From Streptomyces thinghirensis (GTDB lineage: Bacteria > Actinomycetota > Actinomycetia > Streptomycetales > Streptomycetaceae): a stretch of DNA of 64,000 nucleotides. Position 1 is the first letter of the stretch; each line of letters starts with the position of its first letter. Positions 1 to 64,000 of the stretch are shown in pieces. A model generated the notes under the pieces. The model was not told where the DNA came from. It was given only the letters and a program-made list of their open reading frames with translations, and did no database searches. The stretch covers positions 86,332 to 150,331 of the forward strand of contig JAKFGP010000062.1 of NCBI GenBank assembly GCA_021502835.1, read 5' to 3'. The position numbers and the translations under genes are program-made.

Positions 1-470
1 GCGGTCTGGTACTTCACGGAGGACAACCGCGTACTCCTGCTCACGTTCGACTAACGAGTCCGCGCTGAATCTCTATGCCGAAGAAGATTTCGCCCTCCAG
101 GAGTCCTTCTACAACGGTGTCCCCGAATCCCTCGTCGCCCTGGTCCGCGACCGTCCCGAAAACTACGAGTCGCTGAACCTCACGGACTCCACGACAGGCC
201 GGACGATTCACTACGCAGGCGGTGTCTTCTGGTAGCGACGGCACGCGCTGGCACGTGTCCGAAGGCTTGGCAGAGTACTGCCGCCGCGAGAACGCGGACC
301 TCTTCGGCGAGTCCGGCTTCGACTACTGCCTGGACGCATACCGCTTCGGCCAGGACTTCACCCCACAGACCATCGTGGCGATCCGAGACGAAGACGGTCA
401 GTACGAGGACGAGAAGGAGAAGGAAAGGGACCTGACCGGCGTCCGCGAAGTATTCGCTCGGTACCGGTAA
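1..470 (+). CDS. Hypothetical protein, 3' part, with two frame changes
   Basis: The coding frame enters at the window edge, so the true start is outside. It reads AVWYFTEDNRVLLLTFD and meets a stop near base 52. Coding sense resumes at once in another frame (ESALNLYAEEDFALQESF), meets a TAG near 233, and resumes again as DGTRWHVSEGLAEYCRREN to the final stop. The three pieces join into one acidic protein of about 155 visible residues rich in Asp, Glu and Tyr. I see no membrane segment or catalytic motif and do not recognise the family. The repeated frame changes look like sequence errors rather than three genes. A short GTG-started gene at 222 is the alternative for the last piece. Confidence 0.5.
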
Positions 471-1162
471 TGGGGCTCATGCACGCAGGCAGCAAGGCTG
501 GATGGTTGATGCCGGTCGGGCGGCGGGGAACTCGACGCGGGCGGCAATCATCCGCAATCGGCGGGGCACGGGCCTGACTGACGCAGTGTTTGCTGGTCTC
601 ATCAAGCAGATCGGGCCCTTGTGCCCCTTGTGGCAGGGCGTTCCACGGCCAGGCTCGCCGCTCGCGCTACCCCGTGACGGACTCTCGCGGTGCCGTCGGA
701 CACAGCCCACACCCGTCTGACCGGTGGTACGACTCACCGAGCGGGCCGCTTCCGGCCACGGTTCGCGTCGAGGCCCTCCACCGGCCATACCCGCCCCGTG
801 CCACGCCGTCCCTGCGATGCGGCTCTGGCTTCGACCTCCTGCAGACCCACGCGGACGCGGACCGGTTCCCCGGACGGCCACGTGTGGGAGGCCCGCAGGG
901 ACTGCGCGAGTTCCTGGCGACACGCACCGTGTTCTTCGGCGAGCATCACACCCTCCGGCAGATGTCCGAGCCGGTGCTCGGAGTCGACGGCTCGCGGATC
1001 CCAACGACAACGCCCGTGCCCTCTTCTCACGCCCGGACGAAGGCCTTCGGACGTGAGGGAGGGCGGCGGTTTGTCTCCAGGTGCCTCGGCGGCACTCTGC
1101 CGCACCATCGAGCGACGTATGTCAAGCACAGCAGAATTGCCATAATGTCGAATATGTGAGTA
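471..1162. other. No recognisable gene
   Basis: Several open frames cross this stretch on both strands but none gives a family I recognise. The best candidate is a plus-strand tail with residues such as EFLATRTVFFGEHHTLRQM followed, after a frame change, by DNARALFSRPDEGLRT and a stop near 1056. This could be the end of a decayed gene. The last 100 bases are more AT-rich and probably hold the promoter of the phosphatase that follows. Confidence 0.3.
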
Positions 1163-3278
1163 TTGGAGAGTGTGGTCGGCGACGGCGACACGGCCTCCCT
1201 GGACGAAGCGCTCAGCGCCACGGTCCGTCGTACGGGAGCTGTGGCGGGTGGTGTCTACCTGCTGGCGGAACGGGAGCCGATGCTGGGCCTGGCCGCGATC
1301 TGCGGTATGCCGACGGCGACCGTGGCGCCGTGGCGGCGAGTGGCGATCTCTGCCGCCGGTCCCCTGTCGGAGGCGGTGCGCGAGGACCACCTGGTCTGGG
1401 TGGGCCACATATCTCGCCCGCCTGTACCCGAACGCCGCGGCCGGCATGCCCTACCAGTTCGCCGCGGCCTTCGCTCCCCTGCACGGTCTGCGCCGCTACG
1501 GAGCGATGGCGCTGGTGTGGTCCGCGAGCCACCCGCCGTCCCTCACCCCTTGGGAACGCGGACAGATCCAGTCCAGCGCACGGCGCCTCACCCAGGTACT
1601 TGACCAGGCACCCGCCTCATGGTCCGCTTCCCGACCAGCCGCGCACCGTCCGTTGCACCGGCCCGACATCGCTTCGGCGCAGGCCAGCTCGCCGCCGTCG
1701 ACCTGGTCCAGCGACTGCCCGTCGGCGCTCTCAGCCTCGACCTGGAGGGGCGCGTCACCTATCTCAACGACGCTGCGGCGCAACTACTGGCCGCCCGGCA
1801 GACCGCCTCCTGGGCGCCATGCCGTGGCGCAGGCCGTGCCGTGGCTCGACGACCCGGTCCACGAGGAGCACTACCGCGCGGCGGTCTTAGCGAATGAGCC
1901 CGTCGCCTTCACCGCGCTGCGCCTGCCCGGCAACTGGCTCGACTTCCGGCTCTACCGGACGAGAGCGGTATCAGCGTCCTCGTCTCCCGCAATAAGAACG
2001 ACCGGCATCCGCCCGACGCGCCACCACCCCGTATCAGCACCCCGCTCACACCTCCGGAAGGCACCGGCACGGGGCGGGTCCACCAGCTGATCCATCTGTC
2101 GGCCGCGCTGAGCCAGACCGTCACCATGGCCGACGTGACCAACGTGGTGGCAGACCAGATCCTGCCCGCGTTCGAAGCCCAGGGCATGGTCATCTCGGCA
2201 CGCCGACGCCGGACGCCTCAAGATCACTGGCCAAGCGCGGCTATGATCCGCGCACCATCGCCCGCCTCGACGGCCTGCCCCTGGACACCGACCTCACCCC
2301 TCGCCGGCGACGTGCTCCGCAACGCCGTACCGGCCTTCTTCGCCGACCCCGGTGAGATGGCGCGGACCTATCCGGAGAGCCTCCACGCCCAGCGCTAAGC
2401 AGGCGTGGGCCTTCCCTCTGGTGATGGCCGACCGCCGCGTCGGCTGCTGCATCCTGTCCTACGACCAGCCGCACCCCTTCAGCGCCGGCGACCGCGCCGG
2501 GCTCGTCTCACTGGGCGGCCTCATCGCCCAGGCGATGGACCGCGCCCTGCTCTACGACGCCAAGCATGACCTGGCCCACGGCCTGCAACAGGCACTCCTG
2601 CCGACGACCCTGCCGCACATACCCGGCCTCGACGTCGCCGCCTCGGTACCTGCCGTCCGCCCACGGCATGGACATCGGCGGTGACTTCTACGACCTGATC
2701 CCGTCTCAGCGACACCACCGCCGCCGCCGTCATCGGCGACGTACAGGGACACAACATCAACGCCGCCGCCCTCATGGGTCGGTACGCACCGCCGTCCACG
2801 CCACCGCCGGCGCACACCCCGAAGAAGTCCTGGAACGCACCAACCGCGTTCTGGCAGACCTCGAAACAGACCTCTTCGTTTCCTGTCTCTACATCCACAT
2901 CGACCTCGCCGGCCGACGCCTCCACCTGGCCAGCGCGGGCCACCCCTCCGCCGCTGCTGCACACCGTGTCGACCACACCGGAGACCCGCGTCATCGACTG
3001 GAGCCGGGCCCCTCCTCGGCATCGGCCCGACACCGGGAACCGACTACCCGGTCACCACCACTCCCCTTCCGACCGGATCGCTTCTGGCCCTCTACACCGA
3101 CGGCCTCGTGGAAACCCCGAACACCGACATCACCGAATCCATCGACTCCCTGGCCCACCACCTCACCACCGCGAGCAGCCGGCCCATCAGCGATCTCGCC
3201 GACGACCTGCTGCGCTACGCCGTACCGCGCTTTTACCACACCGACGACATCGCCCTGCTCCTGCTGCGCAGCCAATAG
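1163..3278 (+). CDS. PAS/GAF-domain PP2C-type (SpoIIE family) protein phosphatase
   Basis: Probable cytoplasmic serine phosphatase that acts on anti-sigma-factor antagonists in partner-switching signalling. The order is an N-terminal GAF-like region (AVAGGVYLLAEREPMLGLAA), a PAS segment near 1690-1800 (GALSLDLEGRVTYLNDAAAQ), a second GAF region near 2090-2540 ending FSAGDRAGLVSLGGLIAQAM, and a C-terminal SpoIIE/PP2C domain. That domain has the linker HGLQQALLPTTLPHIPGLDV, the metal motif GMDIGGDFYDL, VIGDVQGHNINAAALMG, ASAGHPP and YTDGLVE, ending DDIALLLLRSQ. TTG 1163 or in-frame GTG 1172 could start it. At least six frame changes interrupt it, yet all expected blocks occur in order and length (about 700 residues) suits the family. 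No anti-sigma or antagonist gene lies beside it. Confidence 0.85.
1887..1889 (+). promoter_or_regulatory. TTA leucine codon in the phosphatase gene
   Basis: The codon reads TTA in the segment AAVLANEPVAF of the PAS/GAF phosphatase. In Streptomyces TTA is very rare and needs the bldA tRNA, so translation of this gene may depend on developmental stage. The surrounding residues are in the coding frame. Nearby frame changes make the local sequence less than certain. Confidence 0.4.
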
Positions 3279-3389
3279 GACTCGTCCACGGCCTCGCTCC
3301 GTAACTGCCGAAGTCCGACACTGCAGACACCACCAACGCGTCAGCGCAGCGCCGGTCACATCTTCGTTCGAGTTGAGCCGGTCCTCGCC

Positions 3390-5256
3390 CCCTTTGCGAT
3401 GTCGGTGGCGTCGGGAGTGGAACCAACTCGGTGCCGGCCACCCCCTGGGCACGCCGACTGGGGTGCCGCGACAGCCGAACAGCCGGGCTTCGCGGCACTT
3501 CGACGAGAGCCCCGTGGAACAGGTCCGGGTGCGCGACCACTATCGCCGGGTCGTCGTCCGGTCCGGGCCGCCGCACCGCTTCGAACAGATCGTTCCGGCC
3601 GGCCAGCGTCTCCAGGGAGAGGGTGCAGTATCCGGCGGTCGAACAGCACAGTGATGCGGTCTCCATCTCGCTGAGCAACCGTTCCCCGCCCCACTGATCG
3701 TGCAGTACCTGAGGTACCGACCGGGCAGCTGGGGGCGGGGGGATTTTGGCCCGCTGCGCCCCCGGCGGGCCTTATGTTGGTATTTTTTCGACGTCCTCCG
3801 CCCACACCGGTCGCAGTTGTCGTACTCAGTTCGTAGACTTCGGCCAACTAGGCGCATCTGGAGAGGAACAGTGCGGCACCGGCTTCCTCGGCGCACGCCT
3901 GCGCCATCGGCGCCCCGCGTGGCGTCCGCGGCATGCCGGTGCGCCTTCGGCCGTGCGTTAGCGGCTCTCCTCCGCCTCGCCAGGTGGTGCGTCCGGTGCC
4001 GGGCGCATCGCTCGTCTCCGGTGGCACTCGTTCTCGGCTCCTCCAGGGGTTGATCTTCGCTGCCGTTCACCTGTGGGCGGGTAGACCCGTGTTCCTGGCG
4101 AACAGTTCCTGCAGGTCGGCGGGGTCGTCTGGTGGTCGTGGACTGCGAAGGCTCGTTCTCCGTCAGGCTTCTGCCGGTGTGCGTGGGCGAAGAACGTCTC
4201 GCATTCCGGTGTCCTCCCGACGGTAGTACAGCACGGCGTCGGCCGGGCGGTCATCTCCGCCGCAGCGGCCGATCTGCTGGTAGTAGGCATCGAGCGAGCC
4301 TGGGAGCGCGGCATGCAGCACGTACCGCACGTCCTCCTTGTCGATGCCCATGCCGAAGGCCGAGGTGGCTACGATCACGTCGGCCCCACCGGACTGGAAC
4401 GCCCGGTGCACCCGGGTGCGCTCGGCGGCGCTCGACCGGCGTGGTACGCTCGGCAGCAAGTCCCAGTGAGGCCAGTTCCCGTGCGTAGTACTCGGTGTCC
4501 TTGCGTGTACCCGCGTACAGCAGCCCCGGTTTGGGCTCGACGCGGCCCGCTCCACGACGGCGTGGCGACGCTCGTTGTCGTCCTGGAAGCGTCTGACCTC
4601 CAACCGGATGTTCGGCCGGTCAGAGCCGGTCACCAGCAATCTCAAGCGATTCATGCCCAGTCGCTCGGCGATCTCCTCGCGCACCGGCGGTGCGGCGGTC
4701 GCCGTGAGAGCCAGCAGAGGGCCTGCCTACTCGTCGTACGGCCTGTTCCAGACGTAGGTAGTCGGGCCGGAAGTCATGGCCCAGGAGGACACGCACTGCG
4801 CCTCGTCCACCACGAACAGAGCGGGCCGTAGCTCGGCCAGCCGCTCGACCACCTCGTCCTTCGCGAGCTGCTCGGGCGCGAGATAGAGGAACCGAGCGCT
4901 GCCCTCGCTCACCCGCTTCAAAGCGGAGCGCTCCTCCGAGGAGGGGAGGTCGGAGTTCACGGCGACCGCGCCCGGCGACCGCTCGCCCCCGGGCAGGCCG
5001 GCGATCTGGTCGCGCTGCAAGGCCAGCAGTGGTGAGACGACCACGACCGGACCGTCCAACAGGAGGCCCGGGACCTGGAACACCGCGGACTTGCCGGAGC
5101 CGGTCGGCATCACCACGAGGGCGTCCGACCCGTCCAGCACCCATTCCATGGCTGTCAGCTGCTCCGGGCGCAGGTTGTCCCACCGAGGACGTCGCTGCCA
5201 CCGCGCAGTCGTGCGGCCCGCTGCCCGCCCGCGGCTGGTCCCGTCGTACCGCCCAT
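3390..5256 (-). CDS. recQ: ATP-dependent DNA helicase RecQ
   Basis: 3'-5' DNA helicase of recombination and replication repair. Start ATG 5256 leads through the aromatic Q-motif region (NLRPEQLTAMEWVLDG, across a frame change) to Walker A MPTGSGKS, then VVSPLLALQRDQI, motif II VVDEAQCVSSW, GHDFRPDYL, and the C-lobe motifs IVATSAFGMGIDKEDVRYVL and YYQQIGRCGGDDRPA, where canonical RecQ reads QExGRAGRD. A zinc-binding-like stretch (YDNCDRCGRR, near 3800) follows, then a C-terminal beta module near 3700-3560 (GTVAQRDGDRITVLFD, GYCTLSLETL) typical of actinobacterial RecQ. Total length of about 620 residues fits. Motif II reads DEAQ rather than DEAH. Several frame changes occur, and the exact 3' end, placed near 3390, is uncertain. 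No operon partner is evident. Confidence 0.85.
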
Positions 5257-5999
5257 GCCCAGTACCTCACTCCGTTCACGTCGGCCGGCACGCCCGAGAG
5301 CATCCGGGCAGGGCGCCCTCGCCCGTCCGCCTCGCCGAGCGCCTGTCTTTTGCCTCGGTCGGCCGACCCGGCGCGTCCGCCGACGGCAGGGCCCCCGGGT
5401 CCCCCGTCGGTGGAGAACAACCGGTCGGTAGGAGAGGTGGTCGGCGCTGTCCGGGGCGGAGCCCCGTGCAGCTCGTAGCCGTAGCCGTAGCCGTGGCCGC
5501 AGCCGGGAAACGGCGGTCGATGGCCTCGGGCACCCACGTGGTGCAGGAGGAGGCGTCGGGCAACTCGGTAGCGGGGCGTGAGGTGCCCGACGGGCCGTTA
5601 CGGCCCTCGGACGGTCACGCCCGGGGGTGGTCAGCAATCCCCGCGAGGCAGCGCTCGGTGAGACCGAGGGGGGGCGGCTGCTCAGGGGCGACTCCGTTCA
5701 CCCACGCCCTTGGTTGCCTGCGCAGTCGGTCACCGGAGTCTGTCGGCCGTCGGGGTCGGTTGTGTGGCGAGTGCGGATCGGCTGCCCGCACCTGTCCCGC
5801 ACCCCGAGATCGACGACGCCGCCGCCATGCGCATGCGGCACGGCCTGTCCCCGAATACGCCAAGAAGAGGGCTCCAGAGCATGCGAGATGGGCAAAACAC
5901 CGTGTCCGCACCGCATCACGTCGTCATGTGCGTGAAACGCTTCCGCCCTCAGTCGCCGGTGCGCTCGCTGTCGCCGTCGCGCTGATGGCGCGGCGGGCG
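5257..5999. other. No confident gene between recQ and the XRE-cupin gene
   Basis: About 740 bases. Minus-strand frames have runs of Ala/Thr/Arg and Pro/Arg but no conserved motif, signal peptide or ribosome binding site that convinces me. Apart from the hexanucleotide repeat I see nothing I can name. Confidence 0.4.
5475..5504. repeat. Hexanucleotide tandem repeat, GTAGCC-like
   Basis: Three perfect GTAGCC units are followed by GTGGCC and GCAGCC. On the minus strand one frame encodes alternating Gly-Tyr and another Ala-Thr. It lies between recQ and the XRE-cupin gene in sequence where I find no convincing gene. It could expand or contract by slippage. Confidence 0.6.
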
Positions 6000-6519
6000 T
6001 CACGGATCGAAGATGCCCAGGATCTCCGCGGCCCTCGTCCGCACCCGATGGCGTGGGGCAGCATGGTGGGAAATTCCGCGGCCTGGTTGGTCTCGACGCG
6101 GAAGCGGCGGTGGCCCAGCACGAGGTTCGCGGTGCCGGAAAGGACGACGAGCCATTCGCGTCCCGGGTGGGCGCGCATGCGGGCTGGGATATCCGGTGGG
6201 GGTTCGGTCATCCGCTGGCGGACGACGCTCATGCCCCGGCTCGCCCTTCATGGGCCAGCGCATGGGCCCGTGGGCTCCGTCGATCATCGGGCTGGTGACG
6301 ACGTCGTCGGACGCGGTCTCCACAGCTGGTCCAGCGAAGTGTCCAGTGCGCGGGCGAGGATGACCAGTTGGTCGAGGGCCAGGCGGCGCTGGCCGTTCTC
6401 GATGCGACTCAGCGAGGACTGGCTGATGTTGGCACGGCCGGCCAGTTCCTCGAGCGACCAGCCCTGCGCCGCCCGCAGGGCGCGAATCCGCTTGCGTACG
6501 AGGCTGTCCAGATCACCAT
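6000..6519 (-). CDS. XRE-family regulator with C-terminal cupin domain
   Basis: DNA-binding regulator with a small-molecule-sensing cupin. The N-terminal helix-turn-helix reads LVRKRIRALRAAQGWSLEEL, then AGRANISQSSLSRIENGQ, with the dimer segment RLALDQLVILARALDTSLDQ. The cupin half follows, with REWLVVLSGTANLVLGHRRF and EFPTMLPHAIG, ending AEILGIFDP before the stop at 6000. Length of about 180 residues is normal for the family. Two or three frame changes lie between the domains. The start is uncertain: ATG 6519 needs a frame correction. The gene diverges from the flavoprotein remnant at 6631, whose gene it may have regulated, and an AT-rich promoter stretch lies between them (6525-6570). Confidence 0.75.
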
Positions 6520-6630
6520 TGTCTTGCAGTCCTGGGCAATATTGTATGCCGCTACTGCATAGCGGGGTTAGCTTCGTGTGCAGAGGCCCGGACCAGGCGG
6601 GCCAGCTCGGAGGAGGAGAGGGCCGATGTC

Positions 6631-7138
6631 ATGGCTACCGCGACCGCCCCGTACGAAAGCGGCATCCTGCCGGACGAGACCGTAGACAGCGTGATGATCG
6701 GCGGCGGCGCCGGACTGAAGGACACCCGAGCCCGGTTCGCCGCCCGCGATGTTCGCGTCGTCGACACACCCGTCCAGGAGGTCGTCGGGACGGAACCGGC
6801 AGTGTGCCAGGAGTTCGCGCGACCGACGGGCAGGTCGTCGAACGTCGCATCCTGGCCGGCGCCACGCGGATGCACGACCGTACCGAAGGCCTGACGGGCT
6901 GAAGCTGCCGATGGAGGACCTGCCCGACGTCATGGGGCGCCGCTTCGCCTCGGCAGGCCGCCGCCGGCCACCGACGTGCCCGGCCTGTGGGTGGCCGGGA
7001 ACGCCACCGACCTCACCGCGCAGCTCGGCGCCTTGGCTGCCGTCGGTGACCCTGGCCGGCTCGCACATCAACGCCGTGCCGGTCGCGGCGGACGCCGACG
7101 CCGCCCTCGCCACTGGCCAGGGCACCGCGACCGCCTGA
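6631..7138 (+). pseudogene. NAD(P)/FAD-dependent oxidoreductase, internally deleted
   Basis: Remnant of a thioredoxin-reductase-like flavoprotein. The N-terminal dinucleotide motif survives (VDSVMIGGGAGL) but residues resembling the middle of such proteins follow almost at once (VRVVDTPVQEVV, then QVVERRILAGATRMHDRTEG). The C-terminal FAD-contact region is clear: LKLPMEDLPDVMGRRFAS, VPGLWVAGNATDLTAQLGA and LAGSHINAVPVAADADAALA. Intact relatives run to about 300 residues or more, whereas only about 170 fit here, so over 100 residues after the first motif are missing, and the rest has frame changes. Translation starts at ATG 6631 after a GAGGAGAG ribosome binding site. The divergent XRE-cupin gene was probably its regulator. 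Unlikely to be functional. Confidence 0.65.
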
Positions 7139-7282
7139 ACGCCGCGCCCGTACCGGCTCGGACTTCATCCGCACGAGGCCCTCCCCCTCCTGCTCCATCC
7201 ACCCGGGCGACCGGCCTGTTCCGGCGCTCGATTCACATGCCCTTTTCGAGAGGAACATATAGGTACGCGTCCGTCCCGCCAG

Positions 7283-8850
7283 GTGGCGGCCGAGAAAGGC
7301 GTGAGCGCGCCGGACACGCGTCAGCTGCGCGGCATCCTGATCGCCGTCTCCATAGCCCTGATGGCCGTCATCGCGTCCGTATCGGGGTTGAACGTCGCGC
7401 AGACCCACCTCGCGGTCGAGTTCGACGCCTCGCAGAGCACTGTTCTGTGGATCATCAACATCTACACCTGACCCTGGCGGCGCTGTTGCGCCCTCGGCGC
7501 GATCGGTGACCGCCTGGGCCGCAAACCCATGCTGATCACCGGGCTCACCGTCTTCGGCATCGCGAACGTGGCAGCCGGCTTCTGCTCCGAACGCCGAGGT
7601 GATGCTGGCCTCGCGGGTGAGTCTCGGGTGTCGGAGCGGCCGTGATCATGCCGATCACCCTGGCCGTGATCACCTCCACCTTCCCGGAGGAACAACGCGG
7701 CAAGGCGATCGGCGTGTGGACCGGTGTCGCCGGCGGCGGCGGCATCCTGGGCATGTTCCTGTCCGCCCTCCTCGTCGACGTCGCGGACTGGCGCTGGCTG
7801 TTCGTCCTGCCCGTGGTCCTGGTCGCCGCCGCTATGGCCATGACGCTGAAGTCGGTGCCCAACTCCCGCGAACGCTCCGCGCACCCTTCGACACAGTCGG
7901 CGCACTGATCTCCGTGGTCGCCGTGGTCGGCCTCATCTTCGCCCTGCAGGAAGGCCCCGAGCGCGGCTGGACCGACGCCGCGTCGCTGACCGGTCTCGGC
8001 GTCGGACTCGTCGCCGCAGTGGCCTTCGTCGCCTGGCAGCTGCACCGCCGCGACGCGCTTCGCTCCTGGACGTGCGCCTGTTCCGTGAGCAGCGGCCTGG
8101 CCGGCGGCTCCCTCACCCTGCTCGTGGTCTTCGGTGTCCAGGCCGGTGTCGCCGTGGTCCTCTTCCCGTTCTTCCAGGCCGTGCTGGGCTGGTCCGGGCT
8201 GCTGTCCACCCTGGCACTGATGCCGATGGCCCTCATGATGATGGTGCTGTCCGGCGCCGCTCCCAAGGTGGCCGCCCGCATCGGCTCCCGCTCGACCATG
8301 GCCGCCGGCATCGCGCTCGGCGCGGCCGGTCTGGCCCTGATGGCCCTGTTCGTCTCCGTCGACGGGCAGTTACCCGACCATCCTGCCCGGCATGATCGCC
8401 ATGGGTGTCGGCATGGGCCTGGCGATGACGCCGTCCACCGAGGCCATCACCATGTCGCTGCCGCGCGAGAAACAGGGCGTCGCCTCCGCGCTCAACGACG
8501 TCACCCGCGAGTTCGGCACCGCGCTCGGCGTCGCCCTGCTCGGCGCCCTGGTCTCCGCCGGCTACCGCAACGCCATCGACGACGAGCTCGACGCTCTCCC
8601 CGCCGACACGCGGACACCGCACGCGAAGGCATCGCCAACGCCCTTGAGGCATCCGGCGGCGCGGGCTCCACGCCCAGGACCTCGTGCGCGCCGCCCAGCA
8701 GTCCTTCGTCGACGGCTGGCAGCAGGCCATGTGGGCCGGCGTGGCGGTCATGGGCATCCTGTCCGTCTACGTCGCCCTGCACGGCCCGAAGAACGCCGTC
8801 CCCGCCCCGCGTCCCGACAGCGAAGTCGCCGAGGCCGTTCCTCCAAGTGA
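7283..8850 (+). CDS. DHA2-family (EmrB/QacA type) MFS exporter
   Basis: Proton-driven multidrug or metabolite exporter with about 14 membrane spans. GTG 7283 starts an N-terminus with TM1 (GILIAVSIALMAVIASVSGL), then DASQSTVLWIINIYTL and the loop motif GAIGDRLGRKPMLITGLTVF. Later parts are MPITLAVITSTFPEEQRGKA, GVAGGGGILGMFLSALLVD, WRWLFVLPVVLVAAAM and, near the end, TEAITMSLPREKQGVASALN and REFGTALGVALLGALVSAGY. About 500 residues fit the family. Four or more frame changes interrupt it, and the end at 8850 assumes one near 8840. A YafY-like helix-turn-helix fragment follows, but there is no intact neighbouring regulator that would suggest a substrate. Confidence 0.85.
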
Positions 8851-8955
8851 TCTGCGCCCGCCCGGGACTCCCGGACGTACTCCCCTCCCCGGCGGGCGCC
8901 GCGCGCGCCACTCCGTACCGGTCACCCGGCGCCGGTACGCGGCGAGATCACGTAG

Positions 8956-9204
8956 ATGCGTCACCGGGACGCCACGACCCACCGGGGACCCACCGAAGTC
9001 GAACTCGCCCAACGCCTCGACATCAGCCGCCGTACCGTCCGCCGCGACATCGAGCGGTTGCGAGAACTCGGCTGTCCCTTGCATGCCCCCCAGGCGCAGC
9101 CGGGTACCAGCTCGGCGCCCGGCGCCCCAACGCCGCCTGGTCCTTCCCGCAGTCCTCGCACGGCAGGCCTGGCGCACCGCTTCGGCGGCCGCCGTGCGTC
9201 GTAA
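8956..9204 (+). pseudogene. YafY-like (HTH/WYL) regulator, N-terminal fragment
   Basis: ATG 8956 opens a frame whose helix-turn-helix is clear: EVELAQRLDISRRTVRRDIE followed by RLRELGCPLHA. This matches the N-terminus of YafY-type regulators, which normally continue with a WYL ligand domain to about 320 residues. Here the similarity is lost after roughly 60 residues and no WYL motif appears, so the gene looks truncated. Such regulators often sit beside the transporter or enzyme they control, and the DHA2 exporter lies just upstream. Confidence 0.5.
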
Positions 9205-9640
9205 GTGGCGTACCGCAGTTCCCAGCACCGCATCGATGCGGTCGCGCTCGCGACGCCGGAGGCGCGGAGCCAGTTCGGGGCCTCGATCGCTTCCTCACCG
9301 AGGGCCGCGGACGGAGCGGGCCGCCGGTTTGTGTCCTGGGCGAACCACGGCACCTGCGCGAAGACCATGCTTACGACTCTCGCGGTCATCGAGGCCGAAC
9401 AGCTCGCCGACCGCGTCATCGTGGTGACCCGCGACGGAACGGCTCTAGTACGACAACGAGTCGATGGCGCGTGAGGCCGCTGGCCCGCCGCCGACAAGGC
9501 CGTCGCTCGCGGGCGTTCCCGCGCGTGGTCGGCCCGCGAGACGGCCGCCTTCAATCACGACATTGCTCGCGCAGAGGTAATGCGTGTGCACCGAGATGTG
9601 CCGGGCGAAGACGAGCGCCTGGCCGTCGTACGGCGGCTCA
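9205..9640 (+). pseudogene. Possible ATPase/helicase-like fragment
   Basis: Plus-strand frame with a degenerate P-loop-like stretch, RFVSWANHGTCAKTMLTTLA, followed by EQLADRVIVVTRDGTALV. This recalls the Walker A region and following strand of superfamily-2 ATPases, but the glycine and lysine pattern is imperfect. After a frame change it continues with acidic and arginine-rich sequence (VHRDVPGEDERLAVVRRL). No helicase motif II or VI is visible. It could equally be an unrelated hypothetical gene. Confidence 0.2.
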
Positions 9641-9853
9641 GGAAGGCTCACTCATGCTCTTGTTACGAGCTCTGGGGCAGCCACGACCTCGCTCAGGTAG
9701 GACGGGACGATCAACTCGTGGGAGACCCACCTGTGCTAGGCGGCGAAGCTGGTGGCGGTCGACGCCCGGTGCGTCCGAATCCCCGGACCGGCCACGAGGA
9801 GCAGCGGCCGGCCGGCAGGAAGCCGTCCACAGGACATCGCCCCGAGTTGTGCC

Positions 9854-10696
9854 TCAGCGAAATGCGGCGATGCTACGGGCGACCCAGTCGTTGAAAAGAC
9901 GCGGAGCGCGACCGAGGACTCGTTCCACGTCCGAGCTGATCCGCAGTTCCGCGGGGTTCGGAGCGGAGATGATGTCCAGGGTGTCGTCGGCGAGCTCCGG
10001 CGGCTATCGAACTGGGTCATCGCGGCCTTGGCCTCCTCGCGGGTGAGTTCGTGGAATCGCACCGGTGAGCCGAGCGCGGCGGCGATGACCTCCGCCTGCT
10101 GACGGGGCGTGATCACCTCGGGCCCGGTCAGCTCGAAGACTCCGCCGGTGTGCCGGTCGTCCAGCAGGGCAGGCCGCAGCGACCTCGGCAATGTCCGCCG
10201 GGTCGACGATCGGAACCCCGACATCGCCGAAGGGTGCGGAGACCGTCCCTTGCGTGCGAACGGACTCCGCCCACGCCAAGGCGTTGGAGGCGAAGCCGCC
10301 CGGTCGTAGGACGGCCCAGTCCAGGCCGGATTCTCTCAACGCGTCCTCCACCGCGCGCATCGCGATCCGCGACGGGCCGAGCGGCCTGGTCGCCACGCCC
10401 TGCGAAGAAGCAGGACGACTCGGCGGACCCCGCTGGCAGTGGCCACGTCGATAAGGTCGGTCAGCCTGGCTTCGGGGGCGTGCAGGTCGCCGGACAGCAG
10501 GAGGAACAGCGCCTTCGCCCCATCCAAAGCGGCGCTGAGGCTCTGCGGCTCGGCCAAGTCAGCCGACACGTGCCGGACTCCGTCCGGCATTGCCGCCGCG
10601 TGCCGTGACACCGCCGTCACCTGCTCGCCCGCCTTGGCCAGGGCCTGCGTCAAAGGCCGGCCCACATTCCCCGGTAGCCCCGGTCACCACGATCAT
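9854..10696 (-). CDS. NmrA-like NAD(P)-binding oxidoreductase
   Basis: Atypical short-chain reductase of the NmrA/quinone-reductase type. ATG 10696, behind ribosome binding site TAGGAG, opens MIVVTGATG, the Rossmann glycine motif, and after a one-base change GRPLTQALAKAGEQVTAVSR. Then come HVSADLAEPQSLSAALDGAK, DVATASGVRRVVLL, LRESGLDWAVLRPGGFASNA and VGVPIVDPADIAEVAA. The C-terminus has GGVFELTGPEVITPRQQAEV, SSDVERVLGRAP and FNDWVARSIAAFR before the stop. About 280 residues is full length. It is divergent from an HxlR regulator at 10789, the usual arrangement for redox or electrophile-responsive pairs. Three or four frame changes are present. Substrate unknown. Confidence 0.85.
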
Positions 10697-10747
10697 GTTC
10701 AGCTCCTAGTCCGTTGTGCACTGCGGCAATTGACGCTAGAAGGCAGA

Positions 10748-10762
10748 CTTACTTTCTGTAAG
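10748..10762. promoter_or_regulatory. Candidate HxlR operator, CTTAC-N5-GTAAG
   Basis: A perfect 5-bp-arm inverted repeat with spacer TTTCT sits in the 92-base gap between the divergent NmrA-like and HxlR genes. It resembles known DUF24/HxlR-family boxes of the TAC...GTA type. A further GGTAAG half-site lies at 10775-10780, just before the HxlR start. Confidence 0.5.
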
Positions 10763-10788
10763 AACATACCCAGAGGTAAGCTCCGGAC

Positions 10789-11198
10789 ATGAGCGAAGGT
10801 GCGCAGCTGACACAGGCTGAGGCGGGCAACCGGTATAGGTGTTTCACACCGACTGCCCTGCGCGCGACGTGGTCGACCACGTGACCAGCAGGTGGGGTAT
10901 CTGGGTGCTGATCGCCTTGCGGAGCACCGACCTTCGGTTTTACGAGCTGCGCGACAGCATCCAGGGCATCAGCGAGAAGATGCTCGCTCAGACACTGCGC
11001 GCACTGGTCCAGGACGACCTGGTCTGGCGGAAGGTCGAGCCGACGACGCCACCTCAAGTCACCTACGGGCTGACTGAGTTCGGCCAGGACCTCGGTGAGC
11101 CACTGACGGACTTGTTCGACCGGATCACCCAGCGGCTGGCAGCCAGTGGGACGTCTGTCACGGACAAGCCGACCGCAGAAGCTCGACGGGTGCCGTAG
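10789..11198 (+). CDS. HxlR-family transcriptional regulator
   Basis: Winged-helix DNA-binding protein of the DUF24 class, about 136 residues. ATG 10789 gives MSEGAQLTQAEAGNRY, then a frame change, then FHTDCPARDVVDHVTSRWGI with the family-conserved N-terminal cysteine. The core is FYELRDSIQGISEKMLAQTL with recognition helix and wing VWRKVEPTTPPQVTYGLTEF, ending in a dimerisation helix. The cysteine suggests thiol-based sensing, as in YodB or HypR, but this is inference. It diverges from the NmrA-like reductase and probably controls it through the CTTAC-N5-GTAAG site. A second HxlR/NmrA pair lies at 57.1-58.3 kb. Confidence 0.85.
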
Positions 11199-11473
11199 CC
11201 CAATCCCGATCTTCGACAACAGCGCCGTGTTGCCGCCGAACGCTCACTGTCGCGGCGATCTCGCCCACCGCACACGCCAAAGCCCACGAGCGATGCCTCG
11301 TGAGCCCACGGCGTCAGCGAGCTTCCGCCAGGGGCACCAGCGTCAGAGCCCAATCACCTGTACGAGTGAGCGACTTGACCGGCCAGTCTCATATTCGTGT
11401 CACATAGGCCATCGCTTGGCCACCGCTCGTGAGATTTGGCCACCGAAATGCGAGACCGTACATCAGCGGTCTT

Positions 11474-12394
11474 CTAGAGCCTGTTGCAAAAGTGGATCTT
11501 GAGTTGTGATGTTCGTGGTGTGGCGCGAGGGGACCTGACGGACTGGCAGTGGGCTCGACTGGAGCCGCTGCTGCCGGCGGGAAAAGAGGCCGGGGCGTCC
11601 GCGGACGTGGACACGTCGGCAGTTGATCGACGGGATACGGTGGCTGGCCCAGGCGGGCGGGCCCTGGCGGGACGTTCCCGAGCGGTACGGCCCGTGGGGC
11701 CGGGTCTACGACCTGTTCCGCCGCTGGCAGCGCGACGGCACATGGAAGCGGATCCCGGAGCGACTGCAGGTCCAAGCCGATGAGCGGGCCCTCATCACGT
11801 GGGACGTAACTGTGGACTCGACCGTCTGCCGTGCCCACCAGCACGCCGCTGGCGCGCGCAATAGGGGATCTGCAGCGCGAGCCGCCCGGCGGGGGCGACA
11901 CCGATCCGGACGACCACGGGCTCCGACGCTCGCCGCGGCCTGACAACGAAGATCCACCTCGCGGCCGAGCAGGGCGAAGCCACTGTCCTGCTGATTGCTG
12001 CGGCCACCGCCACGACAGCCGCCACGACAGCCCGCAGTTCCAGCCCGTCCTCGAACGCATCCGCGTCCCTCGCACCGGTCCCGGACGCCCACGCACCACG
12101 CCGGACAGGGTCCGTGCCGACAAAGCCTATGGATCCCGCTTGAACCGCTCCTACCTGCGCGGGCGCAGGATCGGGTGCACCATCCCGGAGAAGGCCGACC
12201 AGGTCCGCAACCGCGAGAAGCTCGGGTCCCGGGGCGGTCGGCCACCCGCCCTCGACAAGGACGACTACAAGGAACGCCACGCGGTGGAGTGCGGGATCAG
12301 TCGGCTGAAACGGCACCGCGCGGTGGCCACGAGATACGACAAACTCGCCGTCCGATACGAGACGACGGTGCTGGTTGCAGTCCTCAACGATTGA
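11474..12394 (+). mobile_element. IS5-family insertion sequence, right end not found
   Basis: The left end carries a terminal sequence of the IS5 type, GAGCCTGTTGCAAAAGT at about 11477-11493, just before the transposase gene. I could not find the matching inverted copy after the gene, so the right end seems deleted or rearranged. No target duplication can be assigned. Upstream, 11199-11473 holds nothing I recognise. Confidence 0.7.
11520..12394 (+). CDS. IS5-family transposase
   Basis: DDE transposase. GTG 11520 opens [20 protein letters not shown] and, after a frame change, [20 protein letters not shown] with [20 protein letters not shown], the family's N-terminal hallmark. The first catalytic Asp lies in [16 protein letters not shown]. 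The second block is [20 protein letters not shown] and the Glu region is [20 protein letters not shown], ending [11 protein letters not shown] and a stop at 12392-12394. About 290 residues is normal. Two frame changes disrupt it, one of which could be the programmed type some IS5 members use, but their positions do not suggest that. Confidence 0.85.
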
Positions 12395-12985
12395 GCGTCT
12401 GCACCGCACGCCGGACATCGACCTGGAGCTGTCGACGCACTGCGAGTACCTGCGGGGCCGGTACAAGACGATCGGGCTCATCCTCGACGTGGCCACATCG
12501 AGGGCGCTCTCGGCTTCGACGTTCCGCATGCGGTGCGCCGCACCACCGCCTGGCAGAACGTGGGGCTTTCACCCGGCGGACTCCGAGCACCAGGTCACCC
12601 GCACCATCGCAGCCAGGATCACAGAGTTCCTCCACCTTGAACGCGTCTTTCCCGACCGCGTCATGGACCTTCATCTGTCCGCCTGGATCTCCAACAGGTG
12701 CGAGACGTCGTGGCAGGTGAAGATCATGAGCCAGGGTGCGCTGGCCTGGTACACCGAGACGTCCCGTTACATCCCCGAACAGAGCAGACAGACCCCTCGT
12801 GGTGCCAGACATGACCGAACCGGTGGTCTGAATCGTCCTGGCCGAGCACCGTCGGTGCCGGAGTCGCGCTACGTCCGACCACTGACGGCGAACAGCAAGT
12901 CCAGCAATTTCCCGACCGGTTCGACCCCAAGCCGACCGATAGGGTGCCGCTGCCGTGGCCCTCCTCCCCGCGGGCCCACCCCACT
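12395..12985 (+). pseudogene. Unidentified gene remnant after the IS element
   Basis: A plus-strand coding-like stretch starts at once after the transposase: RTPDIDLELSTHCEYLRGRY, a frame change, then EHQVTRTIAARITEFLHLER and FPDRVMDLHLSAWISNRCE. Near 12910-12960 another frame gives QQFPDRFDPKPTDR, which recalls the FPDPxRFDP segment of cytochrome P450s but lacks the heme-cysteine loop. The pieces may come from one or two genes cut by the insertion. I cannot name them. Confidence 0.25.
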
Positions 12986-12995
12986 TAGGAGTTGC

Positions 12996-13335
12996 ATGCC
13001 CTCCTCCCCCATCGGGCCGACCGAGTCCGACACCTATATGGCCGTATGCGGTCACACACACCTGTTTCCGGGCGCTCGCTGCCGTGTCCAGGGGTTGCCC
13101 GACCCGCACGCCTTCGCCGGCGCACCGGCGCCGATCGATTTGGACCTGCGCTTCTCCGACGCGGTGATCTCAGAGGCGCGGCTGTCGACGGAGCATCCGG
13201 CAGGTCTCGTCCTCGCCGTCCCGGCCTACACCACCGGGGCGGGCACGTCGATCGGCGGCCGTACCTGTCGTTCGCGCGTTGACCCCGATCGGCGACGAGG
13301 TCGAAGTGACCATCGGCGGCGCTTCCCGCACCTGA
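12996..13335 (+). CDS. Small conserved hypothetical protein
   Basis: ATG 12996 follows a clear ribosome binding site, AGGAG, four bases upstream. The product is about 112 residues and begins MPSSPIGPTESDTYMAVCGH with THLFPGARCRVQGLPDPH, then FAGAPAPIDLDLRFSDAVIS and HPAGLVLAVPAYTTGAGTSI. One frame change leads to ALTPIGDEVEVTIGGASRT and a stop. Its strand pattern suggests a small all-beta fold, with no signal peptide or membrane helix. I recognise the style of a conserved Streptomyces hypothetical but no function. It converges on the helix-turn-helix gene. Confidence 0.6.
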
Positions 13336-13363
13336 GTGCCGGTCTCGAATCCAGCGTCCCCGT

Positions 13364-14292
13364 TCAGCCCCATTCCCACTCGAGCCCGTACACCCCGGGC
13401 GGGCACTCGGCGGGGAGCACATGGGCGGCGTGGGAGGCGTCCAGTTCCACCCGGTGACGGTCACGCGGTTCGTCGCCGAGCCGTTCCCGGTAGTAGTAGT
13501 GGCAGTGTGCCGGGGCGCGAGCGGATGGAACCGTACGTGCAGCAGGTAGGACCGGAGCGGGTCCCGGATACGGCGCTCGTGCGAATGGGAGGTCATGGAC
13601 GTGCGTCCGATACGAATGGTGTAGTCGACCACCGCTGTCTCGTTGCGGGCCAGGGGCCGGCCGAAGGAGATGTCGGCCACCACGTTGCACAGGTCCGGCA
13701 CGAATTGTCTGCCGGTCAGCTCTCCGTTGCGTACGTCGATCTCGACGTCGTCGGACGGCTGTGCGTCCAGGAAGTGGACGACGGTGACTTGCCGGGCACC
13801 GGCACTGACTGCGCGCAGGACGTTGGTCACGGTGATCTCGCGGATGGAGCGGTGCTCGTCCAGAGTCATCGTCTCGTGGCTGACGAGCAGTTGGGTGTCG
13901 GCGTTGAAGTGTGCGAATGCCTCGCCGAGGGCTTGCTCGAGGTCGGACTTGTCACCGTAGACGCAGCGGGCGGCGGTGGGATCGTGGGCCAGGGCTCGGC
14001 CCCGGGGGCGGTGGGGTCCGAGCAGGGAGCGCAGAGTGCCCGGCTCGAGGCCGAGCATGGGTTCCAGTGCGTCGATGGCCTGCAGCGACTGGGAGCGCTC
14101 GGGTTGGCTGCGTCCACGCTGCCAGTGGCTGAGTGTGGCCACGCTCACGTTGATGCCCTGAGCCTGCAGGCGGCCGCATATCCGCTCCAGGGGCAGTCCG
14201 CGGCGCCGCAGAGCATCTCGGAGGGCGAGGGCGAAGTTCGTTCGGTTCCGCGGTGATCGTGGCTCGAGCTGGTCGGCATGACTTCTTTCCAC
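13364..14292 (-). CDS. Helix-turn-helix regulator with conserved C-terminal domain
   Basis: ATG 14292 starts a protein of about 308 residues. The N-terminal third is an XRE-like helix-turn-helix: FALALRDALRRRGLPLERIC, GRLQAQGINVSVATLSHWQR and GRSQPERSQSLQAIDALEPM. The rest is an uncharacterised domain with ITVTNVLRAVSAGARQVTVV, ELTGRQFVPDLCNVVADISF and RPLARNETAVVDYTIRIG, ending, after a frame change near 13530, PPGVYGLEWEWG and a stop at 13364. The reading frame is otherwise unbroken for 250 codons, unusual in this window. It converges on the small hypothetical gene and is followed upstream by the protease on the same strand. Its targets are unknown. Confidence 0.75.
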
Positions 14293-14389
14293 GGGAGTGC
14301 TGCCCCCTGCCGGCGACCGGACCGCACGCCGACGGGACCGCCCACCGTAGCCGGTGAACGGTCCCTGGTCATCGGAGAGCGGGTGGATG

Positions 14390-15588
14390 TCAGTTGGTGT
14401 TCAGCGTCAGGCCGTAGTAGCTGAGCGCGTCGTCCAACGGCTGGAAGTAGGAGGAGCCGCGGGAGTTCACACCTCCCGTGCACTGCTGGCCGGTGGGGCC
14501 CCCGGAGGTCAGGCCCTGGGCCTGGTTGCCGGAGATGTAGGCGCCGCCGCTGTCACCGCCCTCGGTGCAGACGGTGGAGCTGCCGAGGCCGGTGACCACG
14601 GTGTCGGGGCCGCCGTTCTGGTCCGTGTACGTCACGCTTGACGTTGTGCGACTCGACCTTGCCGCAGGTCCAGCCGGTGGTCTGGCCGGACGTTGCACAA
14701 CGCGGCCCCCGAGGCGGCACGCTGGCTGCCCCTGACGGCGAGCCGGGCTGCTGTTGCCCCAGGTGCTCCCCACGCTGGTGGCGATGCGATTTGCCGGCGT
14801 CGATGGTGGCGAGCGCCCGCATGTCCACACTGCGGGAGCCGAGCGCGAACCGGGTGTCCGTGGCCTTGGCGAAGCGCGCGTTGTCGTAGGACAGCACGGG
14901 GAGGTCCTGCACGCAGTGTCCGGCGGTGACGAGGTACTGCTTGCCGCTCCGGTCATGGGCGCCGTAACCGACGGAGCAGACGAAGCCGTTGAAGGTCATC
15001 TGGCTGCCGGGGTAGATCACCGCCTGCGGGACGAGTTCTTCCTGGCCGCGCACGATCCTGACCGTAGCCGTACTTCTCGGCCTCGGTCAGGAAGGCCTTG
15101 GCGGCGGTGCCACGATCGCTGTTGACCTCGATCGTGACGGTGTCCGAGACAGGTCGACACGCCAGGAAGCCACGCCGGCCGGCACTCGCTTGACCGCGAG
15201 CGTGTCCAGCTTCGCCTTGATCCGGTCCAGTTCGGTCTGGCCCCGGGCGGGGACCCGGGCGGCCAGTCCGGCCTTCTCCACCTTCTTGGCCTCTGCGGTG
15301 TCGTCGGCGTTGACGGTCAGCTTGCCGGCGGCGTCAGAAGAAGGCTCCGTCGGCCGATATTCCGCTCTTGGCCAGGCTCGCCAGTCTGGCCTGCTGTGTC
15401 GCCTGCTGGTCCAGACGCTCGACGGCGGCTTTCTCGCTGACTCCGAGTGATGCGGCGAGGGCCTGCACCATCTCCGGCTGGTACCGCGGGGCGGTTCCGG
15501 TGTCCTGGGCCTGGGCACCGCTCACGGCGGAAACCGAGAGAAGGACGCCGGCTGCGGCGACGAAGGCATACTTACGCGAAATGCGCAC
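14390..15588 (-). CDS. Secreted S1-family serine protease, streptogrisin/alpha-lytic type
   Basis: Exported chymotrypsin-like protease with a pro-region. GTG 15588 follows GGAAGGA and starts a signal peptide (ISRKYAFVAAAGVLLSVSAV) cut after AQA. The pro-domain has YQPEMVQALAASLGVSEKAA and LDRIKAKLDTLAVKRVPAGV. The mature part shows the His in QYLVTAGHCVQDLPVLSYDN, the Asp in SVDMRALATID and the Ser in CTEGGDSGGAYISGNQAQGL. It ends GTNSRG-like SRGSSYFQPLDDALSYYGLT with a stop at 14390. About 390 residues matches streptogrisin-like precursors. Four frame changes interrupt it, but the triad is complete in order. The gene stands alone with a long upstream region. Confidence 0.88.
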
Positions 15589-15725
15589 ACTGATTCCTTC
15601 CAGTAGCAGGCAAGGTTGCGCAGCAGAGGGCGACTGCTTGCCTGGCGGCGACAGTTGGGGATGTTCGCCACGCCTTGACTCTGGCCGAGCGGAAGATCGG
15701 CTCATCAAGGCCCGGAACAGCGAGG

Positions 15726-15749
15726 GTTTTAACAGAGATGGTTCAAAAC
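15726..15749. promoter_or_regulatory. Imperfect inverted repeat upstream of the protease
   Basis: GTTTTAAC and GTTCAAAAC face each other across seven bases in an AT-rich patch about 140 bases upstream of the protease start. It could be a regulator site or promoter element. No binding protein can be assigned. Confidence 0.3.
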
Positions 15750-16044
15750 TGTATAGGTCCGCGCCGTGGGACGGGATGCCTAGCGGGTGGGGCGCCGCCA
15801 ACCTGAATAGCGTCCAGCTCAGCCAACAGGAGTTGGTGGAGCAGCACCCGAGGGGCCTTCTGGCGCCGCGAGACGGGGCGGCTGGTTCAGCAATCAGCGT
15901 CTCCACAGCCATCGAAGACGACCCGCCTCACGAGCACGAAACCAACTACTACGCGCAACACCAGCCCCAACCGGCTACTGGAGTCAACGCTCAGAGAATC
16001 CACCGAACCCGGAGCGGTCCATCTGCCCAAGGTCGGCGGCGGCA

Positions 16045-16153
16045 CGGTCCCCAACGTCACGCTTGACCAGGGGCCCAGATGCCCTTCTCGGGATTCAGGT
16101 CTGGAGCGTAGGAGGGCAACCACCGACCGCGCGCTCCGAGTTCGAGGGGGCAT
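16045..16153 (-). pseudogene. IS630-family transposase remnant
   Basis: The minus strand reads LPSYAPDLNPEKGIWAPLVK and, after a frame change, RDVGDRAAADLGQM. This is the C-terminal hallmark of IS630 transposases, which normally continue into a catalytic Glu region and about 40 more residues. Neither the N-terminal part nor inverted repeats are present. The rest of 15750-16200 holds nothing else that I recognise. Confidence 0.65.
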
Positions 16154-16204
16154 GGCCCCGGCTACTGTTCACTCGGGAAACGGCATCGTGGGAACAGAGG
16201 GCTG

Positions 16205-16690
16205 ATGGCGGTCGATGAGGCGCCGGTGGCACGGCTGCGGGTTCAGAACAACGGCGAGGACTTGCTGGAACTGATCCTGGAGCCGTACGGAAGTGATCAT
16301 TGGCTGGTACCGGGTGAGACCTTCGTGGTCTGGACGTTCGGCTCTCCGGACGGTGACCCGTGGTCCGGGACGACGCATGGCAACGAGCCCTTCCAGGTGG
16401 ACTACCGGTGCGGGTCGGTGACGGTGCATTCCAACGGGAGTCACTGCTACGTCGCGGACGTCGAAGGCACCGAGATCGAGTGCGGCCACCGACGGCCGAT
16501 CACCGATGAGACAGCCGTGATGTCTGGCGCCGCTGATCAGGCCGTCTCCAGCGGCCATCCGCCAGCGGGTGCCCTTCTCGCTGCGTATGCGGGCGCGTTC
16601 GCGGCGTTTGGCGGCCACGATGTCGGGGTGGCGTGCGTTGGCGTCCGCGCCGTCGCAGGTAGCGGTGCAGTTTGCGGGTCTGGACCGTGA
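16205..16690 (+). CDS. Conserved hypothetical protein
   Basis: ATG 16205 opens a frame of 161 codons. The first 100 residues look genuine: MAVDEAPVARLRVQNNGEDL, ELILEPYGSDHWLVPGETFV, PFQVDYRCGSVTVHSNGSHC and YVADVEGTEIECGHRRP. This is a small beta-rich domain of a type common in Streptomyces and of unknown role. Beyond about 16500 the translation becomes Ala/Gly-rich and overlaps transposase-like sequence on the other strand, so the authentic end is probably near 16500 and the tail an artefact of a lost stop. No ribosome binding site is striking. Confidence 0.55.
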   Translation: MAVDEAPVARLRVQNNGEDLLELILEPYGSDHWLVPGETFVVWTFGSPDGDPWSGTTHGNEPFQVDYRCGSVTVHSNGSHCYVADVEGTEIECGHRRPITDETAVMSGAADQAVSSGHPPAGALLAAYAGAFAAFGGHDVGVACVGVRAVAGSGAVCGSGP

Positions 16691-16871
16691 AGTCGAACTC
16701 CGCACAGTGGGTCGGCCACTCCTGTGAGGCCCGGACCGCGACCGGGCTGTGCAGTTCACCAGCCTCGGCAAGAAGGTCATGGCCGCCGCGGCACCGTACA
16801 CCGACCAGTTCGGTGCCTCCTCCGGACCACGCCACAAGCCGAAGGCCCTCGCCTCGCCCGAGCTGCGATAG
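16500..16871. pseudogene. Mixed gene debris, possible transposase fragment
   Basis: On the minus strand near 16550-16680 a frame reads DANARHPDIVAAKRRERARI followed by RSEKGTRW, a basic stretch of the kind seen in some transposases. On the plus strand near 16745-16871 a coding-like tail reads FTSLGKKVMAAAAPYTDQFG and KPKALASPELR before a stop. Neither is long enough to name. Confidence 0.25.
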
Positions 16872-16935
16872 CCCGCAGGCATGAGCGACGTTGCATCCGG
16901 GCGGTATGCCCTGCGCGGGCCACGAGGAGTGTGGA

Positions 16936-17514
16936 TCATGGGCGAGGGCGTTCTTGGCCCGCGTCGAGGAGCTCGGTCACGAGCCGATGGGCGTACGCGG
17001 CGTCGAGTCCGGCCGGGCGGAAGAGGATGCGGTACATGATGGGGGCGACCAGGCGGTCCATCGCCGTCTCGACGTCGGGAGTGTTCTCCTCGCGGCCGAT
17101 CGCGCGGGCGAGCATGACGTCGATCTGTTCGGCCGCGTAGGCCGAGCACTGACCGGCGTTGCTGCCGTCCGGGTCGCCGAGCAGAGCGTCGCGGATGTAG
17201 GCGCGGCCGGAGGGGGACGACATCTCGTCGAGGAACTGTTCGGCCCAGGCCGTCAGGTCGGACAGCAGGTCGCCGTGGCTCTCCGGTTCAGTGTCGGGCC
17301 GCAGGCGCTCTACCGCGACGTCCGACAGCAGCTCCTGCAGGTCGCCCCAGCGGCGGTAGATCGTCGAGGGGGTGACTCCGGCGCGCTGGGCGACCAGCGG
17401 GACGGTCACCGCGTCGCGGCCCCGCTCCGACAGGATTTCGCGGACAGCGGCGTGCACCGAAGCCTGGACCCGTGCGCTGCGCCCGCCGGGGCGCACCATC
17501 GGCCTACGACTCAT
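16936..17514 (-). CDS. TetR-family transcriptional regulator
   Basis: An unbroken frame of 192 residues from ATG 17514. The N-terminal helix-turn-helix is typical: ASVHAAVREILSERGRDAVT, VPLVAQRAGVTPSTIYRRWG and DLQELLSDVAVERL. The C-terminal ligand and dimer domain includes LTAWAEQFLDEMSSPSGRAY and AMDRLVAPIMYRILFRPAGL. It is on the same strand as, and downstream of, the amidase pair. A motif in its own promoter region, CGGTTATTGCGTTTA at 17532-17546, resembles one in the amidase/MFS divergent promoter. It is therefore the likely local repressor of the amidase, MFS and MBL genes. Ligand unknown. Confidence 0.9.
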   Translation of the reverse strand: MSRRPMVRPGGRSARVQASVHAAVREILSERGRDAVTVPLVAQRAGVTPSTIYRRWGDLQELLSDVAVERLRPDTEPESHGDLLSDLTAWAEQFLDEMSSPSGRAYIRDALLGDPDGSNAGQCSAYAAEQIDVMLARAIGREENTPDVETAMDRLVAPIMYRILFRPAGLDAAYAHRLVTELLDAGQERPRP

Positions 17515-17531
17515 GACTCCACCTTAAAGCG

Positions 17532-17546
17532 CGGTTATTGCGTTTA
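17532..17546. promoter_or_regulatory. Candidate TetR operator at its own promoter
   Basis: CGGTTATTGCGTTTA lies 18 bases upstream of the TetR start codon. It closely matches CGGTTTGCGTTAA at 19337-19349 between the divergent amidase and MFS genes. Shared sites at both promoters suggest autoregulation together with control of the locus. Confidence 0.4.
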
Positions 17547-17639
17547 GGGGGAGCATGCCGGCTCGAGGGCCGCGTCAGGGCACCCTCGCCGGTCTCCCCG
17601 CTGCGGGCATCCGGTCCTGATCCCGACCGGCCGAACGGC

Positions 17640-19079
17640 CTAGGGGCCGAGCCGGGTACCGTCCGGCCCGCACGCCGCTCTCAGACGGTCGGCGCGAGCG
17701 ATCGGGCGGGCTGTGTCCGCTCGTAGGCGTGGGCCCACCCGCAGCAGTTGCCGCTCGCCGAAGGGCCGTCCGAGCAGCTGCATCCCGATCGGCATGCCCA
17801 CCGTGTCGTGGCCCACCGGGACGGACAGAGCGGGCACTCCGGTGATGTTGGCCGGGGAGGACAGACGCACGTAGGCGTCGGAGACGGCCTCGGTCGAGCC
17901 GTCGGACCAGGTGACGCTCTCCTGACCGGCCTTCACGCGGTCATCGGGACCGCCGGGGCGGCGATCACGTCGACCTTCTCCAGAAGGCGGGCCCACTCCT
18001 CCTGCATGAGCGTCCGGGAGCGCTGGGCACGCAGATAGTCGCCCGCGCCCATCAGCTCACCGGCCTCCAGGAGGATGCGGACGTCCGCCTGGTAGAGCTC
18101 GGGGACCGTACGCAGTGTGCCCTCGTGGTAGGCGGTGGCCTCCGGCACCATCAGTCCCCACTGGGTGGCCTGGATGTACCGGGTCATCGGGATGTCGATC
18201 TCGACGAGTTGGGCGCCGAGCGTCTCCAACTGCGCGATGCCCCGGCGGACGGCGGTCTCCACCTCCGCGTCGACACGGTCGAAGTAGTAGTTGCGCGGCA
18301 CCCCGACGCGCACGCCCGCCAGGTCCGGCTCCCGTTCCGGCCGGTGGTCGAAGGCGGGGGTGTCCAGCGAGGCGGGATCGCGCGGGTCGTGCCCGGCGAG
18401 GACGGTCAGGACCAAGAGCCGCGTCCTCGACGGTGCGGGCGACCGGGCCGACGTGGTCCAGCGACCAGGACAGCGACGTGACGCCGTGGCAGCGGCACCA
18501 GCCCCGTAGGTCGGCTTGAAGCCGACGACTCCGTTCAGCGCGGCGGGAACCCGGATCGACCCGCCGGTGTCGGTGCCGAGGGCGAAGGTCGCCGCCCCCG
18601 GCCGCCACCGCGACGGCGGACCCGCCGCTGGAGCCTCCCGCGACCCGGCAGCGGTCCCAGGCGTTGCCGGTCTGCGGGGTGGTCAGAGCCGTAGGCGAAC
18701 TCATGGGTGTGGGTCTTGCCGACCAGGACAGAGCCTGCGGCCCGCAGCCGGGCGGCGACCGTGCTGTCGGCGGCGGCGCGGTGGCCGGCGGACCCGGGAA
18801 CTGGCGCTGGTGGGCGATCCGGCGACGTCGATCAGGTCCTTGAGTCCGGCCGGGACGCCGTGCAGCGCGCCCCCGGAACACGCCGCGGGCCGCTTCCCTG
18901 CTCGGCCTCCCGCGCCGCGCCGCGGGCCTGCTCGGCGGTGACCGCGACGTACGCCTCGACGTTGCGGGTCCACCTGGTCGATGCGGTCGAGGACCGAGCC
19001 CACCAGCTCGACGGGGGACAGCCGGCGGGCCCCTGATCTGCTGGGCGGCGTCGGCGAGGGTCAGCTCACACGGCTGCAT
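17640..19079 (-). CDS. Amidase-signature family amidase
   Basis: Hydrolyses a carbon-nitrogen amide bond with a Ser-cisSer-Lys triad. ATG 19079 opens MQPCELTLADAAQQI. After frame changes the catalytic Lys block appears (HGVPAGLKDLIDVAG), then the Ser block RVAGGSSGGSAVAVAAG, and SLDHVGPVARTVEDAA. The C-half is continuous for 160 residues: LAGVRVGVPRNYYFDRVDAE, IPMTRYIQATQWGLMVPEAT and LLEKVDVIAAPAVPMTA. It ends MPIGMQLLGRPFGERQLLRV and a stop at 17640. About 475 residues is usual. It overlaps the small AtzG-like gene upstream and shares its strand with the TetR gene downstream. Substrate not predictable. Confidence 0.85.
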
Positions 19080-19275
19080 CGTGCTTCTCCTTTCCGGCGC
19101 GGTAGGCACCGGCGGGCGGGGGTGTCCCCGAAGTCCGCTCACGCAGGACCGCGACGACGGGTGGATGTGCTGGGCGGCGGCGGCGACCGCGGCGTGGCGG
19201 TCATCAGGGCAGCGGAAGTCCGGCACGGGCGGCCCAGCGGGCGGCCTCGGGCGGCGTGAGTTCAACGGAGGGCAC
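19066..19275 (-). CDS. AtzG-like small protein of an amidase operon
   Basis: GTG 19275 with ribosome binding site AGGAG seven bases upstream starts a protein of about 68 residues: PSVELTPPEAARWAARAGLP, LP, then after a frame change DDRHAAVAAAAQHIHP, and TPPPAGAYRAGKEKHDAAV before a stop that overlaps the amidase start by 14 bases. Short helical proteins with a DRHAAVxxxxxHI pattern and a proline-rich tail accompany amidases and, as AtzG with AtzE, stabilise the enzyme. The overlap suggests translational coupling. Two one-base changes are assumed, so the assignment rests on position and pattern. Confidence 0.6.
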
Positions 19276-19333
19276 AGGTTTCTCCTGATCAGGGGCGTGG
19301 CTGCGAAGCACTGCAGCACTCCACACTAAAAGC

Positions 19334-19349
19334 TAACGGTTTGCGTTAA
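19334..19349. promoter_or_regulatory. Candidate TetR operator in the amidase/MFS promoter
   Basis: TAACG-GTTTG-CGTTA is a perfect 5-bp-arm inverted repeat. Its core CGGTTTGCGTTAA matches the site upstream of the TetR gene. It abuts the larger palindrome that begins at 19347. Confidence 0.45.
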
Positions 19350-19377
19350 CCCGACCGTAGGACCTACGGTCGGGTTA
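19347..19377. promoter_or_regulatory. 14-bp-arm palindrome in the amidase/MFS promoter
   Basis: TAACCCGACCGTAG and CTACGGTCGGGTTA are exact inverted copies separated by GAC. The site lies between the divergent AtzG/amidase start at 19275 and the MFS start at 19411. There are no T-runs to suggest a terminator, so a regulator-binding site is more likely. Confidence 0.65.
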
Positions 19378-19410
19378 TACGCAAATCCATGCTTTTACGG
19401 AAGGAGTCCC

Positions 19411-20722
19411 ATGCCCGGCGTCGTCTCCGACGTACAACCGGTGGCCGACGCACCCGCGAACTCCGGCGCACCCTCGCACGTTGCTCACCAGGCCACCCGC
19501 ACTCGTACGTACACGAGGAGGCGCAGGGCTTCTTTCGCCCTCGACGTGTCGATACTCGCGGCCCTCCTGGCCGCGTCCAGCGCTCCGACCCCGCTCTACC
19601 CTCTCTACCAGGACCAGTGGGGCCTCTCCGCGCTCGCCGTCACCGTGGTCTTCAGCGCGTACGCCCTGGCCCTGTTGCTGGCCCTGCTCACCACCGGAGC
19701 GCTCTCCGACCACCTGGGGCGACGCCCCGTCACTGGCGAGCGCCCTGCTCATGGCGGCCGCCTCCATGGTCCTCCTGGCCTCAGCGGACGGCGCCGTCTC
19801 CCTGACCATCGCCCGGGGCCTGCAAGGTGCGGCCACCGGCGCGGCCACCAGCTTGCCGCGGGCGCGGCGCTCCTCGACCTGGAAAACCCCCGGCACCCGG
19901 GCCGGTCCGCCCTGGCCAACAGCGTCAGCCCGGTCGCCGGCATGGCCACCGGCGTGCTCGTCTCCACCCTGCTCGTCAGTTTCGCCCCCGCCCCCACCGT
20001 TACCGTCTACGTACTGCTGGCGGCGTTGTTCCTCGCCCAGGCGATCGCGGCCACCTTCGCCACGGAGACGGCCCCACCGCCACGCGGGAGCGCTGCCTGG
20101 TCGCTGCGCCCGCGGGTCGGCGTCCCACCCCGGCCCGCCGCACCCTGCTGGCCGCGGGCGCCGCCGTCGGCACCGTCTGGGCGCTGGGCGGCTTCTACTC
20201 CTCCCTCGGCCCGGCCCTCGTACGCCTGAGTGGCCCCGACGCCCCGCAAGTAACCCGCGGCATGGTCTTCTTCACCCTCAGCGCCACCGCCGCGCTCACC
20301 GTATGGGCGCTGCGGCGCAGGCCGCCCTACGCCACGGCGATCGGCGGCTGCTTGTCCGTCCTGCCCGCCGCGGCACTGACCCTGAGCGGTCTGCACGGCG
20401 CCGGGCTGCTCCGCCGTCTACGGCGGCGCGGTGCTGGCAGGCATCGCCTTCGGCGCCGTTTCCCAGGGGGCGCTGCGTATGCTCCTCGCCTCGCTCGACG
20501 AGCGGGACCGCGCCGCGACACTGGCCGCCTACTACATCCTCAGCTACCTCTCCATGAGCCTGCCCGCCGTCGCCGCGGGCGCCGCCGCCCAGCACTACGG
20601 GGCTGGGGACCGCCTCACACGCCTACACCATCACCGCCGCTCTCCTCGCCCTGGCGGCCCTGGCGGCCCTCACCGCGTCACGACGCACGGCGGCCCAACC
20701 CGAAGCCGACCGCTCCCCCTGA
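19411..20722 (+). CDS. MFS transporter
   Basis: Twelve-span major facilitator, about 430 residues, start ATG 19411 behind GGAAGGAG. A hydrophilic N-terminus of about 45 residues precedes TM1 (FALDVSILAALLAASSAPTP), then LYPLYQDQWGLSALAVTVVF, and the loop motif GALSDHLGRRPV. Later blocks include LTIARGLQGAATGAAT, NSVSPVAGMATGVLVSTLLV, VYVLLAALFLAQAIAATFAT, TRGMVFFTLSATAALTVWAL and LAAYYILSYLSMSLPAVAAG. It ends QPEADRSP with a stop at 20722. The pattern resembles MFS exporters of the YnfM/arabinose-efflux kind. Five or so frame changes occur. The MBL-fold hydrolase follows after 48 bases, so the two form an operon divergent from the amidase. Confidence 0.85.
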
Positions 20723-20769
20723 AGAGAACAACCGACCACCTCCGGTGAAGAGAACAAAAACGACGCACC

Positions 20770-21665
20770 ATGCACCCCCCCGCCGCCACCCCCATCCCCT
20801 CCTGGAGCGTGGGCGGCGTCACCGTCCACCGCATCGACGAAATCGCCCTGCCACCCGCGACCGGGCCCTGGCTGTTGCCCGACGCCACCCCTGATGTGGT
20901 GACCGCCGGGACTGGCTGCACCCCACTTCGCCGGCCAGGACGGGATTCTGCACATCGACAGCCATAGCTTCGCCTTCATCGTGAACGGGCTGCGCGTTCT
21001 CGTGGACACCGGCATCGGCAACGGCAAGGAGCGCGCCAGCCCGGCCTGGCACAACCTCCGGACCGAATTCCTGGAGCGCCTCACCGCCGCCGGTTTCCCC
21101 CCGGACTCCGTCGACCTGGTGATTCTCACTCACCTGCTACGCCGATCACGTCGGCTGGAACACACGGCACGTGAACGGCGAATGGGTCCCCACCTTCCCC
21201 AACGCCCGCTACCTCACCTCCGCACTGAGCCGAGTTCTGGGCCACGTACGACATGGAGGAGGCACGCGAACAGATGTTCCGCGACTCCGTGATCCCAGGT
21301 CGAACAGGCGGGTCTGCTGAGCACGGTCGACGTCCCGCACGAGGGGCCGAGATCGCCCCCGGCCTCGCACGATCCGACGCCCGGCCACCCCCGGCCACGT
21401 CGCCGTGGAACTGACCAGCCAGGGTGCAGACGGCGCCCTGATCTCCGGTGACTGCGTCCACCACCCCGTCAGCTCGCCCACCCCGTCATCGGCGCCTGCG
21501 TCGACATCGACCCGCGACAGTCCGAGGGCCACCCGCCGCGAGCTGCTCGGCTCCCTCGCCGACACGGACACCCTCCTCCTCGGCACCCACTTCCGCACCG
21601 CCCACCGCCGGCCGCGTGGTCGCCCACGGGGACATCTACCGACGGAGCCCGTCCCTGCTTCCTGA
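20770..21665 (+). CDS. MBL-fold metallo-hydrolase
   Basis: Beta-lactamase-fold hydrolase of about 295 residues. ATG 20770 opens MHPPAATPIPSWSVGGVTVH with RIDEIALPPATGPWLLPDAT. Then HIDSHSFAFIVNGLRVLVDT and GIGNGKERASPAWHNL lead to the metal site LVILTHL followed, across a frame change, by HADHVGWNT, together the THxHxDH motif. Distal ligands follow in RPATPGHVAVEL and LISGDCVHHP, with LLGTHFRTAH near the end and VVAHGDIYRRSPSLLP before the stop. Related proteins act on lactones, phosphotriesters or other xenobiotic esters, which would suit the amidase and exporter neighbours, but the substrate is unknown. Confidence 0.85.
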
Positions 21666-21799
21666 CGCCGTTGCCTACGCCGTCCCGGTCACCGCAGGTG
21701 TTACCCACCCCCGGACCAGCTGGAGCGTGGTGACCACCCGACGAGGCCGCGCCGGCAAAACCGGCCCCGAACAGATTGCGCCCAGCCCTGGCCCTGGCC

Positions 21800-21990
21800 C
21801 TGGAAGCTATGTGGCTGGAAGCGCCGGTTGCACCGCAGGCGGGATTTCAGCCCGGGGTAGGCCTTACCGCAGCGGACACACAGCTCCACCGACACGTCCG
21901 GGTGGCTGCGGTGCGAACGTCACAGACCAGCTCGTGGTTGTCGCAGCTCGGGCACCCTCCTGCTGAGACTGCTGCAGCCGGCCCGCATGT
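21800..21990 (-). CDS. Possible small zinc-ribbon protein
   Basis: A minus-strand stretch starting near ATG 21988 reads, across two one-base changes, GGCPSCDNHELVCDVRTAAT and SVELCVRCGKAYPGLKSRLR. The spacing CPSC...CVRC is that of a zinc ribbon in a protein of about 60-70 residues. No neighbour suggests a role. It lies in an otherwise gene-poor stretch between the MBL hydrolase and the CmtR-like gene, with the sequence at 21990-22210 unassigned. The motif is convincing but the gene boundaries are not. Confidence 0.4.
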
Positions 21991-22226
21991 CCTGTGTGAT
22001 TCGCTGCCCGGGCCTCGTCGAGGAGGGGCGGGGTGACCTGCGCTCCTCTCCCCCGCCGCTGGCCATCCATCGGGCGAAGCCGCATGGCGCATGGACGGCA
22101 TCCGGGGCACTTCGGGGCGCGCCGCTGTCCCGTGACGAGGGCGCCTGGACCGATGCCATCAGAGTTGGACTGATGCGGAGGTCCAACAGGCACCGACAGT
22201 GCGGGGTTCTGTGAATTCAGCTATTC

Positions 22227-22574
22227 GTGTACTGTCGTGGTGTGCTGACTCTCGCTGCTGACATCGAGGTGCTGGCGCGGTTCGGCCGCGCCCTCGCCGA
22301 CCCGATCCGCTGCCGGATCCTCCTTGCCCTGCGCGAAGCCCGGCCCATCCCGCCGACTTGGCCGATGCCCTGGACATCTCGGACCCGACTGTCGAACCAC
22401 CTGGCGTGCCTGCGCGACTGCGGCCTGGTCGTCGGGGTGCCGGTGGGCCGGCGCACCCGCTACGAGCTCGCCGATGAACGTCTCGGGCATGCGCTGGACG
22501 ACCTGCGCACCGCCGTGGTCGCCGTTGAAGCCGACAAGACGTGTGTGGACGCGGACAAGAAGGGCTGCTGCTGA
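22227..22574 (+). CDS. CmtR-like ArsR-family metal-sensing repressor
   Basis: Winged-helix metalloregulator, about 115 residues, start GTG 22227 or in-frame GTG 22242. It reads LTLAADIEVLARFGRALADP, IRCRILLALREA, then a one-base change, then SRTRLSNHLACLRDCGLVVG and VPVGRRTRYELADERLGHAL. The Cys pair in HLACLRDC and the later Cys in VEADKTCVDADKKGCC match the three Cd/Pb ligands of mycobacterial CmtR (Cys57, Cys61, Cys102 there). Cadmium or lead sensing is therefore likely. Its stop overlaps the start of the CDF transporter (TGATG), so the two are co-translated and the repressor probably controls its own operon. Confidence 0.85.
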   Translation: MYCRGVLTLAADIEVLARFGRALADPIRCRILLALREARPIPPTWPMPWTSRTRLSNHLACLRDCGLVVGVPVGRRTRYELADERLGHALDDLRTAVVAVEADKTCVDADKKGCC

Positions 22575-23290
22575 TGGCCGCCGGGATATCCATCGGCAAA
22601 GCCCCTTCCCCGGCCCGCCGCGACGTCCTCGCCAGGCGGATACGGCTGTTTGTCGCGGCCACCATCACCTACAACGTCATCGAAGCGGTCGTCGCGATCA
22701 CCGCCGGGACGATCGCCTCCTCCACCGCGCTGATCGGCTTCGGGTTCGATTCCGTCGTCGAGGTCTCTTCCGCCACCGCGGTCGCCAGCAGTTCTCCGCC
22801 TCCTGACCACCCGACCCAGGACGCCCGGGAAGGCGCACCCTGCGGGTCATCGCGGTGTCGTTCTTCACGCTCGCCGCGTTCGTCAGCGTTGACGCCGTCC
22901 GCGCGCTGGCCGGTACGGGCGAGGCCGAACGTTCCATTCCGGCATCGTCATAGCCGCCCTCTCCCTCGCGGTCATGCCGTTCTCTCCTACGCCCAGCGTG
23001 CAGCCAGGCCGCGAGCTCAGCCGCGAGCGCGGTCGCCGACTCCAAGCAGACGCTGCTGTGCACCTACCTGTCGCGGTGCTCCTGGTCGGCCTGGTCCTCA
23101 ACGCCACCCTCGGCTGGTCCTGGGCCGACCCGGTCGGCCTCGTCATCGCCGCCATCGCCGCCAGGAAGACCGTAGGCGCCTGACAGGGCAAGGGCTGTTG
23201 CGGCCCCGGCCACCCGGCAATGCCGCCCACCGGTGCCGAGGAAACCGACACATGTAGTGCCGCTCCGGCTGCGGCCTGCTGTGGCTGACC
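22574..23290 (+). CDS. CDF-family cation efflux transporter
   Basis: Metal/proton antiporter of the inner membrane, about 230 residues, start ATG 22574 overlapping the upstream stop. It shows RRDVLARRIRLFVAATITYN, VIEAVVAITAGTIASSTALI, GFGFDSVVEVSSATAVA, then VIAVSFFTLAAFVSVDAVRA, LAVMPF, LLVGLVLNATLGWSWADPVG and LVIAAIAARKTVGA. The GFGFDSVVEV and WADPVGL blocks carry the Asp residues of the transport site. An in-frame TGA after TVGA interrupts what looks like a QGKGCCGPGHP tail, so the end at 23290 is tentative. Coupling to a CmtR-like sensor indicates cadmium, lead or zinc export. Several frame changes are present. Confidence 0.8.
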
Positions 23291-23549
23291 GCATCACCTA
23301 ACGCAGTGGGCCCTGGCTAGACGCCGACTGGCTCAGCGAAAGTGCCCGCCGCTGCCCCGTCCCTCCCCAACCGCACCTGTTGATCACCACCCATAGCGCC
23401 CACCACCCCAAAAACCTGACCGTGCCCTCACGGCGCCGGCGGCGGCCGACCGTCAGGTCGCCGCGGACGCGCAGCGCGGAGCCGATGACGGAACCGGCAA
23501 ACTCCTCGGTCGTTCCTGGTCGGTCTGGATCTCCGCCACCTCGCTCGCG
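23291..23549. other. No gene seen
   Basis: A gap after the CDF gene. A Pro/Thr-rich low-complexity stretch (about 23340-23420) is followed by sequence that may be the decayed front of the beta-propeller fragment. Nothing further can be supported. Confidence 0.4.
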
Positions 23550-23900
23550 ATGACCCCTCTACGCGCAGACCGACGCCGGCGTGCCCAGGTCGGTGGGCTC
23601 TACGAGGTCGACCTGACGGCGGACGGCGCCACCGCGTACGTGGCCACCCACCTCGGCGGGGGCGGCGTCCGCGTGGCGCTGGACGGTGCGGGCCACGCGT
23701 ACGTCTGCGACTCGGCCGGTGGCAAGGTGCTGGTCTCGTCGTGGCCGACGGCGAGGCCAAGGGCCGTCGGCGCGTGGTGGCCGACGACCTAGACGGCGTC
23801 AGCGGCGTCGGGCTGGACCACGATGGCTGGACTGATCTACGTCAGCAACCGGCAGGGCAAGCTGCTGCGGATCTCCGGCGTGCGCGGCACCCAGCACCCC
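23550..23900 (+). pseudogene. Beta-propeller (SMP-30/NHL-like) fragment
   Basis: Plus-strand remnant of a repeat protein. It reads VGGLYEVDLTADGATAYVAT, RVALDGAGHAYVCDSAGGKV and, after frame changes, ADGEAKGRRRVVADDLDGVS, GVGLDHDG and GLIYVSNRQGKLLRISGVR. The recurring pattern of a strand, then DxxGxxYV and a turn, is typical of gluconolactonase/NHL propellers, in which five or six blades make about 300 residues. Only about two to three blades remain, with no start codon context. It is cut near 23890 where an opposite-strand GDSL fragment begins, so it is probably a casualty of rearrangement around the IS110 element. Confidence 0.45.
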
Positions 23901-23924
23901 GCCGTAGCGAGGCACGGCCCCGCG

Positions 23925-24065
23925 GGGACCCGGACGACCGTGCCCACAGCGTTCCCGGTGCCGCGGGCCATGACCCGGTACCCGACGTCCTTCGGGTGCA
24001 GGTGGTCGCCGCTGTCGTACGCGGGCGCGATCAGCTCCGGGTCCCGCGGGTCTGCGAAAGCCTTG
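23925..24065 (-). pseudogene. SGNH/GDSL hydrolase, C-terminal fragment
   Basis: The minus strand reads ELIAPAYDSGDHLHPKDVGY followed by RVMARG. The DxxHP block with following GYRxMA is the catalytic Asp-His site (block V) of SGNH hydrolases. Upstream on the same strand, where the Ser-containing GDS block and the rest of about 350 residues should be, the sequence does not match. Only this terminal piece survives. Confidence 0.5.
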
Positions 24066-24388
24066 GTGGCTCGACAGCCCCGCGAACAGCGGACTGGTCC
24101 CTCTCGGCGGTTCCGCCCTTGCCGGCGCTCAGCGGGGTCATCCGGTGTCGGCCGCTGAGGGTGTGACGGTTGCTGCATCGCGGTGTCCGGCGAGGAGGGC
24201 TGCGGCAGATTCTGCACCGGGACCAGCGAGTAGCCGCCTCCGGGAACTGGAACGTTCCTGGAGGCAGCTCGACGAGCAGGCACCAGGTTCGCGCCAGGCG
24301 GGGAAGGCCGGCTTCGTCCCACACCTGCCGATGATGCCGCCACGGACGACGCCGAGGGTGCGTCCATTCAACCACCGAAACGCTGGGA

Positions 24389-24807
24389 CTACTTGGTGCT
24401 TTCCTGGCAGGCCCGGGGGGTGCGGTGGGCGGTCAGGGTCAGGTGGGCGCTGTAGGTGTCGTGGTCCACGAGGCGGGTCGCGAGGTCGGGGCCGTGGGCA
24501 GTGCGCGCACGACGCACGCGGAAGGCCATCGGTGAAGCACTGCTGCCAGCCTTCGGAGTCGGGTGGGTGATGCGCCTGGTCTTCGGCCCGGAGCAGGAGC
24601 ACGGTGAAGGCGTCGGCGAGCTGGCCGTGGGCGCAGCCCCAGCCCGGAGGACTCCAGGGTGAGCGCCGAGGAGGCGGCGATCGGCCGGAGGGAGGCGGCG
24701 TGGCGGCGAAGGAACCGGTGAGGTGGGTGACCGCCCTCTCGATCAGTTCACCGGGGTCCAGGACCTGGCAGGAGGCCGGGGCGCCGAGCCTTCTGGTCGG
24801 TGACCAT
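24389..24807 (-). CDS. Hypothetical protein
   Basis: From ATG 24807 a coding-like path reads MVTDQKARR, then across frame changes LDPGELIERAVTHLTGSFAA, HGQLADAFTVLLLRAEDQAH and SEGWQQCFTDGLP. It ends DLATRLVDHDTYSAHLTLTA and HRTPRACQESTK with a TAG at 24389. It would be about 140 residues. I do not recognise the family. A GELI-R helix and a Leu-rich core suggest a small helical cytoplasmic protein. It lies just downstream of the IS110 transposase on the same strand but does not look like part of the element. Confidence 0.4.
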
Positions 24808-24901
24808 CCGGGAGATGCCGTGCTCGCTGGGCCGCGAGGAAAGGGCGTCCTTGTTGATGCGGTCGGCCACAGGGCCGCGGGGGGTGCCTCTATGTCGTTC
24901 G

Positions 24902-26110
24902 TCAAGCGAAGGCGTCGAGTTCTGGGTTCGTAGAAGGTTCCGTCGCGGAGCATCGCGAACAGCACGTTGATCCGCTGGCAGGCGAGGCGGAGAGCTCTTC
25001 CTGGGCCAGCCAGGTCTTCCGCGGGTTCGGCAGCAGTCGTAGTAGGTCCGGGAGGGCGGGATCATGCAGGGCGGCGAACGCGGACAGGAACATCGCCCGT
25101 TTGAGCTGGCGGTTGCCGCCTCCTGGGGGCGTGTTCGCCGTGGATCGAGGTTCCGGACTGCCGGGTTGCCGGGGCGAGGCCGGCGTATGAGGCCAGGTGG
25201 GCGGCGGTGGGAAAGGAGCTGCCGTCGCCGACGGTGGACAGGAGGACTGCGGCGGTCCTGACACCGATGCCGGGCATCCGGGTGCAGGACCACCAGAAGG
25301 GTGGGCCTCCTTCAGGGCCTCGATTCTGGCCTCCAGGGCCCGGCATTCGTGGACGGCGGCCGACTTCGCCAGCGACAGCACGATCACGTCGAGGGTGCCG
25401 GTGCCGGGGACGACGACGGTCTGCTCGTCGAGCGCGGTGAAGATGTCGTCGACCAGCCGCTCGGCCATGCGCGGTGCCCTCGGGCGGATGACCTCGCGAG
25501 CCTGCGGCGGCCTGCCTTGCAGGTGCCTGCGGGGATCCCGTATCGCTCGAGCCAGGTGATGGCTGCGTGGTCCAGGCGCGGGCCCAGGACGTTCGAGGCT
25601 GGAGATTGGAACTGGGTGAGCAGGCCGCGGATGCGGTTGGAGGTGCAGTTGGCCTCGCCGGCGAGGGTCCTGGTCGAAGCCGACGAGCAGGGTCAGCTCG
25701 GCGGTGACCTCGTCGGTCAGGTCCAGGCGTGCGCGGAGGTATGGGGCATGGTGCGGGCGGCATCCGCGATGACGGCGGCACGTCCTTCGCGTCGGTCTTG
25801 GCTTCACGCCCGGGTAGAGGTCGGCGATCCTGCGCATCGCCAGGCCTGGCGGGTAGGCGACCTGACAGTCGGCGTCCCGGAGCGACGGACGGCGGCAGGG
25901 CGCCGATGGAGCAGGCTAGTCCACGACACCAGGACCGGTGCCAGCCGAACTTGGCCTTAGCTTGTCGAAGACCCCCGCAGCTTCGGTTCGCCTGTTCGAC
26001 AGCGGCTTATCGAAGCCCGTCTGCCCGGCCGGAGTCAGTCCGTGTCCGTGATGGGTCTGCTTGCCGACATCCAAGCCCAGGAGAGGCACCCACCCGTCGA
26101 TGCTGATCAC
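24902..26110 (-). mobile_element. IS110-family transposase (insertion sequence)
   Basis: DEDD transposase of about 400 residues. GTG 26110 opens GWVPLLGLDVGKQTHHGHGL with the first catalytic Asp in GLDVGK. Then come MRRIADLYPGVK, LDLTDEVTAELTLLVGFDQD, PRAPRMAERLVDDIFTALDE and EQTVVVPGTGTL. The C-terminal transposase_20 part reads PGIGVRTAAVLLSTVGDGSS, FPTAAHLASYAGLAPATRQS, HGEHAP and GGNRQLKRAMFLSAFAALHD, ending near MLRDGTFYEPR and NPELDAFA with a stop at 24902. Many frame changes make it unlikely to be active as written. IS110 elements lack inverted repeats, so ends cannot be placed exactly. Truncated genes lie on its downstream side. Confidence 0.85.
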
Positions 26111-26521
26111 CCCGTGCCCCACATGTGTCGGCGTGTGCCGGCCCCAGGTCGGGAGCCGTTCTCGCGCAGCCACGTTATGCAGACCTGCCGCCCGCGAGCG
26201 GCCGGGCATTGCGCCCGGCCAGGCGGTGAAGTCGAACCTCGATCCGCTGGCGTCTCTGACGGCACCCCTCGGGCCCGGTGACACCACCCCCAGGTCATCC
26301 CTTCGACAGGGGGCAACAGTCATACCGGGCCGGAGGCCCAGCGCCCTCTTGCAGGACCGCGAAGAGATAACAGGGCGAACTGGGCCTTCTCGCAGAGGGC
26401 GGCGATGGTGAACGCGATCCTCGACCACACCCCTCCTGCAAGGCCGTCGGCGAGGCACCCCCGGCGGGCATCCTCAAGCAACTCGAAGAGAGATCGACCG
26501 AGCCGGAGCCGCCTTTCGCCT
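26111..26521. other. No clear gene between IS110 and the ABC operon
   Basis: About 410 bases. Part may be the non-coding end of the IS110 element. A plus-strand stretch near 26395-26510 reads RANWAFSQRAAMVNAILDHT and GILKQLEERSTEPEP in adjacent frames and could be a gene fragment, but I cannot name it. Confidence 0.3.
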
Positions 26522-27617
26522 CTACGTCCGGCCACGCCGCTGAACCCGTGAACAGGACGAACTTCGCGCCGGTCGAGGCCCGCGCGGACCGCACCTCCAG
26601 GGGAAGTGGCACAGGGCGGTGTGGTCGTCGCCCGCGTCCTCCGGGCTCCCGGCCGACGGCGGGGGCGCCTCGGTGGCGCCATGTCCTCGGCGCGCCAGCA
26701 GCGGGTGCGGAAGCGGCAGCCGGAGGGGATGTCGAAGGGCGAGGGGATTTCTCCCTTGAGCCGGATCTCCTGGCCGTGGGCGGCGCGGGAGGCGTCCAGG
26801 ACCGGTGCGGCCGGACATCAGTGCGGCGGTGTAGGGGTGCTGGGGGCCGGTCGAAGACCTCCTCGGTGCCGCCGTGTTCGATGACCTTGCCCAGGTACAT
26901 CACCGTCACCCGGTCGGAGATGTACCGAACCACGGACAGGTCGTGGAGATGAACACGTGCGCCACACCGAGGCGGGACTGGAGTTCCGCCAGCACGTTGA
27001 GGACCTGGGCCTGGACCGACAAGTCCAGGGCGGAGACCGGCTCGTCACACACGATGAGGTCGGGGTCCAGGGCCAGCGCGCAGGCGATGCCGATGCGCTG
27101 GCGCTGACCGCCGGAGAACTCGTTGGGGTAGCGGTGGGCGTCCGCTCTCCCGCAGCCCGACCAGGGGACAGCAGTTCCCGGATCCGCTTCTCGCGGTCCT
27201 CGGCGTCCGGGACGACGTCCGGTGGGTGCGCCAGGGCTCGCCGATCAGATCGGCGGCCGACATACGGGCGTTGAGCGAGGCGAAGGGGGGTCCTGAAGAC
27301 CAATCTCTGGACGCGGCGCCGCCAGTTCAGCAGTTCCTTGCCGCGCAGGGCGAGCGGGTCGACACCGTCGTACCGCACCGTGCCCGCGTCCGGACGTTCC
27401 AGCCCGAGCAGCACCCGGGCGAGAGTGGACTTGCCGCAGCCTGACTCGCCGACGAGCCCGAGGGTCTCCCCGGCCGAGCCGTACGTCCGCTCCGTCCAGG
27501 GCCGTCAGCCGGCGGCGGCCGCCGCCCGCTCTTGGTGGACACCACGGACCTCGAGCAGCGGCGGTGTCCCTCGGTCCGGGGTCCGGGGGCCTCGGTGGTG
27601 GTTCGGGACTCAGTCAC
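26522..27617 (-). CDS. Oligopeptide-type ABC transporter ATPase (OppF-like)
   Basis: Second ATPase of the importer, on the cytoplasmic face. GTG 27617 overlaps the end of the OppD-like gene. Walker A lies near 27440 in a broken frame, followed by [35 protein letters not shown] and a decayed signature/Walker B region. The H-loop side continues [20 protein letters not shown] and the C-terminal oligopeptide domain has [18 protein letters not shown], typical of OppF, ending [10 protein letters not shown]. About 350 residues in total. Many frame changes are present and the exact stop, placed near 26522, is uncertain. Last gene of the five-gene operon. Confidence 0.8.
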
Positions 27618-28634
27618 GGTCGAGCTCCTCGGAGAAGTGACAGGCAGCCAGACGTCCGGCGCCGGTGGCGCGCAGGGACGGCCGTTCCCGGACGCAGCGC
27701 TCCCGCACCAGCGGGCGGCGGGCCTTGGAACACACACCCGGACGGCACCGCGCTCAGCTCGGGGCGGGCTGCCGGGGACGCGGGCAGCGGCTGTCCCCGC
27801 ACGGCGTCCTCGGGGACGGAGTCGAGCAGTCCACGGGTGTAGGGGTGGCGGGGTGCGGAGAAGACCTCGCGCGCCGTGCCCTTCTCCACGACCGTTCCCG
27901 CGTACATCACGACCACGTCGTCGGCGCGCTGCGCGACCACGGCGAGGTCGTGGGTGATCAGTACGACGGCCATGTTCCGCTCGTCCTGGAGGTCCCGCAG
28001 CAGCCGCATGATCTGGAGCCTGCACGGTGACGTCGAGGGCGGTGGTCGGTTCGTCCGCGATGAGCACGTCGGGGTCGAGGGCGACGGCCATCGCGATCAG
28101 CAGCCGCTGGCGCATGCCGCCGGAGAACTGGTGCGGGTAGGACTTGGCCCGTTGCCTCGGCTCGGGAATGCCGACGCGGGTCATCAGCTCGATCGCCTTC
28201 TCGTGGGCCCTCGCGCCGGGAGAGCCCGCGGTGGATGCGGAACGGCTCGCCGATCTGCCGGCCCACAGGCTGCACGGGGTTGAGGGCGGTCAGGGCGTCC
28301 TGGAAGACGATGGACAGGACGGGGCCGGCCAGTTTGCGGCGCTCGGCCGGGCTGAGCCGCCAGGGTGTCCCTCCCCCGGACCCGCACTGGCGCCCCGGTC
28401 ACCTCGGCGGCGGGGTCGAGCAGACCCACGACCGACAGCGCGGTCATCGACTTGCCGCACCCGGACTCGCCGAGGAGGGCCAGGGTGCGGCCGCGGCGGA
28501 CGTTTGAAACCGACGCCGTCGACGGCGCGCACCGTCCCGGAAGCCGTGCTCAGGTCCACGCACAGCCCTTCCACGTCGAGGGCGAGGTCGGCGGCGGACG
28601 GAGCGGATGGGGCGCACGCGGATGTGGTCGTCAC
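27610..28634 (-). CDS. Oligopeptide-type ABC transporter ATPase (OppD-like)
   Basis: First ATPase of the importer. GTG 28634 lies just inside the end of the OppC-like gene and opens [20 protein letters not shown] followed by [20 protein letters not shown]. The Walker A region is [20 protein letters not shown] when read across a frame change, then [20 protein letters not shown] (signature) and [18 protein letters not shown] (Walker B). The switch histidine is in [20 protein letters not shown]. Then come [33 protein letters not shown] and a C-terminal [13 protein letters not shown]. About 340 residues. The GTGACTGA overlap with the next gene indicates translational coupling. Confidence 0.85.
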
Positions 28635-28638
28635 GGGA

Positions 28639-29611
28639 TCATCTCCGGAGGAACGGCGGCGGGAGGCTCCGCGGCGCTTGCGGGGCAGCGTCAGACGCCA
28701 GCGCTGGGCGGGGTCGGTGGCGATGCGGGCCCAAGCGGCGAGCACCGTGGCGGACACGGTGGTGAGCACGATGGCCAGCCCGGGCAGCACGGTGATCCAC
28801 CAGGCGGTCTGGAGGTACTGCCGGCCCTGGGCGACCATCAGGCCCCAGCTGACGTCCGGGGGCTGGATGCCGATGCCCAGGAAACTCAGCGAGGACTCGG
28901 TGAGCATCACGAAGCAGAAATCTAGGGTGGCGACCGTCAGCAGCGTCGGCAGGGCGATCGGCAGGATGTGCCGGTAGATGATGTGCCGGCTGGGGTGCCG
29001 AAGGTGCGGGCCGCGTCGACGAACAGACGGCTGCGCAGTTCGGCCGCCTCCGCGCGGGAGGTGCGCAGATACACCGGAATGCGGGCCACGGCGAGGATGA
29101 GCGCGATGTTGAGCGCGGAGGGCGGAGAAGACGTACAGCGCGACGACCGCGATGAGCAGGGACGGGAAGCTGAGGATGACGTCGGCCACGCGCATCGCCA
29201 CGCTCTCCCGGCGGCCCCCGTGGTAGCCGGCCCACAGGCCGATCGCCGATCCGACGACCAATGAGCAGAGCACGGCGGGGACGGCCACGGACAGGGTCGT
29301 CGCCGCCGCGTCGATCAGCCGGGCCAGCACGCTGCGGCCGAGGACGTCGGTGCCGAGCAGTCCGTAGAAGCCGTCGCTCAGGGAGGGCGCTCGCAGGGAG
29401 GCGTCCAGGTCCTGGCGCTGTGCGTGGTCGCCGATGAACAGCCGGCCGAAGAGGGCGGCGAGGAGGAATCCACGGCGAGGATGACGGCTCCGACGGCGGC
29501 GGCCCGGTCCCGGCCGAGCAGTCGCCACCAGCGGGGCGGGCTCTTCCGGGCGGGGGCGGACTCCGGGGCGTCCTCACGCCCGTCCGCGGCGGAGAGTGCT
29601 TCTTCGGTCAT
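28639..29611 (-). CDS. Oligopeptide-type ABC transporter permease (OppC-like)
   Basis: Inner-membrane permease. ATG 29611 opens MTEEALSAADGREDAPESAP and PRWWRLLGRDRAAAVGAVIL (TM1). The family loop is seen in GLLGTDVLGRSVLARLIDAA, and further helices in LSVAVPAVLCSLVVGSAIGL, WAGYHGGRRESVAMRVADVI, LSFPSLLIAVVALYVFSA, TLDFCFVMLTESSLSFLGIG and WWITVLPGLAIVLTTVSATV. The IQPPDVSWGLMVAQGRQYLQ segment is a hallmark of OppC/DppC. About 320 residues. The stop TGA (28639-28641) lies seven bases before the OppD-like start. A GTG at 29629 overlapping the OppB-like stop is an alternative start. Confidence 0.88.
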
Positions 29612-29625
29612 GATGCTTCCTTCGC

Positions 29626-30559
29626 TCACGCGGGCGCCGCCTCACGTACTCGGGGGTCGGTCAGCGCGTGGCAGACGTCGACGAGGATGTTCAGCGCGAA
29701 GATCGTCACCGCCGTCATCAGGACGGCGGCCTGGAGGACCGCGAAGTCCCGCTGGAGGATGGAGTCGATCATGAGTTTGCCGATGCCGGGCCAGCCGAAG
29801 ATCGTCTCCACGATGACGGCGCCGTTGACCAGGCCCACCGTCAGGTCGCCGGCGACGGTCAGCACCGGCGTCACGGCATTGCGCAGGGCGTGGCCGAAGA
29901 TGACCCGACAGGGCGTGGCACCCTTGCTGCGGGCGATCTTGACGTAGGGCGCGGAGAGCGCGGAGACCATGCTGCCGCGCACCACCTGGACGAGCACGCC
30001 GAAGGGGCGGATCAGCAGGGTCGCGATGGGCAGCACCCAGACCTCAAGGCCCGCCGAAGATGCCCGAGGTCGGCAGGAGGGTTGGGCTGACGCCGAAGAC
30101 CAGGACGCCCATGATGGCGAACCAGAAGTCGGGGATGCTGGCGGCCGTCATCGACAGCAGAACTAGCGATCCGGTCCACCGGGGAGTTGGGCCGGTAGGC
30201 GGCCGGAGCTGCCGATCAGCACCGCGCCGGTGATCGCAAGCAGCATGGTGACGCCGGCGAGCTGGAGGGTGACGGGGAAGGCGTCCAGCACCATCTCGGT
30301 GGCGGACTGCCCGGTCCGCAGCGAGGTGCCGAAGTCCAGGTGCGCGGCGTCGACGAGAGGTAATTCCACAGCTGTGCCGGTACGGAAGGTCGAAGCCCTG
30401 AGCGGCGGAGAACTCCCGCGCGCTGTTCGGGGTGGCGCTCAGCGGGAGATAGAGGTCGACCGGGTTGCCGGTCATCCGGGCCAGGAAGAACACGCCCAGC
30501 ACCACGCACACGAGGGGGATGGCGCTGGAGAGGATGCGTTTGCGCAGAAAGGTGGCCAT
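29626..30559 (-). CDS. Oligopeptide-type ABC transporter permease (OppB-like)
   Basis: Partner permease, about 310 residues. ATG 30559 sits one base after the binding-protein stop. TM1 is ILSSAIPLVCVVLGVFFLAR, followed by the family segment MTGNPVDLYLPLSATP. Then come VTLQLAGVTMLLAITGAVLI, LVLLSMTAASIPDFWFAIMG, VLVFGVSPTLLPTSGIFGG and WVLPIATLLIRPFGVLVQVV. The EAA loop region reads YVKIARSKGATPCRVIFGHA, followed by LRNAVTPVLTVAGDLTVGLV and NGAVIVETIFGWPGIGKLMI. It ends LTDPRVREAAPA. The last 135 residues are in one frame. The IFGWPGIG and DPRVR motifs are typical of OppB/DppB. Confidence 0.88.
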
Positions 30560-30560
30560 G

Positions 30561-32160
30561 TCAGTGCTGTCCCGCCTTCGCCGAGCCGACCTCTGCCAGC
30601 CGCATCTCATCTCCGGTGGCGGAGTTCGGCTCGTGCCGGATGGACGGTGACAGGCCGAGCAGTCCGCTCATGTGGGCCAGGTGGGCGTACTGGACGACCG
30701 ACCTGTTCTGCTCGGCGAGCAGGCCGGCGAAGGCCTTCTCGCGCTGCTCACCGAAGAGCGCGCCGGCGTCGGCGTGCGCCGGTCGAGTTCCTCGGTGCCG
30801 AAGGTGGACTGAGGGCCGTCGCTCAGCAGGTACTGGCTCGTGGTGAAGGCCGCGTCACCGGCCTGGTTGCCGTGCATGATCAGCGGGGCTATGGGGCCGA
30901 CGTTCTTGGGCAGCGGGCGTAGCTGGTACTGGAGTTGGGTGGCGGTGTCCGGACATGCGGACGCCTTGACGTTCAGTCCGATCCGCTGCATCTGGTACTG
31001 GAGGGCCTCCGCCGTCTCCGACACCCCGGCGAACATGCCGTTGCGTGCGACCAGGGTGATCTGCCGGTCGACGGGTACGCCGTCGGCGCGCGGCCTCCTC
31101 GATCATGGCCTTGGCCCGTTCCACATTCTGCCGGGTCGGTTCGGTCTCCTGGTTGTGTCCGACCACTCCGGGCGGGACCAGTTGGCCGGCCGGTTCGGCG
31201 AGTCCGCCGAGCAGGGCGTCGATGATGCCGTCCGGTCCAGAGCCAGGTCGACGGCGCGGCGTACCCGAATGTCGTCGAGCGGCGCCTCGCGGCCGTCCAG
31301 CCGCAGCGCGGTGGTCTCGTTGTTGGGGTAGGCGACCGTGGTGTCCTTCTCGGCCTCGATGGGGTCGAGGGCGACGGCGATCTCCGCCTCACGCTTGTCG
31401 ATCATGGCGGCGCGGACGCTGGCGTCGCTGCGCCATACGTAGCGGGCGCGGGAGGAGTCGGGGGCGTCGCCCCAGTAGTCGTCGTAGCGGCTGAGGGTTG
31501 ATCCGCCGCTCCGGGCTGCCAGGAGCTGACGGCGTAGGGGCCGGTGCCCATGGGGATACGGACCTTGGTCTCGGGATCCGTCGTGCGCGGCACGATCTCC
31601 ACGAAGCTCTAGGCGCAGCGGCAGGATCGGATCGGGCTGCTCGGTGGAGACGGTCAGCCGGGTGTCGCTCTCCGCCTTCACCTGCAGGTCGTTGTCGCCG
31701 AACACGTAGCCCTCGACGTTGCAGGCGAGGTCGAGTTGACCGCCCGGTCGATGGAGAAGGCGGCGTCTCCGCGGTGAACGGCTCGCCGTTCTGGAAGGTC
31801 ACTCCCTCGCGCGTGTCGAAGGTCCAGGTGCGGTCGTCGGTCTGTTTCCAGCCGGTGGCGAGCAGCGGGTGCAGCTCGCCAGGGATCGGGGTCGCGTTCG
31901 ACGAGGGGCTCGGTGATGTTGGACCTGACGACCACGCCGGTAGCGGTCGGCGATGCCTCGCGGGGTTCCAGGGTCGGTGGCTCCTGGGTGAGCACCACCC
32001 GCAGGGTGCCGGCCATCGGCACGGCCGGCGTCACCGGCGGCGCTGCCCGCCACGGCGCAGCCGCTGGACGGCAGCACCGCGCCCGCCAGGAGTGTCGCCG
32101 TCGGCGCGCGCAGGCGCCTTCGTCCGGTGGGGCGGGAGGAGGGAACGAGGAGAACTTCAT
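30561..32160 (-). CDS. Oligopeptide-type ABC transporter binding lipoprotein (SBP family 5)
   Basis: Extracellular solute-binding lipoprotein, about 520 residues. ATG 32160 starts a basic N-terminus. A lipobox is visible across a frame change (AVLPSSGC, Cys acylated). The mature part has GTLRVVLTQEPPTLEPREAS, SNITEPLVERDPD, VYEGSD-like DLPERRAVHRGDAAF (shifted), IPMGTGPYAVSSWQPGAAD, YVWRSDASVRAAMIDKREAE, DIRVRRAVDLALDRTA and TAEALQYQMQRIGLNVKASA. It ends HEPNSATGDEMRLAEVGSAK. The layout matches DppA/OppA proteins. Many frame changes occur. It heads the operon and diverges from the glucarate-type catabolic genes, so its ligand may be an acidic sugar or derivative rather than a peptide. Confidence 0.85.
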
Positions 32161-32218
32161 CGTCGACCTGTCTCCGGTGAGTGCTGGTGTGTCGCGTTCC
32201 ACGTACGGCGACCGCGAG

Positions 32219-32230
32219 AGGCTGTCTACA
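32219..32230. promoter_or_regulatory. AGGCTGTCTACA, first copy (candidate GntR-type site)
   Basis: Exact 12-base direct repeat with the copy at 32372. The core TGTCTACA has a TGT...ACA symmetry like FadR/GntR-family sites. It lies 59 bases upstream of the binding-protein gene of the ABC operon. Confidence 0.45.
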
Positions 32231-32371
32231 CTTGCGTACTCGGTCCGCATCTGTGAACGCCGAAGCTAATCCGGCACCGCGGCAGCGTCAAGACATGCGC
32301 GGGAACGGATCCATCTCGCTCGCCCTGCTCACCTATGGCATCGAGGCCCGCCCATGTGACACCACCTCACC

Positions 32372-32383
32372 AGGCTGTCTACA
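32372..32383. promoter_or_regulatory. AGGCTGTCTACA, second copy (candidate GntR-type site)
   Basis: Second exact copy, followed by AATGAG, 21 bases upstream of the dehydratase start codon. One copy near each end of the divergent promoter region suggests joint control of transport and catabolism. No GntR gene is present nearby. Confidence 0.45.
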
Positions 32384-32403
32384 AATGAGAACGTCGACTA
32401 CAT

Positions 32404-33694
32404 ATGAGGATGCCCTTCATGATGCGGACCTCAGAGCGGATCGCCGGCGTCACCGTGACCCCCGTGGCCTTCCGGGACCCTCCCTTGCTGAACGCGGTCG
32501 GAGTGCATGAGCCCTATGCGCTGCGCACCGTCGTGGAGATCACCACCGAGTCGGGTGTCAGCGGCGTCGGTGAGACCTACGGCGGAACGGTGCATCTGGA
32601 GCGACTGCGGCGTGCCGCCGACGAACTGGCCGGCATGGACGTGTGGCGCCTGAACGAGCTGATCGCCTGCACCACACGTGCGCTGGGTGCCGATACGACG
32701 GGCGGCGACGGCATGTCCGGAATGGTCACGGGCAGCAGCACGGTGGACCGGGTCATGTCTCCGTTCGACGTCGCCTGCCTGGACATCCAGGGCAAGCTCG
32801 TGGGTCGGCCGGTCAGTGATCTGCTGGGCGGAGCGGTGCGCGACTCGGTGCCCTACAGCGCGTACCTCTTCTACAAATGGGCCGCCCATCCGGGCCGGGA
32901 GGACGACGACTGGGGCCCCGCCCTCGACCCGGCGGGACTGGTCGAACAGGCCCGCCGCATGATCGGCACGTACGGCTTCACCTCCATCAAGCTCAAGGGC
33001 GGCGTCTTCCCGCCCGACGAGGAGATCGCGGCGGTCAAGGCGCTGCGGAAGGCGTTCCCGGGGCTCCCCTGCGGCTGGACCCCAACGCGGCATGGAGCTT
33101 GGAGACGTCCCTGCACGTCGCCCGGGAGCTGAACGGCGTTCTGCAGTACCTCGAGGACCCGACCGAGGGCGTCGGTGGCATGGCCGCCGTCGCCCACGCG
33201 ACCTCCACGCCGCTGGCGACCAACATGTGCGTGGTCTCCTTCGACGACCTCGCCCCGGCGGTGGCGAAGGGGGGCCGTGGGCATCGTCCCGTCCGACCAC
33301 CACTTTGGGGCGGTCTGCGACGCTGGTGGACAACTCGCCGCGATATGCGAGGCCTTCGGGCTCAACCTATCGATGCACTCCAACTCGCATCTCGGCATCA
33401 GCCTCGCGGCGATGACCCACCTGGCCGCCGCAACACCCCGGCTGACCTACGCCTGTGACACGCACTGGCCCCTGGAAGCGGCCGGCGAGGACGTCGTCGA
33501 CCCCACCCCGCTGCGGTTCAGCGAGGTCGGCTCGCCGATGCCGACGGCTCCCGGACTCGGTGTGGAACTGGACCGGGAAGGCCCTCGCCCGGCTGCACCG
33601 GCAGTACGTCGACTGCGGGGTGCGCGATCGCGACGACACCGGCTACATGCGCCGCTTCGAACCCTCATTCTCCATCAAGACCCCCAGCTGGTGA
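32404..33694 (+). CDS. gudD: Enolase-superfamily dehydratase, glucarate dehydratase-like
   Basis: Mg-dependent acid-sugar dehydratase, about 430 residues. ATG 32404 opens MRMPFMMRTSERIAGVTVTP with FRDPPLLNAVGVHEPYALRT, characteristic of GudD. Then come DVACLDIQGKLVGRPVSDLL, the catalytic KxK in YGFTSIKLKGGVFPPDEEI, the metal Asp in RLDPNAAW (after a frame change), LEDPTEGVGGMA, ATNMCVVSFDDLAPAVAK and VPSDHHFGAV. The C-terminal catalytic region has LSMHSNSHLGISLAAMTHLA. Expected product is 5-dehydro-4-deoxyglucarate, the substrate of the KdgD two genes downstream. Three frame changes map to C or G runs (33066, 33269) and look like sequencing errors. Galactarate or another aldarate remains possible as substrate. 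Confidence 0.85.
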
Positions 33695-33701
33695 GCGGCC
33701 G

Positions 33702-34725
33702 ATGCGCATCATGCTCGACCACCGCATCCTGAGCCGCTTCCACGACCGGCTCAAGGCTTACACGCAGGGCGAACACGACTGGTTGGAGGCCTTCGACTGG
33801 GACGCCGCACGGCTCTCCGGAGGCCGTCACCGACATCGATGTCTACGTCGGCTCGCAGCTGCGCCACCGAGGACGCCCGGCGCGCGCAGCAGCGCTGCGG
33901 CCCGTCCACGTCGTCGGCGCCGGCTACGACGGCATCCCGCTGGACGCCCTCCACCCTGGAGTCACGGTGGCCACCACCCACCACCACGGCCGCTCCATCG
34001 CCGAGCACGTGCTGATGTCGGTCCTGATGCTCTCCCGCGACGTCCTGGGCGCCGACCGCGCGCTGCGCGCCGGGCACTGGCGCAACGTGGCGGTCGATCC
34101 CGCGCCGCCCTTCGGGACCACGCTGCGGGGCCGCCGGGTGGGCATCATCGGCTTCGGCGAGACCGGCACCGAGGTCGCCCGGCTGTGCCAGGCGGCCGGC
34201 CTGCGCGTCCGCGCCGTACGACGCGACCCTCGGCCCCGTTCCCGCGCGGACCTGCGGCCCGACTGGGTCGGCGGCGACGACCGGCTGCCCGAACTGCTTT
34301 CCGACTCCGACGTCGTGGTGGTCACCGTTCCGCTGAGCCCTGCCACCGCGCGGACTGATCGGCCCCGCCGAACTGACGGCCAATGGGCCCGGAGGCGCTG
34401 CTGGTCAACGTGGCGCGGGGGCAGGTGGTCCGGAGGGGCGCTCTACGAGGCGCTGGCCTCCGGCACCATCGCGGGCGCCGCGCTGGACGTGGTGGTCCGG
34501 CCCGCCCGCGACGCGCCGAGCCGGCTGCCCTTCCACGACCTGGCGAACGTGCAGATGACCCCCCACCACTCGGGCCACACCGCCGACACCTTCGCCGCTC
34601 GCGCGACCGAGATCGCCGAGAACATCGACCGGCTGGAGCGGGGGGACGCGCTGGCCAACGTGGTCCGTGCCGGTTCCCCTCCACCGGCCACTGACCACAC
34701 CACTCCCGTCCCTCACCCAGAGTAG
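33702..34725 (+). CDS. D-isomer-specific 2-hydroxyacid dehydrogenase
   Basis: NAD(P)-dependent dehydrogenase, about 340 residues, ATG 33702 eight bases after the dehydratase stop. The substrate domain opens MRIMLDHRILSRFHDRLKAY and includes VHVVGAGYDGIPLDALHPGV. The cofactor domain has TTLRGRRVGIIGFGETGTEV and SDVVVVTVPLSP. The catalytic Arg lies in LVNVARGQVVRRGALYEALA (read across a frame change) and the catalytic His in VQMTPHHSGHTADTF. Its place between GudD-like and KdgD genes suggests a role with a 2-hydroxy or 2-keto acid intermediate of the same pathway, perhaps reducing a side product. That is inference. Three frame changes lie in the N-terminal and central parts. Confidence 0.85.
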
Positions 34726-34735
34726 GAAAGCACTC

Positions 34736-35690
34736 ATGCTCGAAGGCGTTCTCTTCTTCCCCGTCACCCCGTTCACCGCGACCGGTGACGTCGACCTCGA
34801 CGCCCTGCGCCGGCACATCGCGGCCAGGGTCGACGCCGGCCCGGGCGGAGTCTTCGTCGCCTGCGGCACCGGCGAGTTCCATGCCCTGGACCACGAGAGT
34901 ACGGCCTGGTCGTACGCACCGCCGTCGACCGCGGTGGGCGGAAGCGTCCCGGTGTACGCCGGGGCCGGCGGCGCCGTCGGGCAGGCCCGCCGACTCGTGC
35001 GGGCACCGCGAGGCCGGAGCGGACGGTCTGCTGCTCATGCCGCCGTACCTGGTCGAGTCCCCGCCGCCGGGCTCGTCGCCTACACCCGTGAAGTGGCCGG
35101 CGAGACCGCCCTTCACTGATCGTCTACAACCGGGCGAACGCCCGCTTCGACGAGCACTCGGCGGCCGCGGTCGCCCAGCTGCCCCACCGTCGTGGGCTTC
35201 AAGGACGGTACCGGTGATCTCGACCTGCTCGCACGGATCGTCCCCGCCGTGCAGGGAGGCGCTCGACGGGACCGGCAAGCAGTTCCAGTTCTTTCAACGG
35301 CATGCCCACGGCCGAGGCGAGCCAGCTCGCGTACCGGGCGCTGGGCGTGGAGCTGTACTCGTCGGCCGCCTTCGCCTTCGCGCCCGATGTCTCCCTCGCC
35401 TTCCACCGCGCGGTGGAGGAGGGCGACCAGAAGCGGATCGACGCGCTGCAGCGCACCTTCTTCCACCCGCTGGTCCGGCTGCGCGAGCGGGTTTCCGGGG
35501 TACGCGGTCGCGCTGGTGAAGGCCGGGTCACCCTGGAGGGCCTTGCGGCCGGACCGGTCCGACCGCCGCTGACACCCTCACCGCGCCCGAGACCGAAGAG
35601 CTGGCGGCCATCATCGCCGAGGCACGCGCCGTACTCGCCTCCCTGAACGCGCACGAGGGTCTCGGGCGTCCTGATGCCCTACGGGCATGA
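34736..35690 (+). CDS. kdgD: 5-dehydro-4-deoxyglucarate dehydratase (KdgD), DHDPS superfamily
   Basis: Lyase that dehydrates and decarboxylates 5-dehydro-4-deoxyglucarate to 2-oxoglutarate semialdehyde. ATG 34736 opens LEGVLFFPVTPFTATGDVDL, the family start. GGVFVACGTGEFHALDHE holds the TGE loop, the catalytic Tyr is in LIVYNRANARFDEHSAAAVA and the Schiff-base Lys in VVGFKDGTGDLDLLARIVPA. Then come NGMPTAEASQLAYRALGVEL, YSSAAFAFAPDVSLAFHRAV and GYAVALVKAG. It ends VLASLNAHEGLGRPDALRA with a stop at 35690. About 315 residues is normal. Five frame changes are present. The semialdehyde dehydrogenase that would complete the pathway is not in this window. Confidence 0.87.
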
Positions 35691-35717
35691 GTCGTGGTTG
35701 TACTGCTTCGGTGTTAA

Positions 35718-38404
35718 ATGGACCGTGTGGACCAACTGCTCCGGCGGGTGCGGTCCTGGCGTGGGATACGCGGCGTTGCCGGCCAGATATTCGCTCTTCA
35801 GGTCGTGGTCATGGTCGTCGTGGCGTCGGCGGCCATCGCTCTGCTGCTGCAGTCACGGAGCGACGCCCGAACGCGGAGCGAGGCAACGGTCACTCGCCGT
35901 GGCCGCTGCCATCGCTTCGAGCCCGCGGTGGAGCAGGCGGTCACCGCCGGCCGTACGAGCGCCGCACTCCAGCAGCAGGCCAGACTGACCCGCGAACGCT
36001 CCGACAGTGGACTTCGTCGTCGTGATGGAGTCCCACGGGGCATCCGCTACACCCATCCGAACGCCGCCCAGATCGGCCGGCACTACATAGGCAGCATCAC
36101 GAGGCGCAGCGGGGCGGTATCGTCACCCGAAACGACCACCACCGGCACGTTGGGGCCCCTCCAACGGACCGTCGTCCCCGTGACCGGGCCCCGGAGGCAA
36201 GGTCGTCGGGCTGGTGTCCGCGGGCATCACCGTCGACCATGTGAGTGGGGTCGCCGGACGGCGGGCGCCGATCGTCCTAGAGGCCACCGGGCTGGCGCTC
36301 GCGGCGGCCACCGGTGGAACCGCGCTCATCGGCAGGCGTCTGAGCCGCCAGACGCACGGGCTCGGACCGGTGCAGATGACGCGTATGTACGAGCATCACG
36401 ACGCCGTTCTGCACTCGGTGCGCGAAGGTGTCCTCATCGTCGATCCGCACGGCTGTCTGCTCCTGGCCAACGACGAAGCGCGGCGCCTGCTCGCGCTTCC
36501 GGAACGTGAGCGGTCGGCCCGGCGCGGAACTGGGGCTCCCTCCGAGAGCCGAACAGCTCCTTCTGTCGGGCACCCGCGACCACGGACCAGGTGAAATCGG
36601 CGACCGGCTGCTGGCCGTCAGCCGGCGCCGCACGGCACAGTCCTCCCTGGCCGGGGGCTGGGTCCTACGCTGCGGGACAACCACCGAACTCAGTGCGCTG
36701 ATGGGCCAGGTGGAAGTGGTCCAGGAACGGCTCCAGGCTGCTGTACGACGCCGGGCTGCGCATCGGCACCACCCTCGACGCGACCCCGCACCGCCGCCAG
36801 CGAACTGGCGGAGTTCGCCGTGCCCAGGTTCGCCGACTACGCGTCACCGTGGACCTGGCCGATGCCGTGCTGCGCGGCGAAGGAACCGGACCAGCTGGGC
36901 GCGGCGGGCTTCGTCGCGTCGCGGTGCACGGCATCCGTCAGGACGCACCGCTGTACCCCGTCGGCGCGCTCATCCACTTCGAACCCGACACCCCGCAGGC
37001 GGCCGGCTACGGATCCGGTCGGGTGACGCTGGAGAAGACATGCCGGCCTTCTTCGGCTGGCAGGCGCAGGACCCGAGCGAGCGCGCAGGCTGGTGGCCCA
37101 CGGCATCCACTCCATGATCGTCCCCCTGCTCGCTCGGGAGCGATCCTCGGTGTGGCGACCTTCTGGCGTTCGAGGGAGCCGGCTTCCTTCAACCAGGAGG
37201 ATTTGTCGCTCGCGGAGGAACTGGCCGCCCGCGCGCTGCTGAGCACCGACAACGCGCGCCGCTTCACGCGGGAGCACACCATGGCGGTCACGCTGCAACG
37301 CAGCCTGCTCCCCCCAGGCCCTGCCCGAGCAGAACGCGGTGGAAGTGGCGCATCGCTATCTCCGGCGGAGGCCAGGTCTCGGCGGCGTCGGAGGCGACTG
37401 GTTCGACGTCCTCCCTCTCCCCGGAGCGCGCGTTGCCATCGTGGTGGGCGACGTCGTGGGGCACGGACTGCACGCCGCCGCCACCATGGGCCGACTGCGC
37501 ACCGCCGTGCACAACTTCTCGACGCTCGATCTGCCGCCCGACGAACTTCTCTGGCACCTGGACGAGCTGGTCACCCGCATCGACCAGGACCGCGACGGCG
37601 GCAGCGGAACACCGACGCTCACGGGCGCCACCTGTCTGTACGCGATCTACGACCCGGTCTCGCGTCTGTGCACCATGGCCAGGGCGGGTCACCTGGAGCC
37701 ATCCTCGTACATCCGGACGGCCAGGCCCACCTGCCCGGAGTACCGGCCGGCCCGCCGTTGGGTCTGGGCGGGCTGCCGCTGCGAGAATACCGGGTGCTGT
37801 TGCCCGAGGGCAGCAGCATCGTGCTCTACACCGACGGCCTGATCGAGGACCGCCGGCACGACATCGACGAGGGCATGGAGCGCCTGCGCGGTGTCCTGGC
37901 GTCGGCCGGCGCACACCGGACCAGATGGTGCCAGGGCAGCCATGACGCCATGTTGCCCGTGACACCGCGCGACGACGTGGCACTCCTTCGTCGCCCGCAC
38001 CCGGCAGCTTCGACGAGGAGCACACCGCGACCTGGGACGTGCCCAACGACCCCTCGGCGCCGTGGGCCGGTGTCCGCGCCGGCGCCACCCGGCTGCTGCG
38101 GGAGTGGGGCGTGGAAGAGGAGGTGCGCTCGCCCTGGAGTTGATCCTCAGTGAGCTGGTCACCAATGCCATCCGGTACGCGACCGGTCCCATCGGTGTGC
38201 GTCTGATCCACGACCGGACCCTCATCTGTGAAGGTCTCCGGACGCGCAGCGACGTGTCGCCGCACCTGCGCCGGGCCACCACCGTGACGAAGGCGGCCGG
38301 GGTCTCTTCCTCGTGGGCCCAGTTCGGCCGGCAGCTGGGGCACTCGCTACACATCCGGCGGCAAGGTGATCTGGACCGAGCAACCCTCGGCACGGGAGCC
38401 ATGA
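35718..38404 (+). CDS. Membrane sensor with PAS, GAF, SpoIIE phosphatase and ATPase domains
   Basis: Multidomain signalling protein of about 890 residues. After ATG 35718 come a TM helix (AGQIFALQVVVMVVVASAAI), an extracytoplasmic CitA/DcuS-like sensor (SPAVEQAVTAGRTSAALQQQ, IRYTHPNAAQIGRHYIGSIT), a second TM (IVLEATGLALAAATGGTALI) and PAS (DAVLHSVREGVLIVDPHGCL). Then come GAF (MIVPLLARGAILGVATFW), SpoIIE/PP2C (GVGGDWFDVLPLPGARVAIV, VGDVVGHGLHAAATMGRLRT, EGSSIVLYTDGLIEDRRHDI) and an HATPase (LALELILSELVTNAIRYATG, YTSGGKVIWTEQPSAREP). The combination predicts a ligand-sensing phosphatase plus anti-sigma kinase in one chain. It follows kdgD, and the sensor type often binds carboxylates, so acid-sugar sensing is possible. 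Many frame changes. Confidence 0.85.
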
Positions 38405-38589
38405 CCCTGCCTTGTGGCATAGCTGAGGCGTGTGCCGGGCTCAGCGCGTCGGGGACGACAGCGTCAGCCGCGTTCGCCCTGCCGGCCCGGTGGCCCGGAG
38501 CACCCCGTGAAGGGATTCGGAGCGCAGCAGCAGCCCCTCCCCCGCCCGCTCGCAGTTTACGGGTCGGCGGCTCGGTGGCCAGTGTCCCG

Positions 38590-40321
38590 CTAGCGGCACC
38601 GCCAAGACGCGCCGAGTCCTCCGGCATGGCCGGCGCCGGTCCCGCTTCCAGGGGCGGTCGAGGTTCGTATGTGCCGCCAGCCCGCGTCGGGGTCGCCGTA
38701 GCCGCGCGGGTCGGCGGCCGGCTCGAAAGCGGCCTGCTGCTGGGTGAGTTCGGCGCGGGCGTCGTCGAAGTCGGGGCCGCGTTCACGAGGATGCGTCAGA
38801 CGGAGGTCGCCGGCCGAAGCGACGAGCGGGAAGTCACCCACCCGGCGGAACCGGTACCGTCCGCGACCACATACAGGGCGTTCCCGCGAGCAGTGACGTT
38901 TCGTCCGTCCAGCCGTTCGACGATCACGGTCGTCCACAAGCCGAGTGCCGTCCGTGACCGTACAACGACCGGACGTTCCCTAAGCACATGGTCCGGGCCG
39001 ACGACCGGTTTGCTCTACAGTTTGGCCGCGAGCCCGTCGGCCCGGCGATCCGCCACCCGCACGGCGCCCATCGGGCGGCACAGCAGGAATCCGTCCGACA
39101 CGGGTCCGAATCCGTGCTGCCGGTTGACGGCGGCCGCGACGAGGGGCCGTGCCGCCCACCTCCACCACGGACGGTGTCATCCGGTCGTCGAAGGTAACCG
39201 TGACCGTACCGGATCGCAGTTGGTGGCGGGCGGGTGCCGTGCGCGTGGGCGCGCGGGTGCCAGTGGGTGGTGTCCTGGATCTGCCACACACGAGCATGAA
39301 GCGAAGTGCCCGTCGAGACCGCCGTCGGCTCCGGCCGCGTGTCTGGCCCAGCGCGAGTCCCCGGCGTGGCGGCCGATGTCGGCACGCCGATGCGGTGGCC
39401 GAAGCTACCGCGCTCCGAGGACTGACTCGAAGGCGGAGTGCTGTTCGCTGTAGCGCGGCCCTCCGATAGCTCGAAGCCGCTCCCGCAGAGCCGGGCGTCG
39501 ATGTAGCGGGCGAGGGTGTCGCCGTCCTCCGCGAAACCTGCTCGCCGCTGACCCGGGTGGGCCTGGGCCAGGAACGACAGGAGATCGGACCGTAGTTGTT
39601 GTCGTACGCCGCCGTGCTCCGGGGGCAGGAGCGCGCCACGGGTCCCTGTACGCGGCGGGCCCGGATCTCGTCGTCGTACAGCCGCATGGCGCGCCTGGCC
39701 CGTGGGTCGCCGTCCCCGGGCGGAAGGTGACGGGCGAGCATCAGTCCGCCGACCACGCAGCCGATGGCCTGGATTCGCCGCGTCCTGCGGGTTGAAGCAC
39801 CGTGGCCTCGCGAGCCAGCGCCAGTAACCGCCCGCCACGCTCAGCAGTTCGCGGTACTCGCTCCTCGCCGACGAGCCCGTCGGCCGCGTCGAGCTACGTT
39901 CACCGCCTGAGAGCAGCGCCCACACCGTGCTCGGCCAGTCACCCACGGGGTGCGCACCCGGCCTGAAGCACGTAGCGCGCGCGCACGGCAGGACCGGGAG
40001 TCGCGGACCGTCAGGTTCGGGTAGCCCGTGGGTTGTCCTCGGGCTGGGAACTACGCGCGAGCGCGGGTGGAAGGCGAGGGCCGCGGCGCACGGCTTCCGG
40101 CAGGCGCGGATCCTTGGTGCGATGCCAGGCGAGGGCGAGCAGTGAGGGTGATGCCGAGTGTGGTGTCGCCGATGTCGTCTCGTGCGGCCGGGTGCTCGAG
40201 GTTGCCCTCGGGGGTGATCCGGGACAGTGCCGTTCTCGGTGACGTCGGCCAGCACGGCATCGTAGGCGGCCGGGTCGTCCGGGAGATGGTGCAACTGTCC
40301 GTGCTGGTGGGGAAGGTGCAC
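38590..40321 (-). CDS. Putative glycan-active protein with alpha/alpha-toroid-like domain
   Basis: GTG 40321 is six bases past the permease stop, so this is the next gene of the sugar-ABC operon. The composite translation has WPSTVWALLSGG, YRELLSVAGGYWRWLARP, NPQDAANP, GGLMLARHLPPGD, AYDNNYGP, LLSFLAQAHP and GDTLARYIDARLCGSGFELS, EQHSAFESVLG and VWQIQDTTHWHP. A beta-rich part follows: SGTVTVTFDDRMTPSVVEVG and RERPVVVRSRTALGLWTTVI, VERLDGRNVTARGNALYVVA. The helical repeat half followed by beta-sheet recalls polysaccharide lyases and related hydrolases, but I cannot assign a family. The 3' end is uncertain and frame changes are dense. A role in processing the imported glycan is inferred from position. 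Confidence 0.45.
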
Positions 40322-40327
40322 TGTTGT

Positions 40328-41209
40328 TCAGCCCTTCATGCCCGAGGTCGACAGGCCTTCCACCAGTCGCTTCTGGAAGATGAGGAAGCAGATGAGTGTC
40401 GGCAGGAGGGCGAGCGTCGACATGGCGAACATCGCGCCGAGGAGGAGCCGCTCGTCTGGTCCATGAACAGCGTCAGGCCGAGCGGGACGGTGAACTTGTC
40501 GTTCTGCTGCAGGTAGACGAGCTGGTGGAGGAAGTCGTCGTACGTCCAGATGAAGGTGAAGATCGTGGTGGTGATCAGAGCCGGCTTCATCAGCGGCAGG
40601 ATGATCTTCCAGTAGATCTGGAGGGGGTTGGCGCCGTCCATCATGGCGGCCTGGTCCAGCTCGCGCGGGATGGAGCGGATGAACTGGACCATCAGGGAAG
40701 ATGAAGAAGGCGTCCACCGCGAGGAACTTCGGCACGATGAGCGGCAGGAACGTATTGATCCAGGTCAGGTTGTAGAAGATCGTGTACTGCGGATCAGGAC
40801 GGCCTGCGTGGGCAGCATCAGCGTGCCGAGCATGAGACCGAACCAGATCTTCTTGCCGCGGAACTCGAAGCGGGCGAAGGCATAGGCCGCGAGCGAGCAG
40901 GAGATCACGTTTCCGATCACCGCGCCGATCGCGACGATCAGCGAGTTGGTGATGTAGAGCGAGAAGGGAGTTGCCGGAGCCGGTCCAGCCGTCGGAGTAG
41001 TTCTCCGGGTGCGGCGAGCTCGGGATGAGCCCCGGCTGGGTGAAGATCTCGGTGTCGGGCTTGAGGGAGCTGCTCAGCATCCACAGCAGCGGATAGAAGC
41101 ATGACGATGGCCACGCCGATGAGCACGGTGTGGATGAAGACGCGGCGTGGACCGGTAGCGGAGCGAAGCTCAGCAGCGGCGACTTCGGGGAGGTGGTGAC
41201 GGCGGACAT
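40328..41209 (-). CDS. Sugar ABC transporter permease, MalG/CUT1 type
   Basis: Inner-membrane permease of about 290 residues, ATG 41209. TM1 is broken by a frame change, then FYPLLWMLSSSLKPDTEIFT and PSSPHPENYSDGWTGSGN, the CUT1 signature after TM1. The later half has YNLTWINTFLPLIVPKFLAV, DAFFIF, MVQFIRSIPRELDQAAMMDG (EAA loop), ANPLQIYWKIILPLMKPALI and TTTIFTFIWTYDDFLHQLVY. It ends LICFLIFQKRLVEGLSTSGM and KG. The EAA loop and ending are diagnostic. It is third in the operon after the binding protein and first permease. No ATPase gene is nearby, so a shared MsiK-type ATPase may energise it, as is common in Streptomyces. Confidence 0.88.
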   Translation of the reverse strand: MSAVTTSPKSPLLSFAPLPVHAASSSTPCSSAWPSSCFYPLLWMLSSSLKPDTEIFTQPGLIPSSPHPENYSDGWTGSGNSLLALHHQLADRRDRRGDRKRDLLLARGLCLRPLRVPRQEDLVRSHARHADAAHAGRPDPQYTIFYNLTWINTFLPLIVPKFLAVDAFFIFPDGPVHPLHPARAGPGRHDGRRQPPPDLLEDHPAADEAGSDHHHDLHLHLDVRRLPPPARLPAAERQVHRPARPDAVHGPDERLLLGAMFAMSTLALLPTLICFLIFQKRLVEGLSTSGMKG

Positions 41210-41228
41210 GGTGGGAAGCGCTCCTCGC

Positions 41229-42213
41229 TCAGTCGTCGTAGTGGACCCAGTAGCGGCTGGCGATGAAGTTGACCGCCGTGAAGCCGGCGATGACCAGGAA
41301 CAGCACCCAGGCGAGCGCCGAGGCGTAGCCCCATCTGCAGGTCGGTGAAGCCCTTCTTGTACAGGTACAGCGAGTACAGCATGGTCGAGATGAGCGGTCC
41401 GCCGGATCCGTTGCTGACGACGAAGGCGGGGGTGAAGGTCTTGAAGGCGTCGATGATCTGCAGGACCACGTTGAAGAAGACGATGGGCGTGAGCAGTGGC
41501 AGGGTGATCCTGAAGAACCGGGTGACGGGACTGGCGCCGTCGATCGCGGCTGCCTCGTACACGTCCTTCGGCAGTTGCTTCAGGCCGGCGAGGAAGATGA
41601 CCATCGGGGTGCCGAACTGCCAGACGGCCAGCAGGATCAGCGTGTAGAGCGCGGTGTCGGGGCTGGAGATCCAGTCCTGGCCCTCGATGCCGAACCAGGC
41701 GAGGAAGTCGTTGAACAGGCCGTCGCCGCCGAAGAGCTGCCGCCACACGATGGCGATGGCGACCGCCCCGCCGAGCAGGGACGGCAGGTAGAAGGCGGCC
41801 CGGTACAGGCCGATGCCTTTAGGTCGCGGTTGAGCAGCATGGCCACCGCGAGGGCGAGCGCCAGCTTCAGCGGCACCGAGACGACGACGTACAGCAGGGT
41901 GGCGTGCACCGAGTCCCAGAAGACCGGGTCGTCGGTGAACATCTTGCTGTAGTTGTCCATGCCGACCCACCGCGCGGGCGTCAGCAGGTCGAAGTCGGTG
42001 AAGGACAGGTACAGCGAGTCGAGCATCGGGTAGATCGTGAGGCCGAACAGGCCGACGAACCAGGGCGCCAGGAAGAGGTACGGCCACCAGCCCCCGCCCC
42101 GCCCTCTCGCGAGACGGCGGCGCATGCGGTCGCGGTCCCGCTGGTCGGACCGGGTCGCGGTGGCGGACCGCTCCCCTCACGGCCTCGTCTGTCTTCGCGG
42201 TGGTCATACTCAT
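41229..42213 (-). CDS. Sugar ABC transporter permease, MalF/CUT1 type
   Basis: About 320 residues from ATG 42213 (MSMTTAKTDEAVRG). TM1 region WWPYLFLAPWFVGLFGLTIY is followed by PMLDSLYLSFTDFDLLTPAR and WVGMDNYSKMFTDDPVFWDS, typical of MalF-type proteins. Then come VVSVPLKLALALAVAMLLNR, AFYLPSLLGGAVAIAIVWRQ, LFGGDGLFNDFLAWFGIEGQ and LAVWQFGTPMVIFLAGLKQL. The EAA loop is PKDVYEAAAIDGASPVTRFF with RITLPLLTPIVFFNVVLQII. It ends near FTAVNFIASRYWVHYDD (composite) at 41229. Long parts are in one frame. It pairs with the MalG-type permease 20 bases downstream. Confidence 0.88.
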
Positions 42214-42299
42214 CTCTCTGGCCTCTCCGGGTTCACCCAGCGCCGACCGGCGGCGGTCCGCCCACGGCTCTCGAACGGCACGTCGGCCGAGCGGTGCGC

Positions 42300-43627
42300 T
42301 CAGCCGACCAGAACCCCGGCCGCTTGGTCGAAGAACTCGCCGAGTTGTGCCTTGATCGATTTCTTGCCGAAGGCGACGGCGAGGTTCGACTGGGAAGAGC
42401 AGGTCCCAGATCTGGTCGGCCCCTGCGGCGGGGGCGCGGGAGCGGGCAGGACGTCGGCCGCCTTGGAGACGCGCTTGGATATGTAGTCGGCCATCGCCAT
42501 GTTCCGCTTGTCCGTCTCGTTCAGGCCCGAGGCGATGAGGTTGCGGGCCTTCTCGGTCGGCGGGATGCCGCGTACAGCTGCATGTCCTTGATCGCCGTGG
42601 TGTCCTGGAGCGAAGAACGACATGATCTTGACGGAGTCGGCGACCCGCTTGCTGGCCTTGGTGGCGCTCAGCAGCACACCGCCGTTGACGAAGCTGCCCT
42701 CGCGGGCGCCGGACCCGTCGCCCTGCGGGGTGGGCAGGAAGTCGAGCTGCGCGTCGGTGATGGAGCCGCCGGCGCCGTAGACACCGATGTCGAAGGTGAA
42801 CAGGGCCTTGCCGATGACGACCGCGTTCTTGGTGAGGTCGTTGTGCGCGGCGGAGGTGATCGCAGGCGGCGGGCAGGCGTTGAGCTTGCGCATCTCCGCC
42901 CAGTACTCCCACCACTGCTGGAGGGTGTCGGCGGTGAAGCCGATCTTCTTGCCGTCGTCGGAGAAGAAGGTCTGGCCATGCTCGCGGGCGAAGACCTCGA
43001 AGGCCTGGAGAGCGCCGCCACCGACGTCGTCGACGCCGTGGACCTTGCCACCGCTCTTCTTGTGGACGTCCTGGGAGATCTTCCTCGGTCGGTCCACGTC
43101 CACTCGGGGTCCGGAACTCCAGACCCAGCTCCTCGAGGCCGCTGCGGTTGACGGTGAGCTGATTGACATCGATGCCGGACGGGACGCCGTACAGCTTGCC
43201 GTCGACGGTGCCGGCCGCGAGCAGGGTCTTGGAGAAGCCCGTGAGGTCCAGGTCTCGCCGACGTACTCGTCGATCGGGGCCAGGACGCCCCGCGCGCGTA
43301 CTGGGCCACCAGGGCGGTGTCCATCTGCAGCAGGTCCGGGGCGCTGCCGCCGGCGATGTTGGTGTTGAACTTGTCGAAGAACCCTTCGTATCCGAGTAGG
43401 TCTCCCGGATCTTGATCTTCGGGTTCTTCTCCTGGAAGTACTTCAGCGCCTTCTTGTAGGCGTTGTGCCGGTCGTCGCTGCCCCACCAGGTCACGGTCAG
43501 GTCGCTGCTGGTGCTGCCGGCGCCGGTGCCACCGCTGCAGGCGCTGAGCGCGCCGCCGAGGGTGCCGGCGACGGCGAGTCCAGCTCGCGGTGCGGAAGAG
43601 GGTTCTGCGCGAGATCTGGTGACCCAC
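42300..43627 (-). CDS. Sugar ABC transporter binding lipoprotein (SBP family 1)
   Basis: Extracellular sugar-binding lipoprotein of about 440 residues. GTG 43627 follows AGGAGG and opens VGHQISRRTLFRTASW, a Tat-like RR motif, then TLGGALSACSGGTGAGSTSS with a lipobox Cys. The mature part starts SDLTVTWWGSDDRHNAYKKA, LKYFQEKNPKIKIRETY, typical of family 1. Later are FNTNIAGGSAPDLLQMDTAL, YARGA, LYGVPSGIDVNQLTVNRSGL, GQTFFSDDGKKIGFTADTLQ, QWWEYWAEMRKLNACPPPAI and FDIGVYGAGGSITDAQLDFL. It ends LGEFFDQAAGVLVG. First gene of the operon. The linked alpha-mannosidase suggests a mannose-containing oligosaccharide as ligand. Confidence 0.88.
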
Positions 43628-43867
43628 CGGGTCCTCCTGGCGTACGTGACGGATCCCCGGCCGATCGAACGGCTCGGGCCTTGTCCATCGGGTCTGTTCC
43701 AAGGGGCAGGCGTCCCCGTGCGGCTGCGGCCTCGCCCGGCCGCTGCGCACTGACGGGCGGGGGATCCCCGGCCACTTCCGGGCCGCAGTCGTACGAGCGC
43801 GCCCTCGTACGGCTGCCGTACTTCGCGTACGGCCGGACGCCTCACCCGGAGCCGGGTCCCACCGGCT

Positions 43868-43885
43868 ATGGAAAGCGCTTGTCCG
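43868..43885. promoter_or_regulatory. LacI-type operator-like site upstream of the sugar ABC operon
   Basis: ATGGAAAGCGCTTGTCC contains the AAGCGCTT core of LacI-family and catabolite-type operators, with GG and CC flanks partly symmetric. It lies about 240 bases upstream of the binding-protein start and close to the 3' end of the ROK gene. No LacI gene is nearby. Confidence 0.35.
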
Positions 43886-43912
43886 GACATTGGCAGAACC
43901 ACGTGCGAGCCG

Positions 43913-45079
43913 TCAATGCTTGACCTGTCTGCCATCGGTCACGGTTTGACGTCCATGGGCCACGGCGAGCCGGCTCGCGCCCGCCACGGTGCCGGTGTCG
44001 CCCAGCATGCTGCTGACCACCTCGGTGGGCCAGCTCAGCCGCGCCAGCTCGGCCCGTACACCGCTCAGGAGCTGCGGATACGCGCCCGTGCCGCCCCCCA
44101 GCACGAGCAGCCCGGGGTCCAGTACGGCGGTCACCGCGGCGGCGAGCCGGCCGATGTCCGCCGCGTGCCGTTCCACCACGGCAAGGGCTGTGGCATGACC
44201 TTCGTCGGCGAGGGCGAAGAGGCGTTTCACCGTGCGGGGACACGGCCCCGCGGCGCTCTGCCAGGCATCCGCGGTCCTGCGCAGGAGGGAACGGGAGCCC
44301 ATGTGCTCCTCCAGAGCCTCCTGGCGCGGTTCACGGCTGTCGCTCCACGGGTAAGGCAGCCGGGCCACCCTCTCCGGCCGCACCGTTCGCCCCGCTGAGC
44401 ACATGACCGCCGACGACGATGCCCAGGCCGATGCCCACGCCGACGCGCAGGTAGCCGAAGGTGTCTCTGCCGCGCGCGGCACCCTCGTGCAGCTCGGCGA
44501 GCGCGGCGCAGTTGACGTTGTTCTCCAGGTGGACGGGAACACCCGGGGGCAGCGCGACGGCCATGGCGTCGTAGACGGGTCCGGCCTTGGCGGTCGCGGG
44601 ACGCATCCCGGCGCCTCGCCGGTCCTGTGCCGCGACGTCGCCCACCGCCACCACGATGGTCCGCAGCGGGGCGCCGGCCGGCAAGGCGTCCAAGGTCGCG
44701 CGCACGGTGTCGGCGGACTCCTCCCGCGACCCGGTCCCCTGGGCGAGCGAGGCTGCCGTCCAGAGCGCATCCCCCGCACCCGGGTGTGGCTGGGGCCGAG
44801 GTCGACGGCGAGTACGGCGCCGGCGGCGGGCCCGAGCCCGTAGACGGCGGCGGAGCGGCCGGTGCCGCCGGAGACGGTCCCGGAACGCGCGGCGAGTTCG
44901 GCTCTCTCCAGTTCGGCGACGGCCGAGGAGACGGTCGGCTTGGACAGACCCGCGCCGGCCGCCAACTGAGGCCGAGTGGCGGTGCCCTCCTGTGCCAGAA
45001 CGGCGAACACCGCGCGTGCGCTCTCACTCAGATTCAGGCTTCTCCCAGGTCGTGCCGCGGTGGTCCGGTGCGAGAGCAC
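43913..45079 (-). CDS. ROK-family transcriptional repressor
   Basis: About 385 residues from ATG 45079 (MLSHRTTAARPGRSLNLSES). The N-terminal winged helix reads ARAVFAVLAQEGTATRPQLA, AGAGLSKPTVSSAVAELERA, ELAARSG. The ROK sugar-kinase-like part begins SAAVYGLGPAAGAVLAVDLG. The middle lies in another frame: PVYDAMAVALPPGVPVHLEN, NVNCAALAELHEGAARG and GYLRVGVGIGLGIVVGGHVL, the ROK signature region. The end returns to the first frame: AADIGRLAAAVTAVLDPGLL, VLGGGTGAYPQLLSGVRAEL. It sits upstream of the ABC operon on the same strand and divergent from the phosphatase gene, with a palindrome in between. Likely sugar-responsive regulator of both units. Confidence 0.88.
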   Translation of the reverse strand: MLSHRTTAARPGRSLNLSESARAVFAVLAQEGTATRPQLAAGAGLSKPTVSSAVAELERAELAARSGTVSGGTGRSAAVYGLGPAAGAVLAVDLGPSHTRVRGMRSGRQPRSPRGPGRGRSPPTPCARPWTPCRPAPRCGPSWWRWATSRHRTGEAPGCVPRPPRPDPSTTPWPSRCPRVFPSTWRTTSTAPRSPSCTRVPRAAETPSATCASAWASAWASSSAVMCSAGRTVRPERVARLPYPWSDSREPRQEALEEHMGSRSLLRRTADAWQSAAGPCPRTVKRLFALADEGHATALAVVERHAADIGRLAAAVTAVLDPGLLVLGGGTGAYPQLLSGVRAELARLSWPTEVVSSMLGDTGTVAGASRLAVAHGRQTVTDGRQVKH

Positions 45080-45155
45080 GCCGCTGCGGTCCGGTCGAAC
45101 GCGGGCGGCGGCGGTCCGGTCGGAAAGGTTGCACGGAACCGGGATTCCCGTACCC

Positions 45156-45195
45156 TTGACGCACCCTACTTCGTTAGTTAACTTCCTAACGAAGT
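45156..45195 (+). promoter_or_regulatory. Promoter overlapped by a 10-bp-arm operator palindrome
   Basis: ACTTCGTTAG and CTAACGAAGT are exact inverted copies around TTAACTTC (45168-45195). A possible -35 TTGACG (45156-45161) and -10 TAACTT (45179-45184), 17 bases apart, place the palindrome over a promoter reading towards the phosphatase gene. It also lies 89 bases upstream of the ROK start, fitting ROK autoregulation and control of the divergent gene. Confidence 0.6.
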
Positions 45196-45404
45196 TGCGC
45201 GGTACCCGCCTGCCGTGCCCGTCAGAGCCCGTCCCGGGGCTCCCCCAGTACTTACGCGAAGAAAGAGCACCGTGCAGGACACGGCTCGCCCGCCGTTCGC
45301 TCCGCGTGTGCGGGAGGGTGCGTCACTCGCGCCCTCGTCCCCCCGCGCCCTTCGTCGTGACTCCCCACCCCACCCGTTGTGACTTCAGAAGGAAAGGCAC
45401 CCTC

Positions 45405-47325
45405 ATGCCCGGTGCGGTGCACCCCTGTTATCCCATGGACAGAGCCGCCGTCGACCGCCGGGCGTTCCTGGCCGGGCCTCCATGGGCGTCCCGGCCGGGC
45501 TGGCAGCCCTCCCACGGTCCTCTCTGGCCGGCGGCCGCCGCCTCGGCCGCCACCAACACCTCCGCCGCCTTCGTCGACGCGTACACCACGAACGTCATCG
45601 GCAATCGCACGCCCGAGACCAACGCGGCCGTGCACATCCTCGACGGCTTCGCCCGCATCTGGAAGACGGGTGCGGCCTGGGACACCGGCACCGCGCTCAT
45701 GCCCGGTGTCCTGCGCGCCGACATGCGGTACTGCGCCCGCGTCACCCGGAGTCGCACGGAGGCCGAGGCACGCACGGCCTTCATCCAGGACCGCCAGCAC
45801 CAGAGTTACGCGGTGATCACCGGGCTGGGCCCGCTCGCCGACCTGCAGCAGGAGTGGCGCCAAGGCCGTCACCGGCATCACCTCGGCGCCGGAGGGCGTC
45901 CCGGCGGACAGGGTCCACGACACGATCCCGGCCGACGCGCCGACCGGCTCAGCGCTGGGCGCCGGCGCCCACGACTCGGACCTCGGCAAGGTGGCGGGAG
46001 TCTCATCGACACCGTGCGCGGTCCGTTCGCCTCCAGCAACCCCTCCAAGCTCGCCTACCCAGTACCCCCGTCCATGGCGCATGAACGAGGACAGCGAGGT
46101 CATCGACACGGGGAGGACGGACGAACAGGGACTTCCCCGTGTACGAGTCCGACGTCGTGGTCGTACCGCAGTTGCTACGGCAGCGCGGCCCCGCACCCGC
46201 CGACGACGGCGGCTTCACCAGCGGGCACACGAACGCCTTCTACCTCGCGGCCCTGGCCTTGGGCTACGCGGTCCCCGAGCGGTTCCAGGAGCTGGTGGCC
46301 CGGGCCTCCGACTCGCCCACACCCGCATCGTGGCAGGCATGCACTCCACCGTGGACGTGGTCGGCGGCGGGTCCTCGCCACCGCCCTCGCGGCCGCGGCC
46401 CTCTCCGACCGGAAGAACGCAGGTCTGAAGGCGGCTGCCCCGCGCAGGCCGCCGCGTACTTCCAGGAAGATGACGGGCACGACCCCGGACACCCTCTTCA
46501 GTACGCGCACTCGGCCGGCCCGGACACCGACCCCTACGCTGACCGCCGCGCCAACCGGGCGGCGGTCGGGCCCCGGTTGACGTGACGTCCTGCCCGAGCG
46601 GCACACACGACCCCATGACCGTGCCGAAGGGCGCCGAAGTCCTGCTGGAGACGCGGCTGCCCTACCTCGGCGGCCCAGCGCCGCGAGGTGCTCAGAACGA
46701 CCGCGCTGCCCGCCGGGTACGTCCTCCTGGACGGCTTCGAGAAATGGGGGCGGCTGGACCTCTTCGCCGCCGCCGACGGTTACGGGGCCTTCGAGACGGA
46801 CGTGTCCGTCACTCTGGACGCCGACGCGTGGGGTTTCGCCGCCGCCGACACCTGGCGCAACGACATCGGCGGCGTGGGCGCGCTCGTCAAGCAGGGCAGC
46901 GGCACGCTCACCCTGACCGGCGACAACGACTAACCGGTGGCACCAGGCTGGAGAAGGGCGTCCTCGCCACCTGTTCGGCAACCGCGCTGGGCGGTGGTGA
47001 CGTGCGGGTGAGGGGCGGGGCACTGCGCGCGATGTCGCCGCTGCGGGTGCGCGGCTCGTACGTCCAGGGAGACCGGCACGACGCTCGACGTGACCCTCGC
47101 CGGGGCGCGCGTACCGGCGCTGGAGGTGAGCCGTCGGGTGCTGCTCGACCCGGGCAGCGGGCTCGTCGTCCGGCTCGAGGACTCCCTGCCGTGCGCGGCG
47201 GGGCGCCGTCCTGCCGGTGCTCGAGACTCCCGCGCTGCGGGGGCGGTTCGGCAGCATCACGGTGGACGGGTTCGACGCCGAGCCGGTCTTCACGCCCCGC
47301 GAGGCTGTCGGTACGGCTCGTCTGA
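45405..47325 (+). CDS. Secreted PAP2-family acid phosphatase with autotransporter-type repeat
   Basis: Exported phosphatase of about 630 residues. ATG 45405 opens an N-terminus with a Tat-like motif (AVDRRAFLAG) and a hydrophobic stretch. Then TSAAFVDAYTTNVIGNRTPE and AAVHILDGFARIWKTGAAWD. The catalytic blocks are K-x6-RP (KLAYQYPRP, composite), GGFTSGHTNAFYLAALALGY and RIVAGMHSTVDVVGG. After about 46560 comes a beta-rich C-terminus: VLLDGFEKWGRLDLFAAADG, VSVTLDADAWGFAAADTWRN, then VGALVKQGSGTLTLTGDND with YTGG and TRLEKGVL. This is a passenger-associated (PATR) repeat normally found in Gram-negative autotransporters. It ends LSVRLV at 47325. Frame changes are frequent. No beta-barrel domain is present. 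Confidence 0.78.
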
Positions 47326-47436
47326 CCGGCGCAGCCGGAGGTCCACGCTGACGACGGGTCGAGGTACACCCCGCCGGCCGAGGTTCACCTCCGCTGCTCG
47401 GTGGGCGAGTAAGCGTTCACCCTTGAGGAGGACTTC

Positions 47437-50400
47437 ATGCACGACGAACGCCGGCGCATCGAGGATCGCGCCCGGCGCCTTCACGAACAGCGTGTGAGGC
47501 CCGCGATCTACGCCGCCACCGTGCCCCTCGACACGGAGGCCTGGCAAGCGCCCTGGGGAGCCGTCCCCTTCGAGGCACGCTGCCGCGGCATCCCGAGCCC
47601 CTTCTCGATGGGCACCCCGTGGGGTCCGCCGGGGCATGACCTGGTCCCGGATACGCGGAAGGGTTCCGCGGAGTGGGCCGGCGAGGCGTGGAGGCCGTCA
47701 TCGACCTCGGTTTCGTCGGCGGCTGGCCCGGCACCAGGCCGAGTGCGCTCGTCCATCTCACGGACGGCACCCCGCTGAGGCCGTCAACCCCCTCAACCAG
47801 TACGTGCCCATCGCCCGTCCGCGCGCCGGCGGCGAGCGGATCGACTACCTGGTGGAGGCGGCCTCCAACCCGGACACTCGCCGACAACTTCTCGCGGACC
47901 ACACCGCTGGGCGACATCCTCACCGCCGGCGACAAGCCCCTCTGCATCTTCCGGCGCGCCGACATCGCCTGTCCTCGACGAGGAGGTGTGGCACCTCGAC
48001 CTGGACATCCAGCAGTGCTGCGCGAGCTGATGCCGGAGCTGGGCGAGCACGACCCACGCCGCCACGAGATCGCGCACGCCTTGACCGGGCCCTGGACCTG
48101 CTGGATCTGGAGGACGTCTCGGTACGGCCGCCGACGTACCCGGCCGCGCTGCGCCCCACCCTGTCCAGACCCGCGCATGCCAGCGCCTATGTCATCTCCG
48201 GTGTCGGCCACGCCCACATCGACTCCGCCTGGCTCTGGCCGATCCGGGAGACCAAGCGCAAGACGTCCCGCACCTTCGAATGTCACCGCGCTGCCGACGA
48301 GTACGCGGATTCGTCCTCGCCTGCTCACAGGCGCAGCAGTACGAGTGGGTGCGCGCCACGTACCCGAAGGTCTGGGCTCGCATCCAGGAATCGGTCGGGC
48401 GGGGCCAATGGTGCCGGTCGGCGGCATGTGGGTCGAGGCCGACGGCAACCTGCCCGGCGGTGAGGCCGTCGCCCGTCAGCTCGTCCACGGCAAGCGCTTC
48501 TTCATCGAGCAGTTCGGCGTCGAGACCAAAGGCGTCTGGCTGCCCGACTCCTTCGGCTACAGCGCGGCCTACCCGCAGCTCGCCAAGCTCGCCGGCAACG
48601 AGTGGTTCCTCACCCAGAAGATCTCCTGAACCAGACCAACAGGTTTCCCCACCACACCTCTGGTGGGAAGGGATCGACGGCACCCGGATCTTCACTCACT
48701 TCCCGCCGATCGACACCTACAACGCCCCGCTTCAGCGGCGAGGAAATGGGCCGCGCCACGCAACTACCAGGAGAAGGGCGTCGCCACCCGCTCGCTGGCC
48801 CCGTTCGGCTGGGGCGACGGCGGTGGCGGTCCCACCCGCGAGATCATGGAACGGGCCCGCAGGCTGGCCGATCTGGAGGGCTCGCCGAAGGTCGTCGTCG
48901 AGCACCCCGACGCTCTTCGCCGGGCGCGCCGCGAGGAGTACCCCGACCCCCGGTCTGGGTCGGCGAACTCTACCTGGAGCTGCACCGCGGCACCTACACC
49001 TCCGCAGGCCCGCACCAAGCAGGGCAACCGCAGAAGCGAACACCAGCCCGTGAGGCCGAGTTGTGGGCGACGACGGCCGCGCTGCACGTGCCGGAGTACG
49101 CCTACCCGTACGAGAGACCGACCGGCTGTGGAGACGGTCCTGTTCCACCAGTTCCACGACATCCTGCCGGGATCGTCGATCGCCTGGTGCACCGGGAGGC
49201 CGAGGCCGAGTACGCGCGTGGCGGAGGAGGTCGAGGATCTGACGGCCGGGGCGCTCGCGGCACTCGGCGCGGGCGGCCCCGTGTCTTCAACACGAGCCCG
49301 GTCGAGCGCCGGGAGGTCGTACGGACCGCCGACGGCTCCCTGGCCCACACCGTCGTCCCGGCGAACGGCTGCGCGCCCCTCGAGTCGGTGAGCGCCCCGG
49401 ACTGGTGATGCGTCGCCGGCCGCGTCCTGCAACGGCCTGGTCGTGGAGGTCGCCGAGGACGGCACCCTGGCTCTCCGTACGCGATCTGCGTGAAGCGGCG
49501 GCCGCGAGATTCTCGCCGGCCGGGGCAAACCCGGGTTGCGCCTGCACACCGACTTCCCGAACCACCGGGGACGCCTGAACGTCGACAAGCACTACCGGAA
49601 CGCTGCACAGACCTGTTGGACGCGCAGTCCGTCACGGTGGGTCAAGAGGAGGACCCGCTCGGGCGATCCGCGTGGAGCGCTCCTTCGGTGGGGGGTCCAC
49701 GATCGTCCAGACCGTCACTCTCGCGTGCCGGCAGCCCTCGCATCGACTTCGAGACGCACATCGACTGGCAGGAGGCCGAGAAGTTCTTCCAAGGTGCTTT
49801 CCAGTGGACATCCGGCCGCTCCACCTCCTCCGCCGAGATCGCCTTCGCCACGTCCAGCGCCCCACGCACACCAACACCAGCTGGGAGTCGGCTCCGCTTC
49901 GAGGTCCCCGGCTACCGCTGGTCCACATCGGCGAACTGGGTCTACGGCGTAGCGGTCATCAACGACCCCACCTACGGGGCACGATCACCGCTCGCGCACG
50001 GTCCGGGGAGGACGGCGGTACGACCATCACGGTCCGCCTCAGCGCTGCTCCGCGCCCCACGGATCCCGGATCCGAGGCAGACCAGGGGCAGGCACCGTTT
50101 CACGTACGCATTCGCTGCCGGGCGACGATCGAGGACGCGGTCGCCGAGGGCCGACGCGCTCTCTAACCTGCGCTCGCTGGCGGACTACTGCCGCCACCCC
50201 TTACGCCGGTCGTCCGTGGAAGGCACCGGAGTGACTGTCGAGGCGGTCACCGGGCTCGCCGACGACGCCTCGGGCGATGTCGTCGCGCCTCTACGAGTCC
50301 CGCGGTGGACGGCAGAGGCATCTCTGCGCACGGGTCTTCCCGGCGGACGCCCAGCTCACCTGACCTCCTGAACGCCCGCCGACGACGGCGGACGCGAACG

Positions 50401-50476
50401 GCGACAGCGTCCCCGTCACCCTCCGCCCCTTCGGAGGGATCCAGACCTCTACAGCTGCGATCGTGCGGATACCTGA
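47437..50476 (+). CDS. GH38 alpha-mannosidase
   Basis: Retaining alpha-mannosidase of about 1,010 residues, start ATG 47437 after GAGGAGGA. The N-terminal domain has ERRRIEDRARRLHEQRVRPA and AVIDLGFVGGWPGT. The catalytic domain has the zinc motif VISGVGHAHIDSAWLWPIRE, EWVRATYPKVWARIQESVGR, MWVEADGNLPGGEAVARQLV and the nucleophile Asp in KGVWLPDSFGYSAAYPQLAK. Then FLTQKISWNQTNRFPHHTF, TRIFTHFPPIDTYNAP and FGWGDGGGGPTREIMERARR. C-terminal beta domains include DFETHIDWQEAEKFFQGAF and end near IQTLQLRSADT at 50476. No signal peptide, so it probably acts on imported oligosaccharides. Frame changes are frequent. It follows the phosphatase gene and may be co-transcribed. Confidence 0.9.
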
Positions 50477-50521
50477 GCAGGCTCCGTGACGCTCGGTGTT
50501 GGGGCCGGCCGAGTGTCGGCC

Positions 50522-51270
50522 TCAGCCCCAGGCACAGCTCCGGATGGTTCCCGCGGGCGGAGAACTACCGCCTGCGTCGAGGACTGGTAGCGCCGTAGGA
50601 CCAGGCCGCGCTCCGCCGCAGCGGAACCCGGTCTGTGCGGAGCGCTGGACGTGGGCGCCGCCGGGGTCAGCGATGCCGAAGGAGATGCCGAACAGCAGCC
50701 CGAGCTCCGCGGGACACCCAGGAACTCCGCGTGGACGGTGTCGGCGTAGACACCGAGTACGGATGCCGGCCAGCTCGGGCGGCCGCCAGCGGAGAGCAAG
50801 GCAGAAGTTCTGCGCATGCCGATGTCGCCGGCCGTCCGCGGTCGCCGTCGCCGAGTGCCGGCATGAACAGGGAAGGCGGCATGCGGAGCGCCGCAGAACC
50901 TCCAGGTTCTCGCGTACCGCCGCCCCGCCCGCCGTCCCGGCCGGAGCGCGCTCGACGCCTCGGATCCGGCAGGAATACCGCGCCCAGGCCCGCGACCGGC
51001 CGAGGTAGAGGCCGTCCCTAGCCGTCGGTGAAATCGGGGAGGTCCCCGCCTCCTCCCTCCTCGGCCTCGGAGCAGCTCTTCTTGCCAGGGCGTCCCGCGC
51101 CGCGCCCGAGACGACGTGCACCTGACCACGGCTGGGTGTTGCTGTTCGAGGGCGCCGTCTGCGCGTCTTCCAACACGCCGCGCAATGTCCGGGGGAAGGG
51201 CGGTGGGCAGGAACTGCCGGGGAAGGCCGAGCGTGCGATCTCAGGAAGGCTGATGCTGGCAGCCGGGCAT
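50522..51270 (-). CDS. Nitroreductase family protein
   Basis: FMN-dependent oxidoreductase of about 235 residues. ATG 51270 (ribosome binding site GAGAGGAA) leads, across a frame change, to PAASISLPEIARSAF and the family hallmark RGVLEDAQTAPSNSNTQPW, with VHVVSGAARDALA after it. Then come PDFTDG, GLYLGRSRA, AVRENL, AGDIGM with a YAQNF-like phosphate-binding segment, LGVYADTV, EFLGVPAELGLLFGISFGIA and DPGG, a typical C-terminal nitroreductase motif (GISFGxxD). Such enzymes reduce nitroaromatics or quinones. It lies downstream of a Rossmann reductase and a TetR gene on the same strand, probably one operon. At least four frame changes. Confidence 0.8.
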
Positions 51271-51489
51271 GGCGATTCCTCTCTGGCGCGCAAGTCGCCG
51301 CCACGGCCGCCGCGCACAGTGCGGTACGGCAGGCCCTGGAGAGGCGGTAGCCGAGTGGGCTGTGCGCTCTTCGTGCTCGGTCTGCGGTGTTCGTGGCGCC
51401 CGGCGCTGCCGCCCTCGTGCTGCGGGTGCACGAGAGCGCGCGTCGGGCGTCTCAGCGGTGGCGGCGCGGGTTCGATCTCGACGACGTCG

Positions 51490-52175
51490 TCGACGGTGCT
51501 GTTGGCCTGCAGGGCGGCAGCGGGTTCTCCCGGGAGGTCAGTCAGGGATGGCCGCGTCCTCGACCGCCGCGCCAGGCCGCCTGCAGCTCGTCGAGGGTCA
51601 GCTCGGTGCAGTAGGCGGGCTGTCGTGCTGCTGGCGCCAGAGTCGGCCAGCGTGCCGGGCGTCGTAGGGCCGAGCCGGTGTCGTCCACGAGCCGCATGGC
51701 GCCACACGCTGCGCTCCTCGAGTCGCCGGCGACGGAGTGCGAGGGGGCCGCGTTTCTGCCGGAACCACCCTTGTCCGGCTGCGTGTCTTCTGGCTGGGTG
51801 GCGTTCCACGCCCTTGACCACGGGGCGCCCCAGCTGCTTGGCGTTCCACACGCCTCGACTCGCCCCTTGCCCACACGGTCCCCGATCCGCCCGCCGAGGT
51901 GGGATAGTGTTCGAGGTGTCGATGATCATCGTCTCGGCGGGGACCGAGGCGAACAGGCCGGCCAGCTCCCCCGCCACCCCGAAGGGGATGGCGCCACGAC
52001 GATGACGTCCTGGCTCCTGAACGGCGCGTCGGCGAGCTCCGCCGCACGGACCCCCTACCTGCGCCTCCGCCCGGACGGCCTCGGGGCCGCGGGCGTCGGG
52101 CTACCTGGACGTCGTGCTCCGCCGTGCCGAGCTTGGCAAGCGAGGTTTCCGCCGATGGCACCGGATCCTATGACG
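51490..52175 (-). CDS. F420-dependent NADP reductase-like Rossmann protein
   Basis: NAD(P)-binding protein of about 220 residues. Read across frame changes it has the dinucleotide motif IGSGAIGGNLACKLGTAEHD followed by VQVA. Then SSWRHPLRG is the shifted copy of VIVVAIPFG, followed by VAGELAGLFASVPAETMIID and TSNTIPPR. WNAKQLGRPVVKAWN, GSGRNAAP (shifted) and VAGDSRSAACGAMRLVDDTG continue the fold. It ends near TELTLDELQAA. The sequence DTSNTI...V(K)AWN is typical of the NADPH-dependent F420 reductase family, although many such actinobacterial proteins have unproven cofactors. The start codon cannot be fixed (52160-52200). It lies between the TetR and nitroreductase genes. Confidence 0.75.
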
Positions 52176-52306
52176 GAGCACCGGCGACTTGTCCCTTATA
52201 CATTGCCGCCCCTATGGCAGCGCGTGGGCAGCCGGCGGCAGCGACATGGTGGCCGTGGGTGGTGCCGCCTGGTCCCGGCGGAGGCGAGACGCGGTGTTCT
52301 GGCGCT

Positions 52307-52873
52307 TTACGCCTGGATCGCTCGCGTAGCTGCTGGCGATGAGCGTGTGGAGCCGGTCGAGCGACTCTCCTCGGTACTGCCCTTGATCCAGGCGACAGAA
52401 CAGGCCGCGAGGAACAGGTCGTGCCCCCCGCACCGACGCGCGCACGCGACCCGGCGAGCGAGGTGCGGTTCGCACGCATCACCGGTGTCGCGATGAGGAT
52501 GTCGTGCAGGGAATCGTGAGCGGATTGTCCGGCTCCTGCGCCCGGGCCGCGCGAGCGGGTCCGGCAGCCCACCGAAGGAGCTGAAGCATTTCTCCATCGC
52601 CCGCAGCCACCGTTCCAGCGCCTCGGCCGGGTCACCGAGCTGATCGATGTCTCGACGGGCTTCCAGTTCGTCGGAGCGTCTGCAGCACAGCAGCCAGCAG
52701 CGCTTCACGGTGGGGGCGCCGGTACAGGGCCCGACTCCCGCCTCCTTGCCACTGCCTCCAGGAGGTGCCGACCCCGTGTTGCAGGAAGTGACGCTGCGCG
52801 GTCTCCAGCAGCGCCACGCGGTTGCGCTGGACGTCCGCGCGGGCTTGCGTCCCCGCAGTTCACCGGCGCTCAT
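52307..52873 (-). CDS. TetR-family transcriptional regulator
   Basis: About 190 residues from ATG 52873 (MSAGELRGRKPARTS). After a frame change the helix-turn-helix reads ALLETAQRHFLQHGVGTS, KEAGVGP, LYRRPHREALLAAVLQ. The ligand domain has RSDELEARRDIDQLGDPAEA and LERWLRAMEKCFSSFGGLPD, then after further changes FLAACSVAWIKGSTEES. YRRPH should be YRHFPT in a normal TetR, which confirms a local frame error. It lies upstream of the Rossmann reductase and nitroreductase genes on the same strand and may regulate them. The 200 bases between it and the CGNR gene hold nothing clear. Confidence 0.78.
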   Translation of the reverse strand: MSAGELRGRKPARTSSATAWRCWRPRSVTSCNTGSAPPGGSGKEAGVGPCTGAPTVKRCWLLCCRRSDELEARRDIDQLGDPAEALERWLRAMEKCFSSFGGLPDPLARPGRRSRTIRSRFPARHPHRDTGDACEPHLARRVACARRCGGHDLFLAACSVAWIKGSTEESRSTGSTRSSPAATRAIQA

Positions 52874-53088
52874 GCGCTCTCCGCCCGCCGTGGGATCGCG
52901 GCCGCATCAAAACGGATGCTGCTCGTACACAGTCGAGAGTAAAACGGAGGGGGCGTCCGGTCAGACTGCTTCGACTTCGCCGTCGGCGAATCCGCGGCCG
53001 ACGCCGCGCTGAACCCGGAGCAGGCCGAGGGGTGCGTCGATCAGCACGAGCCGCCACCCGGTCCACCCGGCAGGGCGGCGCGGGCCCG

Positions 53089-53669
53089 TCACCCGCCTTG
53101 GGCTGTGCGGCGTAGTGCGGGCGGCGCGGGCGCGGCTGCCGCAGCGGGTGGAGCACCACCGCGGCGGCGGCGGAGCAGATACCGGCTGCAGGGTCGAGCC
53201 GCAGGCGGTGAGGCGTTCGGCGTCGGGGCCGGTGAGCAGGTCGGCGGCGCTCCAGGCTGCGGCCGCCAGGGCGTGGTCGACGATCTCGGTGGTGGGTGCG
53301 TGGCGCGGTAGGGACCGTCCTTGTCGTCCCACCGCAGGAGGGGCGGGTGGGACGCGGGCCATCGCGGCCGTTGATGGCCGTGAGGGCGGCGGAAGGGCGG
53401 CCCGCCGGCGTGGGAGGCGAGCAGATCTTGATCTGCCTGCGCAGCGAGCGCAGCTGCTGGGCTGCACACATTTCCAGCATGCCGGCGTCGACCGGCGCGA
53501 GGCCGCGTTCCGTCAGCCAGCGGTTGGTGTGCGCCGGAGCTCCTCAAGCGATCGACCGTGTGCCCGCCGGGCATGACGATCGCACTGTTGGCCAGGGCCA
53601 GGGAGAGATGCCGCTCCTCCCCTTGCGCGGGCGGCGGAGCGGTCGCTCCGATCACGCAACTCCTCGCAT
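53089..53669 (-). CDS. CGNR zinc-finger regulator, copy 1
   Basis: ABATE-domain protein with a C-terminal CGNR zinc finger, about 190 residues. Near the start it reads VIGATAPPPAQGEERHLSLA, LANSAIVMPGGHTVD, where LxLVNS is the ABATE opening. Then MLEMCAAQQLRSLRRQIK and, near the end, WCSTRCGSRARAA, the CGNR-type finger (CxxxCGxRxRA). The first Cys lies in the preceding CSRYLLRR segment, in another frame. Start codon ATG 53669 needs a frame correction; GTG 53655 is the in-frame alternative. It diverges from MBL copy 1 and is homologous along its length to the CGNR protein at 58.7-59.3 kb. A DNA-binding role is inferred from the family. Confidence 0.75.
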
Positions 53670-53723
53670 AAGCCTCGTGGTACGGCTTGCATGCTTCCCG
53701 TGAGAAATGAGTTATTGTCGTCT

Positions 53724-53748
53724 CACGTTTCACCAACCCCTATCCGTG
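53724..53748. promoter_or_regulatory. CACG-N17-CGTG palindrome, copy 1
   Basis: CTCACG and CGTGAG flank 17 bases ending CTATC, just before the MBL start at 53762. The same arrangement lies before the second MBL gene. An outer repeat (CGTGAGA at 53699-53705 and TCTCACG at 53721-53727) adds a further half-site. Probable operator of the CGNR regulator. Confidence 0.55.
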
Positions 53749-53761
53749 AGGTCGTCCTTCC

Positions 53762-54562
53762 GTGTCTGCTCCTTCCGCAGCGTCCACCCCCCCCCGATCC
53801 GCGTGTTCGGCGGACCGACCGCTCCTCTTCGAGTACGGCGGTCTTGCTTCCTTGACCGACCCGACCTTTCGATGCTCCCCGGCGACCACCAGGCGCCCGC
53901 CGTGGTCCTGACCAAGACCGCCCCCTCCGCCGTCGACCCCGCCGACCTCCGACCCATCGACGTGGTGTTCTCCTCTCGCAACGGACGAGCACGCCGACAA
54001 CCTCGACACCTCCGGTCGGGCCCTGCTCGCCGACGTACCCCTCACTCTCACCACGACCCAGTGGCGGACAGCGTCTCGGCGAGGAGGCCACGGGATCGGC
54101 CGGACTGGGGGCCGCATCGAGCTCGACCGCCCCGGCGGCCGCACGCTCACGGTCACCGGCGTTCTCCGTGCCACTGTCACGGCCCCGGTCCGCGCCACGA
54201 GGTCGAGCCGGTCTGCGGCGAGGTGGTCGGTTTCATCCCGACCCGGGAGGGCCTGCCCACCGTGTACGTCAGTGGCGACAACGCCTCCGACGCTGCCGGG
54301 GGACATCGCCGAGCGCTTCGCCCCGGTGGACACCGCCATCCTGTTCGCTTGGCGCCCCGCGCTTCGCGGAGGTCTTCGACGGCGAGGTGATCGTCCTGGA
54401 CAGCGCCCAGGCCACCGAAGCCGCCCAGCTCCTCAGCGCCCGCCGCGTGGTGCCCGTCCACTACGACAGCTGGGCCCACTTCACCGAGGGCCGCACCGAG
54501 TTGGCAGCGCTTCGCCTCCGCCGGCCTGGCCGACCGTCTCGACTGGGGTCAGCGCCCTCTGA
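53762..54562 (+). CDS. MBL-fold metallo-hydrolase, copy 1
   Basis: About 265 residues from GTG 53762 (VSAPSAAS). Across frame changes it reads IRVFGGPTA, LFEYGGL, LTDPTF, VVLTKTAPSAVDPADLRPID, then the metal region HADNLDTSGRALLADVPLTL, TTT. The later part has HGPGP, GEVVGFIPTREGLPTVYVSG, DNAS, APRFAEVFDGEVIVLDSAQA and ARRVVPVHYDSWAHFTEGRT ending LAALR. The HxDNLD form of the metal motif and the closing VPVHYDSWAHF define a subgroup of actinobacterial MBL hydrolases. It is divergent from CGNR copy 1 and clearly homologous to MBL copy 2. Substrate unknown. At least five frame changes. Confidence 0.8.
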
Positions 54563-54980
54563 ACCGGGATGGCAGAGACCTCCACGGCGCCCTGTGCGTG
54601 TGCCCGCGTCCGGCCTTCGGGAACAGTGGAGCAGCCATCAGTGGTCGGGTACGACACGCCGTTCTGGCGCGAGGACGGTCTGAGCGGCTCTGGAACGCCG
54701 AGGAGTCCACCCGCGGCCGCTACGGCGGGCGGGTGGGCGCCGGCGCCTGGACCCAGTGCGGCGGCGGCCAGAATGCCGAGGTCAGGGCGCTGTTGACGGC
54801 GGCCAGCGCGGTGGCGGGCGGGGTGGCCGCCGACCTGGGCGGCGAGCAGGGCGCATACCTGTTCGCGCGGCGAGCGCAGCGTGCTACTGGTTGGCGCCCG
54901 ACGGGGTGCCCAGTGCGTCGAGGAACTGGCCACCCGGCAGGGCGGTGACGCTGTTGGCGGTCGCGGGGCAGTGCTCAGCG
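54563..54980. other. No complete gene; possible amine-oxidase scrap
   Basis: A short plus-strand segment near 54640-54690 reads VGYDTPFWREDGLSGSG, which resembles the YxxPFWRxDGLSG block of flavin amine oxidases. No FAD motif or other block accompanies it. The remaining 300 bases are Ala/Gly/Arg-rich in all frames and unassigned. Confidence 0.25.
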
Positions 54981-55490
54981 CCCGGCACGGCCGGACGGCA
55001 GCCCGGTCCACGGTCCTCCGGATACTCCGCCCGGCTCGCCGCCCACCTGGGCCTGCCTTCGCCTCGCCGCCTACCTCTCTCCCGGGCAACGCCGCCGCCG
55101 CGCTCCAGCTCTACCGCGACCGGTTCACCCCCGCAGCCGTCCTCGCCGAACCGTACTTGCCCTGGGCCAGCTTCGCTGTCATGGCGCCGCTCGACGACGA
55201 GCACGAGGCCCTGCGCCAGACACAAAGCTACCCACAGCATGATGCGCATGCTCCACGGCAGGTCCTACCTGGTGCCCACGCCCGACGAGGCCGCCTCCTA
55301 CTCCTGTACCGCCTCCGAGCAACAGGTTCTCGGCCGCTGGACCAACAGCGTCCTGCACGGCATACCGACCAGGTCACCGCGCACCTCAACCGCCTGCAGA
55401 GGCAGCCTGCCCAGACGAGATCATGGCTGATCGCCAGCGTGGGCCACACCCTCAAGCGCCCTGCACTCAACCGAACTCATCGCCGACGCC
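54981..55490 (+). pseudogene. Luciferase-like (LLM) flavin monooxygenase, C-terminal part
   Basis: The plus strand reads, across frame changes, SSGYSARLAAHLGLP, then APGNAAAALQLYRDRFTPAA, VLAEPYLPWASFAVMAPLDD, HSMMRMLHGRSYLVPTPDEA and EQQVLGRWTNSVLHG, DQVTAHLNRLQRQPAQT. This is the C-terminal half of bacterial LLM-class monooxygenases. The first 170 or so residues, with the conserved N-terminal flavin-site motif, are not found upstream. So the gene looks truncated as well as frameshifted. It lies between the MBL copy 1 and the MFS gene, inside the segment bounded by the duplicated cassettes. Confidence 0.65.
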
Positions 55491-55640
55491 TGCATTCTGC
55501 CGACCACGCCGGCCCCCGCGTCCGTTCGCTGAACGACCCCGGGCAGTTCGCGCGGGCCACCTGGCGCGCAGTCGGACGGGCACCCACGTCAGGCGCCGCA
55601 ACACCCCGCCCACAACCGTCGGGCTCGTAACGGAGACACC

Positions 55641-56983
55641 ATGCACCGCACCTCGACCACGCCACCCAGCGGGCCGACAGCCGCCCCATCGGCCGCTCCT
55701 GTTCCTGGCCCTTCGCTACCTGAGACGCAGAAGCGCATCCTGGTCATCCTGCTGGCGTCCCAGGTTCTCAGCGGCGTGGGACTCGCGGCCGCGTGTCACC
55801 GTTGCCGCCCTGCTGGCTCAGGACATGCTCCACTCCCACCACCCTGGCCGGGCTGCCCAGCGCCCTGCTCACCGCAAGGCTCCGCTCTCGCCGCCGTCAT
55901 CATCGGCCGCGTCTCCCAGACCGCGGGCGTCGCCCCGGCTGGCCGCCGGCTACCTCGCAGGCGCCCTCGGCGGTGCCGGAGTCGTCGCAGCCGCCGCCCT
56001 CGACAGCCCTGCCCTGCTGTTCATCTCCTCTTCCTCTACGGCGCCGGCACCGCCGCCAACCTCCAGGCCCGCTACGCCGGAGCCGACCTCGCCGCCCCGC
56101 GCCACCGCGCCCGTGCCCTGTCCACCGTCCTGGTCGCCCCACCACCCTGGGCGGCGTCGTCGGCCCCAACCTCACCGCCCCCGCCGGACACCTCGCCACC
56201 GCCCCTCGCGCTGCCCCCACTGACCGGCCTGTTCCTCATCTCCAGCGCCGCCTTCGCCCTGGCCGCACTCACCCTGCTCATCTGGCTGCGTCCCGACCCT
56301 CCTGCTCGCCCGCACTCTCCCCACCGAGCCGGAGACACCGAGCGCACCTGCCCCGAACCGGCACCCGACGTCCCGCGCACCACCGCACCGCCGCCCCAGC
56401 TGCCGCTGGGGGTGCTGGTCGATGGTGTCTCGCCGAACTCGTCATGGTCGCGATCATGACGATGACCCCGTGCACATGCACGACCACGGCCACAGCACCG
56501 CCGCCTCCGGCCTCGTCATAGCCCTGCACGTCGGCGCGATGACCCTGCCCTCGCCCCTGGACCAGAACACCCACCGACCGCTACGGCCCCACCGCAGTAG
56601 CCGCCGCCCTCCCGGCCTAACCCTGCTGGCCGCCGGCGTCCTCCGCCGCCGCCGCGCCCGCCGACTCGGTCCTCCCCTGCTCACCCTCGCCCTCTCATCC
56701 TGCCGGCATCGGCGGAACTTCAGCCTCCGTCAGCGGCACCACCATCATCACCAACACCGTCCCGCTCGCCACGCGGGCCAAGACCAGCAGGCAGTCGACG
56801 TCACGATCGCCATCGCCGAGCCACCGGCGAGCGTATGACCTCCGGGATCGTGGTGGCCGCAGCCAGCTACCCCTCCTCGCCCCTCACCGGCGCCGCCTTC
56901 CGCACTGGCACTCCTCCCCCGCAGTCATCGTCACTCGCCTGGTGAAGAAGTCGCCCCGCACGTCTTCCTCGGAAGACCGATAG
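55641..56983 (+). CDS. MFS transporter
   Basis: Twelve-span facilitator, about 440 residues, ATG 55641 (MHRTSTTPPSGPTAAPSAAP). TM1 is KRILVILLASQVLSGVGLAA, then VTVAALLAQDMLHS, TLAGLPSALLTA and LAAGYLAGALGGAGVVAAAA. Further parts are LLFISLFLYGAGTAANLQAR, YAGADLAAPRHRARALSTVL, GLFLISSAAFALAALTLLIW, LVMVAIMTMTPVHMHDHGHS and SGLVIALHVGAMTLPSPL. It ends with NTVPLATRAKT and VIVTRLVKKSPRTSSSEDR. A His-rich loop (HMHDHGHS) is a recurrent feature of one actinobacterial MFS group. Several frame changes. The upstream LLM and MBL genes share its strand. Confidence 0.82.
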
Positions 56984-57073
56984 GCCGGCACCGAACCTCG
57001 TCGACGCGCGCGTGGAGGAGGTGTTCATGAAGCTTTTACATCAACTTCCGCGAGGCGTACCTCCAGGCGCGCC

Positions 57074-57404
57074 CTACGCGGGATCCGGCACCTCCATGGC
57101 CCATTTCCCCATGGCCTCCAGGACATCGCGCAGCCCCCGCACCGAGAGGGGTCAGCGCGTACTCGACGCGCGGTGGGATCTCCGCGTACGTCGTGCGGGT
57201 CACCGATGCCGTGTCGCTCGAACTGCCGCAGCCGACTGGTCAGCGTATGCCGGACTATGCGTCGCCCGGGCAGGGCGGCGCGCAACTCGGTGAAGCGATG
57301 CCCGGACCGTGCAGCAGTTCACGCACGATCAGGGTGGCCCACGGTCTGTTCAACAAGGTGAGGAATCGGGCGACACCGCACTCAGGAAGGCAAGGATCAG
57401 TCAT
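57074..57404 (-). CDS. HxlR-family transcriptional regulator
   Basis: About 108 residues from ATG 57404: MTDPCLPECGVARFLTLLNR, PWATLIVRELLHGP, then after a one-base change FTELRAALPG, another, then VRHTLTSRLRQFERHGI. It ends DVLEAMGKWAMEVPDPA in the corrected frame, stop at 57074. Two N-terminal cysteines (residues 5 and 9) flank the position of the redox-sensing Cys of the family. It diverges from an NmrA-like gene across 78 bases, the same arrangement as the pair at 9.9-11.2 kb. AACT-N10-AGTT (about 57417-57434) in the gap is a weak candidate operator. Confidence 0.8.
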
Positions 57405-57482
57405 GTTTTCGACGATAACTCCATTAGTGCAGTTGATGTAACCGGTGCTTCTGCAGGCCACCTTAATGACTGTGGCCTACCT

Positions 57483-58334
57483 ATGATTCACGGCGCCACC
57501 GGCGCCCAGGGTGCACCCGTCGTCGCCACGCTCGCCGCGCTGGTGACGCCCGTGACCGCTCTGATTGTGACCCGAACGCCGCCGTGGGGGCGCGGCACGG
57601 CAGCCGCCGGCTACGGCGGCTCCATCGATCCGCACTGATCGAGGCGTACCGGGACGCCGACGGGGTGTTCGTCCACCCGCCGATGGTCTCCGAGAGGACG
57701 CCAAGGCGGCTTCACGCACGCAACATCGTGGCCGCAGTCCGCGAGGCCCGCCCCGGCCCACGTGGTGTTCCTCCACGAGCGGTGCAACCTGACCGACTCG
57801 GCGGCGCGGCAGCGGGAACTCGGCCTCCGGCCTGGCGAACAGCGGGGTGTCCCACGCCGTGATCAGCCCACACGCTGTACCTGGAGAACCTGCTCATGCC
57901 CTACGTCATCTGACGCGCGGTCCGCGAGCGCGACGCGCCGTGCCCGATCCGCACCGACCTTCCGTCTGCCCTGGACGTCCCACCTGGACATCGCCGACGT
58001 CCGCGCTCGCCCTGTTCGGACCGCCATGACGTGACCGGCCAAGTCTCTGTCGGGCAGTACCCGGCAGTCACCGGCCGGACCTGGCGGGGGCGTTCGGCGC
58101 CCACTTCGGCAAGGACGTCGTCTTCGAGCCGATCACCCCCGAGGCAGATGCGGGCTCTCGTCGCGCCCGTGATCGGCGAGGGCCTCGGCCGCCGACGTCG
58201 CCGGCCTCTACCAGGCCATGAGCACGCTGCTCCCACCGGTCGATCACACCGGAGAACTCCGCCCGTGGAAGCCGCTGCTCGGCATCACCCCCCGTACCAC
58301 CGGTCCAGTGGCTGTCCGACACTTCCGCCTCTGA
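57483..58334 (+). CDS. NmrA-like NAD(P)-binding oxidoreductase
   Basis: About 285 residues from ATG 57483: MIHGATGAQGAPVVATLAA, the Rossmann motif GATGAQG. Then, across frame changes, LIEAYRDADGVFVHPPMVSE, NIVAAVREARP, HVVF, SGVSHAVISP, LYLENLLMPYVI, SALDVP, HLDIADV and TVTGQVSVGQYPAVTG-like sequence. The C-terminus reads FGKDVVFE, MRALVAPVIGEG, YQAMSTLP and QWLSDT. The order matches full-length NmrA-like proteins. It is divergent from, and probably controlled by, the HxlR gene. Six or more frame changes. The physiological substrate is unknown. Confidence 0.8.
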
Positions 58335-58699
58335 CCACAACCACTTGTCGCTCCGGCCGAGTTCCAACCGAGGCTTCCGCCCCTGGTCGGTCCGGTCGCC
58401 TCGATCAGGTGGCCGGCCGGCCGTGTGCACTGCGCGCCGTGCGCAGCGGCAGGTCGACGCGGATCTCGACCGGCTGTCCGACCGAGAATTCAGGCAGCGC
58501 GCCGTCGCCGCAGGCCACGGCAGCTCTGGAGTCGTGGTCGCGTACGGGAGTGATCTCGTGGCCGTCCACCTACCCGCCGGTCGGCGTGGGCGCGGCTGAC
58601 CGCCGGGCCCCGCGGCCGGCGGAAACGCGCCGTCGGCGCGGGCACGCAACCTCCAGGTGAGCGGTGTGCCGCGCCGTCCCGGCGGCGCCTGGCTGATGC
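58335..58699. other. No confident gene
   Basis: A minus-strand frame near 58460-58570 reads RDHDSRAAVACGDGALPEFS followed by VGQPVEIRVDLPLRTARSAH, which looks protein-coding but is too short to name. It could be the end of a small gene downstream of CGNR copy 2. Confidence 0.3.
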
Positions 58700-59296
58700 G
58701 TCGGAACGTGGTGTCCGGTGCGGCGGGCGTAGCGCGGGGCGCGGCGCGGGCGCGGTCGCCGCAGCGGGTGGAGCACCGCTCGCGGCGACCATGCCGGAGC
58801 AAGGTAGCGGTTGCACGGGGCGGAAGGCGCAGGCGGTGAGACGCTCGGCGTCGGGGCCGGTGAGGAGGTCGGCGGCGTCGGCGGCCGCGGCGCCGCCTGG
58901 GCGTGGTCGACGAGTTCCGAGGCGGGATTGGGCATGGCAGGTGAGGGCCGCTCTTGTCGTCCCAGGCCAGCAGCGGGGCGGTGGGCACGCGGGTCAGGTG
59001 TCGTTGATCGCGTTGACGGCGGCGGGCAGGGCGGGGAGCCCCGCGACACGGGACGCGACAGCGCCCGGCCTGCTTGCGCAGGGAACGCAGCTGCGCGGCG
59101 CACATGTCGAGCATGCCCGCGTCGACCGGGGTGAGGCCCTGCTGCGTCGGCCACTGGTCGGCCCCGGCGGAGCGTACCGAGCTGGTCGACGTAGTGCCCG
59201 CCCCGGCAGCGCGACGCGCTGTTGACCAAGGCGAGTGAGGGATGCTGCTCCCGGCGCCGGCGGCAGCCCGGACCCGGTGATGACGCCCTCTTCCAT
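58700..59296 (-). CDS. CGNR zinc-finger regulator, copy 2
   Basis: About 195 residues from ATG 59296: MEEGVITGSGLPPAPG, then across a frame change HPSLALVNSASRCRGGHYVD, the ABATE opening. GMLDMCAAQLRSLRKQAG follows, then PLLAWDDKSGPHLP, LTGPDAE-like and the finger PCNRYL with LLRHGRRERCSTRCGDRARA. It aligns with copy 1 throughout (VDxGMLxMCAAQLRSLRxQ, CSTRCGxRARAA). Its 3' end is uncertain because frames change after the finger. It diverges from MBL copy 2. The two CGNR proteins are related but not identical, so the duplication is old or each copy came from a different source. Confidence 0.75.
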
Positions 59297-59319
59297 ACCT
59301 CATGGTACGATTCGTCCGC

Positions 59320-59336
59320 AACCGTGACTCACGGTT
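59320..59336. promoter_or_regulatory. AACCGTGA-C-TCACGGTT palindrome
   Basis: Perfect 8-bp-arm inverted repeat 24 bases upstream of the CGNR copy 2 start. Its half-site CCGTGA/TCACGG recurs in the CACG-N17-CGTG element downstream, suggesting two operators for one protein across the divergent promoter. Confidence 0.6.
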
Positions 59337-59373
59337 GAGCGCCATTATCCATGACACCCGCTTACAGTCGCAT

Positions 59374-59398
59374 CACGGTCAAGTTAAATCTATCCGTG
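59374..59398. promoter_or_regulatory. CACG-N17-CGTG palindrome, copy 2
   Basis: ATCACG and CGTGAT flank 17 bases ending CTATC, ten bases before the MBL start at 59409. Spacing and the CTATCCGTG right half are the same as before MBL copy 1 at 53724-53748. Confidence 0.6.
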
Positions 59399-59408
59399 AT
59401 GGCTTCTT

Positions 59409-60205
59409 GTGTCTGTTTCCCCTGCGACCACGCAGTTCCCCGTCCGCGTCTTCGGTGGCCCACGGCCCCTGTTCAGGCTACTGGCGTGCCTGCGCTTTCT
59501 GACCGACCCCACCTCGACACCCCTGCTCCTACCCGCGCCCCCAGGTGCCCCGGCCCTGACCAAGACCGCCCCTCCAACGGCTCCCCCGAAGACGTCGGTC
59601 CGTCGACGTGACGTGCCGCCTCCCACGACCAGGCACGACGACAACCTCGACAACGCCGGCCGCGCCCTGCTCGCCGATATCACTCACCCTCACCACCACC
59701 GGCGGCGGCGAACGCCCTCGGCCAGAAGGCCACCGGTCTTGCCGACTGGGAGTCCATCGAGCTGGACCGCCCCGGCGGCGGCGGTCGGCCTCACGCGGGA
59801 CCGCGCAGTCCCCGCCATCCACGGCCCCGGCACCCGCAGAAAGTCGAACCGATCGCCGGACAGGTCATCGGCTTCATCCTGGACCGGCGAGGGCCTGCCC
59901 ACCGTCTACGTCAGTGGCGACAACGCGCTCCTCGAGCCGTCCGCGAGATCGCCAACGCTTCGCCCCCATCGACACCGCGATCCTCTTCGCCGGCGCACCC
60001 CGCTTCGCGGAGATCTTCGACGGCGGACTGATCGTCCTGGACAGCGGCGCTCCGGGCCGCCGAGGCCACTCGAGACCCTGGGCGCCCGCCGCGTGGTGCT
60101 CCGTCCACTTCGACAGCTGGTCGCACTTCACCGAGGGCCGCACGAGCTGGAGGCCGCCTTCACCGCCGCGGGTCTGGCCGACCGCCCCAGCTGGCTGAGC
60201 GCAAC
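59409..60205 (+). CDS. MBL-fold metallo-hydrolase, copy 2
   Basis: About 265 residues from GTG 59409 (VSVSPATTQFPVRVFGGPR). Across frame changes it reads LRFLTDPT, LTKTAPPTAPP, the metal region DDNLDNAGRALLADI, LTLTTTGGGE, then HGPGT, GEGLPTVYVSGDNA, RFAPIDTAILFAGAPRFAEI, FDGGLIVLDS and ALGARRVV-like with HFDSW, ending LEAAFTAAGLADR. Blocks GLPTVYVSGDNA and GRALLAD are shared with copy 1. It is divergent from CGNR copy 2. The stop is placed near 60200 because frames change at the end. Substrate unknown. The sequence from 60206 to 60500 holds no gene that I can support. Confidence 0.78.
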
Positions 60206-60500
60206 CAGCCCTCTTCCCTTTCCTGTGGGGGTGTCCGGCTCGCCGGGCGCCCCCAGGCCGCAAACGCCCTACCGCCCGCTCCTGCGGTGCGCGGTAGTGA
60301 AGGCACAGCCCTGCTTCCCCTCCTGGACCAGCCATGCCCCACCACGCGGCCACTCCCCCCGCCACTCACCGCCTCGGAGCAACGGCAGGACCATGGAGCC
60401 ACACCCGGCGCCCCTGGGTGAGCGGCCCTGCAAGGTCTCACCCGATCCCGGAGAAGAACGGCGTGGGAACCTTGAGGGAATGCCACCCCCTGAACTAAAC

Positions 60501-60972
60501 TCAGCTGAAGACGGGTTGCACCGACTGAGGGCCAGCGCGGCAACAGCCCTCAGAAACGCATGCTGCGTTGCTCGCGTGCTCCTCGTGAGGGAGTGCACGT
60601 TTGCGTCCTGGACACCAAACGTCGCGTCACGAGCGGCTGTCGCCAACTCGAGAAGGCTGTCGTCCCCGTGGACAGCCGCAGCCGGTTCATCGCGTAGTTC
60701 ACCTGCGACCGAGAAGCCCTTTCTTTTCCTGGCCTCTCCCTTCCTGCTCGGCGTCGTCTCGGCAAGAGGAACGCATGCTTTCGTGCTCCAGTACAACCGC
60801 CCTCTGTAGTCCGTCAACGCGTCGGCCAGCATGATCGCTGCCTCCTCGAAGACGCTGCAGCCCGGCTTCCCGCTCGGCCCGGACCGATATCCACCGTTGC
60901 AACAGTCCCGTGGCGAGTATTCCCAGGCAGCGTCCCCGCCACAGCCACCACGCTCGCCCACACACCGTTCAT
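60501..60972 (-). CDS. Membrane-anchored hypothetical protein with coiled-coil-like tail
   Basis: From ATG 60972 the composite reads MNGVWASVVAVAGT, a hydrophobic segment LGILATGLLQRWISVRAERE, then EEAIMLADALTDYRGRLYWS and TKACVPLAETTPSRKGEARK. It continues GELRDEPAAAVHGDDSLLEL, ATAARDATFGVQDANVHSLT and RSTRATQHAFLRAVAALAL. One N-terminal membrane helix followed by charged helices is a common plan in Streptomyces proteins of unknown function, often near plasmid-like or phage-like genes. It starts 11 bases after another small gene on the same strand, so the two form an operon. Two frame changes. About 155 residues. Confidence 0.5.
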
Positions 60973-60983
60973 GGCCCCGCCCT

Positions 60984-61318
60984 TCAAGTGAGATACATGA
61001 CTGCCGTCCTACCCACACGATCAATCTTCAGCGGGTACAGCTGCGTGACCTCGAACGCACCCCGCCGGTGGTCACCGACGAGGAACGCCGCGAAGCCGAA
61101 CATCAACAAGAACTCCAGCGCTGCGGGTCACACCGACAGGCCGGCCACGGAACGGGTGCTTTCGCCCATCACGTACCGGGCAATCCGGGGAGCAGGCGGA
61201 TGAATGTGCTGTCGAGCGAAGAAGACCCTCGTAGCCCGTCAATGGGGCCGGAGGATGCGGTCGCGCCCCGCTGGAGTTCGCAGAGCACGACCGCGAAATG
61301 AGTAAGGGCGTCAGCCAT
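60984..61318 (-). CDS. Conserved hypothetical protein
   Basis: About 110 residues from ATG 61318: MADALTHFAVVLCELQRGAT, ASSGPIDGLRGSSSLDSTFI and RLLPGLPGT. After frame changes come VMGESTRSVAGLSV and LEFLLMFGFAAFLVGDHRRG with AFEVTQLYPLKIDRVGRTAV and MYLT before the stop at 60984. The hydrophobic FLLMFGFAAFLVGD run may be a buried helix rather than a membrane span. I recognise the type as a conserved Streptomyces hypothetical always followed by a membrane-anchored partner, as here, but know no function. The pair lies between MBL copy 2 and the DHA2 exporter. Confidence 0.55.
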
Positions 61319-61418
61319 TACTCGTGGCAGCCTCTGGATTCAGTGTGCCGCCCAGGCCCACAGCGTGAAGCACCGCGAAGAGGGTGCGAACAGGGTCGCG
61401 CGGGCGGTCCGGCGCTGG

Positions 61419-62927
61419 TCAGCGCCGGGCAGGGCGAGCGTACAGGGCGAACACTACGGCGAATGCCGCCTCGACGAGCATGCAGATCGCCAGCGCGTTC
61501 GTGTAGGCTGACCTGTCGGGGCTGTGAGCCGGCCGAGGGCCGCGGCGGTGGACTCTCCGGCAACTGGCGACGCCGAGGCCCATCGCGGCTTGCTGTGGCT
61601 GGTTTTGAAGCACGCCGGATGCTATTCCCGCAGATGCCGGAGGGACCTCGGCGATCATCGCTCCGACGAAGCGGTTCGAACATGAGGGTCTGCCCCGACA
61701 CCGACTCCGACGAGGGGTGGCGAACGTCCACGAGAGTTCAGGCGGCACCCCTGGGAGACGCGGAGACGGCTGCAGCGATGCTCAGGAGTGCGGCTTGGGT
61801 GAGGCCGCCGATGGCGAGGAGCCTGCGGAACTCCGAAACGGGGCGAGCTTCCTTGACCAGATCGACACGGTGAGGAAGCACAGGGAGAACGGCAGCACGA
61901 GGGCGCCGCGTGCATGGGAGACCATCCGAGCCCGGGTCTGGTGAGATCGCAGAGGAACGCGAATCCCACCGAACGCGGACCGAGCATCAACGCCACCACC
62001 AGCCCGACCCGGTAGGAGCTGGAGTCGAAACAGGGGCGGCGGAACGAGCGGACGCGGTCACCCCGGTGCAGCCGCAACCGCCACCGCATGTGAATCCTGC
62101 GAAGAGCACGGGCGTTGCCCTTGCAGCAGCGCCCAGCACCAGACCGGCCAGCCCAGCGCGCTGCCCTGGGAGATCGGAATCCGCGAGCAGCTGTGCAGGC
62201 GAGTCCGAGGAGGCCGTCCCGATCAGGTCGAGCGATCGGTGGCCGGGCGCACCGGGTATCGGGCAGCCAGCGCAGCGCAGCGCCGAACGCGATCACGCCC
62301 ATGAGTACGCCTGGGCGGCGAAGATCATCTGCCAGGGAGTACCGGAGGCGGGATGACGGCAGCACGCCGCCGAGGACCTTACCGATCGCCGGCTCCCGCC
62401 CGCGTCGCACCGAACAGCGCGACAGCCTGGGCGCGTTCGGGCTCCCCGGGTGGACGCCGTGATCGTCGCCAGCACTCCGGGGAACCATGGCCGACGCAGA
62501 GATCCCGTGAGGGCTCGCGCGACGATCAACACGGTGATGCTCGGCCAGGGTCGCGACCAGGAGAACAGGGTGAACCCGGCCATGCCGAGCAGGAAGAGGC
62601 CGGCGTCGTCCGTACAGATCCCCGAGTTCGCCCCCGAGGACCATCGGCACGGCGAACCCCAGCGCATACACCGACACTACCAACGACTGCTCGGCAGCCG
62701 TGGCCCCCAGAGACGCGCCGATGTCGGGCACGGCGATACCTGCCGCCGCGAAACTGACCACCGACAGCAGCAACGCCGACAGTGTCGTCAGAGTCGGCCT
62801 GCTCCCAGCCTCCGAGCCGAGGTCGCGGGCTCAGTGCAGACGGCGGCGCGGCGGCGGTCGTCCTTCCTGCCGTTCGCCTGTACGGGAACGGACCGCGCCT
62901 GCAGTGATGGTCGCTGCCGTCGATCAT
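61419..62927 (-). CDS. DHA2-family MFS exporter
   Basis: Drug or metabolite exporter, about 480 residues. The clear N-terminal part is LLSVVSFAAAGIAVPDIGAS, LGATAAEQSLVVSVYALGFA, VPMVLGGELGDLYGRRR, with the MFS loop motif GDLYGRR. Then LFLLGMAGFTLFSW, VLIVARALTG, WQMIFAAQAYSWA, MGVIAFGAALRWLPDTR and VGLVVALMLGPRSVGFAFLC. The C-terminus reads GAMIAEVPPASAGIASGVLQ, NQPQQAAMGLGVA, SAYTNALAICMLVEAAFAVV and FALYARPARR with a stop at 61419. ATG 62927 is the tentative start; one further downstream is possible. Frame changes are frequent. No adjacent regulator. Confidence 0.8.
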
Positions 62928-62939
62928 TGAGCGCCGTCA

Positions 62940-64000
62940 TCCCGGAACCAGAAGTCCACGGCGGGGTACTGCCACCACCCGCATACCGGGGTTCTCCGTA
63001 CGGGAGGATGGAAGATACGACAGACCGGGCTCGCCGCGATACGGCGCGAGGTCGGCATCGGCAGTCGGCGCGAACGAGTAACGCCGTACAGGTAGCCCCC
63101 CTGTCCACAGGGCGACGGCGGACGCCCGGATCTTGCGAAGAGGTCGTCCTCGCGGGGGTCGGCGTCACCTGGTACACGGGCTCGAACAGGGTCGGCCCAT
63201 CAACGTCAGCACGCATGTCCCGGCAGGTCGTTCGAGCCCTGCAACTGAGGACATCGAGAGGCGGCATCTGCACCAACTCGCCGGATCGAGTACGCCGAAA
63301 GCTCCAGCTCGCCGAGTGTGACCCGGGCTCATCGCGGCGTTTCAGCCTGTCCTGGACAAGCTCGACCTGTTCCCCGCGTGCCTGCAAACCGCTGTTCGAT
63401 GTGGTGGCATACAACCGTGCCTTACCGTTCCTGTTCACCGACATGGACTTCATCCCGCCAGATGAACGCAAACTGCGCGGTGCAGTTCACCGACTTCGAC
63501 CGGCGCAGCCGCTACCTCGACGTTGATCTGGTTGCCGCCCGGATGGTCGCGAGATTGCGCCTAGGTGGGGGCCGACACCGGCGCCCTGCCGCTGCCGGAA
63601 TCGCCGACGACCTCCGAACTGATCAGAGGATTCTTCGCTCCGCCTGTGGGTTCGTCACGACGTACCGCCCCGGCAGTACGAGTACGTGCCTCGACAGCCT
63701 TGTCGGCAAGCTCCAGCTGAACTCGTCTCCACCGATGCTGCGGGAGACGGGACACCGGATGACCGTGATGACGCCGGCCGATGAGCCCACCTCCTGGCCG
63801 TCTGACTCCATGTTGTTTCACCGTCGCGACTACGCGGGCGGTAGAACTGTAGAACTGGAGAAAATCAGGCTCGGAGCGGCACCTCACGACTGCGGCAGGC
63901 GTGCACGGTTGCGGTGTTCGCCATGTGGAACGGTTTTTTGAAGCAGGTATCGCCCGGCGGGCACGCATGTAGTAACAATGTAACCGAACGTAAGCATACC
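62940..64000. other. No recognisable gene in the last kilobase
   Basis: Frames on both strands are interrupted and give no family I know. On the plus strand near 63390-63560 a coding-like path reads LFDVVAYNRALPFLFTDMDF, then after a change VQFTDFDRRSRYLDVDLVAA. GC content falls towards 64000. A gene running off the window is possible but cannot be shown. Confidence 0.35.

What the first reader, a model, noticed from the sequence alone, without database searches (positions are those of the whole stretch)
53089..60205. Divergent CGNR regulator/MBL hydrolase cassette present twice
Two divergent pairs, each a CGNR zinc-finger protein facing an MBL-fold hydrolase, lie about 5.6 kb apart in the same orientation. 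Both protein pairs align throughout but differ in many residues. Between them lie a truncated flavin monooxygenase, an MFS transporter and an HxlR/NmrA pair, all of detoxification type. This could be a diversified sensing and hydrolysis module for two related compounds, or a composite segment built by successive insertions. I know of no described function for such a pair.
Basis: partly seen in the sequence, partly recalled or inferred. Interest (0 to 1): 0.7.

Follow-up and report, generated by a model that had tools for sequence, protein, structure and literature searches.

The report
Zinc-finger repressor switch beside hydrolase gene
Soil bacteria such as Streptomyces carry a small gene switch in which an uncharacterised zinc-finger protein sits back to back with a hydrolase gene, and a conserved DNA tag on the hydrolase's promoter suggests what that protein binds, so its proposed role as a gene regulator can be tested directly.

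Summary
In detail: two divergent ABATE–CGNR/MBL pairs lie 5.62–5.65 kb apart in the same orientation. Frames are broken across the whole window. The pairs are not recent duplicates.

The pairing is widespread: 77 of 80 close MBL loci have the CGNR gene divergent beside them. New here is a putative operator of TATCCGTGAG half-sites, lying on the predicted MBL promoter in 71 of 80 loci. In 150 Streptomyces-group genomes, 31 of 40 strict sites lie at an MBL start. In eight genomes with unlinked genes the operator stays with the MBL, while a CGNR gene sits elsewhere. A second CGNR class has its own operator variant, found in 3 of 150 genomes, the three with that class; this is confounded with descent.

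Best reading: a dedicated, autoregulated repressor switch over a hydrolase of UlaG/NAPE-PLD-like fold, sometimes with monooxygenase, FMN reductase and MFS genes; probably inducible detoxification. Binding, inducer and substrate are untested. Paper searches listed no described DNA target for this regulator family.

The parts
53117..53669 (-). ABATE-CGNR gene, copy 1 (frame-broken; start codon read at 53669-53667)
   Evidence: tblastn pieces 53634-53512 and 53443-53117; PF11706 fragment 22.1 bits, below the cutoff of 24; start read
53687..53749 (+). promoter/operator array of copy 1: TTGCAT 53687-53692, half-sites CCGTGA 53698, TCACG 53723, CCGTGA 53744, TATTGT 53713-53718 (spacer 20 here, 18 in most relatives)
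   Evidence: half-sites 53698 and 53744; the rest read; architecture of relatives
53762..54562 (+). MBL-fold hydrolase gene, copy 1 (frame-broken)
   Evidence: tblastn; a 55-residue piece matches P0002 and P0003 at 100% identity over 96% of it; ends read
54817..55018 (-). third CGNR gene, remnant (about residues 11-97)
   Evidence: tblastn with the A144 CGNR; DNA groups with L001, support 0.984
55014..55514 (+). LLM monooxygenase, second half only (residues 196-361)
   Evidence: tblastn with A144 and L012 LLM proteins
55662..56876 (+). MFS transporter (frame-broken)
   Evidence: tblastn with A144, L002 and L015 MFS proteins
58755..59296 (-). ABATE-CGNR gene, copy 2 (frame-broken; start codon read at 59296-59294)
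   Evidence: tblastn pieces 59250-59173 and 59168-58755; start read
59320..59399 (+). promoter/operator array of copy 2: palindrome AACCGTGACTCACGGTT 59320-59336, degenerate half-site CCATGA 59349, TACAGT 59363-59368, TCACGG 59373, CCGTGA 59394
   Evidence: positions 59322, 59329, 59373, 59394; the rest read
59409..60194 (+). MBL-fold hydrolase gene, copy 2 (frame-broken)
   Evidence: tblastn 59406-60194 and 59418-60194

Best explanation
Each pair is a self-contained regulatory cassette. The ABATE-CGNR zinc-finger protein is most likely a dedicated repressor. It recognises half-sites with the consensus TATCCGTGAG that occupy the MBL promoter: one inside the -35/-10 spacer, one usually 3-4 nt past the -10 and one about 21-22 nt further on. 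It thereby blocks the MBL gene and, because the first half-site also lies in the divergent and apparently leaderless CGNR promoter, its own gene too. An inducer, presumably bound by the ABATE domain, would lift repression. The MBL-fold hydrolase, close by fold to UlaG, NAPE-PLD and SaxA, then acts on that compound or a product of it. In a minority of loci the operon also carries an LLM monooxygenase, its FMN reductase and an MFS transporter, which points to oxidation, hydrolysis and export of a small organic compound. Shown here by sequence: pairing, operator and its position, its specificity in genomes, its retention at unlinked MBL genes, and its co-variation with regulator class. Inferred: protein-DNA binding, repression rather than activation, an inducer, and the chemistry. 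In this window three lineages of the cassette lie within 7 kb, two with both genes and one a remnant.
For: Pairing: 77 of 80 MBL loci have a divergent CGNR; L083 has it on the same strand; L045 and L055 have none nearby. Genomes: all 29 of 150 with an MBL at 69% identity or more also hold a CGNR at 56% or more, against 8 of the other 121. Operator: CCGTGA/TCACGG in 80 of 80 upstream windows, 2.94 per window of about 170 bp against 0.16 in flanking DNA; offsets 21-22 for 71 of 85 convergent pairs, 23-24 for 52 of 63 everted pairs. Promoter geometry in 71 of 80 loci, spacer 18 bp in 69 of 71, half-site at one fixed place in all 71; 0 of 4000 mononucleotide shuffles. Specificity: 40 strict sites in 34 of 150 genomes, 31 within 300 bp of an MBL start; reversed control pattern in 1 of 150 genomes; in a phylum sample 7 of 296 genomes have a site, 1 of them at an MBL. 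Unlinked genes: 8 of 8 lone MBL genes keep an operator pair (7 the convergent pair, L101 the everted pair only), all 8 genomes hold a CGNR elsewhere, and none of the 8 orphan CGNR loci shows such a pair. Class co-variation: strict site in 52 of 58 class-A and 0 of 19 class-B loci; class-B pattern in 3 of 150 genomes, the three whose paired CGNR is 56-57% identical to the query and that lack the strict site. Regulator family: PF07336 and PF11706 above cutoff in 3 of 3 relatives; four cysteines invariant in 21 sequences. Partners: MFS 15, LLM 8, SsuE 4, any of them 18 of 80 loci.
Against: No binding, expression or enzyme data exist here. The 80 loci are related, so the fixed geometry is not 80 independent observations, and the geometry pattern was written after viewing them. 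The eight unlinked cases reduce to two CGNR and four MBL lineages; two of the eight (G006, G054) lack the strict pattern, and for G006 the contig ends close upstream of the CGNR. Single half-sites lie near the start of some orphan CGNR genes (L089, L091). Regulator class and operator variant are confounded with descent, and the operator of G022 is identical to that of a defining locus (L037). Half-sites over a promoter fit repression but do not exclude activation. 62 of 80 loci show none of the LLM, SsuE or MFS partners. MBL relatives at 60-69% identity mostly lack the CGNR (8 of 12) and the strict site (10 of 12), and the 44 at 40-60% lack both. 9 of 40 strict sites lie elsewhere. 9 of 80 loci do not fit the geometry pattern. 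The AlphaFold model of the CGNR protein was too poor to use.
Confidence: 0.7

Rival explanations
1. The conserved half-sites are bound by another regulator or an alternative sigma factor, and the ABATE-CGNR protein does something else, for instance ligand or RNA binding.
For: No binding data. Some sources name relatives 'predicted RNA-binding Zn ribbon-like protein'. Strict sites occur in a few genomes away from any MBL (9 of 40 sites; 6 of 296 phylum genomes).
Against: Sites go with the CGNR-linked MBL family only and are absent at all 44 MBL relatives of 40-60% identity. 8 of 8 lone MBL genes with an operator pair are in genomes with a CGNR elsewhere. The operator variant changes with regulator class. 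Half-sites are palindromically arranged.
Confidence: 0.15
2. The ABATE-CGNR protein binds the sites but activates the MBL gene rather than repressing it.
For: Divergent regulators can be activators; no expression data.
Against: Half-sites lie in the -35/-10 spacer and just past the -10, where bound protein would normally occlude RNA polymerase; the first half-site also covers the regulator's own predicted promoter.
Confidence: 0.12
3. The two pairs in the window are a local duplication that diversified for two related compounds.
For: Same order and orientation at close range.
Against: Copy 1 is closer to other species (MBL 84.7%, CGNR 78.7% to L007) than to copy 2 (72.5% and 70.8%), and the copies sit in different clades; CGNR copy 3 groups with the A144 plasmid. 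Only one other of the 80 loci (L012) showed a second, fragmentary MBL match within its 12.8 kb.
Confidence: 0.08
4. The cassette is under repressor control as described, but serves ordinary metabolism or signalling (for example lactone turnover) rather than detoxification.
For: The MBL model resembles lactonase UlaG and phospholipase NAPE-PLD as well as the isothiocyanate hydrolase SaxA; most loci have no LLM or MFS partner (62 of 80).
Against: Patchy distribution (66 of 150 genomes at E<=1e-40), plasmid carriage and LLM/SsuE/MFS partners in some loci fit an accessory detoxification role.
Confidence: 0.35

Closest known systems
Jann_2411 (PDB 3h0n), founding structure of ABATE (PF07336) plus CGNR zinc finger (PF11706)
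   Same: Same two-domain make-up and four zinc cysteines; 3h0n is the only PDB sequence match under E 0.001 (E=3e-6). Its authors proposed a DNA-binding transcription regulator whose ABATE domain may bind a ligand (PMC2954205, parts 1 and 2 of 4 read).
   Different: The parts read give no DNA site and name other genomic neighbours. Here a specific operator and a target gene are proposed.
MBL-fold hydrolases 3rpc, NAPE-PLD (8p90, 4qn9), SaxA isothiocyanate hydrolase (6brm), UlaG lactonase (2wyl, 2wym)
   Different: 15-21% identity in these rows. Far below the UlaG equivalog cutoff (23.3 of 306 bits). The metal motif reads HDEHxDN in 35 of 35 aligned relatives instead of HxHxDH (that consensus is recalled).
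Divergent repressor-target switches of the TetR or MarR kind (recalled, from no call)
   Same: Regulator divergent from its target, operator over both promoters, autoregulation.
   Different: The regulator belongs to the ABATE-CGNR treble-clef family, and half-sites lie about two helical turns apart in an array of three or four.
SsuE-type FMN reductase and MsnO8-family LLM monooxygenase
   Same: In the Streptomyces sp. A144 cassette the partners pass TIGR03567 (196.3 of 164.05 bits) and TIGR03558 (391.4 of 166.95 bits).
   Different: Present in 4 (SsuE) and 8 (LLM) of 80 loci. In the window half of the LLM gene remains and the A144 and L012 SsuE queries found nothing.

Membership tests
ABATE-CGNR regulators (PF07336 + PF11706) | ABATE domain and CGNR zinc finger above Pfam cutoffs | tested here: met
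   Met for 3 of 3 intact relatives, L001-L003. In the window itself one frame-broken fragment gives 22.1 bits for PF11706 (cutoff 24) and 14.8 for PF07336 (cutoff 24.4), below cutoff.
ABATE-CGNR regulators (PF07336 + PF11706) | four zinc-binding cysteines | tested here: met
   C161, C166, C179, C183 invariant in 21 aligned relatives.
ABATE-CGNR regulators (PF07336 + PF11706) | sequence-specific DNA binding | not testable with these tools
   Indirect only: operator conservation, retention and co-variation.
MBL-fold hydrolases, PF12706 Lactamase_B_2 | Pfam gathering score | tested here: met
   P0003 65.1 and P0048 61.8 bits, cutoff 27; window fragments gave no hit.
Classical MBL metal site | HxHxDH motif (recalled consensus) | tested here: not met
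   H72 D73 E74 H75, D77 N78 invariant in 35 sequences, with H135, D168 and H229 also invariant. What metal site forms is unknown.
UlaG L-ascorbate-6-phosphate lactonase | equivalog NF008688, cutoff 306 bits | tested here: not met
   23.3 and 16.5 bits for two relatives.
Metal-dependent hydrolase NF001911 | equivalog cutoff 144 bits | tested here: not met
   40.3 and 44 bits for two relatives.
Autoregulated divergent repressor switch | operator overlaps the core promoters of target and regulator | tested here: inconclusive
   By sequence 71 of 80 loci fit on the MBL side; TACCATGA on the CGNR side in 68 of 80, start codon 13 nt on in 58 of 68. Promoters are predicted, not mapped.
Autoregulated divergent repressor switch | repression relieved by a ligand | not testable with these tools
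   No expression or ligand data.

The most novel reading that the evidence does not exclude
ABATE-CGNR proteins are a separate, widespread class of ligand-controlled repressors in actinomycetes with their own operator code: half-sites about two helical turns apart, class A TATCCGTGAG and class B TTTTCCGTGA, the change perhaps set by a one-residue insertion in the zinc-knuckle loop (Thr in 19 of 19 class B, a gap in 98% of 58 class A). They control their hydrolase from next door or, when unlinked, from elsewhere in the genome.
Probability: 0.45. Interest if true: 0.72.

Novelty: new variant of a known kind. Interest (0 to 1): 0.57.

Why it matters
The ABATE-CGNR family was proposed in a 2009 structure paper as a DNA-binding regulator with an unknown ligand (PMC2954205). 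Of the 12 papers holding any of six family names I saw titles and abstract starts, plus parts of that paper; none of those titles or abstract starts announces a DNA target. A precise operator, its promoter position and a dedicated target gene turn the proposal into an experiment: a gel shift and a reporter assay could settle whether this is a repressor family. The cassette recurs on plasmids and in the genomes of Streptomyces and related genera, so it could be a broadly shared small-molecule response and a source of new sensor parts.

Tried and rejected
Recent tandem duplication: rejected on trees and identities. Composite of unrelated detoxification genes: partly rejected, because LLM and MFS are cassette partners. 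HxlR/NmrA as part of the module: no support. Possible flavin amine-oxidase scrap at 54641-54739: a recalled resemblance only; it was translated but not searched itself, and an overlapping ORF (54598-54948) gave no Pfam hit. Searching the window's own genome was impossible, as none is held. Pfam on frame-broken fragments was mostly blank. The CGNR AlphaFold model was unusable (mean pLDDT 45.6). The MBL model (mean pLDDT 78.5) is under pLDDT 50 at residues 74-77, so no metal geometry is claimed.

Limits of the counts. In one search the co-occurrence lists (MBL at 69% or more, CGNR at 56% or more) were typed by hand and count partial matches as present, such as the 58-residue CGNR fragment of G144 and the partial genes of G074. 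In one search three loci (L045, L055, L083) were left out of the classes, and the classes were set by identity to two reference proteins. The shuffles were mononucleotide. The strict pattern and the promoter pattern were written after looking, so their presence in loci L004-L083 is not an independent test; the whole-genome scans test specificity, and some of the 150 genomes may be source genomes of those loci (G001 is that of L004). The reversed control pattern has a site in 1 of 150 genomes and 1 of 296.

Papers: searches for the family (0 papers), and for MsnO8; PMC2954205 read in parts 1 and 2 of 4; the others seen only as listings with abstract starts.
Full report
WHAT IS IN THE WINDOW. 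The two divergent pairs are real. Thirteen repeat families match at a spacing of 5620-5648 nt. tblastn with intact relatives places CGNR copy 1 and MBL copy 1 within 53117-53634 (-) and 53762-54555 (+), and CGNR copy 2 and MBL copy 2 within 58755-59277 (-) and 59406-60194 (+). A third, partial CGNR gene (about residues 11-97) lies at 54817-55018 (-). It abuts residue 196 of an LLM monooxygenase whose first half is not found, and an MFS transporter follows. In Streptomyces sp. A144 the intact order is CGNR (divergent), MBL, LLM, SsuE, MFS. The simplest reading is that the middle segment is what remains of a third cassette that lost its MBL, half of its LLM and its SsuE gene.

QUALITY OF THE RECORD. 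Reading frames are broken everywhere. Long ORFs with Streptomyces-like GC3 cover 2.8% of the window against a median of 46% (range 0-76%) in 80 control loci. Against a 92%-identical plasmid stretch the window has 28 frame-shifting indels in 3.3 kb, against another (94%) 5 in 1.3 kb.

HOW THE COPIES RELATE. By DNA, MBL copy 1 is 84.7% identical to Streptomyces ochraceiscleroticus (L007) but 72.5% to copy 2. CGNR copy 1 also groups with L007 (support 0.843), CGNR copy 2 with L019, L029, L031 and L081 (0.775), and CGNR copy 3 with the A144 plasmid (0.984). A 55-residue piece holding part of MBL copy 1 matches proteins of S. thinghirensis and Streptomyces sp. BB1-1-1 at 100% over 96% of its length. 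The window thus holds three lineages of the cassette, brought together rather than made by one recent local duplication. Sequencing errors lengthen the window branches, so the exact placing of copy 2 is uncertain.

THE PAIR ELSEWHERE. Of 80 genome loci fetched with the MBL protein (the best 80 of 232 confirmed), 77 have a divergent ABATE-CGNR gene directly upstream. L083 has it on the same strand; L045 and L055 have none nearby. They come from Streptomyces, Nonomuraea, Planotetraspora, Micromonospora, Saccharothrix, Nocardiopsis and other genera. Plasmids carry it too. In 150 genomes of the genus group of G001 (S. coeruleorubidus), MBL relatives at E<=1e-40 occur in 66 and CGNR relatives at E<=1e-15 in 59. 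All 29 genomes with an MBL at 69% identity or more also hold a CGNR at 56% or more, against 8 of the other 121. Of the 12 MBL relatives at 60-69%, 4 have a divergent CGNR and 2 the strict site; the 44 at 40-60% have neither. MBL and CGNR distances correlate (r = 0.58, 77 pairs, 0 of 1000 permutations as high), which also reflects shared ancestry.

THE OPERATOR. CCGTGA/TCACGG occurs in the upstream window of 80 of 80 MBL loci, 2.94 per window of about 170 bp against 0.16 in flanking DNA. The extended consensus is TATCCGTGAG; 71 of 85 convergent pairs are 21-22 nt apart and 52 of 63 everted pairs 23-24. In 71 of 80 loci the half-sites have a fixed relation to a -35/-10-like promoter of the MBL gene: spacer 18 bp in 69 of 71, the first half-site at one fixed place in the spacer, the second 3-4 nt past the -10 in 61 of 71. 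No such arrangement appears in 4000 mononucleotide shuffles. On the other strand TACCATGA occurs in 68 of 80 loci, with the CGNR start codon 13 nt from its first base in 58 of 68, which suggests a leaderless CGNR transcript whose promoter contains the same first half-site. Both window copies keep the array: 53698, 53723 (five of six bases) and 53744 for copy 1; 59349 (degenerate), 59373 and 59394 for copy 2, with a further palindrome at 59320-59336.

SPECIFICITY. The pattern TCACGGWT-N7-13-AWCCGTGA has exactly one site in each of 5 genomes reached through loci, at coordinates that match the pair in all five. In 150 genomes there are 40 sites in 34 genomes, against 1 genome for the reversed control pattern. 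Of the 40 sites, 31 lie within 300 bp of an MBL start and 9 do not. In a phylum-wide sample 7 of 296 genomes have a site, and only that of G001 is at an MBL found.

TWO TESTS THAT BEAR ON THE REGULATOR. First, unlinked genes. Six genomes of the sample (G006, G012, G054, G068, G102, G109) and two more (those of L045 and L055) have the MBL without a CGNR neighbour. All eight MBL genes keep a pair of half-sites at the usual spacing (seven the convergent pair, L101 of G054 the everted one only; the strict pattern is met at four of the six sample genomes). All eight genomes hold a CGNR elsewhere, and none of the eight orphan CGNR loci shows a pair, although L089 and L091 have a single half-site near the start. 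For G006 the contig ends close upstream of the CGNR, so its upstream region is barely tested. The eight reduce to two CGNR and four MBL lineages. Conversely, of four genomes with a close CGNR match but no close MBL, three have it cut short or in pieces (G041, G144, G145), while that of G051 is longer. Second, class co-variation. In 19 loci the CGNR belongs to a second class (53-58% identity to the references). There the strict site occurs in 0 of 19, against 52 of 58 for class A, and the half-site tends to read TTTTCCGTGA. A class-B pattern occurs in 3 of 150 genomes, G022, G112 and G134, the three whose paired CGNR is 56-57% identical to the query and that have no class-A site at the MBL. Class B also has an extra Thr in the zinc-knuckle loop (19 of 19; a gap in 98% of 58 class A), one of 21 class-fixed differences in that alignment. 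All this is confounded with descent, and the operator of G022 is identical to that of L037, one of the loci that defined the pattern.

THE HYDROLASE AND ITS PARTNERS. MBL relatives pass PF12706 but not the UlaG or NF001911 equivalog cutoffs. The model (mean pLDDT 78.5) is closest in fold to 3rpc, NAPE-PLD, the isothiocyanate hydrolase SaxA and UlaG. The motif usually written HxHxDH (recalled) reads HDEHxDN here, with H72, H75, D77, N78, H135, D168 and H229 invariant in 35 sequences, so the metal site may be unusual. In 18 of 80 loci at least one of MFS (15), LLM (8) or SsuE (4) lies on the MBL strand in the locus. LLM and SsuE of A144 pass their NCBIfam cutoffs.

MECHANISM. Shown by sequence: pairing, operator, its position, specificity, retention and co-variation. 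Inferred: the CGNR protein binds these half-sites; binding blocks both promoters; a ligand, probably in the ABATE domain, releases it; the MBL then hydrolyses a toxic or signalling compound, helped in some strains by oxidation and export. Repression is favoured over activation because of where the half-sites sit. Substrate and inducer are unknown.

KNOWN AND NEW. The family's founding structure paper (PMC2954205, parts 1 and 2 of 4 read) proposed a DNA-binding, ligand-responsive regulator; no DNA site is given in the parts read. Five searches of the open-access library listed no paper whose title or abstract start announces a DNA target for ABATE-CGNR proteins; most subscription papers are not in that library. 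The general plan, a divergent autoregulated repressor and its target, is well known; the regulator family, operator and target are what is new.

Noticed in passing
window 1-64000: The whole window is frame-broken, about 4-10 indels per kb against two close relatives, so any pseudogene claim from this record is unsafe.
   Followed up: partly
window 54817-55018 and 55014-55514: CGNR-3 remnant abutting the second half of an LLM monooxygenase: looks like a deletion joint that removed an MBL gene and half of the LLM.
   Followed up: partly
window 9766-11207: An NAD(P)H-binding (NmrA-like) / HTH (HxlR-like) divergent pair, 94-95% identical in DNA to Streptomyces plasmids.
   Followed up: no
window 16750-20000: TetR regulator, amidase and MFS segment, 93% identical to a plasmid of Streptomyces sp. 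NBC_01334; the window may be plasmid-borne or from a chromosome arm.
   Followed up: no
L001:5233-5838: On the A144 plasmid a shorter MBL-fold gene lies directly downstream of the CGNR gene on the same strand.
   Followed up: no
L012:192-575: A second, fragmentary MBL match lies about 5.4 kb upstream of the main one in Streptomyces lavendofoliae, the only other close double among the 80 loci.
   Followed up: no
L019, L020, L026, L029, L031, upstream of the MBL: Extra half-site-like words further towards the CGNR gene, so arrays of more than three half-sites seem to exist.
   Followed up: no
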